From contig JAFGNV010000049.1 of the NCBI GenBank assembly GCA_016926805.1, positions 1-64,000 on the forward strand: DNA of 64,000 nt, read 5' to 3'. Origin of the DNA: Anaerolineae bacterium. Its GTDB lineage: Bacteria; Chloroflexota; Anaerolineae; 4572-78; J111. Both the position numbers and the translations under genes were made by a program. This document shows, piece by piece, positions 1 through 64,000 of the stretch (positions are counted from its first letter, which is position 1; the number at the start of each line of letters is the position of its first letter). The notes beneath the pieces were generated by a model. That model saw only the letters and a list, made by a program, of their open reading frames with translations. It did no database searches and had not been told where the DNA came from.

Positions 1-18
1 GCAGGTTAAAAACCTGCC
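1..18. repeat. Short palindromic repeat (GCAGGTT AAA AACCTGC)
   Basis: 7-bp perfect inverted repeat at the window edge, followed by CCTAC; looks like a dispersed intergenic repeat. Confidence 0.45.
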
Positions 19-106
19 CTACATATAGGGGGTGTTCTCTGCATAAACAGCCGGTTTTGTGCAACCACGATTTAATGTTGCGCTACCACGAATTCGAACT
101 CAGGTT

Positions 107-146
107 AACAAAGTAGCAGGGTAGCCGTCTTTTGTTACCCTGCTAC
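107..146 (-). terminator. Probable intrinsic terminator of pheST
   Basis: Perfect 11-bp inverted repeat GTAGCAGGGTA (113-123) / TACCCTGCTAC (136-146), followed on the minus strand by TTTGTT; lies just past the pheT stop. Confidence 0.65.
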
Positions 147-180
147 CCTGCTTGTTCCGTCTTTTAGTCAGATGCCGGGT

Positions 181-2832
181 TTAGCTCCGCAATCTGGCGC
201 CCAACTCCTGTTCCAGGCGTTTCACAATTTTGTCCTGCTGCCTGGCGACCACCTGGTCGGTGAGCGTGCGGTCTTTGGCCTGGAAGGTGAGACTGTAGGC
301 CAGGCTCTTTTTGCCCGCCCCAATTTGCTCGCCCCGGAACACATCGAACAACTGCACGTTCACCAACAACGGCTGGCCGGTTTGGCGGATGAGGGCCTGA
401 ACCTGATCTGCCGGGATACTCTCGTCAATCACAATAGCGATGTCCTGCTGCACCGCCGGGAAGCGCGAGACACCGTGGACCACGTGCAGTTCAGGTATTT
501 CGCACAACAACGTGTCCAGATCAAAATCGGCAGCCAAAACGGGCTGTTTTTCATCAACCTGAAACTCGTACGCCGCCACCACCAGCGGATGCAACTGCCC
601 CAGCACGCCTATGACCTTACCGTTGACCTGCAATTCCGCCACCCGACCCGGCTGATAGGTCCGGTGTTGGGTTGGAGTAAAAGTCACATGCTCAAAATGC
701 AGCCCGGCCAGCAACGATTCGACCACGCCCTTCAAATCGTAAAAATCAACCCCATGCCGGTCGGCGCCGGGCAGCCAGGTGTTTTCCTCACGGGGGCCGG
801 TCATCACGATGGCCAGACGAGTCGGCTCGTTGGGCAGAATGGCGGCTTCGCCTTCACTATCGGGTGGATGGGGCAGATAAATGTGCCCCACTTCAAACAG
901 TTGCACCCGGTCGTGATGTTTGGTGTTTTCAGCAGCCACGTCCAGCACGCTGTTGAGCAGGCTGTGGCGCATCGCGGCTCGTTCTGGCGTGGTAGGATTG
1001 GCCAGGGTGACATACCGGGCATTTGCCCCATATTCTGCGCCCAGCACCCGCGCCTCGGCTTCGGGCGTGGTCAGACGATAAGTGATGACTTCTTGCAGCC
1101 CGGCCTGCGCCAGCAGATCACGGGTGCGCTCTTCGCGGTCGAGCGAAAGGTTATTGCGTTGCGGCGGCAATTCGTCGGTGATTTCGGACACCGGGATGCG
1201 GTCGTAGCCGTAGATGCGGGCAATTTCTTCAATCAAATCGGCCCGGCCGGTAGCTGGTTCGCCGGAGATGTCCAGCCGGTGGTCGGGCACGATCACCCGA
1301 AAGGTTGAAGGCTGAGGGCTAAAGGAGGAAGGGCCGGCAGCATCCATAATTTCTTCAACCTTAAATTCCAACGACTCCAATATTCGTTTGATTTCGGCCG
1401 GTTCGATTTTGATCCCCAACAAACGGGTGACTTCGGCCTGGGGCAGGTCGATTACCACGGCTTCAGGCGGGTTGGGATAATAATCTAACAACCCTTCAAT
1501 GTTACCCCCGGCCAGGTCGACCATCAATTTGGCCCCGCGCAGCGCGCCGAGCATGGCCAGGCTGGGATGCACCCCCCGGCTGAAACGATAGCCCGCCTCG
1601 GATGCAATATTGAGCGCCTGGCTGGTGCGGCGAATATTGATAAAATCCCAGGCCGCCGCCTCGAGCAGGATGTTTTGGCTTTTCTCGCCGACTTCACTTT
1701 CGGCGCCGCCCATAATCCCGCCGATGCTGAGATTGCTCTTGGGGTCGGTCACCAGAATAGTGTAGCCGGGCATCTGGTGGGTTTTGTCATCCAGGGTCAG
1801 CACGGTTTCGCCCGGTTCGGCCAGCCGGGTGATGATTTTGACCGGTCCGTGCTCCCCCTTAGCGGGGGAATTGTATTCATCGGCGCGGCGGCGTAGCACC
1901 TCCCAATCGAAGGCATGATTGGGTTGGCCGGTTTCCAGCATGACGTAGTTGCTGATGTCCACAATGTTGTTGATCGGGCGCATTCCGGCCAGCCGCAGGC
2001 GGCGCCGCATCCAGTAGGGTGAGGGTTTGATCTCGATCCCCTTAATGAGGATGGCCACAAAGCGCGGGTTCAATTTTGGCTCGGTGGTTTCAATGGTTAG
2101 TCTGGATTCCAGCGACGGCAAGGATCCTTGGATATTTTCATCTGTAGGGTCATACGTGACAGATGTAATCCCCTCATTGCCGTGACACACTTCGGGATAG
2201 CGGATCTTTTGCCCGGTCAGCGCCGCCACCTCGCGGGCCACACCCAAAATGGAGGCGCAGCGGCTGAGGTTGGGGGTAATATCTATATCCAGCACCACGT
2301 CACCCCACAGGTCAACCAGGGGCGTGCCCGGTGGGGCGTTGTCATCGCACAGGATGATGCCGGTGTGATCATCGCTGAGGCCCAATTCCTTTTCCGAGCA
2401 GAGCATGTGGCGGTTCATAATGCCCCGGACTTCGCGGCCTTTGAGTTTCATTTTTGCGCCTGGTTCTTTGGCGTGACCGTCGTACACCGTGGCGCCCTCC
2501 ATCACAAAGGGCGATTTGAGGTCCAGGTGGCTGATGTCGCCCTGGCCGACGAACTCAAACAGATTGGGCGCGCCGGTGACCACGGTTTCCGGCGCGGCAG
2601 CGCCAATATCAACCGTGGCCAGCACCAAGCGGTCGGCGTTGGGGTGCTGCTCAACCTTGAGAATATGGCCCAGCACCAATTTATCGCGGTCCCAAACCAA
2701 ATCAGCCCCCTCCACGCCGATGTATTCAAGTGCGCCAACTTCCAGTCCGGCCAGGGTCATCCGTTCGGTCAGTTCTTTAAGGGGTAAGGTAATATCTACA
2801 AAATCTTTTAGCCAGCTAATGGGTACTTTCAT
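181..2832 (-). CDS. pheT: Phenylalanyl-tRNA synthetase beta subunit
   Basis: MKVPISWLKDFVDI N-terminus, tRNA-binding domain, B3/B4 and B5 domains, C-terminal FDX-ACB (VSRFPAVQQDIAIVID); adjacent to pheS. Confidence 0.97.
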   Translation of the reverse strand: MKVPISWLKDFVDITLPLKELTERMTLAGLEVGALEYIGVEGADLVWDRDKLVLGHILKVEQHPNADRLVLATVDIGAAAPETVVTGAPNLFEFVGQGDISHLDLKSPFVMEGATVYDGHAKEPGAKMKLKGREVRGIMNRHMLCSEKELGLSDDHTGIILCDDNAPPGTPLVDLWGDVVLDIDITPNLSRCASILGVAREVAALTGQKIRYPEVCHGNEGITSVTYDPTDENIQGSLPSLESRLTIETTEPKLNPRFVAILIKGIEIKPSPYWMRRRLRLAGMRPINNIVDISNYVMLETGQPNHAFDWEVLRRRADEYNSPAKGEHGPVKIITRLAEPGETVLTLDDKTHQMPGYTILVTDPKSNLSIGGIMGGAESEVGEKSQNILLEAAAWDFINIRRTSQALNIASEAGYRFSRGVHPSLAMLGALRGAKLMVDLAGGNIEGLLDYYPNPPEAVVIDLPQAEVTRLLGIKIEPAEIKRILESLEFKVEEIMDAAGPSSFSPQPSTFRVIVPDHRLDISGEPATGRADLIEEIARIYGYDRIPVSEITDELPPQRNNLSLDREERTRDLLAQAGLQEVITYRLTTPEAEARVLGAEYGANARYVTLANPTTPERAAMRHSLLNSVLDVAAENTKHHDRVQLFEVGHIYLPHPPDSEGEAAILPNEPTRLAIVMTGPREENTWLPGADRHGVDFYDLKGVVESLLAGLHFEHVTFTPTQHRTYQPGRVAELQVNGKVIGVLGQLHPLVVAAYEFQVDEKQPVLAADFDLDTLLCEIPELHVVHGVSRFPAVQQDIAIVIDESIPADQVQALIRQTGQPLLVNVQLFDVFRGEQIGAGKKSLAYSLTFQAKDRTLTDQVVARQQDKIVKRLEQELGARLRS

Positions 2833-2941
2833 GGTTCGTCTCGATTATCTATGGATTTTTGTAATATTGTGTGTGTTCGTATTGGGTAGTACGTAGGGCG
2901 CGATACGGAATACGCAACATGCCCTCCGTTTCTCATTCTGC

Positions 2942-3967
2942 CTAAAACTGCTCCAAAAACCGCAGGTCGTTGCCCCAGAAGTAGCGAATGTCCTCGATGC
3001 CGTGGCGGAGCATGGTGACCCGTTCCGGCCCCATACCAAAGGCGAAACCGCTATATTTGGTGGGGTCGTAGCCGCCGTTGCGCAGCACGTTGGGATGGAC
3101 CATGCCGCAGCCCAAAATCTCCAGCCAGCCGACATATTTACAGATGCGGCAGCCCTGGCCGTCGCACAAAAAACATTGCACGTCCATCTCTGCCGATGGT
3201 TCGGTGAAAGGAAAGTGGCTGGCGCGAAACCGCACCGGCCGTCCCTCACCGTAGAGCCGGTTGGTGAAGTTGATGAGCGTGCCCTTCAAATCACTAAAGC
3301 GAATGCCGGGACCCACGGCCAGCCCTTCCACCTGGTAGAATTGAATCTCCGAGCGGGCCGTAATCTGCTCGTGGCGATAACACATCCCGGGTAGAATGAC
3401 CCGGATCGATTCTGGGTAGCGTTCGCGCATCACCCGAATTTGGCCGGGCGAGGTGTGAGTTCTAAGGAGAACGTCGGGATTGGTGGTGTAGAAGGTGTCC
3501 TGCATCTCCCGGGCCGGGTGGTGCGGCGGGAAGTTGAGAAGCTGGAAGTTCATCTCGTCGGTTTCGACATCACGGCTGCGAAAAATTTGGAAGCCCATAT
3601 CGGCCCAAATCTGGTAGATGCGACGCAGGGTGTGGGTGCTGGGGTGCAATCGTCCTTGCGATACGGGTCGCCCCGGTAACGTCACGTCGAGGGCGTCTTT
3701 GGCCAGCGTTTGCTCCATCTCGGCAGCCTTTACCGTTTGGGTTTTTTGCTCGTAGGCAGCTTCCAGTTCTTGTCTTAGCTGGTTGGCCCGCTGGCCAAAG
3801 ACGGGGCGTTCCTCGCGGGGCAATTCGCCCACGCGCCGCAACATTTGGGTGAGTTCACCCTTGCGGCCAATGTATTGGCCATGCCACGCGTCAAGCGCGT
3901 CGCCTGTACCGAGTTGGGTCAATTCAGTCCGGGCGGTTTTGGCCAGGGTTTCGAGTTGGTTAAGCAT
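2942..3967 (-). CDS. pheS: Phenylalanyl-tRNA synthetase alpha subunit
   Basis: Class II aaRS motifs (HPAREMQDTFYT, GMGPERVTML); start taken at MLNQLETL with GAGGAGAAC upstream, rather than the longer ORF start at 4015. Confidence 0.96.
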   Translation of the reverse strand: MLNQLETLAKTARTELTQLGTGDALDAWHGQYIGRKGELTQMLRRVGELPREERPVFGQRANQLRQELEAAYEQKTQTVKAAEMEQTLAKDALDVTLPGRPVSQGRLHPSTHTLRRIYQIWADMGFQIFRSRDVETDEMNFQLLNFPPHHPAREMQDTFYTTNPDVLLRTHTSPGQIRVMRERYPESIRVILPGMCYRHEQITARSEIQFYQVEGLAVGPGIRFSDLKGTLINFTNRLYGEGRPVRFRASHFPFTEPSAEMDVQCFLCDGQGCRICKYVGWLEILGCGMVHPNVLRNGGYDPTKYSGFAFGMGPERVTMLRHGIEDIRYFWGNDLRFLEQF

Positions 3968-4049
3968 ATTGTTCTCCTCATTGGATGGTTTCCTGAGTTG
4001 GCGGAGCCATATCATAGTCTATCTTGCGTTGTGAGACAAGTTTCAGACA

Positions 4050-4084
4050 AATAAAAAGGGCGCAACCGGGAAGGGGTCGCGCCC
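4050..4084 (-). terminator. Attenuator terminator upstream of pheST
   Basis: Minus strand GGGCGCGACC-CCTTCCC-GGTTGCGCCC-TTTTTATTT; 10-bp stem with one G.U pair and a U tract; lies between the leader ORF and pheS. Confidence 0.88.
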
Positions 4085-4112
4085 TGGATGTGCTGAAACT
4101 GCCTATCCTGCC

Positions 4113-4283
4113 TTAACCTCCCACCAGGACACGCCACAACGCGCCGCTAAAAAAGAAAAAGAAGCTGGTAAAGGCAAAGGCAAACACAGCCAGCCAGGTA
4201 TTGCTGGCAGCATTATCTTCGGCTTTGGCGATGACTTCTACTTTTGGTTGATGTTTGAGCCATTGATAGAGTTGTTTTGACAT
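4113..4283 (-). CDS. Phe-rich leader peptide of pheST (56 aa from MSKQLYQW)
   Basis: GGAGAATATC-ATG start; contains VFAFAFTSFFFFFSGALWRVLVGG; promoter upstream, terminator then pheS downstream; matches the leader at 39163. Confidence 0.85.
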   Translation of the reverse strand: MSKQLYQWLKHQPKVEVIAKAEDNAASNTWLAVFAFAFTSFFFFFSGALWRVLVGG

Positions 4284-4306
4284 GATATTCTCCAACTATT
4301 GATGAC

Positions 4307-4335
4307 AATATAACATATTATGAGGGGCATGTCAA
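4307..4335 (-). promoter_or_regulatory. Sigma70-type promoter of the pheST leader
   Basis: TTGACA (4330-4335) - 17 bp - TATATT (4307-4312) on the minus strand. Confidence 0.8.
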
Positions 4336-4422
4336 CTGATTTTTAAAAATTCAGCCAAATTTCCTATCAATAATCGCTGAGATAGAATGACATTTGTTAT
4401 CTCTCTAGGTGACAAATATCAT

Positions 4423-4451
4423 TTGACATCTTCTGGCACAGAGCGTATAAT
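4423..4451 (+). promoter_or_regulatory. Sigma70-type promoter of the arsR-like operon
   Basis: TTGACA (4423-4428) - 17 bp - TATAAT (4446-4451). Confidence 0.8.
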
Positions 4452-4461
4452 CCACAACGAA

Positions 4462-4543
4462 TATTTCAATGGATACTGAAATAGTTAGCTCAAATAAATA
4501 GTTTGAGCTGTCTTTTAGGCGATATATTTCAATAAGTATTGAA
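4462..4543. promoter_or_regulatory. Putative ArsR-family operator region with three dyads
   Basis: Imperfect palindrome TATTTCAATGGATACTGAAATA (4462-4483); AGCTCAAA-TAAATAG-TTTGAGCT (4487-4509); TTCAATA-AG-TATTGAA (4528-4543). Confidence 0.65.
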
Positions 4544-4570
4544 TTTATTACCGGGAATTAGGATAAAAAT

Positions 4571-4963
4571 ATGAGCAATCATCGACATCTTGATGAACAA
4601 ACCCTGGCTGAGGCCACGGCTGTACTCAAAGCCCTGGCCGACCCCAACCGCCTGCGGATTTTTGACCTGTTGATGCAGGGCGACTCGTGCAACTGCGAAC
4701 TCAACGAACAGCTAGGGCTGCCGCCCAACCTGCTGTCGCACCACCTGAACGTGTTGCGCAGGGCCGGGTTGATCAATAGTCGCCGTGATGTAGTGGATGG
4801 TCGCTGGATTTATTACGCTGTAGACCGCGATGGGGTCACCCGCTGGCAAAGTTGGTTTGGCCAATTTCTCGACCCGGCCCGGATTCAGGCGCGAGTTAAT
4901 CTTTGCGGGCCGGAAGGTCAACAGGCCAACATTATCGAGTCATCGCGCCTGGCGGTCGAATAG
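4571..4963 (+). CDS. ArsR/SmtB-family HTH transcriptional regulator
   Basis: ALADPNRLRIFDLLMQGDSCNCELNEQLGLPPNLLSHHLNVLRRAGLI winged HTH with a CxC metal/metalloid motif. Confidence 0.93.
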   Translation: MSNHRHLDEQTLAEATAVLKALADPNRLRIFDLLMQGDSCNCELNEQLGLPPNLLSHHLNVLRRAGLINSRRDVVDGRWIYYAVDRDGVTRWQSWFGQFLDPARIQARVNLCGPEGQQANIIESSRLAVE

Positions 4964-5051
4964 AAACAATGTGAGGAAAATACAATAGTCGCCGAAAATA
5001 AATTCGCCCCTAAAAATCAAAACTAACCTCTTCTCATTCAAGGAGAATCAC

Positions 5052-6455
5052 ATGAATATCGTTCAAGAAACTGCCGCCTCTTCCACGCCTGGAGCGGGCG
5101 CTCAACCTGCCGGGAGGATATTCAGTAAGTTGAGCGTCGGCCTGGTCCGTTGGAAAAGCGATTGGAAATGGTTAATCGTTCTTATTGGTGGATTTCTGGT
5201 ATTGTATTACCTTCCCTTGGGCGCCGAACGGTTTGACAACGCGGTGATGGAGGCGCTGTATCTGGCCCAAGATTACGCCAGGGAACACGTGTTATTATGC
5301 CTGGTGCCCGCCTTTTTTATTGCTGGCGGCATTGCCGTATTTATCAGCCAGGCCGCGGTGATGAAATACCTGGGAGCCAACGCGCCCAAAGTGCTGGCCT
5401 ATGGCGTGGCCTCGGTGTCGGGCACAATTTTGGCGGTCTGTTCCTGCACGGTGTTGCCCCTGTTTGCCGGTATCTACCGGATGGGGGCCGGGTTGGGACC
5501 GGCCATTGCGTTTCTTTATTCCGGCCCGGCTATTAATGTGCTGGCCATTGTGTTAACGGCCAGCGTATTGGGACCCAAATTGGGCCTTGCCCGCGCGGTG
5601 GGAGCCATCCTCTTCAGCATTGTCATCGGCGGTTTGATGCACCTGTTCTTTATGAAAGAAGAACAGGAGAAAAGCCGTGTGCAGGCTATGTTGCCCCAAC
5701 CGGAAGTGAAGCGGCCGCTCTGGCAAAACGTCCTTTTCTTTGCCTCGATGGTTGGTATTTTGGTGTTTGCCAATTGGGCCAAGCCTCAGACCTCCGACAC
5801 CCTATGGGCCGCCATTTACAATGCCAAGTGGTTGCTCGCCAGTGGTTTTGCCGTCGCCTTTGGCCTATTTTTGGTGTTGTGGTTTAACATTCGCTGGTGG
5901 GAAATGGTCAGCGTGGGCGGGCTGGTTTTATTGGCCGCCCTCATTCTGCCGCATACCCCCACTGTGCCTTTTGTGATGGGGGTGGTTGGCCTGGCCTGGC
6001 TCATCAACCGCGATGAGAGTGGTGACGGCGAATTGGGCGCCTGGTGGCAACAGACCTGGGGATTTGCCAAACAAATCCTGCCCCTTCTATTCTACGGCGT
6101 GCTCATTTCCGGTTTTTTGTTGGGACGCCCCGGCCACGAAGGTCTAATTCCCTCGGCGTGGGTGGCCTGGGCGGTGGGTGGTAACTCTCTGCTATCTAAT
6201 TTTCTCGCCTCATTCGTCGGTGCGTTTATGTACTTTGCCACTCTCACCGAAGTACCCATTTTGCAGGGATTAATCGGCAATGGCATGGGCCAGGGGCCAG
6301 CGTTGGCCCTCTTGCTGGCCGGTCCGGCTCTGAGCCTGCCCAACATGCTGGTCATCCGCAGCGTGCTGGGCACTAAAAAAACAGCAGTGTTCGTGGGCCT
6401 GGTGGTGGTTATGGCCACGATAACCGGTGTTGTTTACGGTACTTTCTTTGCCTAA
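5052..6455 (+). CDS. Permease of the YraQ/ArsP (DUF318) family
   Basis: Polytopic; AVCSCTVLPLFAGIYRMGAGLGPAIAFLYSGPAIN signature; downstream of arsR-like gene and upstream of a small thioredoxin. Confidence 0.88.
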   Translation: MNIVQETAASSTPGAGAQPAGRIFSKLSVGLVRWKSDWKWLIVLIGGFLVLYYLPLGAERFDNAVMEALYLAQDYAREHVLLCLVPAFFIAGGIAVFISQAAVMKYLGANAPKVLAYGVASVSGTILAVCSCTVLPLFAGIYRMGAGLGPAIAFLYSGPAINVLAIVLTASVLGPKLGLARAVGAILFSIVIGGLMHLFFMKEEQEKSRVQAMLPQPEVKRPLWQNVLFFASMVGILVFANWAKPQTSDTLWAAIYNAKWLLASGFAVAFGLFLVLWFNIRWWEMVSVGGLVLLAALILPHTPTVPFVMGVVGLAWLINRDESGDGELGAWWQQTWGFAKQILPLLFYGVLISGFLLGRPGHEGLIPSAWVAWAVGGNSLLSNFLASFVGAFMYFATLTEVPILQGLIGNGMGQGPALALLLAGPALSLPNMLVIRSVLGTKKTAVFVGLVVVMATITGVVYGTFFA

Positions 6456-6490
6456 ATTAATTTTCAATAAACGATAAGGAGAAACAAACA

Positions 6491-6727
6491 ATGACCAAAA
6501 AACTTCAAATTCTTGGTAGCGGCTGTTCTAATTGTCAAAAATTAGCCGCCCACGCCGAAGCGGCGGCTCAGGCGATGGGCCTGGAGTATGAACTGGAAAA
6601 AGTAACCGATGTCAACGAGATTACAAAATTTGGGGTGATGATGACTCCCGCCCTGGCCGTTGACGGTGAGGTAAAAGTTTCCGGCCGGATTCCCTCGGTT
6701 GACGAATTGAAAGGGATGCTGGCTTAA
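6491..6727 (+). CDS. Small thioredoxin-like redox-active disulfide protein
   Basis: KLQILGSGCSNCQKLAAHAEAAAQAMGLEYELEKVTD...MMTPALAVDGEVKVSGRIPS; CxxC and cis-Pro. Confidence 0.92.
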   Translation: MTKKLQILGSGCSNCQKLAAHAEAAAQAMGLEYELEKVTDVNEITKFGVMMTPALAVDGEVKVSGRIPSVDELKGMLA

Positions 6728-6747
6728 GAGCAATCATTTGTCTTATC

Positions 6748-6782
6748 TGTCTCGTTCCCAAACTCAGTTTGGAAACGAGACA
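6748..6782. repeat. Inverted repeat / possible operon terminator
   Basis: TGTCTCGTTCCCAAAC-TCA-GTTTGGAAACGAGACA; 16-bp arms, one mismatch. Confidence 0.65.
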
Positions 6783-6890
6783 AACGGCATCATTACCCGT
6801 AACAAATTTGCGAAATATTGGACTAAATAAAAGAACAGGAGGAGGCAGTTATGATATCTAAAAGTGAGACCATTGACCCAACTGTAACCT

Positions 6891-7112
6891 ATGGGTTGGG
6901 ATTTGCCTCATCTGCCAAAGGACCGTCCGGAGGCGCGGAATGGGCGGCAGGCCGCCACCCTGGACGGGGAAGCGCACTCCCTCAATCGCGACCGGCAGGC
7001 CGTAACCTATCACTACAATGTGTCCAACGATTTTTACGCTTTCTGGCTCGATCGGCGTATGGTCTACTCTTGCGCCTACTTTACCCGATCAGACGAAGTC
7101 CTGGACACATAA
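6891..7112 (+). pseudogene. Fragment of cyclopropane-fatty-acyl-phospholipid synthase
   Basis: RDRQAVTYHYNVSNDFYAFWLDRRMVYSCAYFTRSDEVLDT matches the conserved cfa N-terminal-middle region; in-frame stops on both sides and no SAM-methyltransferase domain. Confidence 0.75.
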
Positions 7113-7305
7113 AAAAGCTGAACAATCAGGAGTAACTATCTGCTTGAAACAAAACTACCAACACCGGCCAGACTCAAACACCGCCCTCGTTGACCTTGGC
7201 GGCTAAGGCTTACCCTGACGGCTAAGGCTTACCAAAACACCCCCAATGGAGCCGATGGCCCAGCCTGTGTTCTTTGTGAATTACTTGCTACTTGGAGAAT
7301 TGTTA

Positions 7306-9093
7306 ATGAATTTGTACTTTAAACTGATGCTCTTCACTCTGTTTCTTCTCATCCTGGCGACCTTATTTGGCCCGGCGGTGGCGATAGCCCGGCAAATGGA
7401 CCCGGAACTGGCGGCCACGGCAACCCCATCGCCCCGTCCCTGGCCTTCTGCCACCCTCGTCATCAAAACCTGCCTGGTATGTGAGGAGGAATCCTTCTTA
7501 CCTGCGGCAACACCGTCACCCACCTCAGCGGCGAAGCCGGGACTGGCTCCTTTACTGCCGGTTATCGCGCCTGATGAGACATCACCCGCGCCGGCCAATC
7601 AAATGGCGACGACATCTACAGCGCGTATCCTCTATTTTTATGCCACCGATTGTCCCCATTGCCACACGGTCGAGGCTGAGGTGCTGGACCCGCTCTCGGC
7701 CAAATACGGCCTGCAAGTGGAGATAAAAATGATTGAAATTAGCGCACCGGCCAACTACGAGCTGCTGATTCGGGCCGAAGAGATGTTTGGCATATCCTCA
7801 GACCGGCGGGGTATTCCCACGCTCATCATCGGCGACCAGGCGCTCATCGGCGAGGAGCCGATCCGGGCGCAACTGCCAGACCTAGTGGAGCAGGGCCTGG
7901 CCAAAGGCGGCGTGGATTGGCCGGCTTTGCCTGGCCTGGAAACCGTCGCCCTGGCCGACCCTTTGCCCCAGGTGAGTGAAGACGCCGAATTGTGTGCCTG
8001 GGGGCAGCAGGATAACTGTGATACCAACAAGCCGGTTTGGGCAGCCTATTTTTACCAGGTGGGCTGCCCGGAATGCAGCCTGGCCGAAATTGACCTCAAA
8101 CATGTTCGTAACAAGTATCCGCAGTTAGTGGTGGAAGAATTCAATATTTACGACCAGGCTGCCCTGGGGCAATGGCTGGCCGGGCGAGTCAACCGTACCG
8201 ATTTGAACACGCCGGCCATTTTTATCGGCGCTGATGCCCTGATTGGTAACCAGGAAATTACGCCCCAAAATCTGGAGCGCCTGGTAACAAAATACACGGC
8301 CGAGGGCGCGGAAAAGGTGTGGGACACTTTTGACCCAACCCAGGCCCAGCGCGGTTTGCTGAGACAATTCGAGTCGTTTGGCCCGCTGGCCGTGGTTGCC
8401 GCCGGGCTGATAGACGGGCTGAATCCATGCGCCTTTGCCACCCTGGTCTTTTTTGTGTCGTATCTGAGTTTGAGCGGCCGCAAAGGCCGCGAAGTGCTGG
8501 CAGTTGGTATCTCGTTTACGGTCGGCGTTTTTCTGGCTTATCTGATGATTGGGCTGGGCTTTTACAAAGTGCTCGATCTGCTGGGGGACTTATTGACCAC
8601 ACTACGCTGGTGGGTTTACGCACTCACGGCGCTGTTATGCGCCGGTTTGGCCGTGTTCAGCTTTTTGGATTTTCTCAAGGCGCGGCGCGGCAAGCTGGGT
8701 GATATGAGTCTGAATTTGCCCCATTCTCTGCGATTGCGAATTAATGCGGTTATTCGCCAGGGAAGGCACACCCGCGCTTACGTGGCCGGAGCCTTTGTCA
8801 CCGGTATCATTATCTCATTTCTCGAACTCGCCTGTACCGGCCAGATTTACCTGCCGACAATTGTGTTTGTCAGCAGCATCCCCGAGATGCGCATGCGGGC
8901 CATCGGCTATTTGGTTTTGTACAATTTGTTGTTTATTTTGCCGCTGGTGGTGGTGTTTGTGCTGGTTTATTATGGGACAACCTCAAAACAATTGTCCGGT
9001 TTCTTGGAGGAGCAAGCGGCGGTGGTCAAATTGGGCATGACCGTGCTCTTTACCACGCTGGCCGCGTGGCTGGTGATGGCTTTATTAATATAA
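7306..9093 (+). CDS. DsbD/CcdA-type membrane protein with two N-terminal thioredoxin-like domains
   Basis: YFYATDCPHCHTVEAEV and YFYQVGCPECSLAEIDL motifs, then GLIDGLNPCAFATLVFFVSYLS and LELACTGQIYLPTIVF typical of CcdA/DsbD; start chosen at MNLYFKL with GGAG upstream. Confidence 0.88.
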   Translation: MNLYFKLMLFTLFLLILATLFGPAVAIARQMDPELAATATPSPRPWPSATLVIKTCLVCEEESFLPAATPSPTSAAKPGLAPLLPVIAPDETSPAPANQMATTSTARILYFYATDCPHCHTVEAEVLDPLSAKYGLQVEIKMIEISAPANYELLIRAEEMFGISSDRRGIPTLIIGDQALIGEEPIRAQLPDLVEQGLAKGGVDWPALPGLETVALADPLPQVSEDAELCAWGQQDNCDTNKPVWAAYFYQVGCPECSLAEIDLKHVRNKYPQLVVEEFNIYDQAALGQWLAGRVNRTDLNTPAIFIGADALIGNQEITPQNLERLVTKYTAEGAEKVWDTFDPTQAQRGLLRQFESFGPLAVVAAGLIDGLNPCAFATLVFFVSYLSLSGRKGREVLAVGISFTVGVFLAYLMIGLGFYKVLDLLGDLLTTLRWWVYALTALLCAGLAVFSFLDFLKARRGKLGDMSLNLPHSLRLRINAVIRQGRHTRAYVAGAFVTGIIISFLELACTGQIYLPTIVFVSSIPEMRMRAIGYLVLYNLLFILPLVVVFVLVYYGTTSKQLSGFLEEQAAVVKLGMTVLFTTLAAWLVMALLI

Positions 9094-9095
9094 AA

Positions 9096-9188
9096 GCGTA
9101 AAGCGTGATGCGTAATTAAGAGATTATTAGCCGGTAAAAGTGACTGTTACTTGTTTCCGATATTGATTACTATCACCACGCTTTACGC
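9096..9188. repeat. Inverted repeat between converging genes
   Basis: GCGTAAAGCGTG (9096-9107) and CACGCTTTACGC (9177-9188), perfect 12-bp arms. Confidence 0.6.
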
Positions 9189-9214
9189 CTTACGTTTCAG
9201 ATAGACTTTTCACC

Positions 9215-9664
9215 TTAGCCCAGACGTAAAAATGGCCGGTCCCAGGGAATCGTCGCCAGTATCACCAATAGAGATAGGGTGTACCAAATAGCCGTGGCCC
9301 GATGTTTCTTGACGGTTTCGGTTGCTTTTTTGGAGAGGGCGCGGCCAACGTGGGCCAGCACCAGGGCTACCAGCATGCCAAAAATGTGTTCCACGGCAAA
9401 AAAGCGGAGCAGAGAGTCGCCCATGGCTGCCCCGAAATTTGAAAAGGCGGCCTGGGTGATGGGGCTGAGAAAGAGGTATAAAATCAAACCAAGCAGCACA
9501 TTCAAATCCAAAAAAACCACATAAACAGCCCCTAATCGATCGTTGGTTTTGATCCAATCATTTTTACCAAACCAGCCCGCGAAGGCCAAAAAAACGGCAA
9601 TTAGCCCACTTACCAGCACGATCCAACGGATCATGCTGTGGGCTATAAGGATGAACGAATACAT
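9215..9664 (-). CDS. Conserved membrane protein, 4 predicted TM helices
   Basis: 149-aa hydrophobic ORF, MYSFILIAHSMIRWIVLVSGLIAVFLAFAGW. Confidence 0.75.
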   Translation of the reverse strand: MYSFILIAHSMIRWIVLVSGLIAVFLAFAGWFGKNDWIKTNDRLGAVYVVFLDLNVLLGLILYLFLSPITQAAFSNFGAAMGDSLLRFFAVEHIFGMLVALVLAHVGRALSKKATETVKKHRATAIWYTLSLLVILATIPWDRPFLRLG

Positions 9665-9682
9665 GTTGGGAGGCTCCTTTTG

Positions 9683-10750
9683 TTATTTTTTCTGAATCCA
9701 GAAACTCCACCTCCAGTTTTCTGTTTCATTATCTTCGGTGGTAATCGTAATCTCTACTGAATGGGAGCCATTCTCAATAGATGGTTGCCCTTCTTCCGGC
9801 CAGCGGTAATTGTTTTGGTCAAACTTGAATACATTGCAATCCGGTTCGCCACCGCCAAAAACACAATACCCGGCGTTCCGTTCGGTGCGTTCGTGCACTT
9901 TACCGTTGGGGCCAAAAATCTGGATATTGACTTCTTTGATCCCGGCGCCATCGTGTTGGCCCTGGTTGGGATTGTATGCCACTACCTGAAAAACCAGTCG
10001 ATCCCGGAAGGTTACCTCACTATCCGGTCCCTTGAGTTGTTCTTTGGTAAAGCCTGGTATCCTGATATGTCCGTCCAGATCAGCCCGGCCCCCATCGACC
10101 GGCACGTCCACCCGATCGGGCAAAGTGGGTTGCGGCGGAATGGGCGTTGGGGTGGGTGGAATGGGTGTAGGAGTGAGCGTTGGGGTTGGCGTTGGCGGAA
10201 TCTGTCCTAAAGGCAACCCCGACACATCAATATTGCAGGTAATAAATTGGGCCCCCGTACTCACCCAGCCTACTTCGCCGGATTCCTGAACCTGAACCTC
10301 GATCCAGGTATTATCGGCGATACGAGCCAGGGGAATAAGGGCCATGTTTTGGGGCAATGATCGTAGCGGTGGCTCGTAAACCACGCCCGGCCCGGGACGC
10401 ATGTTCAGCCCGTTGGTCACCACGGCGCAGCGTGGCGATGAAGTTGGCGTGTCTGTTGGCGATTGAGATTGGATGGTATCGCCGGTAGTTTGATCGGTGG
10501 TAGGCGAGGGTGTGGGCGTCGGCGTAGCCGGAGCCGCTGCTTCCTCGCCGGACGGTGCTGTTTCGGTTGTGGCTGGCGGCTGTTGGGCCATTGCCTCGGC
10601 GGTGAGGGTGGCTGCCGCAGCCTTTTTTACCGCCACTTCGGTAGCCACCAGATCGGGCGTTGAAGTTGAAGCAGGCGATGCGCCACAGGCGACCAAAAAT
10701 AATCCTAGCAAAGTTAGCCCCCCCCAATGCAGCAAAAATCGAACAAACAT
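9683..10750 (-). CDS. Lipoprotein with SH3-like domain and Pro/Thr-rich linkers
   Basis: Signal/lipobox LLGLFLVACGAS; CAVVTNGLNMRPGPGVVYEPPLRSLPQNMALIPLARIADNTWIEVQV SH3-like segment; TPTPTPTLTPTPIPPTPTP linker. Confidence 0.88.
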   Translation of the reverse strand: MFVRFLLHWGGLTLLGLFLVACGASPASTSTPDLVATEVAVKKAAAATLTAEAMAQQPPATTETAPSGEEAAAPATPTPTPSPTTDQTTGDTIQSQSPTDTPTSSPRCAVVTNGLNMRPGPGVVYEPPLRSLPQNMALIPLARIADNTWIEVQVQESGEVGWVSTGAQFITCNIDVSGLPLGQIPPTPTPTLTPTPIPPTPTPIPPQPTLPDRVDVPVDGGRADLDGHIRIPGFTKEQLKGPDSEVTFRDRLVFQVVAYNPNQGQHDGAGIKEVNIQIFGPNGKVHERTERNAGYCVFGGGEPDCNVFKFDQNNYRWPEEGQPSIENGSHSVEITITTEDNETENWRWSFWIQKK

Positions 10751-10759
10751 AGTTCCTCC

Positions 10760-12415
10760 TCAAAGATCTGCTAATACTTTTTGTACCTCCTCACGATTAG
10801 GAGCACAGAATTTATTTTTTACATCTTGCAACGTGGTATCATAAAATTGAGCTTCGGCTTCTTTGATACAGTTGTCATAAGCCGCGTAAGCTTTTTCAAA
10901 CAACAATTTACCGGCGGTTTTATCATCGCCGCCAGATTGAATGTATGCCTGCTGTTCATAAGCAATGCCCAGCCCCAAGAACGCCTCTGCCAGCAGCCGA
11001 TGCTGACCGGGGTCTAACAAAGCAAGGGCTTGTTCGATACTGTCTGTAGCTTGCTCGTAAGCCGGAACGGCCTGATCATACGCGTTTACATCGAAATACG
11101 CCTGGCCCAACAGACGATAGGCTTTGCCCAAAGCCAACAAACCCTTTATGCCTATTTGACTTCCTGGCGAATTATCCCCCTCTGCAACTACCCGGGTATA
11201 TTCCTCAACGGCTAATTCCGGGTAGCCACTTTGGAGACGTTCGGGACGCGAGAGTTGTTGCGCCCGTTGAAAATAGACGCCCCCCAGGCCGAGGTGCGCC
11301 CGCGTGTAGTTGGGATTGATTTCCAGCGACTTTTTAAAGGCAGCTTCGGCTTCATCCAAATAGGCGGCGTCTTCCCGGCTCAGGAACAGGGCTTGCCGGC
11401 CGATGAAATAATAAAGAATCTCCCGCCCCTGGTTGTCTGACCAGCTCTTTAATTGTTCTTCATTTTCGGCCTCTTGAAGCACGGCCAGGGCGTCTTGATG
11501 CCGGCCGCTCAAATCCAGAGCCAACCCGCGCGTAAACCAGGCCAGGGCGTCGGCCCGCACGCCCAGGTTTTGTTCAAAAAAACTGCTGGCCCGCTGGTCG
11601 TACAAATCCAGAGGCAGACGAACCTCTATGGGTTGGCCCAGTTGGTGGATACCCACAATTTCATCGGCCTCATTCTCAATGTCGGCAATGTAAAATTCGG
11701 GGATGATGTGAGGCGGATCGGCATTGACGGCGATGTTGCCGTAAATCACCATCGTCGCGCCCAGTCGCCCGGCGATTTCTTGGGCCGCTTGCTGGCGCTC
11801 TACCGGGGTACTGCCACGCACCAGGCCAATATTGGCCCGCTTTTGGAGAAAGTTCATGCTGTCGTGCCAGACCACTGGTGGTTTGGTGGGCCAGCTTTTG
11901 TATTCCGACTGTAACTCCCCAAACATCCATTCACTCAACTCCTGGCCGTCTTTGGACGCGCTTACCTTGCCCTGGGCGCCAATTTTACCAAACTCGGCCA
12001 CGGCAACATTAAAGGTGTTGAGCGGCATTTTAGCCGGAACCAGATAATACCAGCCCAACAAAGCCGATACAACTACCACCGCCACCAGCGCGACCATCAA
12101 AGGAAAGGCAGGGACAACCAGGCTGCCAATTTTGACAATATTCTTTCCGGCAACAATTTCCGTGTCACCCCGGTCCAGGCTCAGATTGAGCGGAGCCAGG
12201 GCATCTTCGAGTTCTCGAGCAGAAATGTCGCCGTTGATCCGGCTCTCAACCAACTGGATGGCGGTGTGGTGGTCTTCAATTTGGTTGAGTAGTTCCAGAG
12301 GGGCATTGCCCCCATATTTGGCTTCACGCTCTCTGAGGATATTCAGATGATGGTGCAGGGTTTCCAGAAACGTTCTGAGTTCAGATTCTTGCATACACGG
12401 CTGCCGTCGGCACAA
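10760..12415 (-). CDS. TPR-repeat membrane protein
   Basis: One TM helix (VVPAFPLMVALVAVVVVSALLGWYYL) followed by TPR-like repeats (ALAVLQEAENEEQ..., AEAAFKKSLEINPNYTRAHLGLGGVYFQRA). Confidence 0.8.
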   Translation of the reverse strand: MCRRQPCMQESELRTFLETLHHHLNILREREAKYGGNAPLELLNQIEDHHTAIQLVESRINGDISARELEDALAPLNLSLDRGDTEIVAGKNIVKIGSLVVPAFPLMVALVAVVVVSALLGWYYLVPAKMPLNTFNVAVAEFGKIGAQGKVSASKDGQELSEWMFGELQSEYKSWPTKPPVVWHDSMNFLQKRANIGLVRGSTPVERQQAAQEIAGRLGATMVIYGNIAVNADPPHIIPEFYIADIENEADEIVGIHQLGQPIEVRLPLDLYDQRASSFFEQNLGVRADALAWFTRGLALDLSGRHQDALAVLQEAENEEQLKSWSDNQGREILYYFIGRQALFLSREDAAYLDEAEAAFKKSLEINPNYTRAHLGLGGVYFQRAQQLSRPERLQSGYPELAVEEYTRVVAEGDNSPGSQIGIKGLLALGKAYRLLGQAYFDVNAYDQAVPAYEQATDSIEQALALLDPGQHRLLAEAFLGLGIAYEQQAYIQSGGDDKTAGKLLFEKAYAAYDNCIKEAEAQFYDTTLQDVKNKFCAPNREEVQKVLADL

Positions 12416-12501
12416 GCTTTAAAGTTAGATAAAATAGTATAGCCGCGAGGTTGGATTTTTTCAATTGGGTTGACGATGTTTTTGGGGTGATTGGGGACGA
12501 A

Positions 12502-13392
12502 TTAGCCAATCATGGCCAGGGCAGCTACCCCCAGACAAAACTGCATAACAATGGTACTACCCCACAGCAAATAAGCGGCCAGGTTTTCCCGGTGGTAAAC
12601 CAGTTCGCCCAGCAGGGCATTTACTAGCAGGACGATTGCTCCGGCGGCGGGTAAGATCAGGAGAGTAGCTTTCCCGGCGATCCGGTCGACGCGCCCTAAG
12701 GCGTTGGAGTGAACGGGCAACACGGCAGGCAGCTCGGCAAACGTGAGGGCCAGGTAACCGGCCAGCGCCAGCCAAAGCAGAGCGGCGATACCTAACAGCC
12801 ACCAGGCCATGGGGTCGGCCAACAGCGGTGAGTTGAGGGGCCAACTCCGGCGTACGCCAGGCAACCATTGTTGGGTGGGGCCAAGCGATTGGCGGGTTTG
12901 CCAGGCCCGGAGAAAATCGTCGGGGTGACTTGGCGAGATGACAAAGGTTCGTTCCGGGGTAACCACCACCACGCTATCGGCTAAGGCGGCGGTGGTGTGG
13001 AATTTGGCCAGGCCATACTCGGCCACTTTACCCCAGCCCAAACGCAAGCCGGTCAGATTCAGGCCCCAAAATTGAGCGGAAGTAGACAGGTTTTTACCGG
13101 AAACGATGGTTTCAATGTCTTCAAAGGGAATCCGGTAGCGGCTGAGGCCCCACTGAATGACCAAACCGTTGCGATTGAGCTGGTAATGCAGTTTGAGCGC
13201 AATGATCGTTGCATAGAGAGCCATAATCGTGATAGTGAGCGTGATGAGCAGACTCACCAACAAACGAAACGCAGTGACGGGGTCATTTTTTTGCAGAAGT
13301 AAATTGATGAGGAAAATTGTGGCCGCGCCAAAAATAAGGGCCACACCCAGCGAGACAAAACCACTGCGAGTAGGGTAGGGTTGAAAGGTCAT
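12502..13392 (-). CDS. PH-domain/DUF1648-like membrane protein
   Basis: MTFQPYPTRSGFVSLGVALIFGAATIF start overlapping the surE stop; PH-like RIPFEDIETIVSGKNL segment and C-terminal TM helices with LPVHSNALGRVDRI. Confidence 0.7.
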   Translation of the reverse strand: MTFQPYPTRSGFVSLGVALIFGAATIFLINLLLQKNDPVTAFRLLVSLLITLTITIMALYATIIALKLHYQLNRNGLVIQWGLSRYRIPFEDIETIVSGKNLSTSAQFWGLNLTGLRLGWGKVAEYGLAKFHTTAALADSVVVVTPERTFVISPSHPDDFLRAWQTRQSLGPTQQWLPGVRRSWPLNSPLLADPMAWWLLGIAALLWLALAGYLALTFAELPAVLPVHSNALGRVDRIAGKATLLILPAAGAIVLLVNALLGELVYHRENLAAYLLWGSTIVMQFCLGVAALAMIG

Positions 13393-14219
13393 AGGGCCAG
13401 GTCTTCCCAATGCCAACGTTTCAGCTCGTCCAGCATGCGATAGGCCGTCATGTCTAGGTTGACGGGGGTGATGGAAATGAGTTTGTTTTCCAGCGCCCAG
13501 ATGTCGGTGCCGTGGTCGGCCAGACCTTTGGGGGGCAACCCGCCGATCCAATAGTAGGGCCGGCCGCGCGGGTCCTTTCGCGCCACCAATTCATCCCGAT
13601 ACACCCGGTGGCCCAACCGGGTCAGCTCGATGCCTTTGATTTCCGGCCAGGCCACGTCGGGTAGGTTGACGTTTAAAAAGGAATTGGCCGGCAAACCGCG
13701 GGCCATCACTTTTTGGACGAGCCGGGCACAGAAATCGGCAATAGGAGCGTAGTCGATCTCCGGATGAACTTCTATGGTCTGGTCATCTTCAAACCCGCGT
13801 GAGATTGCTTCAGCAATGTCTTCGTCGGCGCGTTCGCGGGAGATGGCCAGGGCGGGCAAGCCCTCGATGGTAGCTTCGACAGCGGCGGCCACAGTGCCGG
13901 AGTAGAAAACGTCATACCCCAAATTTGCCCCATAGTTGACGCCGGATACCACCAGGTCGGGGCGTTGCTCGGCCACTCCCAACAGGGCCAGGGCTACACA
14001 ATCCGGCGGCGGGGCGGTGGATACAAAAGCTGCGCTGCCGTCGGACAGGGTGATCGAGTCGGCGCGGAGGGGTTTGTGCATGATTTTAGGATGTCCCGAA
14101 GCCGACCAATTATGGCTTGGGGCAAAGACGAGCGTATCGGCGATGCCGTCCAGTGCTTTTTTGAGTGGAAAAAGCGCCGGGGCGTCGATGCCGTCATCGT
14201 TGGTGATGAGAATGAGCAT
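13389..14219 (-). CDS. surE: 5'/3'-nucleotidase SurE
   Basis: MLILITNDDGIDAPALFPLKKAL...VFAPSHNWSASGHPKI...PPDCVALALLG...VSGVNYGANLGYDVFYSGTVAAA. Confidence 0.96.
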   Translation of the reverse strand: MLILITNDDGIDAPALFPLKKALDGIADTLVFAPSHNWSASGHPKIMHKPLRADSITLSDGSAAFVSTAPPPDCVALALLGVAEQRPDLVVSGVNYGANLGYDVFYSGTVAAAVEATIEGLPALAISRERADEDIAEAISRGFEDDQTIEVHPEIDYAPIADFCARLVQKVMARGLPANSFLNVNLPDVAWPEIKGIELTRLGHRVYRDELVARKDPRGRPYYWIGGLPPKGLADHGTDIWALENKLISITPVNLDMTAYRMLDELKRWHWEDLAL

Positions 14220-14388
14220 TGGTTCTTCTTTGTTTCAAGGATGATGCGATCCTATATTCACTGCCTGGCAAAAGATAGCATAATCATATCAGAAATACAA
14301 ATTACTACCTCCTCTAACATTCCCGCTATCACCCGCAAGAACACGACCTGCCAGGGGGTAAAAATAGGTGGTCAATTTTTGACATATC

Positions 14389-14460
14389 TATACTCAACAG
14401 CATTAAAAAGTAACAAGATTCTCTGCGGATTTGTGTTATTTTATGACGCTGTTGAGTATA
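14389..14460. repeat. Long hairpin-forming inverted repeat (MITE-like)
   Basis: Perfect 13-bp arms TATACTCAACAGC (14389-14401) / GCTGTTGAGTATA (14448-14460) with further partial complementarity inside. Confidence 0.6.
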
Positions 14461-14492
14461 TTAGTGCCTTTAACAACTGAATATCATTTTAT

Positions 14493-14731
14493 TTAAGATT
14501 CAAATTCACTCCGGGGTATGGCAGATTGCCGGATAATAGAACGTAATGTTCCGGCGCGAAGTTCTTTATGATCTGGAACCGGCACTGTACTGGAACCGGC
14601 ACTGTAATTGTACTATCCTCTATTTGTCGCTGCATCACGATATGGCTGCCGCGTCTACGGACCTCAACAAAGCCGTGTTGAGCCAAAATATCACAGACAG
14701 CCTTACCCGAAAGGGTGCGCAGTTTAGGCAA
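14493..14731 (-). pseudogene. hicA: Frameshifted HicA-family toxin
   Basis: Frame reads ...VRRRGSHIVMQRQIEDSTITVPVPVQCRFQIIKN. Removing one copy of a 17-bp tandem duplication (14573-14589/14590-14606) restores TVPVPDHKELRAGTLRSIIRQSAIPRSEFES-stop (73 aa). Confidence 0.82.
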
Positions 14732-14945
14732 CGGCTACCTCCAACTGAGTGATGTATATTTCACCGGGAAGCCGGTCGCTGATTTCTTGAGGCGAGGCAC
14801 TTTCAAAAAACAACTCTATGGCCTCACGAAGATTGGCGCGGGCCTCCTCTACAGTGTCACCCTGACTGGCTATATCTAACTCAGGACACAAAGATACGTA
14901 GCCATCGCCTTCACGCTCGATTATGACGGTTAGTTGTCGTGTCAT
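14724..14945 (-). CDS. hicB: HicB-family antitoxin
   Basis: MTRQLTVIIEREGDGYVSLCPELDIASQGDTVEEARANLREAIELFFES; overlaps hicA. Confidence 0.9.
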   Translation of the reverse strand: MTRQLTVIIEREGDGYVSLCPELDIASQGDTVEEARANLREAIELFFESASPQEISDRLPGEIYITQLEVAVA

Positions 14946-15112
14946 TATTGTCTACCTCCGTTCTGTTTGGCTACCGATATTGTACCATAAAGGCGGAAGA
15001 GTTGCTCACGAAAGGTTTTTGGCAGATGCCCGACCCAGACTCACCCATCTCGCCAACACTCGTTTGGAAATAGGGTTGGGGCAATTTGATCAGTGGTGTT
15101 CAAACAGGTTTG

Positions 15113-18100
15113 TCAGAACACCGCTATTTCTGGATTATAGGCATAACTCTTTCTGTAAGGAGAGGGTAGCACAAATCCCTGCGGCTTATCGGCGGCTTCT
15201 TTTTCCTCCTCTTCCTCGTGAACGATGAAGACGCGAACAGGTTCGGTTTTGGTTTCGTTGCCTGCGGAATCGTAAGCCACAATGTGAATCTGATGTACCT
15301 CGGTATAGCCCAGGGTGGTGCTGATAATGGTCCAACCGTCGGAATAGACTTTTTGATAGCCAATGGGTTTTTCGGCCGGTTGGTTGGGCGGTAAAGCGGC
15401 CAGTTCAACCGGATCGGTGATGGGTTGGGTAACGGTGAACACGTGGGTTACGGTGAAAAACTCGCCGGTTTCCATTAGTGAGCCGTCCGGCTGGGTGATA
15501 ACCACACTTTGGGTAACGGGTTCCTCCCATTTTAATTTGGCATCGGTGAGCACCAGATTCCAGCGCAACGTGTACGGGTCTACCGTGCTCTCGCCGATTT
15601 TCTGGTTGTCCATAAAGTATTCAACCCGGTCCATCGAGAAGTTATCGAGGGCATCTACTTGAAAGTTGATCCATTCGTCATCTTCCAACACATAAACCCG
15701 CTCTGGTTCAGGGTTGATGAGTCCGACTTCCGGCGGGGTGTTATCAACCGTGACCTGCACCGCTTTACGTTCAACACTCTGGTCGCCTCTGACCACGGTT
15801 AGCTGGAGGGTATACAGTCCTTCTTCCTCGGCGGCGGTATCCCAAAATTCCAGAGGGCCACCCTCAACCGGGCTGCCGTGATCGCCGCCGAGTTGTCGCC
15901 ATTCAGCCGGGTTGAGGCCCGGACCATATTCCATGCGGTACAGTTGGAAACCGTCGATGTTGGCGTTGCCGCTAATAACCGTCCCCCCTTTTACATATTC
16001 ATACGGGCGCGGGTTGATGATGGCCACCGGCCCCAAATTGACCGCCGGGCCGGTGCTGTCGTCGTACTCGGTGGGCGGTTGGGGAATGTCGTTTTCCCGC
16101 ACCCAGTCATTGGCCACGGGTGGATAAATTTCATAAACGCGTTCTTCGATTAATTCAGGCGGGGTGTAGACCGTGGCCAGTTTTCCGTTTTCCTTGTTGA
16201 CCCGAAATACCTGATGCACATTGTCCTTTTGTTTGGGTTCGGTACCTTCTAGAAATATTTCGGTGACAACCCGGTCGGTGTGATCGCCGGGTAGGAGGCC
16301 GGACACGGCATCAACCTGCACATCCACCAGGCCGCGCGGGCGTTGCCAATATTCAATGGGTTTACCTTGATGGTAAAAAAGCATGACATCGTGCCAGATG
16401 GGCGCGGCCCCGGAAAGACCGGTTACGTCCTTCATTTCTTCGTTGTTGTTGTTGCCCACCCACACAGCGGTGGCCAGTTGGGGGGTAAAACCAACGGTCC
16501 AGTTGTCTCTGAAGTTGTTGGTGGTGCCGGTTTTGGCGGCAATGGGTCGATCTTCAAAATCTCGTTTCAGCACGCTGTTGGCCCCAAAGGCCGGAATACG
16601 GGCGTTGTTGTCGGACAGGATATCCACCATCAGGTAGGCCAGGGCCGGATCGACGACCTGTTCGGTGGCCGGTTCCTTGTATTCGTAAAGCACGTTGCCC
16701 GCTTTGTCTTCAACCCGCAGAATGGCTACGGGGTCCAGAGTGCGGTGACCGGGCCGACGGTCCACTTCGGGCACAGGCTGGCCGGCCATCACGCCCAGGT
16801 TGGCCAGGGTGCTGAAGGCGAAGGCCATGTCTATCGGCTTGACTTCACCGCCGCCCAGGGTCAGGGCCAGACCGTAGTAGTCGGCATTGAGGGTGGTAAT
16901 ACCCATGCGGTGGGCTGTGTTGATAACATTCTTGACCCCGGCTTTGTGTAACACCCACACGGCGGGGATATTGTAGCTGTTGGCCAGGGCATTACGCAGC
17001 CGTACCGGGCCGTGATATTTGCGGTCGTAATTTTCGGGCACGTAGGGCGGGTTGGGATCGTCGGGGAAGGATTGACGCACGTCCATCACCAGGCTGGCCG
17101 CGTTGTAGACGCCCTGGGAGAAGAGGGTCAGATAGTTAAAGGGTTTAAAAGATGAGCCAGGTTGGCGGCCCGGATCGGCGGCGCAGACGTTGACATTGCC
17201 GTCGTTTTCGCGGTCCCAATAATCCACGCTACCCACCATCGCCAGAATCTCGCCGGTTTTGGGCCGGATAGAAATCACGCAGGCATTGCTGGCGTTGTGG
17301 TCGTTTTCTTGCAGGTCTTTGACGTGCGCCGCCGCGATTTCCTGAGCTTTTTGGTTTAGCTCAAGATCAACCGAGGTGTAAACTTTTAAGCCGCCCCGGT
17401 AGACCTGATCCAGGTTGGCGATGTTGTATTTGCCTGGGGCGCGTTCCAACTCGTTGCGGATATACACGGAAAAGTGCGGGGCTACAATATCGAACCGCTC
17501 TTGGATCTCTTTAATGTGTATCTCTTCGCTAAAAATTTGATCAGCTTCGGCTTGGCTGAGCGCGCCTTCTTCGACCATCCGGTCCAGGGTGATTTTCTGG
17601 CGTTTTTTGGCGTCTTCGGGGCTGTCGATAGGATTGAGGTAGGGATACTGGGGCACGGGAGCCAGCATAGCGCACTCGGCTTTAGTGAGGGCGCTGGCGG
17701 GTTTGTCAAAATAAACGCGAGCCGCCGCATCAATACCGTAGGCCAGGTTAAAATAAGAGTTGGTGTTAAAATACCACTCCAAAATCTGGTCCTTTTCAAA
17801 GCGGCGCGTAATTTCGGTGGCCAGAATCATCTCTTTGAGTTTACGGGTGTAGGATAGTTGGGTACGTTCTTCTTTGTCGATCAAAATGTTCTTGATGAGC
17901 TGCTGGGTGATGGAACTGCCCCCTTGAATTCGCTGACCCTGGATGTTTTGCACAAAGGCACGGCCAATACCTTCAGGGTCGAAGCCAGGGTTGGTGTAAA
18001 AGGTTTTATCTTCCAGAATAACCGTGGCGTCGCGGCAAAATTCGGGAATTTCGCTGAGTTTCACGTAGTTGCGGTCGCCCCAGAGGGGATCAAAAATCTC

Positions 18101-18388
18101 GTAGAGTAGTACCTGGCCGGTGCGGTCGTAGATTTTGGTGGTTTCAAAATCTTCCTGTTCGGTTTCAATGGAGGTGGGGTCGGGGAGTTGTTGGGCAAAG
18201 CTATCATAAACTGCATAAGCTGCGCTGACACTGGCCAGCAGGTTGAACATGATGGCGGCCAAGACAATGGCCACGGCAACCAGGACCAGGCTGAGAAAAT
18301 AAATAAATATTTTGGGTTTTTGCTCTTGCACCCGTCGCCGCCGGCGGCGGGTAATCATCACTTTTCGACTGACTTGCATAGGCTCCAA
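15113..18388 (-). CDS. Class A penicillin-binding protein (PBP1A-like) with C-terminal Ig-like extension
   Basis: Glycosyltransferase EDKTFYTNPGFDPEGIGRAFVQNIQGQRIQGGSSITQQLIKN; transpeptidase PGSSFKPF, SYNIPAVW, KTGTTNNFRDNWTVGFTP. Confidence 0.95.
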   Translation of the reverse strand: MEPMQVSRKVMITRRRRRRVQEQKPKIFIYFLSLVLVAVAIVLAAIMFNLLASVSAAYAVYDSFAQQLPDPTSIETEQEDFETTKIYDRTGQVLLYEIFDPLWGDRNYVKLSEIPEFCRDATVILEDKTFYTNPGFDPEGIGRAFVQNIQGQRIQGGSSITQQLIKNILIDKEERTQLSYTRKLKEMILATEITRRFEKDQILEWYFNTNSYFNLAYGIDAAARVYFDKPASALTKAECAMLAPVPQYPYLNPIDSPEDAKKRQKITLDRMVEEGALSQAEADQIFSEEIHIKEIQERFDIVAPHFSVYIRNELERAPGKYNIANLDQVYRGGLKVYTSVDLELNQKAQEIAAAHVKDLQENDHNASNACVISIRPKTGEILAMVGSVDYWDRENDGNVNVCAADPGRQPGSSFKPFNYLTLFSQGVYNAASLVMDVRQSFPDDPNPPYVPENYDRKYHGPVRLRNALANSYNIPAVWVLHKAGVKNVINTAHRMGITTLNADYYGLALTLGGGEVKPIDMAFAFSTLANLGVMAGQPVPEVDRRPGHRTLDPVAILRVEDKAGNVLYEYKEPATEQVVDPALAYLMVDILSDNNARIPAFGANSVLKRDFEDRPIAAKTGTTNNFRDNWTVGFTPQLATAVWVGNNNNEEMKDVTGLSGAAPIWHDVMLFYHQGKPIEYWQRPRGLVDVQVDAVSGLLPGDHTDRVVTEIFLEGTEPKQKDNVHQVFRVNKENGKLATVYTPPELIEERVYEIYPPVANDWVRENDIPQPPTEYDDSTGPAVNLGPVAIINPRPYEYVKGGTVISGNANIDGFQLYRMEYGPGLNPAEWRQLGGDHGSPVEGGPLEFWDTAAEEEGLYTLQLTVVRGDQSVERKAVQVTVDNTPPEVGLINPEPERVYVLEDDEWINFQVDALDNFSMDRVEYFMDNQKIGESTVDPYTLRWNLVLTDAKLKWEEPVTQSVVITQPDGSLMETGEFFTVTHVFTVTQPITDPVELAALPPNQPAEKPIGYQKVYSDGWTIISTTLGYTEVHQIHIVAYDSAGNETKTEPVRVFIVHEEEEEKEAADKPQGFVLPSPYRKSYAYNPEIAVF

Positions 18389-18719
18389 TTTCGCTTTCAG
18401 GCTGTTAACGAACCTGATAATTTTATCACAACTGGCTAAAAAATGGCTGAATTTTAAGCGTCAGAAATCCAACGGCCAACTGACGAAGTAACAGCAATTC
18501 TTGTTATCCGGCCCTGTAGCTGGTTATGGTCAGGGCGTCATGGTAGCAGAAAGGAAACGGTTGGGCAAGTTGAAAAATCTTTTGCAATAGAGATGGTAGC
18601 GTTCACATTTGGGTAAAATAAGCTGATTGGATATACTTAAAATGTATCCGGGTGGACTTTGGGTATATTTACATCATTTGTTTGATGTGGTAGAATAGTG
18701 AACGTCAAAAGAGAGTGAT

Positions 18720-19184
18720 ATGTCAAAGTTTAGAATCCTTTGCATTGAAGATAACCCCGATACTCAACGGATGCTCACCTTTATTCTGGCCCGGGCCGGT
18801 TACGATGTGATTACGGCTGATGACGGGCCACAGGGCATCCAAAAGGCCCGGGCCTGGCGTCCGGCGCTGGTTTTGGTCGATATGATGATGCCCAAAATGA
18901 GTGGCGCTGACACTATTCGAGAGTTGCGCAAGATTGAGTCGATCAGGGATATTCCCATTTTGGTATTGTCGGCCTATAAGGAACAGGCGCTGATTGATGA
19001 AGCCCTTGAGGCCGGGGCGGATGATTATTTGATCAAGACTGTTTTGCCCAATGATTTGACCGATATTATTGACCGTTGTTTGGAAATAGGCTCAGCCGTG
19101 TTGACCAAAAATGTTTCCGGAATTCGGAAGCTGGTTGATAATCCGGTTGAAGATAGAGACGACGAAGATGAAGCGGAAGAGTGA
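18720..19184 (+). CDS. Single-domain response regulator with acidic C-terminal tail
   Basis: FRILCIEDNPDTQRMLTFILARAGYDVITADDGPQGIQKARAWRPALVLVDMMMPKMSGADTI; D and K receiver residues present. Confidence 0.93.
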   Translation: MSKFRILCIEDNPDTQRMLTFILARAGYDVITADDGPQGIQKARAWRPALVLVDMMMPKMSGADTIRELRKIESIRDIPILVLSAYKEQALIDEALEAGADDYLIKTVLPNDLTDIIDRCLEIGSAVLTKNVSGIRKLVDNPVEDRDDEDEAEE

Positions 19185-19202
19185 TTGTACCTTTTGCGTT
19201 AT

Positions 19203-19238
19203 AAAGCGGAGTTGAGTTTTTTTCGGCTCCGCTTTTTT
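19203..19238 (+). terminator. Intrinsic terminator after the response regulator
   Basis: AAGCGGAG ... CTCCGCTTTTTT hairpin plus T tract. Confidence 0.7.
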
Positions 19239-19398
19239 GATGCCGTTACCCCCTGAATTTGCCTGACTCCTGGCATCGGGGTAAACTTTGAGCTTTGAGA
19301 AGGGGCGAATCCCGGGCAGGCTCAAGGTAGCCTCCTTGTGATCGTCCTGGATAAATATAAAACCGATTGAATGCAACTACAACTAGAGAGGCACGGCG

Positions 19399-20118
19399 AT
19401 GCATCTTAAAAGCGTTACCCTTCTCCCGGAAAAATATCCCACTACCCAGAATTATCCCTTTAATCAGCCCATTTTTCATCACACTAAAAGCATCAGGTTT
19501 AACGCCCCGGTAGTCTGTTTTGTGGGTGAGAACGGCACCGGAAAATCAACCCTGTTAGAGGCGATCACCCACAAGTGTGGGATTCACATCTGGCGCGGCG
19601 TCGAGCGGGCCAGGTTTGAGGTTAACGTTTACGAAGAACAACTCTATCGTTGTATTGCGGTGGAATGGGCCAATGGCCAGGTACCCGGCTCGTTTTTTGG
19701 GTCCGACACGTTCAACTATTTCACCCAAAGTCTGGATGAGTGGGCCAGGGCGGATCCGGCGATGCTACAATATTTTGGCGGAAAATCATTGATGACCCAA
19801 TCTCACGGCCAGTCGCTGATGTCTTATTTCCGGTCACGCTATCAGCGGAAAGGGTTGTATCTGTTGGACGAGCCGGAAACAGCCCTCTCGCCCCAGAGCC
19901 AGGTGGGACTAGTAAAACTATTGCAGGAGATGAGTCAGGCGGGGCACGCCCAGTTCATTATTGCCACCCACTCCCCCATTTTGCTGGCCTGTCCCGGCGC
20001 ACAGATTTTTAGCTTCGATAGCATCCCGGTCAGGCAGATTACTTATGAGGAGTCGAGCCATTACCGGCTGTACAAGGCGTTTATGACCAACCCGCGCCAG
20101 TATTTAGCCGATAATTAG
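19399..20118 (+). CDS. AAA/ABC-like ATPase (RecF/AAA_21-type)
   Basis: Walker A FVGENGTGKSTLLEAI; Walker B GLYLLDEPETALSPQSQ; ATHSPILLACPGAQI. Confidence 0.9.
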   Translation: MHLKSVTLLPEKYPTTQNYPFNQPIFHHTKSIRFNAPVVCFVGENGTGKSTLLEAITHKCGIHIWRGVERARFEVNVYEEQLYRCIAVEWANGQVPGSFFGSDTFNYFTQSLDEWARADPAMLQYFGGKSLMTQSHGQSLMSYFRSRYQRKGLYLLDEPETALSPQSQVGLVKLLQEMSQAGHAQFIIATHSPILLACPGAQIFSFDSIPVRQITYEESSHYRLYKAFMTNPRQYLADN

Positions 20119-22838
20119 CGTTTCAATTCCCCCACCATCAACCTGCCCCCTGCGTCAATCTCGAGGGTTGAGGTGTCTACCGGAAAGTGTTCGCCTGTTT
20201 CCGGCAGCCACAATCCCAGCCGGATGGTGAGCGACTCTTCAGCCGCAAGGGCTGTCTCCGGCACCGGCACGATGTCCAGGTGAACCAGCCGGGGAGTCCA
20301 GGTGGTGGTTGGCCCTTCGCTGCGGACATCCCAGGCCCAGAGTTGGTGATCGGCCTGGGCGATGATGTTGCCGTCAGTATCGACTAGATGGACGAAGAGG
20401 GTGTAATTTTTATCGACGGACCGGGTCAAACGCCAAGCAGTGACAAGACCAGGTGTTTCCCCAAGGGTTGACGGTTCCCCCGGAAAAACGGGGGCCAGGT
20501 CAATAAAGTAGCCTTCAAATTCAACGGTGTCCCGGTCAAAACTGGCCTGGCCGGGCTGGTAAAGCGGCGGTTTTACCTGGTAAATCTCAAAATCACCCTG
20601 TTGATACACCTGTTGGAAATACAGCGAATGTTCGTATTTTTCAGGATGCCGTATGGTTTCGCGTTCGGCCGGACCGACAAAAATGTAGTCTGCCCCCAGA
20701 TTGCGGAACATCTGATAACTCCACACCGGCAGGCCATTGTCGAACGCCTGCTGGCTCAGTTCAAGTGCCAGAGCCAGACTGGGCAAATCCCGGTGAAAGA
20801 CAACCGCCTCGCCCGTGGAAAAACCCACCGGACGGTTCCCCAGTGAAAGTTGGAAGCGAGAGGCATCGCGGTGCAGGCGATGTTGGACCACCGGGAAGGG
20901 TTTGTCCTGGGGATAGGTGACTTCGGGCAGCGCACGCAGAGTTTGGACAACATCCGGCGCGAGTTTGGGTTGGTCGAAATATTTGGTCAGGCCCATCGAG
21001 ATAAACTCCCAGCCCGCGTAAGCAACTCCCCCCGCAATCAGCAAGCCCACAATCCCCATCAATAGAGTTCGTCCCCAACGGGGCAGCGGCAAAGTGGGCA
21101 ATCGCACCATAAAGTATCCGGCAAAAAGGGCCAGCACCAACTGGCCCGGCATAATCGCTCGCAGGCCCAAATCGTTGTTCAGCATCAGCCCCAGTTCGGC
21201 CCAACCGCGGCCTGAGGCAAACAGACTGACCGTGAGGACGCCGGTTATCAGGAGAAGGGTCCAGAAGGGAAGGAGCGAGAAGGGAGGCGGGAGGGGGGAT
21301 GAAGGAGGGGGGCGGAAGGCGGGCGGCTGGCATTCGGGGGAGGTTGGGTGTTGGTTCCGGTTTAGTTGGCTGCGCCAAAAAAGAAGCAGGCCGGTTGTTC
21401 CGGCAACCAGCAGCGCCCCCATCTCCAGAACAAAATGAAGAGGCAGGTCGAGCAGTCTGGCCCAAATGGTGGGGCCAAAGCTGGCTTGAAAAGGTCGCAG
21501 AATGGACCAACTATCGAGTTTGGGAATCTCAAAGACAAGGCCCGACTTCGGCGCTTGCGGGCCAATCAAACAAAGCAAAAACGGGGCGGCCACCGCGGTA
21601 AAGATCAAGGCAATAATTACATAACCTAAAAAGAGGGTTCGGGTGGCGGCCAAGCCTTGAACGCGGGCCGTCATCCCAATTTGCAGCAACGCAAAAAGAA
21701 ACAGACAACCCAGGGTTACCACCGCAATCCAGGTACTGTGCCCCACCAGGGCAAACAGCAGGAGGGGCAACATCATCAGTAATTTACGCCGGTTTTTGAG
21801 GGTAAGGTAAAGATAGCAGCCCAGGCAAAGAATGGTCAAGCCGGTCAGATGTTGGGGCACCCAGATATGATGGGCAAAAAATGTGTTCAGCCGCAACGAT
21901 AGGGCCGACACCCAGTTGTCGATGTGTTCGCGGGGTAAAAAGACGCCAATGGTCAGCGGGTCGGTGGGGAAATGCTCGCGATATTTTTGGATGGTCCGGT
22001 GCAGGGTTGGAATAACGTCCAGACCCCCAATGACCGTGGCAAAAGCCAACGACCATACGGCTGCTTTTTGGTTGCGCAGGGTGGCCTGGGCCAGCAGCAA
22101 AAAAACGCCGCTAAAGATCAGAGAGGCCAGCACAATGACGGTCACAAAAGTGAGTTGCAACGCCGGTTGGCCGTTTTGCAGCAGATCGAGCGTGGCGCCG
22201 TTAAGATGAAGGAAGTAATAGTAGACCAGTTTTTCTTGGGGAAACATGCCGTAGAAAAACATACTGGTGGGCGGGATACCGGTGTAACGCAGGGCAAAGG
22301 CCACGCCATAATGTTTCTGCCAGTCCTCCATCTGAACCGGATAATAACCTTGCGCGGTTTCCAGTTCAAAATAAGCTAAAAAGACGCCCAGGGCGGTCAC
22401 ACCAATCAGCAGGGCGACCAGCAGCCAATTGCGGCGAGAGCTATCGGCAGGCTCGTCTGATGTGTCTGACTCGTTGCCGTTGTTTGTTATGTAGGAGTCA
22501 TTTCGACTCACCCAGGCAGCCAGGGCGATGGCGTAAACAGAGAAGACAACCAACAGCGGCCAGCGGCTAAAACCAAACAGCAGACTGCTCCAGTAAATCA
22601 AAATGGGCGAGGTGACCATACCCAGGGCTATGCTCAAAACAACCGCTCTGAAATCCCATTGTTGCCGGAATAAGTCCAACCAGTGCAGCAACTGGACGCC
22701 GGGTAGTACCATTGTAAGCGCCAGGCCACCGACAATCGCCAGAGGCGCGATGGGCACAAAGGTCAATATAACAGCCGCAATCGTAAGGGCAACAGTTTTG
22801 CGGAACCAGGGCGATGATAAAACAGATGATTTGGGCAT
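20115..22838 (-). CDS. Large polytopic membrane protein, possibly DUF2298-like
   Basis: Many TM helices, KLVYYYFLHLNGATLDLL tri-Tyr motif, C-terminal soluble domain; start estimated at MPKSSVLSS. Confidence 0.65.
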   Translation of the reverse strand: MPKSSVLSSPWFRKTVALTIAAVILTFVPIAPLAIVGGLALTMVLPGVQLLHWLDLFRQQWDFRAVVLSIALGMVTSPILIYWSSLLFGFSRWPLLVVFSVYAIALAAWVSRNDSYITNNGNESDTSDEPADSSRRNWLLVALLIGVTALGVFLAYFELETAQGYYPVQMEDWQKHYGVAFALRYTGIPPTSMFFYGMFPQEKLVYYYFLHLNGATLDLLQNGQPALQLTFVTVIVLASLIFSGVFLLLAQATLRNQKAAVWSLAFATVIGGLDVIPTLHRTIQKYREHFPTDPLTIGVFLPREHIDNWVSALSLRLNTFFAHHIWVPQHLTGLTILCLGCYLYLTLKNRRKLLMMLPLLLFALVGHSTWIAVVTLGCLFLFALLQIGMTARVQGLAATRTLFLGYVIIALIFTAVAAPFLLCLIGPQAPKSGLVFEIPKLDSWSILRPFQASFGPTIWARLLDLPLHFVLEMGALLVAGTTGLLLFWRSQLNRNQHPTSPECQPPAFRPPPSSPLPPPFSLLPFWTLLLITGVLTVSLFASGRGWAELGLMLNNDLGLRAIMPGQLVLALFAGYFMVRLPTLPLPRWGRTLLMGIVGLLIAGGVAYAGWEFISMGLTKYFDQPKLAPDVVQTLRALPEVTYPQDKPFPVVQHRLHRDASRFQLSLGNRPVGFSTGEAVVFHRDLPSLALALELSQQAFDNGLPVWSYQMFRNLGADYIFVGPAERETIRHPEKYEHSLYFQQVYQQGDFEIYQVKPPLYQPGQASFDRDTVEFEGYFIDLAPVFPGEPSTLGETPGLVTAWRLTRSVDKNYTLFVHLVDTDGNIIAQADHQLWAWDVRSEGPTTTWTPRLVHLDIVPVPETALAAEESLTIRLGLWLPETGEHFPVDTSTLEIDAGGRLMVGELKR

Positions 22839-22966
22839 AGAGCAATCAGTTTTCAAAGTTTTGCCGGAAGGACCGATTGGCAAAAGAGGTACTATGATAG
22901 TGAAAAGGGGGGAAGTTGGCAAAATAGGTCGGCCTGGGATCGGTTTATTTGCTTCCAATCCCTTCT

Positions 22967-22980
22967 CTCAAGTATACTAC
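22967..22980 (+). promoter_or_regulatory. Duplicated promoter-like element of paralog 1 (CTCAAGTATACTAC)
   Basis: Same 14-mer at 24839-24852, with a shared upstream TTGCT..CAATCC block; TATACT as -10. Confidence 0.55.
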
Positions 22981-23005
22981 TTTCCGAATTTTCCAGGTTG
23001 AAAAG

Positions 23006-24766
23006 ATGGCATCATTTCAATCCAAGCAAAAAATTCTGCCGTTTTTAGTTATATTCATTCTCACCGCCTATCAACTTGTCCGCATCATCGCCTTTATCAA
23101 TGTATATGGTGGTATTGAACACGACGGCGGCTGGATGCTGTCTATCTCTCGTTCCCTGGCCGAACAGGGGACGTATACCACTATGGTCAGCACCATTGTT
23201 GACCCCACGGTGTCGGGCGCGATTAACGTTGATCAAAAATTTGATATTCAAGCCGCCGATGGACGGATCTGGTTTTTTACCGGCAATGGCGTTGGCCCGG
23301 CTAGCATTATCCCCGATGCGATTGTTCTAAGAATTTTTGGCGCTGGATTTTGGGCGCTGCGGGCCGGCCCGCTGATTTTTTACACCCTATTCTTGCTGCT
23401 GGTGGCCTATATTTTGTATCGCCTGGCTAGATTAGAGGCCGTGGTATTATTTCACACTTTTCTCTTTTTTTATCCCCACATTTCTATATTTCTTGGTTAT
23501 GAAGCGATGGGTGAAGTACCCGGTATGTTCTATATTTTGGCGGCGTATTTAGTTTTTGCTGTCATGCTCAAAAAACCAACGCGACGCTGGTGGCATTTTT
23601 TACTTGTCGGCCTGGTGGTGGGATTGGCGCTCAATGCCAAAATGATTACGTTGTGGTCGTTAAGCGGAATTTTTGTTTGGGGCGGCATCTTGTGGTTGAT
23701 GGGTGGAAGGCGGTGGCGGCAGTCGGTGATGGAGGAGCAACCATCGGCCAGGTTACGTTTTAGAGATGTGGCAGCTTTAGGTGGGGGTACCATCCTGCTC
23801 CCGGTTTTATGGGAGATGGTTCATCTCATTATTTTGACTTACTTAACCAACTTCGATCTGTATCTGCAACACGCCCAACAACGATTGACATTTATTTTAG
23901 ATGATGGTAGTGGGGTGGGGTTGCAGATTCATTCCGGCCCAGAGTTTTTCTGGGACAAATTTTTTCTATTGGTGGAGGTTGCCCATCCCCAGCGATGGGT
24001 GACGGGAGTCATTTTTGCCTTTATCTTTTTAGGGGGCTTGGCTTTGATCTGGCTGTGGCGAAGCCGGGGGCAGAAACAAAATTTATTGGCTCCAATGTGG
24101 TTTGGCTGGCTGGCCAATACTATCTGGTTTGTCGGCCTGGCCAAAACCGGCTGGGCGCGTCATTTTTGGTTTGGGTTGGTGTTGGGGGTCATGTTATTGT
24201 GTGTTATCGCGGTCACCCTGCCGCGAATTAGGATTGTAGGATCAAGGCGAGATCATAGATCAGTGTCCCGCAATTTTCTACAGACGATATCACTGGCAGC
24301 GGGTGTTATGCTGTTGGCTTTAATCGCCTGGGGTTTTGTGAGTCAGCCGTATGTATGGGGCTTTTATGTGCCGGATGAGATTGTGACCTATTGGCGTGAA
24401 AAGCGCGTCAACCACAAATATGCGCCCATACCGTGGATCGTTATTCCCCGGAATGCTCAAGCCGAGGCAGTGAACTACATTCAGCAAATGCCAGCCGAAG
24501 CGAATGTATATTACCCGGAAGGATACAAGGTGGCTGAAATTCCTGCCCAGACCGGACGATTACATTTTCCAATTGGCCGCCGAAATCTTCAAACCCCACA
24601 TCCGAAGGATGTGATCATCTTTTCTCCATCGGCCATTTCCCCCTGGCGTAAAGACACGGTTATGAGGCAAAACGTACTTCGGCTTATTGAGCAGGTATGT
24701 CCCGAGCCGGTTGTGAAAAACGATTTCTATATCGTCTGTTCCGTTGATATACTTCGGTTACCGTAA
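23006..24766 (+). CDS. GT-C-like polytopic membrane protein, tandem paralog 1
   Basis: NVYGGIEHDGGWMLSISRSLAEQGTYTTMVSTIVDP; C-terminal CPEPVVKNDFYIVC. Confidence 0.8.
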   Translation: MASFQSKQKILPFLVIFILTAYQLVRIIAFINVYGGIEHDGGWMLSISRSLAEQGTYTTMVSTIVDPTVSGAINVDQKFDIQAADGRIWFFTGNGVGPASIIPDAIVLRIFGAGFWALRAGPLIFYTLFLLLVAYILYRLARLEAVVLFHTFLFFYPHISIFLGYEAMGEVPGMFYILAAYLVFAVMLKKPTRRWWHFLLVGLVVGLALNAKMITLWSLSGIFVWGGILWLMGGRRWRQSVMEEQPSARLRFRDVAALGGGTILLPVLWEMVHLIILTYLTNFDLYLQHAQQRLTFILDDGSGVGLQIHSGPEFFWDKFFLLVEVAHPQRWVTGVIFAFIFLGGLALIWLWRSRGQKQNLLAPMWFGWLANTIWFVGLAKTGWARHFWFGLVLGVMLLCVIAVTLPRIRIVGSRRDHRSVSRNFLQTISLAAGVMLLALIAWGFVSQPYVWGFYVPDEIVTYWREKRVNHKYAPIPWIVIPRNAQAEAVNYIQQMPAEANVYYPEGYKVAEIPAQTGRLHFPIGRRNLQTPHPKDVIIFSPSAISPWRKDTVMRQNVLRLIEQVCPEPVVKNDFYIVCSVDILRLP

Positions 24767-24838
24767 CTTGCCTCAGGGAAAAAACAATCTCTACACTCAG
24801 GGCCATGCCGTACTATCTATTTGCTCACAATCCTACCG

Positions 24839-24852
24839 CTCAAGTATACTAC
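24839..24852 (+). promoter_or_regulatory. Duplicated promoter-like element of paralog 2 (CTCAAGTATACTAC)
   Basis: Identical to 22967-22980. Confidence 0.55.
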
Positions 24853-24904
24853 CGGTCTGTCTTAGATTGAAGCTGCCCCATTCAATAGGTTTGGGTATAA
24901 TAGA

Positions 24905-26749
24905 TTGACGGTTTTGTCGCAACCAGTAAAAAAAATATTACCACCAGTTGTTATACTTCTTCTCACAGCCTACCAACTGGCTCGGGTAATTGTTTTTATC
25001 ATGGTATATGGTGGCGTAGAGCATGATGCAGGCTGGGCGCTAACTATATCCCGCTCGCTGGTGGAGTATGGTACCTATACAACCACGGTGAGCGAAATTG
25101 TAGATCCAGCAGTACCCGGCGGCTTGAATATTAGCAAGAAATTTGATATTCAAGCCCCCGATGGACGTATCTGGTTCCGTAGCAGTAGCGTGACGGGGCC
25201 GGCCAGTATTGTGCCAGATGCGCTTGCCCTCAAATTGTTTGGAATGGGGTATTGGGGTTTTTGGGCCGGGCCACTTATTTTTTATGTCCTCTTTCTTCTC
25301 CTGGCTGCCTATATTTTGTATCGACTGGCCGGGTTGGGAGCAGTTATTCTTTTTCACCTTTTTATCCTCTTTTATCCGCATTTGTCAATTTTCCTCAGTT
25401 ATCAGGCATTGGGTGAAGTTCCCAGCATATTCTATGTTCTTTGGGCTTATTTGGCCTTTGTGTGGGCTACCCAGAAACAACAGAGACGTTGGTATCATTT
25501 TTTTCTGGCCGGATTAGTGGCCGGGTTGGCCGTAATTAGCAAGCTAATTACGTTGCTCTCACTAAGTGGAATCTTTATTTGGGCCGGAGCCTTATACTTG
25601 ATTAACCATCCCTATGTAATCAGGCTGCAGAATTTCCTGGGGAGGGTAATACCTGTTCAAAGGTTTAACGTGTTAACTGGTACCAAAAGCTCTGATGACC
25701 CAGGTAAGTCAATAGAAAAACAGAAATTTCATTTTCGTGAACTATCTGCTTTGGCTGGAGGATTGGGGTTGGTGTGGAGTTTTTGGGAGGTAGTTCAGTG
25801 GTTTGTATTAGTTCGGCTTACTAATTATGAACTATATCTGCAATATCTGCGAGAAAAGTTTAGCGAATTTCTTGATGCCGGTAGCGGATTACGCGTGCGA
25901 ATCTACTCCGGGCCCGATTTTTTTTGGGATAAGTTCTTTCGTTTGCAAGAGATAGCCCATCCGCAGCGCTGGGTGACTGCTATCATCTTTGTGGCTATTT
26001 TTGTAGGTGGAATGGCCTTGATATGGTTATGGCGTACCCAAACCCGTAAGCAGAATCTATTGGTTTCGTTGTGGCTTGGCTGGTTAGTCAATATGGCATG
26101 GTTTGTTGGCTTGGCTAAAACAGGTTGGCTGCGCCATATTTGGCTGGGATTGATTTTGGCGGTGATATTATTATGTATAATTACGGTCACCCTGATTAAA
26201 CTGGGCATAGGGACAGGCGGCCACACCCAAGTGGGTAAGGAAAATTCGCAACCTAAGTTTTCGTCAACTTATCACCTGACCCCGTTTGCTTCAGGCATCT
26301 TTCTACTGATTCTGATTGGGTGGGGTTTTATCAGTCAGCCGTATGTATGGGGCTTTTTTCTGCAGGACGATTTGATTCCGTATTGGCAAGAAAAACAGAT
26401 AAGTGATAAATATGGGGCTCATTTACCCTGGATTATCATTCCCAGAGCTGTCCAGGCAGAAGTTATTGCTTATATTGACCGGTTACCACCGGAAGCCCAC
26501 GTTTACTATCCCGCCCAACACAAAGCCGCTGAAATTTCGGCCTTGACCGGACGAATATTCTACCCACTCGACCGTCGCCAATTGATGCAACCTCATGCTC
26601 AAGATGTTGCCATTATTGGCCCATCGTTGATTGCGCCCTGGATGGATCCGGTTCGCTGTGAAACTCTGCGGAGTATGGTTCGAGAAGAATGTCCCCAGCC
26701 TGTCGTCGCCAATGATTATTATATGCTCTGTCCCTTTCCGGCAGAATAG
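24905..26749 (+). CDS. GT-C-like polytopic membrane protein, tandem paralog 2 (TTG start)
   Basis: MVYGGVEHDAGWALTISRSLVEYGTYTTTVSEIVDP; C-terminal CPQPVVANDYYMLC. Confidence 0.8.
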   Translation: MTVLSQPVKKILPPVVILLLTAYQLARVIVFIMVYGGVEHDAGWALTISRSLVEYGTYTTTVSEIVDPAVPGGLNISKKFDIQAPDGRIWFRSSSVTGPASIVPDALALKLFGMGYWGFWAGPLIFYVLFLLLAAYILYRLAGLGAVILFHLFILFYPHLSIFLSYQALGEVPSIFYVLWAYLAFVWATQKQQRRWYHFFLAGLVAGLAVISKLITLLSLSGIFIWAGALYLINHPYVIRLQNFLGRVIPVQRFNVLTGTKSSDDPGKSIEKQKFHFRELSALAGGLGLVWSFWEVVQWFVLVRLTNYELYLQYLREKFSEFLDAGSGLRVRIYSGPDFFWDKFFRLQEIAHPQRWVTAIIFVAIFVGGMALIWLWRTQTRKQNLLVSLWLGWLVNMAWFVGLAKTGWLRHIWLGLILAVILLCIITVTLIKLGIGTGGHTQVGKENSQPKFSSTYHLTPFASGIFLLILIGWGFISQPYVWGFFLQDDLIPYWQEKQISDKYGAHLPWIIIPRAVQAEVIAYIDRLPPEAHVYYPAQHKAAEISALTGRIFYPLDRRQLMQPHAQDVAIIGPSLIAPWMDPVRCETLRSMVREECPQPVVANDYYMLCPFPAE

Positions 26750-26772
26750 TTTTAAATCAAGGTTATTGTTAA

Positions 26773-28449
26773 ATGTCTGTAAAAAATAGTATCAAGATTC
26801 CCCGATTTGTCGAATTTGTAGTTATCGGGCTGCTCATTTTCTACCAGATGGTACGCATTGTGGTGTTTGTTAATGAATTTGGTAGCGTAGAACACGATGG
26901 CGGTTGGGCTTTAGGTATCTCTCGCTCTCTAGCAGAACGAGGCACCTATACCTCCTTGAGCAGCACGGTGGTAGACCCTAACCAAAAAACCGGATTTAAC
27001 TATGACGATCTCTTCACCGTTCAGGATGAAAAGGGGCGAGAATATTTTTTTGTAGCTCATACAACGGGGCCGGGAGTTGTTTTGCCTAACGCGGTTATCT
27101 TTAAACTATTTGGGGTCAGTTTCTGGTCAAGCCGAGCCGGACCGCTTATCTTTTTCCTTTTGTTCTTGATTTTAACCACAGGCATGCTGTATTACATCCA
27201 GGGGCTAGTCAGCGTTGTTATTTTTCATTTATACCTGTACTTCTTCCCTCAGTTATACATTTTTCTGGGCTATGAAGCCAATGGAGAAGTATCCAGTATG
27301 GTCTATCTACTGATCAGTTTTGTATTATTTATCAAAGCCACCGAGGTTAAACATCGGGTACGGCTCTGGTTTTTCCTTTGCGGACTCTTTGTCGGCATAA
27401 CGTTAAACACCCGCCTGCCTACATTAATCGCCTTTGGCGGATTGGCTATTGTCTGGTTTATTCTGTACCGGCAAAAGAAAACCGGCTTTAAAGAAGCCTT
27501 TATGATTATAGCAGGCTTACTTTTAGTAGCAGCATTATGGCAATTGTATATATTTATCACTTTAATGCAGGTTAGCGATTTTCCCACGTATCTTAATCAT
27601 GTTTGGGGACGGCTCGATTTTTTTCTGCGTTCCCTGAAAGGTATCACCCCCATTGCGGAAGGTATGGAATTATTTCTGTTAAAAGCTATCATACTTTCAG
27701 AGATCTCTCGTTCGCATCTTCTGGTCAGTCTTTTGTTGGTTCTGGTCACTGGCATGGGCGGCATCTGGTTGATCCGCGAACTTTGGACCGACCAGCCCCG
27801 GCGCAATATGACCATTCTACTGTGGGTGGCCTGGCTCATTTATACAATTTGGTTCCTCAATGGGCCTAAGAATGCCTGGACACGTTATTATTGGTATGGT
27901 CTCATCTGGATGACTATGCTTATGGGCCTTTTATTTGGCATGTTGGTGCGGCGTATGAGCGCCAAGCCAGGTACGGTAAATATTGCCGGTACTTTTTTAT
28001 TAGGATTACTGTTTCTATTTAGTTTCAGTAGCCAACCCCAAGCCCTGCATGTCTTCATTACGCCAGAACTGATTGAGGTATGGCATCAACGACAGTTAAC
28101 AACCCGAGATACTTACCTGCCCTGGATAATTATTCCCAGGGCAGAACAAGCACAAGTGGTAGAGTTTATTAGAAATCTTCCTAAAGATGCCAATATCTAT
28201 TATCCCGAAGGACACAAGACAGCCGAAATTTCTTTTTTGACCAATCGGATTTTTTATACTATACCGCGTCGTAAATTTATGGGTCCTCATCCAGACGATG
28301 TAGCGATTATGGGGCCAGCACTTATCTCGCCATGGAAAAAAGAGCGGCAGCAACGGCTCGACATCCTTGAAACCATTCAGCGAGAGTGTCCTATGATTGT
28401 TTTGGAAACACCCAACTATATTATCTGTAACATCGGCACTGTTGAATAG
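26773..28449 (+). CDS. GT-C-like polytopic membrane protein, tandem paralog 3
   Basis: EFGSVEHDGGWALGISRSLAERGTYTSLSSTVVDP; C-terminal CPMIVLETPNYIIC. Confidence 0.8.
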   Translation: MSVKNSIKIPRFVEFVVIGLLIFYQMVRIVVFVNEFGSVEHDGGWALGISRSLAERGTYTSLSSTVVDPNQKTGFNYDDLFTVQDEKGREYFFVAHTTGPGVVLPNAVIFKLFGVSFWSSRAGPLIFFLLFLILTTGMLYYIQGLVSVVIFHLYLYFFPQLYIFLGYEANGEVSSMVYLLISFVLFIKATEVKHRVRLWFFLCGLFVGITLNTRLPTLIAFGGLAIVWFILYRQKKTGFKEAFMIIAGLLLVAALWQLYIFITLMQVSDFPTYLNHVWGRLDFFLRSLKGITPIAEGMELFLLKAIILSEISRSHLLVSLLLVLVTGMGGIWLIRELWTDQPRRNMTILLWVAWLIYTIWFLNGPKNAWTRYYWYGLIWMTMLMGLLFGMLVRRMSAKPGTVNIAGTFLLGLLFLFSFSSQPQALHVFITPELIEVWHQRQLTTRDTYLPWIIIPRAEQAQVVEFIRNLPKDANIYYPEGHKTAEISFLTNRIFYTIPRRKFMGPHPDDVAIMGPALISPWKKERQQRLDILETIQRECPMIVLETPNYIICNIGTVE

Positions 28450-28463
28450 GATCAACTTGAATA

Positions 28464-30122
28464 ATGAGTCTCCGCACCCTGTATCAAAATAGAAAATTTC
28501 AATTAATAATATTGCTGATCCTGGTATTGCTTCAAGTTATCCGTCTTCTGGCCTTTATTGATGAATATGGCGGATTGATTCAAGATAGTGGTTGGTCTCT
28601 GGGTATTGCTCGTTCATTGGCCGAACGGGGTACTTATACAACTATGGTTGCTACCATAACGGACCCCACTATAACCGCTGGACCAAGTTTACAAGGTGAA
28701 TTTCATATTCAAGATAATGAGGGGCGACTTTATTTTCGGTCTGACCGACCCGCCTTGATTATTCCTCAAGCTATTATTTTTAAGATTTTTGGGTTCAAAT
28801 TTTGGACTTATAGAGCCGGGTCGTTGTTGTTTTTTGTTATTTTTCTCCTAATTGCCTCAATATTCCTCTGGTTTGCAGGTGGAATAGAGGCTGTTGCTTT
28901 TTTTCATGTGTATTTATATCTATATCCAAGTTTGTTAATATATTTGAGTTTTCAAACATTAGGCGAGATGGCTGCGCTGGCTTATATAATGCTGGCATTT
29001 GCCCTGTTTGTCTTTGCCTATCAACAACAGAATCGTCGGGGGTGGTGTTTTTTTGCCAGCGGAATAGCTGTGGGACTGGCCCTTTATAGTAAATTAATTT
29101 CAGCCCTAGCTTTATCAGCCCTGGGGTGGTTAGGATTGCTCTTTCTCTGCCGAAAACAGGCTACTTGGCGAGAGATCTTTGTTTTTTTAATTGGTTGTAT
29201 GACGTTCCCGACTATGTGGGAACTTTTCCAACTAATCTCTATTATCCGAATAACCAGTTTTGAAACTTATCTGAGACATATCGGTTTTCGTTACGAGTTT
29301 GCCAAAGATTATGGACGTGGTCAAGACGATATCATATCTCCACCGCTAGAGTTTGCCTGGGACAAACTGAAAATTATCACCGAAATTTCCCAACCTAACC
29401 TTATTTTTGCTTGTCTCACCCTGTTGATTATTTTGATAGGTGGCGCTTATCTCATCTGGCGTTGGCGGGAGGAAAAAGTTCGTCATAAGGTGATTTTTCT
29501 ATTTTGGGTGGGCTGGCTCACTCATTACATTTGGTTTGTCGTTTGGTCTACCGGCGGGGTGACCCGCTATAACTGGATATCGCTTATGTTGGGCGTACTC
29601 AGCCTCACTATTGTAGTAATTTATGTATTCAAACAGACTATCCAGACGACCAACTGGCGTTGGCTGGCTTTGAGTGGCGGTATTTTACTCATCTTGATAT
29701 TAAATTTCTCAACTCAATACTTAGCTTTTAGTCCTGTTATTTCTGAGGAATTAATTGAGGCTTGGCGGCTGAAGCAAGTTTATGGAAAATATATTCAAAT
29801 GCCAAGTATGATCATTCCCAGCCAGGCGCAGAACGAAGTGATAGATTTTATTAAAAATGACGTGCCAAAAGCACGAGTCTTTTACGCCTTGGGATATCGT
29901 AATGGCGAAATCGCGTCCCAAACGGGACGAATTTTCTACCCTTTACAGCGCCGGATTAATATGCCGCCGTTGCCGGGAGATGTCGTTATAATAAATCCCG
30001 GTATTATCTCCACCTGGCGTAAACCGCCAGATTTACATGACGAGATCCTGGCAGAAGTAGAGCGACAATGTCCCAATATGATTTTTCGGAATGATTATTA
30101 TATTTTATGTGCCCTAGACTAA
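28464..30122 (+). CDS. GT-C-like polytopic membrane protein, tandem paralog 4
   Basis: DEYGGLIQDSGWSLGIARSLAERGTYTTMVATITDP; C-terminal CPNMIFRNDYYILC. Confidence 0.8.
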   Translation: MSLRTLYQNRKFQLIILLILVLLQVIRLLAFIDEYGGLIQDSGWSLGIARSLAERGTYTTMVATITDPTITAGPSLQGEFHIQDNEGRLYFRSDRPALIIPQAIIFKIFGFKFWTYRAGSLLFFVIFLLIASIFLWFAGGIEAVAFFHVYLYLYPSLLIYLSFQTLGEMAALAYIMLAFALFVFAYQQQNRRGWCFFASGIAVGLALYSKLISALALSALGWLGLLFLCRKQATWREIFVFLIGCMTFPTMWELFQLISIIRITSFETYLRHIGFRYEFAKDYGRGQDDIISPPLEFAWDKLKIITEISQPNLIFACLTLLIILIGGAYLIWRWREEKVRHKVIFLFWVGWLTHYIWFVVWSTGGVTRYNWISLMLGVLSLTIVVIYVFKQTIQTTNWRWLALSGGILLILILNFSTQYLAFSPVISEELIEAWRLKQVYGKYIQMPSMIIPSQAQNEVIDFIKNDVPKARVFYALGYRNGEIASQTGRIFYPLQRRINMPPLPGDVVIINPGIISTWRKPPDLHDEILAEVERQCPNMIFRNDYYILCALD

Positions 30123-30130
30123 CTGGCAGC

Positions 30131-32218
30131 TTATTTGTTTCGTAAACTGATCACTATCCCAATGGTTGAAACTATTAACAACACCAGGTGGAGGCCAAGA
30201 ATAATCCAATATTCTTTTGTTGAACTCAGTACCCACACTTTATGTGTTGCCATATAGTCGACCCCTGCCAGGAGTTTTTGCCATAAAGATTGTTGACATG
30301 TAGCAACAAAAGCAAAATCAGCCTCAATTTTTTGCAAACTGCCAAGTGCTCCTGCATAAGCTTGGCCAGATTTATAGTAATCAATAGGTACATCAGAATA
30401 GCCGCGTGTGGTTAAGCTATTATCTACTGTGGACGTTGGTGACGTGATAAAGAAAAAGTAGGTTTGCCTATTTGAGTCTGGCAGCGGCTCAAATTCAAAG
30501 TGAAGCCATGTATTATCTTGCACCTTACTTCCATCAAATTGTCCCGCCAACAACGTTTGTTGGGCATCTAAATCCTTTGTCAAAAATAAGGTCACAGGCT
30601 GATCATGATTGTTATCAAATGTACCCATTTTTATCCATAGGGAATCAAATCCATCGCAGTCCATTTGAAGAGTTTGCCCCAAAATTCCTTGCCCCACCAA
30701 TCGTGGCCCCAGATAGTGCGCAATTGTTTGAGACACATCATTAGCGGCCATCCGGCTATGGATAAAAAAACCTCCTACAACCAAATAGGACCAAATGACA
30801 ATAAATGTCCAGCGGTGTACCACGTCGCCACTAGGTTTGGACGCTGCCCATAACCCCCGTAGACTGTAAATAAGGATAAATATCCACAGCGATGGCAATA
30901 TAAGATACATTGCCAACAAGACAATTAATACAAGCCAATACCGTTTTTGGTTTTGCTGTATCCAATTACTGGCCTGAGTTACCAAGGCCATAGCATATAT
31001 CACCACAATGGGGACAAAAGGCAATCGAAAACGAAGCTGGATAAAAAACAAAATTGTGGCGAGGCTGAAAAAGCCATATACCAACCAGACCAGCATATTA
31101 GCTTGATGCTGTCGGCTTTTTGCTAAAACCAGGCCTAACAAAGCAGTAAACGCCATCGCTTGCCACTCAATGGGTAACCACCGTAGAATCATTGACTCTT
31201 CAATGGTCTGCGAAAAAAACGGTGAAATTAAAGGTCTGTCTGCTTCACCAAACCATAACCATACTTTCCTTCCAGTTAATTGAATCCAATCCCCGGGCTG
31301 CTCACGAATGTATTTAAATACCTCAGCTGAGTAGGTAGTCTCACCGCTGATGCGTCGTTTTTGAAGTTCCACATGGCGTAGAACTGCTGGTTGCGACTGG
31401 ACATGAGCCAAGGAGTCCAGCCCTGAAGCATCGGGGTTATTTCCTGTAAAGAGATTAACGCCGCCATTTTTGGACAGAGGGATAAATAGGCCACTGGTCT
31501 GGTAGTTATGCCAGGTAATCGGCGAAATCAATATCAAGACCAACCCGGCAAAGCCAAGTGCTTCTAAAAGAAATCTCTTGAATGAAATCCGGTAAATAAA
31601 AAGCCATAAAAGAACGGCAGGTACTATAATCAAAATAGTGGGACGACTCAATGCGCTCAAGGCTACACAAATAGCTGCAAATACCAACCACCGTATCTGC
31701 CGATTGGCCTGGAATTTAAACAGAAAGAAAACAGTCAAGGTAAAGAAAGGAACTGTTAGCAAAGACTGATCGTAGCAGGGCAAATAATAAATAAACGGGG
31801 CATATAAAACAAATGCCAGAGTTGCTAACGTGCCAGCTAAATTAGAAAAAAGGTAACGGCCTATAGCATACAAGGCCGCACAGGTGATCAGATTGAAGAT
31901 AGACTGAACAACAACGGGGAAAAAGAAATCAATTCCTAAAAAGACATAAAGTGTTGCCAAATACGCGGGATAAAATGGAATAAATAACCAGGGCTTATCA
32001 CCGGGGTACTGACCCGATATCAATCCCAAAGCTCGTTGGTGATGAGTTTGGGCGTCAACACCACAAAAAGGTTTGTTTATAAAACCGTTAGGAAACGTAG
32101 CGTGTAAGTTAGTTGGGTAACTTAGAAACAAAACAAATGTTAATAATAACACAAAGATGGGGATAGTGTGGCTAATAAAAAAAGGATTTTTAGTCAGTTG
32201 ACGCAGGTATTCGGCCAT
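30131..32218 (-). CDS. ArnT/PMT-like (GT39-type) membrane glycosyltransferase family protein
   Basis: Polytopic, FCGVDAQTHHQRALGLISGQYPGDKPWLFIPFYPAYLATLYVFLG N-terminal region and C-terminal soluble domain. Confidence 0.75.
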   Translation of the reverse strand: MAEYLRQLTKNPFFISHTIPIFVLLLTFVLFLSYPTNLHATFPNGFINKPFCGVDAQTHHQRALGLISGQYPGDKPWLFIPFYPAYLATLYVFLGIDFFFPVVVQSIFNLITCAALYAIGRYLFSNLAGTLATLAFVLYAPFIYYLPCYDQSLLTVPFFTLTVFFLFKFQANRQIRWLVFAAICVALSALSRPTILIIVPAVLLWLFIYRISFKRFLLEALGFAGLVLILISPITWHNYQTSGLFIPLSKNGGVNLFTGNNPDASGLDSLAHVQSQPAVLRHVELQKRRISGETTYSAEVFKYIREQPGDWIQLTGRKVWLWFGEADRPLISPFFSQTIEESMILRWLPIEWQAMAFTALLGLVLAKSRQHQANMLVWLVYGFFSLATILFFIQLRFRLPFVPIVVIYAMALVTQASNWIQQNQKRYWLVLIVLLAMYLILPSLWIFILIYSLRGLWAASKPSGDVVHRWTFIVIWSYLVVGGFFIHSRMAANDVSQTIAHYLGPRLVGQGILGQTLQMDCDGFDSLWIKMGTFDNNHDQPVTLFLTKDLDAQQTLLAGQFDGSKVQDNTWLHFEFEPLPDSNRQTYFFFITSPTSTVDNSLTTRGYSDVPIDYYKSGQAYAGALGSLQKIEADFAFVATCQQSLWQKLLAGVDYMATHKVWVLSSTKEYWIILGLHLVLLIVSTIGIVISLRNK

Positions 32219-32362
32219 TTTGTGATAACCATAGAAGAAGAGCGTCTGCAGATACCGGGCGTCAATAAGTGAGATGCAGATTTGTTCGGAAGAAAAGAAG
32301 GTTCTCTATTGAAGATTTTCTTCATAGGGATGCAATACAATATTGTTTCGGGGATGTTCTGC

Positions 32363-33733
32363 TTATTTCCGGCCAAAAATATGATAATACTGAATCGCTG
32401 TCTCAATGCCCCGGTAAAAATTGGGCAAATGGAACTTTTCGTTGGGCGCGTGCAGGTTATCGTCGGGCAGGCCAAAACCCATCATTACCACGGGAGCGTT
32501 GAGCGTTTTGTGGATCATACTGACCACTGGTAGGGTACCGCCTTCGCGTAGATAAATCGGACGGCGACCAAAACCGCGCTCGTAGGCTTTGGCAGCGGCG
32601 GCAATAGCCGGAGCAGTTATATCCACCACCGCGCTTTCCGCCCTGGCCAGGGTTTCTACCCTCACCTCCATTGTTTTGGGACTGATACGGTGAATGTGTT
32701 CCGTAAACAGGCGGGCAATTTTGGCGGGGTCTTGATCCGGTACCAACCGCATACTCACTTTGGCGCTGGCCGCCGCCGGGATGACCGTTTTTTGACCCGC
32801 CCCGATGAAACCACCCTTGATGCCGTGGACGTCGAGCGTGGGACGTACGCCCCTTTGCTCAACCACGGTATAGCCGGTTTCCCCCCACAACGCTGGCGCG
32901 CCGGTTTCGGCCAATATAGTCTCTGGGGTGACCGGGCTTTTATTCAAGAGTTCGCGTTCGGCGGGAGTGAGTTCGCGGACTGTATCGTAGAAGCCGGGAA
33001 TCGTCACCCGTCCCTGGTCATCGTGGAGGGAGGCCAACACCCGCACCATGGCGTTGAGTGGATTCTCGACCACGCCGCCATACGTGCCGGAGTGTAAATC
33101 TTGCCGGGAGCCGCGCATAAAAACTTCCATGTAAACCAAACCACGCACACCGGCCACCAAAACAGGCGTTTGCGGGTCGATGATGTGGCTATCGGAGATG
33201 ACGGCGGCGTCGGCTTTTAACAAATCCTGATGCTCCAACACAAAATCGCCCAGACTCAGACTGCCGATTTCTTCTTCACCCTCAAGCATAAATTTAATGT
33301 TCAGTGGAAGCTGCCCGGTTGTTTTGAGAAAGGCCTCAACCGCAGCGATGTGAACATACAATTGTCCCTTGTCGTCGGTCGCCCCCCGGCAAAACAGTTC
33401 ATCACCCTTAATCGTTGGCTCAAAGGGGGGCGTTCGCCACTCGTCTAGGGGGTCAACCGGCTGGACATCGTAATGCCCATAAATCAACAATGTTGGCGCG
33501 TCGGCCCCGGCATGCAGCCAGTCGGCGTAAACTACGGGATGGCCCGTGGTGGGCTTAATGTTGACATGCTCCAGCCCCAGGCTTGTTAATTTGTTGGCCA
33601 ACCATTGCGCGGCTTGGCGCATGTCGGCCTGGTTTTCCGGGAAGGTGCTAATACTGGGGATACGCAATAATGTTTGTAATTCGGCCAGGATTTTGGCCCG
33701 GTGTTCTTGAACATAAGTGAGGGCTTTACGCAT
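32363..33733 (-). CDS. M20-family metallopeptidase (dipeptidase)
   Basis: LLIYGHYDVQPVDPLDEWRTPPFEPTIKGDELFCRGATDDKGQ; EGEEEIGS; LREGGTLPVVSMI; start at MRKALTYVQE. Confidence 0.95.
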   Translation of the reverse strand: MRKALTYVQEHRAKILAELQTLLRIPSISTFPENQADMRQAAQWLANKLTSLGLEHVNIKPTTGHPVVYADWLHAGADAPTLLIYGHYDVQPVDPLDEWRTPPFEPTIKGDELFCRGATDDKGQLYVHIAAVEAFLKTTGQLPLNIKFMLEGEEEIGSLSLGDFVLEHQDLLKADAAVISDSHIIDPQTPVLVAGVRGLVYMEVFMRGSRQDLHSGTYGGVVENPLNAMVRVLASLHDDQGRVTIPGFYDTVRELTPAERELLNKSPVTPETILAETGAPALWGETGYTVVEQRGVRPTLDVHGIKGGFIGAGQKTVIPAAASAKVSMRLVPDQDPAKIARLFTEHIHRISPKTMEVRVETLARAESAVVDITAPAIAAAAKAYERGFGRRPIYLREGGTLPVVSMIHKTLNAPVVMMGFGLPDDNLHAPNEKFHLPNFYRGIETAIQYYHIFGRK

Positions 33734-33957
33734 GAGTGGCTTTCCTTTCCGTTCCAGATTGTTCGGATTATAACACAACTCAGGCTTGGGGAATAATTGC
33801 CGCTATTTCACGCGAGGTAAGGTAAGGGGCAGACATTTTTGGGACATCAAAATTTGGACAATGGATTGATTTAAAGTATACTTTTGGTTTGTGTTTTCCA
33901 ACCGTTGCTAAACGTGGGGAAAACTGAACGGGTCTGTCCCAATTTTCAGGCCATAGG

Positions 33958-33986
33958 GTAGGGACAGGACATTGTCCTGTCCCTAC
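33958..33986. repeat. Perfect short inverted repeat
   Basis: GTAGGGACAGGAC-ATT-GTCCTGTCCCTAC, 13-bp arms. Confidence 0.6.
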
Positions 33987-34048
33987 TGCTGCCAAAATTT
34001 TGGGACGCACCCCATTGAACATACCAGTGTAATTGGAGAGAGTTAGTA

Positions 34049-34624
34049 ATGAAGATTTTATTGATTCAAGATGTCGACAACCTGGGTTACGCCGGTGATG
34101 TAAAAACAGTTGCCGACGGCTACGGCCGCAACTATTTAATTCCCCAAAAAATGGCCGTGCTGGCCACGTCTGGCGCGTTGAAGCAGGCGGAGACCATTCG
34201 CAAAGCTGCCGAGAAGCATCGCGCCCAGCAAATGGCCGACGCGCAGGCCATAGCGAACCAATTAGTTGGCCTGGAGCTAGTTTTTGAACGGCGGGCCGGG
34301 GAAACCGGCAAGTTGTACGGTTCGGTCACTTCAACGGATATTGTGGAGGCCATTCAGAACAAAACCCAGATTGAGGTTGACCGGCGCAAGGTAGCCTTAC
34401 ATGAACCCATCCGCACCCTGGGCGATCAGGAAGTTGTCATCAAGCTAATGGTTGATGTGAATACCACCATCAAGGTAACGGTTGTCCCCGAAGGTGGTAT
34501 TTTGGAGCGGGAGCGTCTCGAGAGATTGGATGAGGAAACGGTAGAAACCCCGGCTACTGAAACTCCTGCGGTTGAAGTTCCTGCCGAGGATGAAGCAGAG
34601 GCGGAGTCTCTGGCCGAAGAGTAA
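34049..34624 (+). CDS. rplI: 50S ribosomal protein L9
   Basis: MKILLIQDVDNLGYAGDVKTVADGYGRNYLIPQKMA; acidic Glu/Ala/Thr-rich C-terminal extension. Confidence 0.97.
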   Translation: MKILLIQDVDNLGYAGDVKTVADGYGRNYLIPQKMAVLATSGALKQAETIRKAAEKHRAQQMADAQAIANQLVGLELVFERRAGETGKLYGSVTSTDIVEAIQNKTQIEVDRRKVALHEPIRTLGDQEVVIKLMVDVNTTIKVTVVPEGGILERERLERLDEETVETPATETPAVEVPAEDEAEAESLAEE

Positions 34625-34683
34625 GCTAAAATCAGAGTAGATGAAGCAGAAACGTCGAGTCTCGGTTTTGCCGGTCAGGCTCA

Positions 34684-34712
34684 AAAAAGTCCGCAACTAA
34701 GGCGGACTTTTT
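34684..34712 (+). terminator. Intrinsic terminator after rplI
   Basis: AAAAGTCCGC-AACTAAG-GCGGACTTTTTG. Confidence 0.75.
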
Positions 34713-34753
34713 GTTTTTATGGAGTTAAGGTAAAACAATAGGGCCTGGTCTTT

Positions 34754-36697
34754 TTACCCTTCTCTGGCAGTCGGTACCGGAATAGTGAGGTGAAAGGTGG
34801 TACCTTCTTGCCAGGCACTCTCCACGCCGATGCTCCCCCCCAATCCTTCAATGTAATCCCTGGTCCAGAACAGGCCAAAGCCCATGCCTTTACCTTCTTT
34901 CGTCGACCAGCCCATCTCGAATATCTTGCCCAGGTTTTCGGGCTTAATGCCAATCCCATTATCCCGAATAGATATTTCTATTATGGAATTTTTACCCAAT
35001 CGGCTTTCCACCCACAGTTCTCCCCCGCTATCCTTTCTTTCAATGGCCTCGACGGCATTTCTGATTAACACTCTAAATGCTTCGGTCAACATATCGGGCA
35101 TGGTTTTGATCTGGGGCAAACCCGGCGATAGTAAGCGATGCACCGCAATCCCCAACTCATTCTCCGTATCGGCCTGTTCCGAACCGTAGGCTGCCTCAGG
35201 AAAGACCTTGCCCAGGGCGCGGGCCAAACAATCATTGACGTTTGTCAGCACATCTTCAGGTTGACGCCAGGGTTTATGTAGATTATCCAACACCTCAACT
35301 GCTTCATTCAAATGTTTGATAACCTCGGGGGCCGACTCGATCACCCTTAAACGCCGCTCTTCCGAGAGTTGAGGGATCATTTGTACCAGTTGGAGGTAAT
35401 TCATCGAAACCCCCACGTGATTGCGCAAGGTGTGAATGTAAGCTGCCGCACTGAAGGCCATTTTGCCAAACATCTGGGCAATCTGCTGTTGTTCTTCTGC
35501 CTTGCGATATAACCGGGCATTGCGAATGCCCACCGCCGCCTGCTGGCCAAAAGTTTTTAACATCTCTCGTTCACTCTCGGAGAATGATGGCTTGCGGGTG
35601 GCTACAAACAGGTTGCCCACGGCCTCATCTTCAATAAAAAAAGGAATAGCAATCACTTGTTTGATCCCGGCCAATTGCTGAGCCATATCGGCCAGCGGCT
35701 TGCTGACCACCGGGCAAAACAGGTCATACAGTTTGTCAGACACAACGATACCCGGCGGCCCGTCGGCCCCTTTAACTGCCTTGACGCTCAGGTTATCCTT
35801 AAATCGTTCATCATCCAGGTAAGCCACAGATTGGGGACCAATCATGCTGACCCCCAGTTTTTCTTCCATTTGTTTGAGCAGGTTCTGGGCCATATCAACA
35901 GCGTAGGCGCGCACGGGCAAACTGTTGTCTGCCTCCAGAGGGGCTACCATGGCTCCGGCATAGCCCAGCTTTTCTACCACGGCATCAACAATGGTCTGCA
36001 GAATTTGGGTTTCATCGGTGATGTAGGTTTGCAGCGCCAGGCTGACCTGTTCCATAGCCTGAATGTTATCCAATCGCTGTTGGCTCTGGATGGCTGTGGC
36101 CGCCTGCCGGCCCAAAGCAATCAAGAAATCGATGTCACGGCGCGAAAACACCTGGCGGGCGGCCACAAACAGATTCCCTACAACTTCATCCTCAAGAAAA
36201 AATGGCACGGCGATAACTTGTTTAATGCTGCTCAGGCGTTGGGCCAAATCGGCCAGCGACCGGTCTACGACCGGGCGAAACAGGTCGTACAGGCTATCAG
36301 ATACCACCACGCCCGGTGGATCGTCATCACTCCCCTTTACCGCCCGAACGCTCAGGTTATCCTTAAACGATTCATCATCCAGGTACGCCACAGATTCGGG
36401 GCCAATCATGCTGACCCCCAATGTTTTTTCCAAATGCTCTAATAAACCGGGTTCAACATCAACAGCATACGCCCGAACTCGCAGACAGTTTCCGGCTTCC
36501 AAAGGCGCAACCATGGCCCCCACACAGCCGAGGGTTCTAAGAACATCATCAACAATATTCTGGAGGACGGCCTGGAGGCCGGGGGAGATGTCGGGAAGAT
36601 GTTTGCTCTGCGGGGAACGAGATATATCTACCTGATCTGGGGTGTTAGTTTCAGATGATTGCGAGGAAGTCATAGAAATCTCCGGCAATAGCAACAT
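34754..36697 (-). CDS. Sensor histidine kinase with two tandem GAF domains
   Basis: Two closely similar GAF units (VSMIGPESVAYLDDESFKDNLSVRAVKG / VSMIGPQSVAYLDDERFKDNLSVKAVKG); HATPase IRNAVEAI, DNGIGIKPENLGKIF, GMGFGLFW; start may be 36673. Confidence 0.88.
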   Translation of the reverse strand: MLLLPEISMTSSQSSETNTPDQVDISRSPQSKHLPDISPGLQAVLQNIVDDVLRTLGCVGAMVAPLEAGNCLRVRAYAVDVEPGLLEHLEKTLGVSMIGPESVAYLDDESFKDNLSVRAVKGSDDDPPGVVVSDSLYDLFRPVVDRSLADLAQRLSSIKQVIAVPFFLEDEVVGNLFVAARQVFSRRDIDFLIALGRQAATAIQSQQRLDNIQAMEQVSLALQTYITDETQILQTIVDAVVEKLGYAGAMVAPLEADNSLPVRAYAVDMAQNLLKQMEEKLGVSMIGPQSVAYLDDERFKDNLSVKAVKGADGPPGIVVSDKLYDLFCPVVSKPLADMAQQLAGIKQVIAIPFFIEDEAVGNLFVATRKPSFSESEREMLKTFGQQAAVGIRNARLYRKAEEQQQIAQMFGKMAFSAAAYIHTLRNHVGVSMNYLQLVQMIPQLSEERRLRVIESAPEVIKHLNEAVEVLDNLHKPWRQPEDVLTNVNDCLARALGKVFPEAAYGSEQADTENELGIAVHRLLSPGLPQIKTMPDMLTEAFRVLIRNAVEAIERKDSGGELWVESRLGKNSIIEISIRDNGIGIKPENLGKIFEMGWSTKEGKGMGFGLFWTRDYIEGLGGSIGVESAWQEGTTFHLTIPVPTAREG

Positions 36698-36830
36698 CCT
36701 GCGGTAAAAAGGATACCATTCTAATTATACACCTTCGCCCAAGTCGGGCAAGCCGGACTCTTTTTTCCCGCCAGAGCTGCGGGTTGTTTGACAATTGAGA
36801 TGTGGTTTTTGGGGTGGCGCGAAAAAATTG

Positions 36831-37406
36831 TCAGAGCAACTCGTCGCCGTTTGGAATAATTTCTGGGCCACCCGGGTTGAGGCGGTACTCCGGCAACTCC
36901 AACTCGGGCAAATCTTCGATTCTTTCCAGGCCAAAATAGCGCAGAAATTCAAAGCTGGTGCCAAAGAGTGTCGGGTGACCAACGGTATCCAAACGGCCTA
37001 TCTCTTCCACCAGACCCTTGCTGAGCAAGGTGCGCAGCACCCCATCGCTATTCACCCCCCGAATCGCCTCTATTTCAGGACGGGTCACGGGTTGGCGATA
37101 GGCCACAATCGCCAGGGTTTCCAGAGCGGCGGTAGACAATTTGCCAGAAATGGCTAAACCCAGGAGTCGTTCAATGTAGTCGGTTAGCTCCGGGGCGCTG
37201 ACCAACTGAACTTTCTGGCCCTGGCGTTGGAGGCGTATGCCCCGGCTGTGATAAGCCTGGCTCAATTGTTCCAGCGCAATTTCTACTTGTTTTGCCTCAC
37301 ATTCAATGGCCGAGGCTAAATGATGGATCGTGACCGGTTCGGGCGCCACAAATAAAAGCCCCTCGACAATTTTTTCCAATTCTTGGTCGGTTAAGTCTGT
37401 TGTCAT
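36831..37406 (-). CDS. scpB: Segregation and condensation protein B
   Basis: EKIVEGLLFVAPEPVTIHHLA...ALETLAIVAYRQPVTRPEIEAIRGVNSDGVLRTLLSKGLVEEIGRLDTVGHPTLFGTS. Confidence 0.94.
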   Translation of the reverse strand: MTTDLTDQELEKIVEGLLFVAPEPVTIHHLASAIECEAKQVEIALEQLSQAYHSRGIRLQRQGQKVQLVSAPELTDYIERLLGLAISGKLSTAALETLAIVAYRQPVTRPEIEAIRGVNSDGVLRTLLSKGLVEEIGRLDTVGHPTLFGTSFEFLRYFGLERIEDLPELELPEYRLNPGGPEIIPNGDELL

Positions 37407-37483
37407 GTTATTTAAAGGATGCTATAATCTTCTCTCTAAAATTTCGTATATCTTTTTTGATCGGGCGAAAGCAGAGGATATTC

Positions 37484-38056
37484 GTGTCTCAAAAATATCT
37501 CGTCAAGTACTTGGTAATTATCATCCTTGCCTTTACCGGCCTGGCCTGTGGCCTCGGCGATAATCGGGAGCAGGTTGGACCGCCAAGTGGTTCTATTCCC
37601 GTCAGCCAGGAAGCCACGGATCGCTTGAAGCAAAATTTTAATCAGGCGCTTCAGGAGGCCAGCGGCAACCATATGTCCCAATTACGGGTGACCAACGAAG
37701 AAATCACCTCTTTGGTAGCCATTGAGCTGACCCAAACCGGCCAGCTTCCCTTGAGCGATCCCCAAATTTGGTTCACAGCCGGTAGAATTTATATCACTGG
37801 CAAAGTAAAAGCCTTTGGCTTTTTCAATCTCAATTCCTTTATTGTCGCCACCGCTCTGGTTGATAATGGCGGCTTGGTCGTAAAGGTGCAAGAAGCTCAA
37901 ATGGGTCCCTTTGATTTTCCCGATGAATTGCTCCAATCAATTACCGAAACCGTTAACGAAACTCTGGCCGGAATTCTGATCGATTTAGAAATCACCCGCC
38001 TGGAAATCTTTGAAGGTGAAATGTTTGTGGTTGGTATGCGCCGAACGTCGTCGTAG
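37484..38056 (+). CDS. Putative lipoprotein, unknown function
   Basis: GTG start giving VSQKYLVKYLVIIILAFTGLACGLG lipobox; divergent from scpB. Confidence 0.7.
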   Translation: MSQKYLVKYLVIIILAFTGLACGLGDNREQVGPPSGSIPVSQEATDRLKQNFNQALQEASGNHMSQLRVTNEEITSLVAIELTQTGQLPLSDPQIWFTAGRIYITGKVKAFGFFNLNSFIVATALVDNGGLVVKVQEAQMGPFDFPDELLQSITETVNETLAGILIDLEITRLEIFEGEMFVVGMRRTSS

Positions 38057-38068
38057 TTGGGCAGTTCA

Positions 38069-38986
38069 TCACGCCTCAAACAGGCCATCCACAAAAGCCT
38101 GAGCGTCAAATGGAATCAAATCTTCCAGACCCTCACCCGTGCCCACAAAACGCACGGGCACGCCTAGCTCTTTACCGATGGAAAAGACCACCCCCCCCTT
38201 GGCCGTGCCATCCAGTTTGGCCAGCAAAACGCCGGTAATATCAACACTGTCTTTGAAATGTCTGGCCTGGGCCAGCGCATTTTGACCGGTGGTGGCATCG
38301 AGAACCAGTAACGTTTCATGCGGCGCCGCATGCACTTGTTTTTGGGCAATGCTGCGTAGTTTTTCCAGTTCCTTCATCAAATTATACTTGGTATGCAAGC
38401 GACCCGCCGTATCAATAATCACCATATCGGCCTTCCGGGCCTGGGCGCTTTTGATGGCGTCGAACACCACTGCCCCGGGGTCGGCGTTGGGCTGGTGCGC
38501 AATCACCGGACAGTTGGCCCGTTCCCCCCATATTTTGAGTTGGTCAATCGCTGCCGCCCGAAACGTGTCCGCCGCTGCCAACACCACCTTTTTACCCTGC
38601 CGACGATACAAATCGGCCAGCTTGGCAATGTTGGTGGTTTTGCCAGAACCGTTCACGCCGACCACCAGCATCACGGTCAGTAGTCGATCTTTATCAACTT
38701 GCGAGGGAGTGTAACCCGCCAGCAAGCGTGTCATCTCATCCTTCAAAACATCCCGAACCTGTCCCGGATCGGTCATACCTTCCTGCTCGACCTGCTGGCG
38801 GACGGTTTCAAGCAAGGCCGTCGTTGTGTCGACGCCCACATCAGCCTGAATCAGCAACGCTTCCAGATCGTCCCATAGTTTGTCATCGATGCGGCCGCCC
38901 CCAAACAGGTCGGTAATCTGGCCAAAAACCGAATTCCGGGTTCGGTTTAAACTTTTTCGAATCTTTGTGCCAAAATTTAACACCAA
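38069..38986 (-). CDS. ftsY: Signal recognition particle receptor FtsY
   Basis: [81 protein letters not shown]. Confidence 0.97.
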
Positions 38987-39106
38987 AACTCCTCAAGATA
39001 CCATTACCATAAATTTCTCCGCATTATATAACACCCTCTATTCTAATCCAAATCCAATCCAAACCTGGGCCAGCTCATGATAGCCGTGATGAATGAAAAA
39101 AGGGGG

Positions 39107-39135
39107 TTGACACTGCCTCTGTTCTGTGCTATGAT
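39107..39135 (+). promoter_or_regulatory. Sigma70-type promoter of the aro/tyr operon leader
   Basis: TTGACA (39107-39112) - 17 bp - TATGAT (39130-39135). Confidence 0.82.
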
Positions 39136-39162
39136 GCTCTCAACTTTTGTGAGAAATATAGC

Positions 39163-39348
39163 ATGCCCCATAACGTTCATCAACTTCAGAGAAACCAAAC
39201 CCACGGTCAGGTTATCGCTCAGGCCCATCCGGCTTTGAGCAATCTTTGGTTTTGGTTTGTCGCGCTCGCAGTTGTTTTTGCGGGTGCTTTTTATTTTTGG
39301 GGCTATTATTACTGGGCTTACCTTTGGCGCGTTCTGACCGGGGGCTGA
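39163..39348 (+). CDS. Phe/Tyr/Trp-rich leader peptide of the shikimate operon (61 aa)
   Basis: C-terminal NLWFWFVALAVVFAGAFYFWGYYYWAYLWRVLTGG contains 5 W, 5 F, 5 Y; followed by a terminator and the DAHP synthase gene. Confidence 0.86.
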   Translation: MPHNVHQLQRNQTHGQVIAQAHPALSNLWFWFVALAVVFAGAFYFWGYYYWAYLWRVLTGG

Positions 39349-39372
39349 TGTAGGTTTTCGGTGGATTTCACA

Positions 39373-39408
39373 GGGCGCGACCAAGAAAGGTTGCGCCCTT
39401 TTTATTTT
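39373..39408 (+). terminator. Attenuator terminator upstream of the DAHP synthase gene
   Basis: GGGCGCGACC-AAGAAA-GGTTGCGCCC-TTTTTATTTT; arms identical to those of the pheST attenuator. Confidence 0.9.
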
Positions 39409-39435
39409 GACTAAATTTGGGAGAAGGGAACTAAA

Positions 39436-40449
39436 ATGATTATCATCATGAAAATGAACACAGTTCAACAGAATATTGAGGCGGTTGTCAGCCGGGTTGA
39501 AAAAGCGGGCTTCCGGACTCACCTGTCGGTGGGTGAGGAACGAACCATTATCGGCGTGATTGGCGATGAGCGCAAGTTGGATCGCGGGGCTATCAGCCGG
39601 ATGGAGGGGGTTGATCGGGTTGTGCCGGTCTTGCGCCCTTTTAAACTGGCCAGCCGGGACTTTCAGCCGGAGGACTCAAAGATTTCGATCAATGGCCACG
39701 TGTTTGGTGACAAAAAGGTTATTGTAATGGCCGGCCCTTGCTCGGTGGAGAGCCTGGAGCAGATGCGAGAAACGGCAGTGGCAGTTAAAGAGGCCGGGGC
39801 GCATCTGTTGCGAGGCGGGGCCTTCAAACCGCGCACTTCACCGTACAGTTTCCAGGGCATGGGTGAAGAGGGACTAAAGATTTTAGCGCAAGTGCGTGAG
39901 GAAACCGGCCTGCACGTTATTACCGAAGTGATGGCCCCGGAACAGGTTGATCTGATCGCCCAATATGCCGACGTGCTGCAAATTGGCACCCGTAACATGC
40001 AAAATTACGCCTTGCTCAATGCGGTAGGGCAGAGCAACAAACCGGTTTTGCTAAAACGAGGGATGATGAGTACCATTGAAGAGTTGTTGATGAGCGCCGA
40101 ATACATCATGTCAAACGGCAATCACAAGGTGATTTTGTGCGAGCGAGGCATTCGCACTTTTGAGAAGTACACCCGCAATACCCTCGACATCAATGCTGTG
40201 CCCGTGTTGAAAGAATTAACCCATCTGCCCGTGGTGGTCGACCCCAGCCACGCTACCGGCAAGTGGACCCTGGTGAAAGCAGCCAGCAAGGCTGCCGTGG
40301 CTGCCGGAGCCGATGGCCTGATTATCGAGGTTCATCCCAATCCCGCCGAGGCTCTTAGCGACGGCGAACAATCGCTCAAACCGCACCGTTTTGTCGAGCT
40401 GATGAGCGAGGTCAGGCGGGTGGCTGAAGCCGTCGGCAGAACCATATAA
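39436..40449 (+). CDS. aroF: 3-deoxy-7-phosphoheptulonate (DAHP) synthase, type I-beta with N-terminal ferredoxin-like domain
   Basis: [73 protein letters not shown]. Confidence 0.96.
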
Positions 40450-40503
40450 CGGAGGTGCATCTTCGAACCTGCGTTTAGTCTGAAGGAGTCTCGAATCACC
40501 CTT

Positions 40504-41367
40504 GTGGGCCTGGGCTTGATGGGCGGCTCGCTGGCCCTGGCCTTGAAAGAGCGAAAACTTTGCCGTGAGGTGATCGCCCTGGTGCGGCGTGAGGAAGCTG
40601 CGCGTGAAGCCGAGCAGGCAGGCGTGGTTGACCGGGCCACCGTCGATCCGGCTGAGGCGCTGGGCGACGCCGATTTGGTTGTGTTTTGCACGCCGGTGCG
40701 AGTCATTGTGCGCCAACTGGCCGCCTTTGCGCCCTATTTTAAACCCGGCGCGGTAGTCACCGATATGGGCAGTACCAAACAAGAGATTGTGGCGGCCATG
40801 GCCTTATTGCCGGACAATGTCCACCCGATTGGTTCGCATCCGATGTGCGGCAAGGAACAGGCCGGTGTGAGCGCCGCCGAGACCACACTCTTTGAGGACG
40901 CCCCCTGGGTTTTGACGCCCCTAGATCGCACCCCGCCCGCCGCTACCCGCCTGGTGCAGGAATTGGCCGCCGCCGTTGGCGCTAAAACGCAACTTCTGGC
41001 CGCCGACCGTCACGACAAGTTGGTTGCTGCTATCAGCCATTTGCCCTACACCCTGGCCATCGCGTTGGTGCTTGTGGCCCGGCGAGTCGCCGAGGATGAC
41101 CTGGCGGTGTGGGACGTGGCCGCTTCCGGTTTTAGAGACACCTCTCGCGTGGCTGCGTCTGATGTGACCATGATGTTGGATATTTTGTTGACCAATCGCC
41201 AGGCCATCGGGCAGATGCTGGCTCTGGCCCAAACCCAACTCGACCGGTTGGCCCGGGCATTGGAAGCCGGCGATGAATCAACCCTGCGCATATTGCTGGA
41301 ACAGGCCGCCACCCGGCGTAAGCGATTATACCGATCAACGATAGCCGAGAAACAAACCGACGGCTAG
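40504..41367 (+). CDS. tyrA: Prephenate dehydrogenase (true start probably upstream, non-canonical)
   Basis: (RITLV)GLGLMGGSLALALKERKL Rossmann; DMGSTKQEIV, HPIGSHPMCGKEQAG; frame open upstream to 40459. Confidence 0.92.
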   Translation: MGLGLMGGSLALALKERKLCREVIALVRREEAAREAEQAGVVDRATVDPAEALGDADLVVFCTPVRVIVRQLAAFAPYFKPGAVVTDMGSTKQEIVAAMALLPDNVHPIGSHPMCGKEQAGVSAAETTLFEDAPWVLTPLDRTPPAATRLVQELAAAVGAKTQLLAADRHDKLVAAISHLPYTLAIALVLVARRVAEDDLAVWDVAASGFRDTSRVAASDVTMMLDILLTNRQAIGQMLALAQTQLDRLARALEAGDESTLRILLEQAATRRKRLYRSTIAEKQTDG

Positions 41368-41378
41368 TTCTTTTTGCT

Positions 41379-41409
41379 CTGTTACCCTGTTACCCTGTTA
41401 CCCTGTTAC
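41379..41409 (+). repeat. Tandem octamer repeat (CTGTTACC)x4, last copy partial
   Basis: CTGTTACC CTGTTACC CTGTTACC CTGTTAC between tyrA stop and aroA start. Confidence 0.9.
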
Positions 41410-41425
41410 TTGGAGGATAACCACC

Positions 41426-42739
41426 TTGAAGCTTATCGTTCGTCCAAGCAAAGCCCTCAAGGGCTGTGTGACCGTTCCGGGCGACAAATCCATTTCTCAC
41501 CGCACCCTGATCCTGGGCGCAATGGCCGAAGGCGAGACCATTGCCCGCAATTGGCTCAACGCGGGCGTCACCGAACGTATGGTAGATTGTATCCGGGCTT
41601 TGGGTATCGAGGTTAAGGTTGACCCCACCGGCCCGGGTCGAGCGACGCTTACCGTGCACGGGCGAGGGTTGTACGGTTTCACCTCACCTTCCAGACCGCT
41701 CTTCTGTGGCGGATCGGCCACCACCATGCGGCTGCTGATGGGGTTGCTGGCCACCCAACCCTTTACCGCCACCCTCGACGGTCACGAAGGATTGCGCCGC
41801 CGCCCTATGGAGCGGATTGCCCAACCGCTGCGGCAAATGGGAGCCGTAGTCAACACCACCGACGGCCACGCTCCCATCACCATTACCGGCGGCCGGTTGG
41901 CCGCCCTTGATTATCAATTACCCGTCGCCAGCGCCCAGTTGCAGACCTCACTGCTGCTGGCGGCGCTTGGCGCGGAAGGGCAGATGAGGCTGCGCCAACC
42001 CGGCCCGGCCCGTGACCATACCCTGCGGATGTTGCAAGGAATGGGCGCGGAAATCAACGAAGTTGATGGCGTCATCACCTTTAATCCCGAACGGTTCACC
42101 CTAAAACCACTCAACTTTACGATCTCGGGCGACATGTCCGCTGCCGCCTTTCTATTGGTGGCGGGTCTCATTGTGCCGGAGAGTAAGGTCGAGATAGAGG
42201 GAGTCAACACAAATTATACCCGTACCGGACTGCTGGAAGTGTTACAGAAGATGGGGGGACAAATTGTAACAAGCACAGAGCATCTTGAAGCAGGGGAGCC
42301 GATGGCCAACATAAGCGTATCGACCAGTGAGCTGCACGGCACCGAAGTCGGTGGGGAGGTGGTGGTGCGGATGATCGACGAATTCCCGATTTTTGTGGTC
42401 GCTGCGTTGCAGGCTTGCGGCAAGACCCTGGTGTGCGAGGCAACTGAACTGCGAGCCAAGGAGAGTGACCGGATTCAAGTGGTTGTTGAGGAGTTTGGCA
42501 AGTTGGGGGCCAACATTGTGGCTCACCCCGATGGCTTTGAAATCGACGGGCCACAATTGCTCACCGGAACCACGGTGCAGAGCCGTCGCGACCACCGGCT
42601 GGCGATGTCGCTGGCGGTGGCTGGCTTGGTAGCCAGGGGCGAAACCATTGTTGAGGATGCGGAAGAGTTACAAGAAAGTTTTCCGGGTTTTGTGGAAACG
42701 TTGCAAACGTTAGGCGCAGAAGTCGAGTGGGCCGGATGA
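41426..42739 (+). CDS. aroA: 3-phosphoshikimate 1-carboxyvinyltransferase (EPSP synthase), TTG start
   Basis: VPGDKSISHRTLILGAMAEGETI; FCGGSATTMRLLMGLLA; RAKESDRIQVVVEEFGKLGA; DHRLAMSLAVAGL. Confidence 0.96.
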   Translation: MKLIVRPSKALKGCVTVPGDKSISHRTLILGAMAEGETIARNWLNAGVTERMVDCIRALGIEVKVDPTGPGRATLTVHGRGLYGFTSPSRPLFCGGSATTMRLLMGLLATQPFTATLDGHEGLRRRPMERIAQPLRQMGAVVNTTDGHAPITITGGRLAALDYQLPVASAQLQTSLLLAALGAEGQMRLRQPGPARDHTLRMLQGMGAEINEVDGVITFNPERFTLKPLNFTISGDMSAAAFLLVAGLIVPESKVEIEGVNTNYTRTGLLEVLQKMGGQIVTSTEHLEAGEPMANISVSTSELHGTEVGGEVVVRMIDEFPIFVVAALQACGKTLVCEATELRAKESDRIQVVVEEFGKLGANIVAHPDGFEIDGPQLLTGTTVQSRRDHRLAMSLAVAGLVARGETIVEDAEELQESFPGFVETLQTLGAEVEWAG

Positions 42740-42773
42740 CCCAAATAAAATCCTCCAGACAGGAATCAATCTC

Positions 42774-43649
42774 GTGATGAGCCAACCAATTACAAGTAAG
42801 ACTGCTCTGGTGGGGGTGATGGGCTGGCCGCTGGAACACAGCCTCAGCCCGGCCATGCACAATGCCGCCTTTGCCGAGCTGGGTATCGACTGGGCCTATC
42901 TACCCCTGCCGGTTCAACCGGGCGCTGTGGAACAGGCGCTTAGGGGGTTGATGGCCCTGAACTTCGTCGGTACCAACGTGACCGTGCCCCACAAACAGGC
43001 GGTGATGCGTTATATGGACGAATTGAGCGATGCGGCTCAGATTACCGGGGCGGTCAACACCGTTTACATTCAAGACGGTAAATTTATTGGTTCCAACACC
43101 GACCCTGCCGGTTTTTTGGACTCGTTGCGGGAGGCTGGGTGTCACCCCCGGGGTATGCGGGTGGCGGTATTGGGCGCGGGCGGCGCGGCGCGGGCAGTGG
43201 TATTTGCGCTGGCCCGGGCCGAAGCAGACTCGGTGGTAGTCTTCAATCGCACCGCTCAGCGGGCCGCCTTTCTGGTGGACGACCTGGCTGATGCTTTCCC
43301 CGACAGCCGTTTGAGTTTTGAGGCCCTCACCCAAAAAGCTCTAGCCGTTCTGGGGAGTGACGTGGATTTGGTGGTCAATACCACCTCGGTGGGGATGTAC
43401 CCTCACGTCGATACCTGTCCCTGGCCGGAGGGGGTGCCGATTCCGGCCAACGTCCTTTTTTATGATCTGGTTTACAATCCCCTGGAAACTACGTTCCTGG
43501 CCCGTGCCCGCGCTGCTGGGGCTAGGGCTATTGATGGTTTGGGGATGTTGGTTCATCAAGGCGCGTTGTCTCTTAAAATGTGGACCGGCCACTCCGCGCC
43601 GGTGGGCGTTATGCGAGACGCTTGTTTGAGAGGGTTGGGCATAAAATAA
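42774..43649 (+). CDS. aroE: Shikimate dehydrogenase
   Basis: GVMGWPLEHSLSPAMHNAAFAELGIDWAYLPLPV; NVTVPHKQAVM; GAGGAARAVVFAL; NTTSVGMYP. Confidence 0.96.
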   Translation: MMSQPITSKTALVGVMGWPLEHSLSPAMHNAAFAELGIDWAYLPLPVQPGAVEQALRGLMALNFVGTNVTVPHKQAVMRYMDELSDAAQITGAVNTVYIQDGKFIGSNTDPAGFLDSLREAGCHPRGMRVAVLGAGGAARAVVFALARAEADSVVVFNRTAQRAAFLVDDLADAFPDSRLSFEALTQKALAVLGSDVDLVVNTTSVGMYPHVDTCPWPEGVPIPANVLFYDLVYNPLETTFLARARAAGARAIDGLGMLVHQGALSLKMWTGHSAPVGVMRDACLRGLGIK

Positions 43650-43661
43650 ACGTCAGGAGAG

Positions 43662-44918
43662 ATGATGGAAATATTAGGCGGCCCCCTATTTGGCGTTGCC
43701 GGAGCCGGTGAGTCCCATGGCCCGGCCATCACGACCATTGTTTTTGGCTGCCCGCCAGGGCTGCGCCTCTCGCGCCAGGAGGTGCAACAATATCTAGACC
43801 GGCGTCGCCCCGGCAGCAGCAAACACGGCACGCCGCGTAGCGAGGGGGATAGAGTTGTTTTTTTGGCCGGACTTTATGCCGAAGGTGAGCTTAACCGGCT
43901 GCTGTCCGGCCCAAACCTCCAGGTTCAGGTTGAGGATCAGACCCATCACACCGAAACCTACGAGGAAGGTTTCACCACCGGCGAACCGATTGCCGCGGTG
44001 GTGTTGTCAACCTCCCAAAAATCGCGGCATTACGAGCAATTTGCCGGACCAATCGGCGCCGTCCGGCCCGGCCACACCGACCTGGTGAAGTATCACCAGT
44101 CCGGAGGTTTTGGCGATATTCGCGGCGGTGGGCGTTCCAGCTACCGCTCCACCATCTCCGACGTGATCGGCGGGTCCATTGCCCGCATTTTTCTGAGGGA
44201 GCATTTTGGTACGGTGATTCTATCGTCTATTTGCCAGGTGGGTCCGCTTACTGCCAGCCAGCGCCTGGCTGGCGAGGTTGAGCAGCTTGTCCGGCAGGCG
44301 TCAGGCCAGGCCGTCCCGCTGAACAAGATTGCTATCATCGAGGAGCGGCTGGCTAACGCCGAAATCCGCACCCTTGATATCGACTTTATCCGCGCGGCGA
44401 CGGCGTTGATTAAGGAAACTCGCAAGCAGGGCGACTCGATTGGCGCGGCGGTGGAGGTGGTAGCGGTCAATGTGCCGCCTCTGGTGGGCGAACCGCTCTA
44501 CCAGAGTTTGAAGCTGCGGCTGATGGGGTCCCTGGGTGGGCTGCATGCGGCCCAATTCTGTGAAGTAGGGGCCGGGGTTGAGGTGGTCCAGCGCCACGGC
44601 AGCGAAAACAACGATCCCATTCGCCGCGCCGGGTATCAGGCCAACAGCCACGGTGGAATGATCGGGGGTATCACCACTGGCATGCCGCTGGTGTGTCGCG
44701 TAGGTTTCAAACCGACCTCGTCCATTGTCAAACCCCAGCAATCGGTGCGTAAGAATTTGGAAGAGATTAACTTTAGGCTTGAAAAAGGCCGACACGACCC
44801 CTGCGTGGGCGTGCGGTCCGGGATCACCCTGGAGTCCCGTATGGCCATTGAGTTGATGAATGCGGTGTTGATGCACCAGGCGCGGCAGGTGGATGTGGAT
44901 AATTTTAAGCTGTTTTAG
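43662..44918 (+). CDS. aroC: Chorismate synthase
   Basis: GVAGAGESHGPAITTIVFGCPPGL; RPGHTDLVKYHQSGGFGDIRGGGRSSYRST; PTSSIVKPQQSV; RHDPCVGVR. Confidence 0.95.
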   Translation: MMEILGGPLFGVAGAGESHGPAITTIVFGCPPGLRLSRQEVQQYLDRRRPGSSKHGTPRSEGDRVVFLAGLYAEGELNRLLSGPNLQVQVEDQTHHTETYEEGFTTGEPIAAVVLSTSQKSRHYEQFAGPIGAVRPGHTDLVKYHQSGGFGDIRGGGRSSYRSTISDVIGGSIARIFLREHFGTVILSSICQVGPLTASQRLAGEVEQLVRQASGQAVPLNKIAIIEERLANAEIRTLDIDFIRAATALIKETRKQGDSIGAAVEVVAVNVPPLVGEPLYQSLKLRLMGSLGGLHAAQFCEVGAGVEVVQRHGSENNDPIRRAGYQANSHGGMIGGITTGMPLVCRVGFKPTSSIVKPQQSVRKNLEEINFRLEKGRHDPCVGVRSGITLESRMAIELMNAVLMHQARQVDVDNFKLF

Positions 44919-44930
44919 GATGTATCGGTT

Positions 44931-46166
44931 ATGATGAATCCAATGACCATCGATGAACAGGTTGACCTGCTCATGCAGGGCACCGAATACGGTGACGATC
45001 AAACCAGAGTCAATATGGCCGGTGAACTGCGCCAACGTCTCCTTGAGTCGGAGCGGGAGGGACGCCCCTTGCGCGTGTATTGTGGTTACGATCCCCGCAC
45101 GGCGGATCTGCACATTGGTCATACCATCACCATGCGCAAGCTGTGCCAGTTCCAGAAATTGGGTCACGAGGTGACGTTCTTGGTTGGCAGTTACACCAGT
45201 CTGGTGGGCGATCCCAGCGATCATGATAAAACTCGGCCCGTGCTGACCGAAACCGAGGTGGAGGCCAACGCCCGAACGTATGCGGCCCAGGCCTTCAGAA
45301 TATTGGATCCGGAGAAAACGCAGGTGCGTCACAATGGTGAGTGGTTGAGTAAATTGAGGTTGGTTGATCTGATTCGGTTGGCCCAAAATTTTACCGTCCA
45401 ACAATTTCTGAACCGCGAGAATTTTGCCAAACGGTTGGCCCAAAACGAGCCGATTTTCCTGCACGAGACCTTTTACGCCTTGATGCAGGGTTACGATGCG
45501 GTGGCCCAACAAGCCGAGGTGCAAGTCGGCGGCACCGACCAGCTTTTTAATATTCTGGTGGCAGGCCGTAAGCTGCAGGCGGCAATGGGTCAGAAACCGC
45601 AGGTGGCTATTGTTATGGGCCTGCTGCCCGGCACCGATGGCGTGGTAAAAATGTCTAAAAGTTTGGGCAACCACATTCCCATTTCGGCGCCGCCGGAGGA
45701 TATGTACGGCAAAGTGATGAGCATCCCCGATTTTGCCATGCCGGTCTACTTCAGGCTGGCGACGCGCTATACTCCGGCCCAGGTAGCCACAGTCGAGACG
45801 GCCCTGGCAGATAACTCGCGGCATCCCCGCGACGTGAAGATGGAACTGGCCCGCGAGATTGTGAGCATTTTTTATGGCGAGCAAGCCGCAACCGAGGCGG
45901 AGCGACATTTCATTCGCGTCTTTCAACAACAGCAGTTGCCGGAAGCGATGCCCGAATTTCAGCTTGCTCAATCAACTAACCTTGTCGACCTGATGGCTCA
46001 GGCCGGTCTGGCCCCCAGCAAAAGTGAAGCCCGTCGTTTGATTCAACAGGGCGGCGTGCGGGTTGATGGCCGGCGGGTCGAAGACATTGCTCAAATGGTT
46101 GAACCCGGTGATGGTTCGGTCATCCAGGTTGGTAAGCGAAAATTCCTGCGGGTGACATCTGGTTAA
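44931..46166 (+). CDS. tyrS: Tyrosyl-tRNA synthetase
   Basis: YCGYDPRTADLHIGHTITMRKLCQFQKLGHEVTFLVG; KMSKSLGNHI; C-terminal S4 domain. Confidence 0.95.
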   Translation: MMNPMTIDEQVDLLMQGTEYGDDQTRVNMAGELRQRLLESEREGRPLRVYCGYDPRTADLHIGHTITMRKLCQFQKLGHEVTFLVGSYTSLVGDPSDHDKTRPVLTETEVEANARTYAAQAFRILDPEKTQVRHNGEWLSKLRLVDLIRLAQNFTVQQFLNRENFAKRLAQNEPIFLHETFYALMQGYDAVAQQAEVQVGGTDQLFNILVAGRKLQAAMGQKPQVAIVMGLLPGTDGVVKMSKSLGNHIPISAPPEDMYGKVMSIPDFAMPVYFRLATRYTPAQVATVETALADNSRHPRDVKMELAREIVSIFYGEQAATEAERHFIRVFQQQQLPEAMPEFQLAQSTNLVDLMAQAGLAPSKSEARRLIQQGGVRVDGRRVEDIAQMVEPGDGSVIQVGKRKFLRVTSG

Positions 46167-46170
46167 AACG

Positions 46171-46734
46171 ATGTCGCAGATTGGATCTCCTGTTGAGAAT
46201 ATCAATATCGTCCTGACCGGCTTTATGGGCACGGGTAAATCTTCCATCGGCCGGTTGGTGGCTGCTGAACTGGAACGCGACTTTGTGGATATGGACGCCC
46301 TCATCGAGCAACGCGAGGGACGCACGATCAGCCGGATTTTTGCCGACGATGGTGAAGCCTATTTCCGGCGGTTAGAGGCTGATCTCTGCCATGAATTGGC
46401 CGGAAGGGAGAATTTGGTGATTGCCACCGGTGGTGGAGCGTTGGTTTGGGAAGAAAATCTACGGGTCATGGAATCGACCGGCCTGGTGGTCTGCCTGGAT
46501 TGCGCTCCGGCGGCCCTCTGGCGGCGGATCGGCCGCAGTCAAAACCGGCCTATGCTTGCGGCCAACGACGCGGGTCGTTTTGACCGGCTGGCCGCGCTGC
46601 TGGCACAACGAACTCCGGCTTATGCCCGGATCAAGCATCATCTGGATGTGACCCGCCTGTCACCCCAGGCGGCGGCCAGACATATCTGCCAATTGATTCG
46701 CCAGCCGGTTGGTGAGTCTGAGCAAAAGAAATAA
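46171..46734 (+). CDS. aroK: Shikimate kinase
   Basis: NIVLTGFMGTGKSSIGRLVAAELERDFVDMDALIEQREGRTISRIFADDGEAYFRRLE; VIATGGGAL. Confidence 0.95.
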   Translation: MSQIGSPVENINIVLTGFMGTGKSSIGRLVAAELERDFVDMDALIEQREGRTISRIFADDGEAYFRRLEADLCHELAGRENLVIATGGGALVWEENLRVMESTGLVVCLDCAPAALWRRIGRSQNRPMLAANDAGRFDRLAALLAQRTPAYARIKHHLDVTRLSPQAAARHICQLIRQPVGESEQKK

Positions 46735-46735
46735 C

Positions 46736-47149
46736 GTGAACAGAGAAGGTATTGTTGTCTTACTGGAAGACTCCAAATATCGAGTGGCGATGCAATTGCG
46801 GGATGATCGGCCAGGTCTTGCCTACAGCAATTGCTGGGGACTTTTTGGCGGTTGGATGGAGCATGGCGAATCGCCCGTGGAGGCAACCATTCGGGAAATC
46901 AAAGAAGAGCTTGGGTGCCGATTAGATGCTGGTAAATTGTCATATCTCAAGCCATACTTTGAAAAAGATTTGGCGATCATCGCCCACATCTTCCATTATC
47001 CCGTAACCTATGAACTTGATCAAGCCGTGTTAATGGAGGGGCAAACATTTCAGTTTATGGCGTTGGCCGATTTGGCCGGGCGAAAGGTTATTCCACTTCA
47101 CCTGGCCATTTTGGAATGGTACTTCCAGGAACACCAGAAAACTTCTTAA
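46736..47149 (+). CDS. NUDIX hydrolase (GTG start)
   Basis: GLFGGWMEHGESPVEATIREIKEELGCRLD Nudix box. Confidence 0.9.
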   Translation: MNREGIVVLLEDSKYRVAMQLRDDRPGLAYSNCWGLFGGWMEHGESPVEATIREIKEELGCRLDAGKLSYLKPYFEKDLAIIAHIFHYPVTYELDQAVLMEGQTFQFMALADLAGRKVIPLHLAILEWYFQEHQKTS

Positions 47150-47161
47150 CGGGAAAATGCA

Positions 47162-48214
47162 ATGGCCATTATCAATGTTTCTCATCCCACTGGTAGTTAC
47201 CCCATCTATCTCGAATCGGGCGCGTTGGCCAACACCGGCCAACATTTGGCCCAACTGGGTTACCGTGGCCGCTGCGCCATCGTCACCAACCAAACGGTTG
47301 GGCCACTGCACGCGGAGCCGCTGCTGGCGAGTCTGCGCGAGGCCGGTTTTGAGCCAATTCGGCTTGACCTGCTCGACGGCGAACAATTTAAAACGCTGGA
47401 GACCGTGGCCGGGTTATATCCCCGGCTGGTGGCAGCTAAACTCGACCGGCGTAGCCCGGTGATTGCGTTAGGCGGCGGCGTGGTCGGCGACATGGCCGGG
47501 TTTGTGGCCGCTTCTTATTTGCGGGGCGTGCCTTTTGTGCAAATCCCGACCACGCTGTTGGCCATGGTCGATGCCAGCGTGGGGGGAAAGACCGGCGTTG
47601 ATTTGCCTCAGGGTAAGAACCTGGTGGGCGCGTTTAAACAGCCGGAAATGGTGGTGATGGACCCGGATGTGCTGGGCACACTACCTGAAGTGGAGTTCCG
47701 CGCCGGTCTGGCCGAGGTGGTCAAGCACGGTATCATCGATGCCCCCGCTCTGTTTGCGGCACTGGAACAGGGAGATTACGATTTGACTTGGCTGCTGGAC
47801 GAAGCGGTTCGGGTAAAAGTTCGGGTGGTGCAGGCAGACCCTTTTGAGCAGGGCCGGCGGGCGGTGCTGAATCTGGGGCATACCTTTGGCCATGCCTTTG
47901 AGCAGCTTTCCCGTTTTGAACTACGCCACGGTGAAGGTGTGGCTATTGGCCTGGCCTGTGCCGCCCGGCTGGCCACTCGCCTGGGACACTGCTCCGGCGC
48001 CACCACCGAACGTATCATCAGCCTGCTAGACCAATTGCAACTTCCGTTTACTCCCCCCGCCTATCCCTTTGCCGATATGTGGGCCGCGATGTTTTCTGAC
48101 AAGAAGCGACAGGGGAATACTGTGCGCTTCATTCTGCCCCGGGCTATCGGCGATGTGGATATTTTTAATGAAGTCACCGAGGCCGACGTGCGGGCGATTC
48201 TAGACAAGAAATAA
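47162..48214 (+). CDS. aroB: 3-dehydroquinate synthase
   Basis: ALGGGVVGDMAGFVAASYLRGVPFVQIPTTLLAMVDASVGGKTGVDLPQGKNLVGAFKQP. Confidence 0.96.
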   Translation: MAIINVSHPTGSYPIYLESGALANTGQHLAQLGYRGRCAIVTNQTVGPLHAEPLLASLREAGFEPIRLDLLDGEQFKTLETVAGLYPRLVAAKLDRRSPVIALGGGVVGDMAGFVAASYLRGVPFVQIPTTLLAMVDASVGGKTGVDLPQGKNLVGAFKQPEMVVMDPDVLGTLPEVEFRAGLAEVVKHGIIDAPALFAALEQGDYDLTWLLDEAVRVKVRVVQADPFEQGRRAVLNLGHTFGHAFEQLSRFELRHGEGVAIGLACAARLATRLGHCSGATTERIISLLDQLQLPFTPPAYPFADMWAAMFSDKKRQGNTVRFILPRAIGDVDIFNEVTEADVRAILDKK

Positions 48215-48237
48215 TTGCGTATGGGGCGAATTGACAA

Positions 48238-49344
48238 ATGTCACCAATCGTGATTCAAAAACCAACCCTTTTGCTCGATCGGCAACGGGCGATCAGAAAC
48301 ATCGAGCGGATGGTGGCCAAAGCGCAGCGCAGCGATGTCCGGTTCCGCCCCCATTTTAAAACCCACCAGTCGGCCCAGGTGGGGGAGTGGTTTCGGCTGT
48401 TTGGGGTCCAAGCCATCGTCGTCTCCTCGGTGACGATGGCCCGGTACTTTGCCCAACACGGTTGGTTGGATATCGTCATTGCCTTTCCGGTCAATATTCT
48501 GGAAATTGAGTCGATCAATCAACTGGCCGGTCAGATTTACCTGGGCCTGCTGGTTGAGTCACCAGAAGTGGTGCATTTTTTAGCCAACAACCTGGCTGCT
48601 CCGGTGGATGTCTGGCTGAAGATTGATGTGGGACTTGGCCGAACTGGTATTCTCTGGTCAGACGTTGATAGATGCATCGCTGTGGCTACCCAAATCGAGG
48701 CGAAATCCCTGCTTTCGTTGCGGGGGCTGTTGACCCACGCCGGACATACCTATCGCGCCCGGTCGAAGACAGAAATCGAAACCATCTACCACGATGTGGT
48801 TGCCAGGATGAATCAGGTACGGGACAGGTTGCTGGCCACAGGCATTGGACCGGTTGAGTTATCCATTGGCGATACCCCCAGTTGCAGCGTGGTAGACGAC
48901 CTGAGCGAGGTGGACGAAATCAGGCCAGGCAACTTTGTGTTTTATGATGTGATGCAACTTCAGCTTGGTGTGTGCCAGGAAGAGGATATTGCCGTCGCCG
49001 TTGCCTGTCCCGTGGTGGCCAAACATCCCGAGCGCCGGCAACTGGTCATCTATGGCGGAGCAGTGCATCACTCCAAAGATTTCATCATCGACAACGATAG
49101 GCCCGTTTTTGGCTACGTGGCCCGACTCACTGGCGACGGCTGGGGTCCGCGCCTGCCCGGCGTCTACGTGTCCGGCTTGTCGCAGGAACACGGGATAATT
49201 ACTGCCGATGAGGAAACCATTGGCCAGGTTCAGATTGGCGATGCCTTGGCGATATTACCCGTTCATTCTTGCTTAACGGCCAACTTGTTGCGGGAATATG
49301 TGACGCTTGAGGGAGAGGTGTTGCGTTGTTATCAGATTGGATGA
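48238..49344 (+). CDS. PLP-dependent DSD1/D-threonine aldolase-like alanine racemase-fold protein
   Basis: VRFRPHFKTHQSAQVGEWF; LRGLLTHAGHTYRA; IRPGNFVFYDVMQLQLGVC; SQEHGII. Confidence 0.85.
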   Translation: MSPIVIQKPTLLLDRQRAIRNIERMVAKAQRSDVRFRPHFKTHQSAQVGEWFRLFGVQAIVVSSVTMARYFAQHGWLDIVIAFPVNILEIESINQLAGQIYLGLLVESPEVVHFLANNLAAPVDVWLKIDVGLGRTGILWSDVDRCIAVATQIEAKSLLSLRGLLTHAGHTYRARSKTEIETIYHDVVARMNQVRDRLLATGIGPVELSIGDTPSCSVVDDLSEVDEIRPGNFVFYDVMQLQLGVCQEEDIAVAVACPVVAKHPERRQLVIYGGAVHHSKDFIIDNDRPVFGYVARLTGDGWGPRLPGVYVSGLSQEHGIITADEETIGQVQIGDALAILPVHSCLTANLLREYVTLEGEVLRCYQIG

Positions 49345-49478
49345 TCGGCGCTACAGATTTTCTGATTTATTTCTAACTATTTTTACATTTTATTCATATT
49401 GTTTTATACTAATATTTTTGTTTGGTGATTGATGTTACCACCCTATACCAGGCGGGGAGTTTTCGATTCACCCTATAA

Positions 49479-51251
<1,773 letters not shown>

Positions 51252-51278
51252 TTTTGCATATTTTATCCGATATTTGCT

Positions 51279-51317
51279 AACAACCGCTGCGGAATTTGCT
51301 CTCGCAGCGGTTTTGTT
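51279..51317 (+). terminator. Intrinsic terminator after the ATP sulfurylase/APS kinase gene
   Basis: AACAACCGCTGCG...CGCAGCGGTTTTGTT. Confidence 0.75.
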
Positions 51318-51336
51318 ATCTTGATTGGGGGGACTT

Positions 51337-51942
51337 ATGGCCTTTAGTACGGTAACATTAATTCTTTTCTTGGGACTGTACGCAGTGGTACATAGCCTGC
51401 TGGCCAGTTTGTCCGTTAAAGCGTGGGTGCGCCACATTTTTGGCCCAGGCACCGATCGTTGGTATCGATTGGCTTACAACGCTTTTGCCGTTATCACGCT
51501 GCTGCCTCTCTTTCTTTTGTTGGCCATTTTGCCGGACCAGACTTTATACATTGTCCCTACTCCCTGGTGCTGGTTGATGCTGTTCGGACAGTTGTTGATG
51601 TTGTTGGGACTGGGGATCGCCTTCTTGCAGACCGGCCTGTTTGACTTTTTAGGATTGGCCCAGTTGTTTATTACCCGACCGGCTCAGAATAACCTGTTTC
51701 GGGTGGACGGTTTTTACCGGTGGGTGAGACATCCTCTCTATTCCTTTAGCCTGCTCCTGCTGTGGTTGACGCCAGTGATGAGCGTCAATTTATTGACCAT
51801 TTACCTTCTCTTCACCCTTTATTTTTACCTGGGTTCAATCCACGAGGAGCGGCGTTTGTTGGCCGAATTTGGGGCTGCCTATCGGGACTACCAGCAACGT
51901 GTACCCCGCTTAATCCCTATGCCGGGTCGGCGCTATGAATAG
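51337..51942 (+). CDS. Isoprenylcysteine methyltransferase/NnrU-like membrane protein
   Basis: RVDGFYRWVRHPLYSFSLLLLWLTP; EERRLLAEFGAAYRDYQQRVPRLIP. Confidence 0.82.
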   Translation: MAFSTVTLILFLGLYAVVHSLLASLSVKAWVRHIFGPGTDRWYRLAYNAFAVITLLPLFLLLAILPDQTLYIVPTPWCWLMLFGQLLMLLGLGIAFLQTGLFDFLGLAQLFITRPAQNNLFRVDGFYRWVRHPLYSFSLLLLWLTPVMSVNLLTIYLLFTLYFYLGSIHEERRLLAEFGAAYRDYQQRVPRLIPMPGRRYE

Positions 51943-52074
51943 GTTTCTCTCCCTTCTTGCTCAAAATGCTGACAATCTTGACAAATGCAGGGCATGGTTG
52001 ATATACTCGGAGTTAAGTTGCAGAATAAACAAAATCAAATTTTGTTCAGTTGTTATCTCATTGCAAAGGAGCGG

Positions 52075-52629
52075 ATGATGTCAGACGTAATTATCATTGG
52101 TGATGGTCCAGGTGGGCTAAGCGCAGCTTTATTTTTGGCCAAGAATGGACAGGCGGTAACCGTTTTTGGACAGGATAAAACCGCGATGCATTGGGCTATG
52201 CTCTATAACTATTTGGGTATTCCCCAAATACTCGGTAGCGATTTTATGAAAATAGCCCGCGAGCAGGTTACAAAGTTTGGGGCCGACCTTCGAGATCAAC
52301 TAGTCACCAGGGTGGAGAGAACCGGCGATGCGTTTACCGTAATAACCGAAAGTGGCGAGAGCCACAACAGTAAGTATTTGATTATTGCCGAAGGGAAGGG
52401 GCTAGAATTGGCCAAGAGTCTGGGCCTGTCGGTAACCGATGAAGGCGTTGAAGTTGACCGTGACTTTCGCACTTCCATTGACCACCTGTATGTGGTTGGC
52501 CGGAGCACGCGCATCCAAAGAAGCCAGGCAATTATTTCCGCCGGTAACGGTGCGGCTGCTGCTTTAGATATCCTGTCAACGGAAAAGGGGAAAGATTTCA
52601 ACGATTTTGATACGCCTCCAAAAAAGTAG
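52075..52629 (+). CDS. Short thioredoxin-reductase-like FAD-binding protein lacking CxxC
   Basis: SDVIIIGDGPGGLSAALFLAKNGQAVTVFGQDKT; VDRDFRTSIDHLYVVGRSTR; about 185 aa, no CxxC. Confidence 0.8.
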   Translation: MMSDVIIIGDGPGGLSAALFLAKNGQAVTVFGQDKTAMHWAMLYNYLGIPQILGSDFMKIAREQVTKFGADLRDQLVTRVERTGDAFTVITESGESHNSKYLIIAEGKGLELAKSLGLSVTDEGVEVDRDFRTSIDHLYVVGRSTRIQRSQAIISAGNGAAAALDILSTEKGKDFNDFDTPPKK

Positions 52630-52878
52630 AGCAAAAAGCACCTAATATGGTGGCCGAAAGATCGGCATAACCCCCAGAATATATCCAGATAGTAATAAAG
52701 TAATATCGATTGTGCCTTGCAATATTCCAGATTCAAGGTATGATATTTAGGTACCTCAAACGTGATGCTGCAACATCCATTCAGGTTAACCGAATAAAAT
52801 CAAATTCTATGGGCTGTTAAAGACCGTCTTCTTGCTTGGGTTCATGCTACCTACATCAAAAAGGAGAGGAACTTAAAA

Positions 52879-54066
52879 ATGGCTTATCGTACCTTGATTA
52901 TTTTGTTTCCCTTGTTGTTTATGGTGGTTTCATGTGGTGGCGCCGCAGGCACACCATTTCAGGCTGTCGATGAGGTTGTAGCCATTGATCTGGCTACTTC
53001 CACGCCCACCGAGGCTGCACCGGTAGCTGAACCGCCGACCTCTACTCCCACCGCCATCGTGACCGCCTCACCCACGGCAATACCAGGGGTTGAATCTGAA
53101 CCAACTGAAGAAACTCCGTTGGACATACCCACGTCGGCTCCCGGCCAAGAGCCAACTGTGTCCCCACCCTCGCCCACGCCGCTTGAGGAACCAACCGCTA
53201 CCCCATCCCTGCCCCCAACCCCACGGGTTAGTGGTGTGGCCGGTTTTGGTAACAATTTGGCCACCACAGACAAATTCCTGCTTAACCTCAGCGGCGTTCC
53301 TGCTCCACCGGCAGGGCAAACTTACCAGGGTTGGCTCATGGCGGATGATGGCACGGCGACCAGCGTTGGTGTGTTCAATGTAGGGTCTGATGGTAGTGTT
53401 GTCCTGGAATGGAATTCACCCAACAGCGAAAACCTCTTGAGCCACTATGCTGGTTTTCAGGTAACCCTTGAACCCGCTGGGGGTAGCGCCAGTCCAACCG
53501 GGCAGGTTATCCTGACGGGAGGCTTTGATGGACAAACCCTGACCAATGCCCGCCGCCTGTTTGTCAAGAATGAAAGCGAACCGGTGACCCCCTTGAACAC
53601 CGCCTTTGCCCTGGGGCTGATGGCCCAGACGGACATTGCCTTGCAACACGTGCAAAATGCGGTCAACGCGGCGGCGATTGGGGCCTTGCCGGAAACACGC
53701 ACCCACCTGGAACATGTTGTCAACATTCTTGAAGGGGCGGTTGGTCCTCGTTTTGGCGATCATGATGGCAATGGCAACGCCGAAAATCCGGGCGATGGTT
53801 TTGGCGTGATCGGTTATGCCGGACAAATGGCCACTCTGTTCAACCATCAGCCGGCCGTGGTTGAAGCTGCAACCGGGGTAACAACCCAGGTTAGCGCGAT
53901 TCAGGATAAGGCGCTGCAAGTTCTTACCCTTGACGATATGGGTACTGTAACTGCCCAACTGGCTGAGTTACAGGCGCTGGCCAACCAATTAAAAGCCGAC
54001 CCGGTAACTCAACTCTATCAGGCTGGTCAGACAGCGGCAAGTTTTAAGGTTACACCACTTGAGTGA
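52879..54066 (+). CDS. Lipoprotein with Pro/Thr-rich linker and RskA/anti-sigma-like domain
   Basis: Lipobox LLFMVVSCGG; FLLNLSGVPAPPAGQTYQGWLMADDGTATSVGVFNV. Confidence 0.78.
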   Translation: MAYRTLIILFPLLFMVVSCGGAAGTPFQAVDEVVAIDLATSTPTEAAPVAEPPTSTPTAIVTASPTAIPGVESEPTEETPLDIPTSAPGQEPTVSPPSPTPLEEPTATPSLPPTPRVSGVAGFGNNLATTDKFLLNLSGVPAPPAGQTYQGWLMADDGTATSVGVFNVGSDGSVVLEWNSPNSENLLSHYAGFQVTLEPAGGSASPTGQVILTGGFDGQTLTNARRLFVKNESEPVTPLNTAFALGLMAQTDIALQHVQNAVNAAAIGALPETRTHLEHVVNILEGAVGPRFGDHDGNGNAENPGDGFGVIGYAGQMATLFNHQPAVVEAATGVTTQVSAIQDKALQVLTLDDMGTVTAQLAELQALANQLKADPVTQLYQAGQTAASFKVTPLE

Positions 54067-54082
54067 TCGCTGGAGATTAGTT

Positions 54083-56113
54083 ATGAAACGATTTTATTCC
54101 AGCCTTCGCTACAAGATAGGAGCCTGGATGCTCTTGCTTGGTCTGGTGCCCCTGTTTGTTATCAGCGTGGTGGTCCTATCCTCAACCCTAACCCGGTTGA
54201 CCAGCTTCTCCACGCGCCTGCGCGAAACAGAGAACGCACTCCGTTCCGATGTGGTCGGCCGCAATCTCAGTGGCGCTGCCGCCGACGCCACCGCCGATAT
54301 TGATAGTTATTTACTGGAACGAATTGCCGACGTGCGGCGTTGGAGTGAAGAAAGTGTGGTGATTGAGGCCGCGCGGCAGGGAACCATAGCCTCACAGCAA
54401 AATGGCCTGGTGGGCCTCTCGTCCGAGCAGGCCAAGATGCAACTTCAGGGCAGTTTGTTTGTGCCCATCACTCAAACCGTGTTCTCGCCGGCTCTATCCT
54501 TTGTTTTCCTGCAAACCGAGCGTCCGGAAACCCCTTTTGTGGAAGTAATTGTCACCGACGCCAACGGCCTCAACGTACTGATTACCCGGCCGGTGGCAGA
54601 GGTGACCCACGCCCAGGCGGATTGGTGGCAGGCAGCCAGCACGCAGGGGGTGGCTGGAATTGGACTAACCGAGGTTCACATCGACCCGGTGACCGGTTTG
54701 CCGGTGGTCGGCCTGGCCCTGCCGGTGGTTGACCCCGACACCAAAGAGGTTTTGGGCGTTATTCGCGGCCTGGTGCGGTTGACCGAGTTGCAACGCCGTC
54801 TGTCGCAAAAGGCCGTCAGCACCGGGGCCAATATTCAGGTATTCACCGCAGATGGCTTGTTGATTGTCGACACCGCCACCAATCACAGCCCGGAAAGTAT
54901 TCTCAATGAATCAAAAAACGTATTGGCCCAAAACTATCCCCCGGCGCTCAGGTCGATGGAAGCGCCCAAGGGAGTTGAGGGAGCCGGGGCCATGCTGGTT
55001 GGCAGTACCAGGGAACGGGACATTGTGGGTTATGCCCACACCAGCGGCAACGATTTTTACGATGTTCCGGCTCAACTTTCCGGTTTTGCGGGATTTGATT
55101 GGGGTGTAACGGTGGCCCAGCCGGAGAGTCTGGCCCTGCAAGTGCTGTCTCGTTTAATCGAAACCGGTCGGGAGTTCGAACGCTTGCCGCCTTTTTTGGG
55201 TGGCCTGTTTGGCGGGATTATTGTGATAGTGGCGGTGGCCAGTTTGATTGGTGCAATTCTCGTTTCCGGCGGCATTACCAAACCCCTGCTTGAACTCAGC
55301 GAGGTGGCCAGGCGAGTACAGGGCGGCGATTTGAATGCAAAGGTGGAAGTCCGTTCCAGCGACGAGGTGGGGGTGTTGGGCGCTGCTTTTAACACCATGA
55401 CCGCCGGTCTGCGCGAGCGGGAACGGGAACGCGACATCTTTGGCCGGGTTGTATCGCCCGAAGTCCGTGAGAAGTTACTCAGCGGCGCGCTGGAACTCGG
55501 CGGTGAGACTCTCTGGATTGCCGTGCTGTTTTCCGACATCCGCAGTTTTTCGACTATTTCGGAGCAAATGACGCCTCAGGAGGTGGTGACGTTTCTCAAC
55601 GAGTACCTGTCGGAAATGACTCATGCCATTCGGGAATGGGGGGGCTACATCAATAACTTCATCGGCGATGCAATTGTCGCTATCTTTGGCGCGCCCATTG
55701 ACCAGCCAGACAAAGAATGGCGCGCCGTCGCCGCGGCCCTGGCCATGCGTGAGCGGCTGATCGAACTGAACCGGCGTCGCACCGGGCGTGGTGAGCCGGC
55801 CATTGGCAACGGCGTGGGCATCAGCACCGGCGAGGCGGTTGCCGGGCAGATTGGCTCGCTGGAGCGGTTGATGTATACCGTCATCGGCGATACAGTTAAC
55901 GTGGCTGCGCGGTTGGAGTCGCTAACCAAGGATTACCCCGAATACCCTATCCTCATCAACGGGCCAACTGCCGAAGCATTGCAAGACCGCACCGATCTGG
56001 TGCTCAAGCATCTGGGTCCCATCCAGGTCAAAGGCCGCGCCGAGCCGGTGGACGTATTCGCTGTGGTGGAGTGGTGCAAACCCAACCAGCAGATGTTATC
56101 AGCGCAGGTTTAG
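54083..56113 (+). CDS. Membrane adenylate/guanylate cyclase with extracytoplasmic sensor and HAMP domain
   Basis: HAMP LLELSEVARRVQGGDLNAKVEV; class III cyclase AVLFSDIRSFSTISEQMTPQEVVTFLNEYLSEM...NNFIGDAIVAIFGAP. Confidence 0.92.
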   Translation: MKRFYSSLRYKIGAWMLLLGLVPLFVISVVVLSSTLTRLTSFSTRLRETENALRSDVVGRNLSGAAADATADIDSYLLERIADVRRWSEESVVIEAARQGTIASQQNGLVGLSSEQAKMQLQGSLFVPITQTVFSPALSFVFLQTERPETPFVEVIVTDANGLNVLITRPVAEVTHAQADWWQAASTQGVAGIGLTEVHIDPVTGLPVVGLALPVVDPDTKEVLGVIRGLVRLTELQRRLSQKAVSTGANIQVFTADGLLIVDTATNHSPESILNESKNVLAQNYPPALRSMEAPKGVEGAGAMLVGSTRERDIVGYAHTSGNDFYDVPAQLSGFAGFDWGVTVAQPESLALQVLSRLIETGREFERLPPFLGGLFGGIIVIVAVASLIGAILVSGGITKPLLELSEVARRVQGGDLNAKVEVRSSDEVGVLGAAFNTMTAGLRERERERDIFGRVVSPEVREKLLSGALELGGETLWIAVLFSDIRSFSTISEQMTPQEVVTFLNEYLSEMTHAIREWGGYINNFIGDAIVAIFGAPIDQPDKEWRAVAAALAMRERLIELNRRRTGRGEPAIGNGVGISTGEAVAGQIGSLERLMYTVIGDTVNVAARLESLTKDYPEYPILINGPTAEALQDRTDLVLKHLGPIQVKGRAEPVDVFAVVEWCKPNQQMLSAQV

Positions 56114-56259
56114 GACGAAGATATAGTCATAAACTACATATCTCAAGCCATTTCTTTTCCACGTTTATAGGAAAACCGTTAGAACAAAGGTCGTGTTGAT
56201 TCCGGGCGGCAAAACTTGTATAATGGAAACGATCAAGTTTTGTAGCTTACGAGACCCCT

Positions 56260-57939
56260 ATGTCAAGACCCTGGCTTAATTTTTATGATGACGAAGTTCC
56301 GGATGAGTTAGTCATCCCACCCCTCACCCTTCCTGATTTGTTACGTAATGCCGCTAAAGATCACCCCAAACAGACGGCCACCATCTTTATGGGCGCGCGG
56401 ATGAATTATCGCCAGTTACAGCGAGAGGTTGACAAATTGGCTGCCAGCCTGCATGAGTTAGGCGTGCGTAAGGGTGACCGGGTGGCCATCATGCTGCCCA
56501 ATTGCCCGCAAACCATCATTGCCTATTACGCTACAGTTTCGTTGGGAGCGGTGGCGGTGATGACCAATCCCCTCTATGTTGAACGCGAGCTAGAATTTCA
56601 GTGGGGCAATGCCGGGGTAGAAACTGTTATCAGTTTGAATATGTTCTGGCCGCGCATCGAGGCGGTGCGGCAGAAACTACCCCTTAAGCACGTCATCTTG
56701 AGCGCGGTGCAGGATTACATGCCGGGCCTCAAACGCTGGCTGACCCCGTTTGAGCTGCGCCGCCAGGGGAAATGGGTCAAGGTTGAATATAACGATATCG
56801 TTTGTTCCTTCAAAACATTGATTAAGCGCCAGCGCAACCGGCCCCCGGAGGTCGATATTTTCCCTAACGATTTGGCCTGTTTGCAGTACACCGGCGGCAC
56901 TACCGGCCTGCCCAAAGGCGCAATTCTCACGCACCGCAATTTGATTGCCAGTTTGGTGCAAATTCGGCGGTTTTTGCTGTTTGGCCATCAGGAAGGCGAA
57001 GACATTGCCCTGGCCATTATCCCGTTTTTCCACGTGTATGGCATGAACGGCATGATGAACCTGGGGACGTATCTGGCCGCCACGTTGGTGCTCATTCTCC
57101 AACCCGAAATCAAAACCATTGTCGAGGCGATTGTAGCCGAGCGTCCCACCTTTTTTGTGGGCGTCCCGGCCCTGTTTGTGGCGCTGAATAATTACAAAAC
57201 TTTTGACCGGATTGATTTGACCTCGATCAAAGCGATGTTCAGCGGCGCGGCCCCGTTGCCGGTGGAGGTGATGGAAACCTTCGAGTCGCGCACCGGCGTC
57301 CGCATTGCCGAAGCCTACGGCATGACAGAGGCTTCCTCGGTGACGCACGTCAATCCCCTTAAAGGCCGACGCAAAGTTGGCAGTATTGGCGTACCCATCA
57401 TCGGCACCGACGCCAAAATTGTCGATGTAAAGAACCCGACCAGGGAACTTGGCGTGGGTGAAACCGGCGAATTGCTGGTTAAAGGGCCACAAGTGACGCA
57501 AGGTTATTGGCAAGCCGCCGAGGAAACGGCCAGTGCCTTGCACGATGGTTGGCTACACACCGGCGACATCGCCTATATGGATGAGGACGGTTACTTTTAC
57601 ATTGTTGATCGCAAAAAAGATCTGATTCTCAGCGCCGGGTACAACGTTTATCCGCGCGAGGTAGAAGAGGTTTTGTATCAGCACCCCAAAGTGTTGGAGG
57701 CCGCCGTGATTGGCCTGCCTGATGATGTGCGCGGCGAAAAAATCACCGCCTACCTGGTTCTCAAACCCGGCGAAACCGCCACCGCCGCCGAAATTCGCGC
57801 TTTCTGCCGGGAGCGATTGGCCCCCTACAAACAGCCCCGCTCCGTTGTTTTCCGCAACGAACTGCCCAAAGCTTTGGCCGGTAAAGTTCTTCGCCGCAAA
57901 CTCCGTGAGGAGGCCCTGGCCGAGATGGGGCAGAAGTAG
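56260..57939 (+). CDS. Long-chain acyl-CoA synthetase (AMP-binding)
   Basis: LQYTGGTTGLPKGAILTHRNL; GMTEASSVTHVNP; HTGDIAYMDEDGYFYIVDRKKDLILSAGYNVYPREVE. Confidence 0.95.
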   Translation: MSRPWLNFYDDEVPDELVIPPLTLPDLLRNAAKDHPKQTATIFMGARMNYRQLQREVDKLAASLHELGVRKGDRVAIMLPNCPQTIIAYYATVSLGAVAVMTNPLYVERELEFQWGNAGVETVISLNMFWPRIEAVRQKLPLKHVILSAVQDYMPGLKRWLTPFELRRQGKWVKVEYNDIVCSFKTLIKRQRNRPPEVDIFPNDLACLQYTGGTTGLPKGAILTHRNLIASLVQIRRFLLFGHQEGEDIALAIIPFFHVYGMNGMMNLGTYLAATLVLILQPEIKTIVEAIVAERPTFFVGVPALFVALNNYKTFDRIDLTSIKAMFSGAAPLPVEVMETFESRTGVRIAEAYGMTEASSVTHVNPLKGRRKVGSIGVPIIGTDAKIVDVKNPTRELGVGETGELLVKGPQVTQGYWQAAEETASALHDGWLHTGDIAYMDEDGYFYIVDRKKDLILSAGYNVYPREVEEVLYQHPKVLEAAVIGLPDDVRGEKITAYLVLKPGETATAAEIRAFCRERLAPYKQPRSVVFRNELPKALAGKVLRRKLREEALAEMGQK

Positions 57940-57956
57940 GATGCAACCCATCAGTG

Positions 57957-57988
57957 AGTCAGCGAGTCAACGGATAGCTTCGCTGACT
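57957..57988 (+). terminator. Hairpin after the acyl-CoA synthetase gene, weak terminator candidate
   Basis: AGTCAGCG ... CGCTGACT followed by TCGTTGATTCGTTTCC. Confidence 0.4.
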
Positions 57989-58046
57989 CGTTGATTCGTT
58001 TCCTTACTCACTTTCAAAACCCCACCTTCCCGTGTAAAATATCCCT

Positions 58047-59102
58047 ATGCAAGAAATCCTGACCCACCTTGAAATCTGGCAGGCCCGTGGTGATACCGTG
58101 GCCCTGGCTACCGTCATTAATACCTGGGGTTCCTCGCCCCGCGCCCCCGGGGCCAAGATGGCCGTAAACCAACATGGAGAAATGATTGGCTCGGTCAGCG
58201 GCGGTTGTGTGGAAGGAGCCGTGGTGGAAGAGGCCCTGGCCGTCATCAGAACCGGCCGGCCCAAATTGTTGCATTACGGAGTGGCCGACGAAGAGGCCTG
58301 GCAGGTTGGTTTGGCCTGTGGGGGCACCATTGAGATTTTAGTCGAGCGGTTCCAGGATTTTGGCCTAAAAGATTATCTCCGACAAGATAAAGGCGTTATT
58401 TTGGCCACGGTAGTGCGTGGGCCTGAGCATTGGCTCGGGGTCAAGGCGCTCATTCCCGCCGAAGGCGAACCAACCGGTCCGCTGCTGGCGACCTTGCTGC
58501 GGGACCAACTTTTGCAAGACACGCCAGGTCTGCTGAACCAGGGTGCGGCCATCACGCATCACTATGCTCTGCCCGCCGAGGGGTTGGCCGAGGTTGACGT
58601 TTTTTTTGATATTTTTCGTTCGGCCCCCCGACTCGTCATCATTGGGGCGGTCCACATTGCCAGTGAGCTGGTTCACTTTGCCCGGCGTTTTGGCTTTTGT
58701 ACCTACGTGGTCGACCCGCGTCGCGCTTTTGCCACCCGCGATCGATTTCCGCACGTCGATAACCTGCGGCAGCAGTGGCCCGATGAGGCGCTGCCGGAGA
58801 TTGGCCTGACCCCCAACACCAGCGTGGTTGTGCTCAGCCACGATCCAAAATTGGACGACCCGGCCTTGAAACTGGCCCTGTCCAGCCCGGTCTTTTACGT
58901 TGGCGCGTTGGGCAGCCCCAAAACTCACGCCAAACGAGTCGAGCGGTTATTGGCTGAGGGTCTGACCCAGGCCCAGCTTGACCGTCTCCACGCGCCCATT
59001 GGTCTTAATATTGGGGGGCGTTCTCCGGCGGAGATTGCTTTGAGCATTATGGCCGAGATGGTGGCAGTTAGGAATGGTAAACAAATAGTAGATCGTAAGT
59101 AG
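58047..59102 (+). CDS. XdhC/CoxI-family protein
   Basis: GDTVALATVINTWGSSPRAPGAKMAVNQHGEMIGSVSGGCVEGAVVEEAL; C-terminal Rossmann VIIGAVHIASELVHFARRFGF. Confidence 0.93.
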   Translation: MQEILTHLEIWQARGDTVALATVINTWGSSPRAPGAKMAVNQHGEMIGSVSGGCVEGAVVEEALAVIRTGRPKLLHYGVADEEAWQVGLACGGTIEILVERFQDFGLKDYLRQDKGVILATVVRGPEHWLGVKALIPAEGEPTGPLLATLLRDQLLQDTPGLLNQGAAITHHYALPAEGLAEVDVFFDIFRSAPRLVIIGAVHIASELVHFARRFGFCTYVVDPRRAFATRDRFPHVDNLRQQWPDEALPEIGLTPNTSVVVLSHDPKLDDPALKLALSSPVFYVGALGSPKTHAKRVERLLAEGLTQAQLDRLHAPIGLNIGGRSPAEIALSIMAEMVAVRNGKQIVDRK

Positions 59103-59140
59103 CAAATGGTAGACTTGCTAATCTTACTTCGGAAATTCCA

Positions 59141-59241
59141 GAGACCTGACAGGTTTTCATGACAACTTTCCGGCAAATTGAGGCTAAAATTTGGGATTTT
59201 GATCGGATTTCAAATAGTTATGCCAAAACCTGTCAGGTCTC
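59141..59241. repeat. Long-spaced inverted repeat with palindromic cores
   Basis: GAGACCTGACAGGTTTT (59141-59157) / AAAACCTGTCAGGTCTC (59225-59241), 17-bp perfect arms. Confidence 0.7.
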
Positions 59242-59268
59242 CTTGAGAAACTTTTTAGAGGAAGATAA

Positions 59269-62200
59269 ATGACAACCAGCGGTTACTACAGATTTCCAAC
59301 AATTTATAAGAACACAGTGGTTTTTGTCTGCGAGGATGATTTATGGGAAGTGTCGGCGCGAGGCGGGGTGGCTCGGCGGCTGACGGCCAATCTGGGTATG
59401 GTGTCTCATCCGGCCTTATCGCCGGACGGGAAATGGCTGGCTTTTGTTGGCCGCGAAGATGGCGAAGATGAAGTGTATGTAATGCCGGCCCAGGGTGGTC
59501 CGGCCACCCGCCTGACCTGGTTGGGCAGTCGAACGATGGTGGTGAACTGGACTCCCGATGGCCGGAAGGTTGTGTTTGCCAGTAACGCGGGGCAGCCGTT
59601 TTATAGTTTGACCCCGCTTTACGCGGTGAGTCCCAAGGGGGGACAGCCGGAACCTCTCCCGTATGGCCCGGCCCGGTCTATCTCGTTTGGGCCTGAGGGG
59701 GGGCTGGTTATTGGCCGACGGGCGCACGATCTGGCCAACTGGAAGCGGTATCGCGGTGGCACGGCGGGCGACATCTGGATTGACTTCCAGGGCAATGGAA
59801 AATTCAAGCTACTACTCAAACGATTGAAAAGCAATATGGTCAGCCCGATGTGGTTGGGCGAGCGCATCTACTTTCTGTCCGATCACGAGGGAATTGGCAA
59901 TCTTCATTCTTGCACGCCCGAGGGAAAGGACCTTCAGCGTCACACTCATCACGAGGATTACTACGTGCGTAACCCTGCTACCGATGGCCAGCGCATCGTT
60001 TACCGGGCCGGAGCGGAACTGTATGTGTTTGATCCGGCCAGGGAAAAGATCGATAAAATCAAGATTGAATTGCACAGCCCGCAGGTGCAGCGTAACCGAA
60101 AGTTTGTCAAAGCTTCGTCTTATCTTGACCATTACTCCCTGCACCCCAAGGGACACAGCGTCACCTTTACCACGCGAGGTAAGGCGTTTGCCATGTCTAA
60201 TTGGGAGGGTGCAGCCATTCAATATGGGGAGCCACAGGGCGTGCGTTATCGCCTGACCGAGTGGCTGAATGATGGACAGCGCCTGGTCATGGTCAGTGAT
60301 GCCACCGGTGAAGAAGTGGTGGAGATTCATAAGGATGCTACCCAGTCGCCCACGGACCGCACGGTAGAGCAGCTAGCCGATCTGGATATTGGTCGGCCTC
60401 TTTTCTTTAAGGTGTCGCCCACGGACGATGCCCTGGCCTTTGGCAATCACCGTTATGAGCTAATTCACGTTGATTTAAAGAACAAGGCATTGCGGGTGCT
60501 GGATAAAAGTAACTATGGCCGCATCTACGGGGTGGATTGGTCGCCGGATGGCAAGTGGGTGGCCTATAGCTTTAGAACGTCTGTGTTTACATCGGCCATA
60601 AAATTGTGCCATCTGGAGAGCGGCGAAACCCATTTTGTGACCGCACCCAATAACCTGTTTGATGTGAGTCCCAATTTTGACCCCGCCGGTAAGTATCTTT
60701 ATTTCATTTCCTATCGAGATTTTGACCCGGTGTCCGACAGTCAGTATTTTGAGTTGAGTTTCCCTCGCGGCGGTCGTCCCTATCTGGTTACCTTACAAAA
60801 AGATTTGCCCAATCCCTTCATTCCTCTGCCCGGCGAGGCTGCCACGTCGGAGGAGGGCGAGGATGATGATAAGGACAAAGCCAAAGAGGGTGAGGCTGAC
60901 AAGGCGGATAAATCCGTAGATAAATCCACAGATAAAGCCGAGGAAAAGGCTAAGGAGCCGGGCAAGCCGGATAAAGACGAGAAAAAACCGACCCAGATCG
61001 ACTTGGATGGTATTCAGCATCGGGTGGTGGCTTTTCCTGTGGCCGAAAGTCTCTATCATCAAATCAAGGGTATTAAAAAAGGCAAAGTCTTGTTTACCTC
61101 GTTTCCGGTGGAGGGGAGTCTGGATAGCGACGGGCATGACAATGACGACAAAGTTGGCAAGGGCGCTTTGGAGATGTATGACCTGGCCGAGCGCAAGAAA
61201 GAGTTTGTTGTCAGTGGAATCAATGATTTTGATGTATCGCGCGAACGAGACTTCTTGATTTATCGGTCGGGCAAAAACCTGCGCGTGCTCAAGGCCGGGG
61301 AAAAGCCGGACAACGAGGCCAAAGGCTACACCAAAAAGAGCGGTTGGCTCCACATGAGCCGGGCGCGGGTGGCGGTCAATCCATTGGATGAATGGCGCCA
61401 GATGTTCCGGGAGGCCTGGCGCTTGCAACGTGACCATTTTTGGACCGAGGATATGTCGCAGGTGGATTGGCAATTAATTTACCAGCGCTACCTCTTGCTG
61501 GTAGAGCGCGTGGCCACGCGCTCGGAGTTTTCGGACTTGATGTGGGAAATGCAGGGCGAACTGGGAACCTCGCATGCTTATGAATTGGGCGGCGATTACC
61601 GGCCCGTGCCGCATTATCCCCAGGGGGTTTTGGCCGCCGATTTTGAATACGACTCCAAGGCCAACGGCTACCGGGTTACGCACATTGTGCAGGGCGATTC
61701 CTGGCTGGAACGATACGATTCGCCCTTAAACCGGCTGGGGGTTAATGCACAGGTGGGAGATGTGCTGCTGGCTATTGATGGCCAGCTTTTGAGCGCAGAC
61801 GTGTCGCCCCAGCAAGTGCTGGTAAACCGAGCCGGGGTGGAAGTTCAACTGACCTTTGCCGGGCAGAACCAGGCGGAGGCAGCAAAGAAAGGGGCCGGGG
61901 CGGAACAGAAGGAAGACGGCACCGGGAACGAAAACCAGTCTAGCCGCACCGTGTTGGTAAAAACCCTGCCCAATGAGATGAAAGCCCGCTACCGGGAGTG
62001 GGTCGAGACCAATCGTCGGCGGGTGCACGAGGCCACGCAGGGCCGGGTGGGTTATGTGCACGTGCCAGATATGAGCGCGTTTGGCTACTCCGAATTTCAC
62101 CGCTACTACCGGGCCGAATCGGAACGGGAGGGCCTGATTGTAGACGTGCGTTTCAATGGCGGGGGTAATGTATCGCAATTGTTGCTGGAGAAGCTGGCCC

Positions 62201-62673
62201 GCCGCCGGATAGGTTATGATAAACCTCGTTATGGGGAGGCGGTGCCTTATCCCTACCATTCGGTGTTGGGGCCGCTGGTGGCCCTGACCAACGAGTATGC
62301 CGGCTCGGATGGTGACATTTTCAGCCACGCTTTCAAGATGATGGGACTGGGACCACTCATTGGCAAACGAACCTGGGGTGGGGTGATTGGTATCTGGCCG
62401 CGTCACTCGCTGGTGGACGGTACCTTAACCACCCAGCCGGAATTCTCGTACTGGTTTGAGGACGTTGGTTGGGCTGTGGAAAATTATGGCACCGATCCCG
62501 ATATCGAGGTCGAGATTAAACCCCAGGATTACGCCAGAGCTAAGGACACCCAGTTAGAACGGGGCGTTAAGGAAATCTTGAAGTTGATGGCCGCGAATCC
62601 CCCTCGTTTGCCCGACTTTGGACCGCGGCCCAGCCGGGCGTTGCCCAAATTGCCCAAGGCAAAAAAGAGGTAA
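59269..62673 (+). CDS. Tricorn protease-like S41 peptidase with N-terminal beta-propellers
   Basis: WD40-like/PD40 repeats (LSPDGKWLAFVGREDGEDEVYV), PDZ, S41 core VDVRFNGGGNVSQLLLEKL...LTNEYAGSDGDIFSHAFK. Confidence 0.93.
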   Translation: MTTSGYYRFPTIYKNTVVFVCEDDLWEVSARGGVARRLTANLGMVSHPALSPDGKWLAFVGREDGEDEVYVMPAQGGPATRLTWLGSRTMVVNWTPDGRKVVFASNAGQPFYSLTPLYAVSPKGGQPEPLPYGPARSISFGPEGGLVIGRRAHDLANWKRYRGGTAGDIWIDFQGNGKFKLLLKRLKSNMVSPMWLGERIYFLSDHEGIGNLHSCTPEGKDLQRHTHHEDYYVRNPATDGQRIVYRAGAELYVFDPAREKIDKIKIELHSPQVQRNRKFVKASSYLDHYSLHPKGHSVTFTTRGKAFAMSNWEGAAIQYGEPQGVRYRLTEWLNDGQRLVMVSDATGEEVVEIHKDATQSPTDRTVEQLADLDIGRPLFFKVSPTDDALAFGNHRYELIHVDLKNKALRVLDKSNYGRIYGVDWSPDGKWVAYSFRTSVFTSAIKLCHLESGETHFVTAPNNLFDVSPNFDPAGKYLYFISYRDFDPVSDSQYFELSFPRGGRPYLVTLQKDLPNPFIPLPGEAATSEEGEDDDKDKAKEGEADKADKSVDKSTDKAEEKAKEPGKPDKDEKKPTQIDLDGIQHRVVAFPVAESLYHQIKGIKKGKVLFTSFPVEGSLDSDGHDNDDKVGKGALEMYDLAERKKEFVVSGINDFDVSRERDFLIYRSGKNLRVLKAGEKPDNEAKGYTKKSGWLHMSRARVAVNPLDEWRQMFREAWRLQRDHFWTEDMSQVDWQLIYQRYLLLVERVATRSEFSDLMWEMQGELGTSHAYELGGDYRPVPHYPQGVLAADFEYDSKANGYRVTHIVQGDSWLERYDSPLNRLGVNAQVGDVLLAIDGQLLSADVSPQQVLVNRAGVEVQLTFAGQNQAEAAKKGAGAEQKEDGTGNENQSSRTVLVKTLPNEMKARYREWVETNRRRVHEATQGRVGYVHVPDMSAFGYSEFHRYYRAESEREGLIVDVRFNGGGNVSQLLLEKLARRRIGYDKPRYGEAVPYPYHSVLGPLVALTNEYAGSDGDIFSHAFKMMGLGPLIGKRTWGGVIGIWPRHSLVDGTLTTQPEFSYWFEDVGWAVENYGTDPDIEVEIKPQDYARAKDTQLERGVKEILKLMAANPPRLPDFGPRPSRALPKLPKAKKR

Positions 62674-62677
62674 GGGT

Positions 62678-62748
62678 AAGGCAACTCGTAGCATAGTTGA
62701 TTTGCTTCGAAATGTTCAATACGAGTTATCTTGAATACGAGTTGCCTT
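62678..62748. repeat. Inverted repeat between the tricorn-like gene and gyrB
   Basis: AAGGCAACTCGTA (62678-62690) / TACGAGTTGCCTT (62736-62748), perfect 13-bp arms. Confidence 0.65.
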
Positions 62749-62844
62749 GCCCCTACGTTACCCAAATTATTGAGATAATACAACAGCGGTACAAAAATCC
62801 TATTATTTTGGTACATTTGTTCTATCAATTGATATTTTTGCCCA

Positions 62845-62874
62845 AAATGCACTACATATAGTAGTGCGTTTTTT
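62845..62874 (+). terminator. Hairpin plus T tract, possible terminator
   Basis: GCACTAC-ATATA-GTAGTGC-GTTTTTT. Confidence 0.6.
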
Positions 62875-62924
62875 ACAATTACCCAATATATTGTGTATCA
62901 GTGTTAAGGGCCGGCCGAATAAAT

Positions 62925-62953
62925 TTGAGGAAAATATCACTTTATGGTATAAT
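62925..62953 (+). promoter_or_regulatory. Putative gyrB promoter
   Basis: TTGAGG - 17 bp - TATAAT. Confidence 0.65.
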
Positions 62954-63013
62954 ATTTTGTCACACAATTAGTTTTATTGAACCTGGTATCACCAACTTGG
63001 AGGAACTGACGGC

Positions 63014-64000
63014 ATGGTAAATGCACCTGTCAACACCTATACCGCCGATAGTATTACCGTATTAGAGGGGCTTGAAGCTGTGCGCCGACGGCCCGGCATG
63101 TACGTGGGCGGCACCGATATTAAAGCCTTGCACCATCTGGTGTACGAGGTGGTGGATAACTCGATTGACGAGGCGCTGGCCGGATTTTGCGACCACATCC
63201 GGGTGATTATTCACGCCGATGAAAGCGTGTCGGTGATTGATAACGGGCGGGGTATCCCCGTGGCCGAACATTCGCAAAAGAAGGTATCGTCGCTGCAACT
63301 GGTCTTGACCACCCTGCACGCCGGGGGCAAATTCGACCGGAGCAACTATAAAGTTTCTGGCGGCCTGCACGGGGTGGGGGTTTCGGCGGTCAATGCCTTG
63401 AGCGAGTGGCTGGTGGCCGAAGTGGCCCAGGATGGCGGCGTTTGGCAGCAAAAGTATAAACAAGGAGTCCCGCAAGGCCCGGTTAAACAAATTGCCAAAC
63501 TGCCCAAAAGCCGCGAACATGACACCGGTACCAAGATCACCTTCCGGTTTGACCCCACCATTTTCAAAGACGTGCCGGGCTACAATTGGAGCACCCTGCT
63601 GGTACGCTTCCGCGAAATGGCCTTTGTGACCAAAGGCATCCGGATTACGTTTGTTGATGAACGTGAAGACCCCAAAGAAGAATATACGTTTTACTTTGAA
63701 GGTGGGGTAACCTCTTTTGTGCGTTATCTCAATCGTAACCGCCAGGCGTTGCACGATCCGGTTTACATGGAGAAAGAAGTTGAGAGCATTGGCGTTGAAG
63801 TGGCGGTGCAATACACCGACGCCTACACCGAAAGCGTTTATGCCTTTGCCAATACCATCCACACGCCCGACGGCGGCACCCATCTGACCGGCCTGCGCGG
63901 CGCGTTGACCCGGACCATCAATGATTACGCTCGCAAAAACAGCCTGCTCAAAGATGGCGACAGCAACTTCTCCGGCGACGACACCCGCGAGGGTTTGACG
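63014..64000 (+). CDS. gyrB: DNA gyrase subunit B (5' part; runs off the window)
   Basis: ATG at 63014: [56 protein letters not shown]...[10 protein letters not shown]; absent from the ORF track because there is no stop within the window; parE not fully excluded. Confidence 0.92.

Follow-up and report, generated by a model that had tools for sequence, protein, structure and literature searches.

The leader of the pheST operon most likely acts as a ribosome-mediated transcription attenuator that reads the supply of charged tRNA-Phe, and judging from the sequence of the locus and its relatives we put the probability of this reading at roughly 0.9. On the minus strand of the window, the whole 64,000-nucleotide stretch of Anaerolineae DNA that was analysed, a promoter, a GGAG, a leader ORF, a terminator, and pheS-pheT follow each other in this order. 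The promoter, TTGACA-17-TATATT with an extended TG -10 (4335-4307), matches the consensus at 11 of 12 positions, and the GGAG at 4293-4290 would serve as Shine-Dalgarno sequence for the ORF at 4283-4113, whose translation gives a Phe-rich peptide of 56 residues (MSKQLYQWLKHQPKVEVIAKAEDNAASNTWLAVFAFAFTSFFFFFSGALWRVLVGG) that is also recognised by profile matches. Eight Phe are found among the last 28 residues, all within the twelve putative sensing codons FAFAFTSFFFFF (4184-4149), which end in FFFFF (4163-4149). The intrinsic terminator, AGGGCGCGACCCCTTCCCGGTTGCGCCCT plus TTTTTATTT, lies between the ORF and pheS, has an 11-bp stem at 4085-4057 (-20.7 kcal/mol) and extends through the U tract to 4048. 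The genes behind it on the same strand are pheS (2942..3967; TIGR00468, 308 bits) and pheT (181..2832; TIGR00472, 647 bits). The sequence-only reading, which had proposed attenuation, was right to the base about the coordinates and residues of the ORF, and its Phe counts, promoter, Shine-Dalgarno sequence, terminator and target genes all hold. It had put the promoter some 17 nt before the point where the RNA is expected to begin; this would be an unusual distance, and 17 is the length of the promoter spacer. On the other strand, a perfect sigma-70 consensus promoter (12/12) at 4423-4451(+) serves a divergent ArsR-type gene at 4571, followed by genes for a permease and for a small thioredoxin-like protein (6491-6727).

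What we infer from this arrangement, namely ribosome stalling, termination or antitermination, and the sense of the response, is the following. RNA polymerase would start just 3' of the promoter, and a ribosome would trail it on the leader ORF. With ample Phe-tRNA the ribosome would reach the stop codon (4113) and mask the WRVL codons (4136-4123), so that the 5' arm of the terminator stays free, the terminator forms, and transcription ends near 4050. With scarce Phe-tRNA the ribosome would stall within the Phe run and leave the WRVL segment exposed, which could then grab the 5' arm of the terminator before the 3' arm has been made, resulting in readthrough into pheST.

The predicted antiterminator, an element that the sequence-only reading had not named, is the pairing of the WRVL+ codons (TGGCGTGTCCTGGT, 4136-4123, minus strand) with the 5' arm of the terminator, for which -20.5 kcal/mol are calculated. 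In most leaders the best partner of the 5' arm is formed by the codons between about -24 and -11, counted from the end of the stop codon, and these codons are WRVL in most of the family. The aromatic run is located at about -60 to -39 from the same point. By position, the footprint of a ribosome at the stop codon covers the antiterminator, and that of a ribosome in the aromatic run leaves it uncovered. Masking of the antiterminator by the finishing ribosome is thus predicted by the model, and a run of cognate codons is seen both in the pheST leader (8 Phe in 12 codons) and in a sister leader before an aro operon (Phe, Tyr, and Trp). Because equilibrium folds of whole leaders mostly show the terminator, the pairing model was applied to transcripts ending at the terminator loop. 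In these, the 5' arm is predicted to pair with upstream RNA at 0.5-1.0 when the ribosome is stalled, and mostly at 0-0.3 when it is at the stop codon, the exceptions being L010, L065, L004, L005, and L012 with 0.46-0.63. At the pheST locus the modelled antiterminator forms only when the ribosome stalls at the last Phe codons. As for a pause or protector (1:2) hairpin, the antiterminator strand of this leader is predicted to pair upstream at 0.80 if there is no ribosome, which is not the case in its nearest relative, L002, and the antiterminators of L012, L013, L043, and L067 are weak.

That the pairing itself has been selected is suggested by the comparison of lineages. In the sister family f3 the terminator sequences are quite different and the antiterminators are altered to match. 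When terminator arms are exchanged between lineages, pairing becomes weaker by about 4-7 kcal/mol (f1a, -17.0 against about -12 after the swap; f3, -16.7 against about -9.6). In L014 the 3' end of the ORF is frameshifted and the peptide WRVL is gone, with the TGGCGCGTTCTGA nucleotides retained. The matching changes in f3, the cost of the swaps, and the frameshift of L014 can all be read as signs of selection on RNA pairing. At single loci the antiterminator does not stand out from synonymous recoding: the null was not beaten at pheST (P=0.11), and the values for the other loci range from 0.008 to 0.79, most of them not significant, since the residues by themselves call for GC-rich codons. In addition, the complete terminator wins in the full-length equilibrium fold, and therefore the switch must be kinetic. 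Given these single-locus nulls and the equilibrium fold, the argument for the antiterminator draws on how the lineages compare and on kinetic order.

The sister leader is found in the same window, 35 kb from the pheST leader. The peptide profile identified a homologous Phe/Tyr/Trp-rich peptide of 61 residues (39163..39348, plus strand) with its own promoter (TTGACA-17-TATGAT, extended -10; 39107..39135), a putative antiterminator strand TGGCGCGTTCTGACC (39325..39339), and an intrinsic terminator with a T-rich tail (39372..39408) that is almost identical to that of pheST. The leader ends about 90 nt 5' of a DAHP synthase gene, the first of an operon (39436..46166, plus strand) that continues with tyrA, aroA, aroE, aroC, and tyrS, encoding prephenate dehydrogenase, EPSP synthase, shikimate dehydrogenase, chorismate synthase, and tyrosyl-tRNA synthetase. 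The named records that best match this DAHP synthase place the organism in the Anaerolineae (Chloroflexota). By their sequences, the two leaders are of common descent, and the second is probably a sister attenuator for the common aromatic pathway, its codons covering all three end products. Only four places in the six frames of the 64 kb have a stretch of 16 residues with at least seven Phe or at least nine aromatics, and two of these are the two leaders. The two leader terminators are also the top two sites with a hairpin and a T-tract among the 80 T-tracts of the window, and their pattern matches exactly two sites in the 5.34-Mb genome, one behind each leader, with none in the reversed control.

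Clear homologs of the leader were found among close relatives only. With the peptide as query, 61 genomes yielded homologs in six further members of the same family and in no more distant genome, a profile search found them in 11 of the 12 genomes of the family, and across 396 genomes of the class the profile gave no clear homolog outside the order. L028 was rejected as a chance match within a long frame; L029-L032 are weak profile matches, mostly in long frames. By scanning 5' of pheS and DAHP synthase across the order we gathered 22 leaders, seven of pheS-type (one of them, L006, placed by inference) and 15 of aro-type, and all 22 have an intrinsic terminator after the ORF. In the densest window of 16 residues the ratio of Phe to Tyr to Trp is 42:3:8 in the pheS-type and 55:48:33 in the aro-type leaders, a contrast with P of about 4e-6, calculated from sequences that are related. 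Since the two types differ in this way, the peptide matches what the genes after the leader require. The sequence-only reading had considered that homologs keeping the peptide but losing the terminator and the linkage to pheS would speak against attenuation. The terminator is kept in 17 of 17 leaders of the family, and the linkage to pheS has in part been swapped for an aromatic-pathway operon together with matching changes of the codons. Ribosome-mediated attenuation is supported by the run of Phe codons, by the terminator with cognate genes downstream, and by the conservation of the arrangement in several genera. A leader is lacking before some pheS genes of the family (L066, L068, and L070), and the tree of leader peptides does not distinguish a single from a multiple origin of the pheS leaders. 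Behind L006 (genome G004), which was assigned to the pheS-type by its sequence and its position in the tree, a VapBC-like toxin-antitoxin pair extends up to the end of the contig, and at L067 (G006) leader and pheS are separated by an MNT-type nucleotidyltransferase gene. Toxin-antitoxin genes may have been inserted repeatedly behind the Phe attenuator.

The sister leader differs from the pheST leader by a hairpin inside the ORF. Of the 15 aro-type leaders, 13 contain a hairpin of 26 nt and eight to nine pairs that runs exactly up to TTTTTATTTT, with the same reading frame; in the window it comprises GCGCTCGCAGTTGTTTTTGCGGGTGC followed by TTTTTATTTTT, the codons F-Y-F (39262..39298, plus strand). 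Covariation is seen at pair 1 (A-T/G-C), pair 4 (C-G/T-A), and pair 9 (at least three types), and the hairpin is kept between the families f1 and f3 despite differing residues (T-L-A..A-G-V versus A-F-A..V-N-A). Synonymous recoding of the upstream codons gave P values of 0.0025-0.15 in these 13 leaders, about half of them below 0.05, noting that the sequences are not independent and that another hairpin was scored for L017. Among the 80 T-tracts of the window, this copy ranks fourth in strength as a site with a hairpin and a T-tract, and it was also chosen by the consensus scan. In the pheS-type leaders an internal hairpin is not significant (P 0.09-0.59), and no clear counterpart was found in the pheST leader at 4283-4113 (P=0.14). 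The aro leaders carry the intragenic hairpin in the pause/protector (1:2) slot instead. This hairpin resembles an intrinsic terminator, or else a pause site giving the ribosome time to close up on the polymerase, a role that has been proposed for the hisL pause (PMC9291695). In the model, most aro leaders would form the antiterminator if there were no ribosome, and therefore a translation checkpoint would make sense. We tentatively propose, as an idea that falls somewhat short of even odds, an attenuator with two checkpoints: a terminator or strong pause inside the aro ORF, with the Phe-Tyr-Phe codons as its U-tract, would stop or hold polymerases lacking a close ribosome before the sensed codons, and only coupled transcription would reach the second, amino-acid-sensing terminator. 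The pheST leader would be a relative with Phe-only codons and no clear internal hairpin. The intragenic hairpin may possibly represent a new form of attenuator.

Concerning the peptide, the pheST leader is long for the class of leader-peptide attenuators; the PheM leader of Escherichia coli has 14 residues. The pheS and aro leaders have the N-terminal motif MSKxLxxLxKNQxxVKVxA in common, and at codons 2-23 dN is 0.06 compared to a dS of 0.95 in the closest pair, with dN below dS in 13 of 13 pairs. This conservation at the amino-acid level is seen in L001-L007, L010, and L014-L017. The N-terminal half is, by these substitution patterns, under amino-acid selection, which classical attenuation does not need. 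The ORF could accordingly be a small membrane protein with a charged cytosolic N-terminus and one transmembrane helix that is co-transcribed by chance, the terminator merely ending its gene, and besides the purifying selection on codons 2-23 the hydrophobic segment following the charged N-terminus fits this picture. However, the leader has no match in Pfam or NCBIfam, its homologs precede pheS or the DAHP synthase operon wherever the contig shows downstream genes (except for L006), the aromatic residues track the downstream pathway, and L014 has a frameshifted C-terminus with the nucleotides kept, so that a membrane protein is very unlikely. The long peptide of an attenuator could also have gained a second role, for which peTrpL, a leader peptide acting in trans, is a precedent (PMC7298713), or the N-terminus could tune the movement of the ribosome or membrane targeting during sensing. 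Such a dual role would combine the selected and conserved N-terminal half with the evidence for attenuation, and is a refinement of the attenuator reading whose confidence overlaps with it. However, f2 and f3, the sister families, have leaders that keep the attenuator without this N-terminus, and the selection is measured on only 22 codons, few pairs, and small counts, and we consider a dual role conceivable but rather doubtful. The long conserved peptide might also point to arrest by the nascent peptide on sensing Phe, or the control might be exerted by Rho, in both cases instead of codon-dependent stalling. But by the time codons 40-45 are read, the conserved residues 1-23 should already have reached or passed the exit of the tunnel, the sensing region varies freely apart from its aromatic content, and an intrinsic terminator is always present. 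These mechanisms are therefore most improbable compared to codon-dependent attenuation.

The genome does use leader RNAs of another kind. T-boxes above the Rfam cut-off precede valS, serS, trpE, and thrS, and that of a trpB-like gene is just below the cut-off (L162-L166). With T-boxes on trpE and synthetases and leader peptides on aro and pheST, two sensing systems coexist. A T-box or another tRNA- or metabolite-binding leader RNA in place of leader translation could thus be imagined at pheST too. However, the pheST leader has no match above noise to the described leader families (E up to 5, 4227 Rfam families), no T-box was found in it and pheST is not among the targets of the five T-boxes of the genome, and it is a conserved ORF with cognate codons. 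The chance that such an RNA operates here is negligible. The attenuator might be bypassed, since a block following the pheST terminator (ACTTGTCTCACAAGGCAAGATAGACTATGATATGG, 4039-4011, minus strand) reads TTGTCT-17-TATGAT and may be a second promoter. It is kept, identical or close, in four genomes, and an inverted repeat (CTTGT..ACAAG) spans its first hexamer.

The mechanism itself is a known one and would work like the E. coli pheMST, trp, and his attenuators, and the leader family has no described homolog in Rfam as far as our comparison reached. In E. coli, pheM encodes the leader peptide that controls pheMST by attenuation (PMC9291695). Both systems comprise a leader with Phe codons, an intrinsic terminator, and pheS-pheT as targets. 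The pheST leader described here, however, has 56 residues, belongs to another phylum without detectable homology of RNA or peptide, is homologous to the leader of an aro operon, and is followed by the extra promoter-like block. With the trp and leu attenuators of Proteobacteria and Actinobacteria (PMC1262725) it shares the cognate codon run near the end of the ORF, one RNA strand common to antiterminator and terminator, and an antiterminator that a finishing ribosome would mask. In contrast to these, a single leader family in Chloroflexota precedes two operons with retuned codons, and its aro members have the terminator-like hairpin in the ORF before the sensed codons. A survey from 2010 described leader-peptide attenuators as known from Proteobacteria and Actinobacteria only, and added the Firmicutes (PMC2965389). 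The His leaders of hisZ and hisS* reported there resemble our case in being outside Proteobacteria and Actinobacteria, in preceding paralogous genes with similar leaders, and in belonging to groups that also use T-boxes, but differ in amino acid, phylum, and sequence. A literature search covering few subscription papers did not reveal a Chloroflexota attenuator of this kind.

In other Anaerolineae, short Phe leaders with terminators are found before pheS (e.g. L169, L175, and L185) and, in the wider scan with DAHP synthase as query, short aromatic-rich leaders with terminators before aro operons (L093-L106 and L113-L115). L133, L146, L150, and L156 go with the latter set, which spans Anaerolineae and records named Syntrophus and Deltaproteobacteria. 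These leaders agree with the present family in position, codon logic, and the terminator after the ORF, but are mostly shorter (about 28-65 residues as called) and unrelated in sequence, and the intragenic hairpin was not found in them. As mostly short and unrelated aromatic leaders occur at the same places, the mechanism appears to be widespread in the class, and this family would be its long-leader version, used twice. Within one genome, one leader family would thus serve two operons with codons for one or for all three aromatic amino acids, and the pair of pheST and aro leaders would represent a clean natural case of the copying and retuning of an attenuator. The aro homologue, which has codons for each of the three end products, offers a natural test of codon specificity, and its hairpin would provide a simple test of whether an attenuator also checks the coupling of transcription and translation.

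Follow-up and report, generated by a model that had tools for sequence, protein, structure and literature searches.

Predicted ribosome-mediated attenuators of unusual layout upstream of aro and pheST genes in an Anaerolineae order (Chloroflexota)

Introduction

Among the closest described counterparts of the leaders analysed here are the E. coli trp, pheA, pheST/pheM and his attenuators, which resemble them in a leader ORF with a codon run, in mutually exclusive antiterminator and terminator structures, and in the kinds of genes that follow. In this classical layout, a protector hairpin (1:2) is typical of trp-like attenuators and is taken here as not strictly defining, while pause hairpins synchronise ribosome and polymerase in trp-type leaders. 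The E. coli pyrBI leader (pyrL) senses UTP via polymerase speed. The hosts of leader-peptide attenuation named in a 2010 survey were Proteobacteria and Actinobacteria, with one Firmicutes case added (PMC2965389). No description of leader-peptide attenuation in Chloroflexota was found in the open-access papers searched, and priority is not certain.

Here we analyse a window of 64,000 nt (the whole stretch of DNA under study) from a 5.3-Mb assembly of Chloroflexota, class Anaerolineae. Two leaders in the window, one upstream of an aro operon and one upstream of pheST, are very probably ribosome-mediated transcription attenuators of unusual layout, as indicated by their leader ORFs, aromatic codons, terminators, and a pairing that excludes the terminator and is maintained through compensatory changes.

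Results

Two Leaders in the Window

On the aro side, a predicted promoter is followed by a 61-aa ORF, an intrinsic terminator, and aroF with the shikimate/tyrosine operon. The same order occurs on the minus strand on the pheST side, with a predicted promoter, an ORF containing five Phe codons, a terminator, and pheS. The aro operon reads aroF-tyrA-aroA-aroE-aroC-tyrS-aroK-NUDIX-aroB and extends to 48214 (Pfam; NUDIX gene named by eye), thus encoding prephenate dehydrogenase and TyrRS. The features are as follows, with T1 the ORF-internal hairpin, T2 the terminator downstream of the ORF, and strand 2 the antiterminator 5' strand.

39107–39135, plus strand: predicted sigma-70-like promoter of the aro leader, TTGACA-17-TATGAT with TG before the -10 (consensus scan, 11/12)
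39163–39348, plus strand: aro leader ORF, 61 aa, MPHNVHQLQRNQTHGQVIAQAHPALSNLWFWFVALAVVFAGAFYFWGYYYWAYLWRVLTGG; an aromatic-rich ORF lies at the same place in 13 aro-type leaders
39247–39258, plus strand: Trp-Phe-Trp-Phe codons, the first control codons, directly 5' of the ORF-internal hairpin; Trp/Phe/Tyr codons occur here in all 10 aroF leaders
39262–39298, plus strand: T1, terminator-like hairpin GCGCTCGCAG-TTGTTT-TTGCGGGTGC with a T5AT5 tract (fold energy, terminator scan, 13 homologs)
39289–39315, plus strand: main aromatic codon run F-Y-F-W-G-Y-Y-Y-W, whose opening codons also serve as the T1 U-tract
39325–39336, plus strand: predicted aro antiterminator 5' strand UGGCGCGUUCUG, codons W-R-V-L (TGG CGC GTT CTG) (duplex and re-pairing tests)
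39371–39383, plus strand: predicted aro antiterminator 3' strand CAGGGCGCG(A)CCA, A39380 bulged, overlapping the terminator 5' arm
39372–39407, plus strand: T2 of the aro leader, intrinsic terminator GGGCGCGACC...GGTTGCGCCC then TTTTTATTTT (terminator scan; conserved in homologs)
39436–40449, plus strand: aroF, DAHP synthase (Pfam PF00793, PF18152 and others)
4307–4335, minus strand: predicted sigma-70-like promoter of the pheST leader, TTGACA-17-TATATT
4113–4283, minus strand: pheST leader ORF, 56 aa, MSKQLYQWLKHQPKVEVIAKAEDNAASNTWLAVFAFAFTSFFFFFSGALWRVLVGG (ORF reading and homologs)
4149–4163, minus strand: pheST control run of five Phe codons
4124–4136, minus strand: predicted pheST antiterminator 5' strand UGGCGUGUCCUGG (TGGCGTGTCCTGG at 4136-4124; duplex -21.4 kcal/mol)
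4075–4087, minus strand: predicted pheST antiterminator 3' strand CCAGGGCGCG(A)CC, overlapping the terminator 5' arm
4049–4085, minus strand: T2 of the pheST leader, intrinsic terminator (pattern and terminator scans)
2942–3967, minus strand: pheS (Pfam PF01409, PF02912)
2832–181, minus strand: pheT, after pheS (named by eye)

An Rfam 15 scan of the 64-kb window, T-box and other curated leader models included, returned 0 matches at the gathering score. Elsewhere in the window, positions 4571-9093 hold an ArsR-like regulator, then a permease-like membrane protein and a thioredoxin/DsbD-like gene (ORF reading alone).

Complementarity between Leader End and Terminator Arm

In both window leaders, the leader-end codons UGG-CGY-GUY-CUG are complementary to the downstream terminator 5' arm. 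An earlier sequence-only reading had claimed that 9 bp pair without interruption in aro and 10 bp in pheST; both pairings were reproduced, and the coordinates given are correct. Its claim that antiterminator and terminator exclude each other also stands, as the antiterminator uses the terminator 5' arm as its 3' strand. The helix is longer than claimed, with the preceding UGG pairing with CCA past one bulged A; the aro duplex thus comprises 12 bp with one bulged A and a calculated energy of -18.6 kcal/mol. Two generalisations fared less well among homologs. The idea that G.U keeps codon differences paired fails as a general rule, since a Val codon GUG or GUA places a wobble-base mismatch within the helix in four homologs, and the spacings of exactly five codons (aromatic run to CGY) and three codons (CUG to stop) hold for the two window leaders and not for homologs. 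Over 21/21 leaders, the distance from the stop codon to the end of strand 2 ranges from -2 to +17 nt.

Judged from the window leaders alone, this pairing is only modestly improbable. Among dinucleotide-shuffled leader ends, 68/1000 for aro and 19/1000 for pheST equalled the real pairing, and synonymous recodings of WRVL did so in 216/2000 and 162/2000, respectively. The latter counts, together with the free Val wobble base and the hydrophobic, membrane-like look of the leader peptide, would suit an alternative in which the LWRVLxGG end is under peptide constraint (stalling, or a small functional membrane peptide) and complementarity simply follows from GC-rich codons. GGGCGCGACC was also considered as a repeated genomic element; it has 23 copies, yet only the two leader copies are terminators.

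Collection and Spread of Homologous Leaders

A terminator pattern search within the family gave nine leaders, with 0 matches for the reversed-pattern control. The covariance-model search that the sequence-only reading had proposed, carried out with models R1 and R2, enlarged the set from 9 to 21 leaders, across which own-arm pairing is kept. The 21 leaders come from two families of one order; 10 of them precede aroF, 8 pheS, and 3 chorismate mutase. The R2 search of the class found leaders in families f1 and f3 only, and R3, which models the hairpin within the ORF, matched solely the source genome among 399 genomes sampled from the phylum. Within these searches, the leader type is restricted to one Anaerolineae order.

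Several other matches were set aside. A search for WRVLxGG plus stop in 397 genomes of the class returned the source genome, two f1 genomes, and G316 (L034), the last without terminator and aromatic context. Weak R1 matches in f1 and f3 (L053, L055-L057, L071-L074, and L077-L094, among the matches listed) were judged to be unrelated terminators, and hairpin-1 pattern matches across GTDB (Elulimicrobium, Herpetosiphonaceae, Kaiserbacteria) came without leader context. Two of the R1 matches, L075 (G212:C162, minus strand) and L076:1148-1250, instead carry a different conserved leader, TTGTCGTAGTG.GTCTGCTGACTCCGG. This leader has a GAGCCGCAGAC...GTCTGCGGC terminator with a second GCCGCAG terminator directly after, and a long ORF farther downstream resembles an ABC transporter. 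Its end, GTCTGC..CTC, is able to pair with GAG..GCAGAC, and it may therefore be another leader switch.

The leader ORFs are 45-62 aa long, and all 21 are rich in Phe, Tyr and Trp, with an intrinsic terminator sitting between the ORF and the first gene (pattern, covariance-model and terminator scans). Tyr marks the aro leaders and Phe the pheST leaders, with 3.4 versus 0.4 Tyr codons per last 30 aa; Tyr codons in the aro leaders fit the genes of the aro operon, which encode prephenate dehydrogenase and TyrRS among others. Most f1 aro and pheST leader peptides share an N-terminal MSK.L..L..NQ..VKV (window 39163-39240 and 4283-4200). By sequence, the f1 leaders look paralogous, the pheST leader being an apparent duplicate of the aro leader re-tuned to Phe. 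The f3 leader precedes chorismate mutase genes (L105, L106, L107), which are AroH-type as assigned by eye, with aroF next in L106 and in genome G051. Upstream of pheS in G161, G222 and G313, and in families f2 and f3, no such leader was found. The position of the f3 leader and the leaderless pheS of the f2/f3 genomes examined suggest that the pheST copy was gained within f1. The homologous N-terminus of the f1 peptides is not explained by attenuation, and the leader is unusually long.

Pairing Is Kept While the Peptide Changes

Comparison of the homologs disclosed that leader peptides end in WRVLTGG, GRVLTGD, WRALMAGG, RIGAF, GSVLIGN, GGRAPAGD, ETCRALSKD, WRRTLAG, WARAD or RTRGARKTNLA, and that terminator arms likewise differ (GGGCGCGACC, GGGCGCAACC, GGGCGUAGUC, GGGGCGUAGCC, AAGGCGCGACAG, AGCGUCCC, GGGCGUUCC). 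The clearest single case is the G201 pheST leader, where leader codons and both terminator arms have changed; opposite its altered arm AAGGCGCGACAG, GCGCGACAG/CUGUCGCGC can form nine Watson-Crick pairs. The G262 aro leader has GGCGCGTTCTGACCGG intact though its frame is shifted (...WWRIGAF*), and in G212 pheST a Val to Ala change (GCT) makes the pairing better. G320 pheST ends in GGRAPAGD, and its CGCGC(A)CCUG is still complementary, with arm pairing CGCGAC/GUCGCG. Matched strands also accompany other arms in G190 (GCGUUCCG/CGGAACGC) and G051 (GCGUCCCGC/GCGGGGCGC).

To quantify this, the duplex energy of each leader end with its own arm was compared with that for every other arm. The own-arm sum for 21 leaders was -413.7 kcal/mol against a mean of -347.6 (sd 11.2), reached by 0/200,000 re-pairings; with one leader per genus and type, it was -285.7 against -240.6 (sd 9.4), again reached by 0/200,000. 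These permutation counts are not strict probabilities, as leaders within one family are related. A longest-helix count, which needs no energy parameters, gave 0/200,000 with Watson-Crick and G.U pairs and a weaker 8,051/200,000 with Watson-Crick pairs only. As a control, four other upstream 53-nt leader windows showed no such preference for the arms (z 0 to -0.8; 17 leaders). In the nascent RNA before the 3' arm, the predicted fold closes the antiterminator helix in 21/21 leaders. Across homologs, own-arm pairing is thus far beyond chance. Taken singly, leaders exceed their shuffles only to a modest degree; G161 aro, G262 pheST, G270 pheST and G297 pheST were not significant against shuffles, and the G161 strand pairs poorly with its own arm (rank 16/21). 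Column-wise covariation of the antiterminator in the 9-sequence aro alignment was weak (68/500 shuffles reach the score) because most f1 arms are identical.

The outcome that would have pointed to the peptide, namely WRVL kept and its complement lost, was looked for across homologs, and the opposite was found; this agrees with the sequence-only proposal that the conserved LWRVLxGG end is an RNA constraint. The comparison shows that evolution keeps the predicted RNA pairing of the leader, not the encoded peptide. The N-terminal part likewise argues against a peptide constraint, as differences between close leader pairs are mostly non-synonymous (63 versus 21 synonymous). With peptide ends differing while own-arm complementarity persists, we regard that alternative as highly improbable.

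A Terminator-Like Hairpin within the Aro Leader ORF

The "minimal two-hairpin" design ascribed to both leaders is not true of aro, where a second terminator-like hairpin, T1, lies within the leader ORF. Its stem-loop at 39262-39287 has a folding energy of -15.0 kcal/mol and was called by the terminator scan. A T1-type hairpin followed by TTTTTATTTT occurs inside the ORF in 13/13 aro-type leaders, with an invariant U-tract. In these 13 sequences, 97% of cells are paired and 6 cells have changed on both sides, and the covariation score was reached by 0/500 shuffles. Codons of the tract are TTT or TAT in 42/42 cases, against 86/104 for the remaining codons of these leaders (Fisher p 0.0014), an approximate figure since a second FYF run was counted instead in two chorismate mutase leaders. 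At convincing scores, T1 appears once per genome, before the aro operon; a clear, consistent T1 was not found in pheST leaders.

This conservation, which equals that of T2, raises the question of whether T1 is the main aro switch and T2 secondary. Coupling would then be of the pyrL kind, a close ribosome blocking the ORF-internal terminator, much as the intrinsic terminator in the translated pyrL leader is suppressed by a ribosome following close behind the polymerase (PMC5021804). The invariant U-tract and covariation fit this scheme. However, a lagging, starved ribosome would raise termination, which for a biosynthetic operon is the wrong sign unless it stalled on T1 itself; pheST leaders have no clear T1, and the coevolution of strand and arm would need a separate explanation. 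We therefore consider T1 unlikely to be the main switch.

Alternatively, T1 could be a pause hairpin rather than a terminator, keeping the polymerase in step with the ribosome; this would be compatible with T2 as the regulatory terminator. The tract TTTTTATTTTT contains a TTNTTT-type motif, and T-rich motifs of this type act as NusG pause signals when they lie below a hairpin (PMC12288461). The T1 stem, loop and U-tract also satisfy the terminator scan, and sequence cannot separate pause from terminator; a pausing role is a serious possibility, falling a little short of likely. Either way, a polymerase without a following ribosome probably terminates or pauses at T1.

Discussion

Proposed Mechanism

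In the attenuator reading that we favour, a ribosome supplied with plentiful charged aromatic tRNAs would reach the stop codon and cover the last codons (strand 2), T2 would fold, and transcription would end. A lack of charged Phe, Tyr or Trp tRNA would instead stall the ribosome on the upstream aromatic run; strand 2, left free, could then pair with the T2 5' arm ahead of 3' arm synthesis, allowing read-through into the aro operon or pheST. We infer the stalling, the footprint and the direction of switching. Given the general size of a ribosome footprint, on which the covering argument is based, stop codon placement would let a terminating ribosome cover strand 2 in 21/21 leaders. Several leaders, among them the window aro leader, have an aromatic codon so near strand 2 that a ribosome stalled on this codon would mask the strand.

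No 1:2 protector hairpin was found when upstream windows were compared with strand 2 (z +2.3 to -1.6, none significant toward pairing), and an untranslated leader would consequently read through. T1 would prevent this in aro-type leaders, substituting for the absent protector. A tandem attenuator is conceivable, although we hold it with some doubt, in which T1 replaces the protector stem and checks translation of the RNA, and T2, opposed by the last codons, responds to amino-acid supply; the U-tract of T1 would then consist of the control codons.

In this compact group of leaders, three RNA strands, the leader codons and the 5' and 3' arms of the terminator, change together, a clear case of codons apparently kept for RNA pairing rather than peptide. 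They also illustrate the likely duplication of an attenuator and its re-tuning from the shared aromatic pathway to pheST, and the putative ORF-internal terminator is a testable candidate for the replacement of the protector hairpin.

Comparison with Known Attenuators

Attenuators of actinobacterial trp, trpS and leuS (PMC1262725) are alike in a predicted leader peptide and antiterminator/terminator pair with conserved complementary triples; they involve other genes, sequences and phylum, and the parts of that account considered here do not mention an ORF-internal terminator. The Corynebacterium ilvB-II uORF motif (PMC10272879) similarly places a uORF rich in the pathway amino acids before a terminator and predicted antiterminator, and differs in its 15-17 aa length, its branched-chain amino acids, and its actinobacterial host. 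pyrL serves as a model for T1, whereas the leaders here have aromatic codons and a separate antiterminator. Compared with the classical E. coli attenuators, strand 2 consists of the last sense codons and no 1:2 protector is detectable, the leaders are 45-62 aa long, and the aro-type carries an extra hairpin inside its ORF. The Chloroflexota leaders thus share the main attenuator features tested, and differ by the lack of a detectable protector and by the ORF-internal hairpin.
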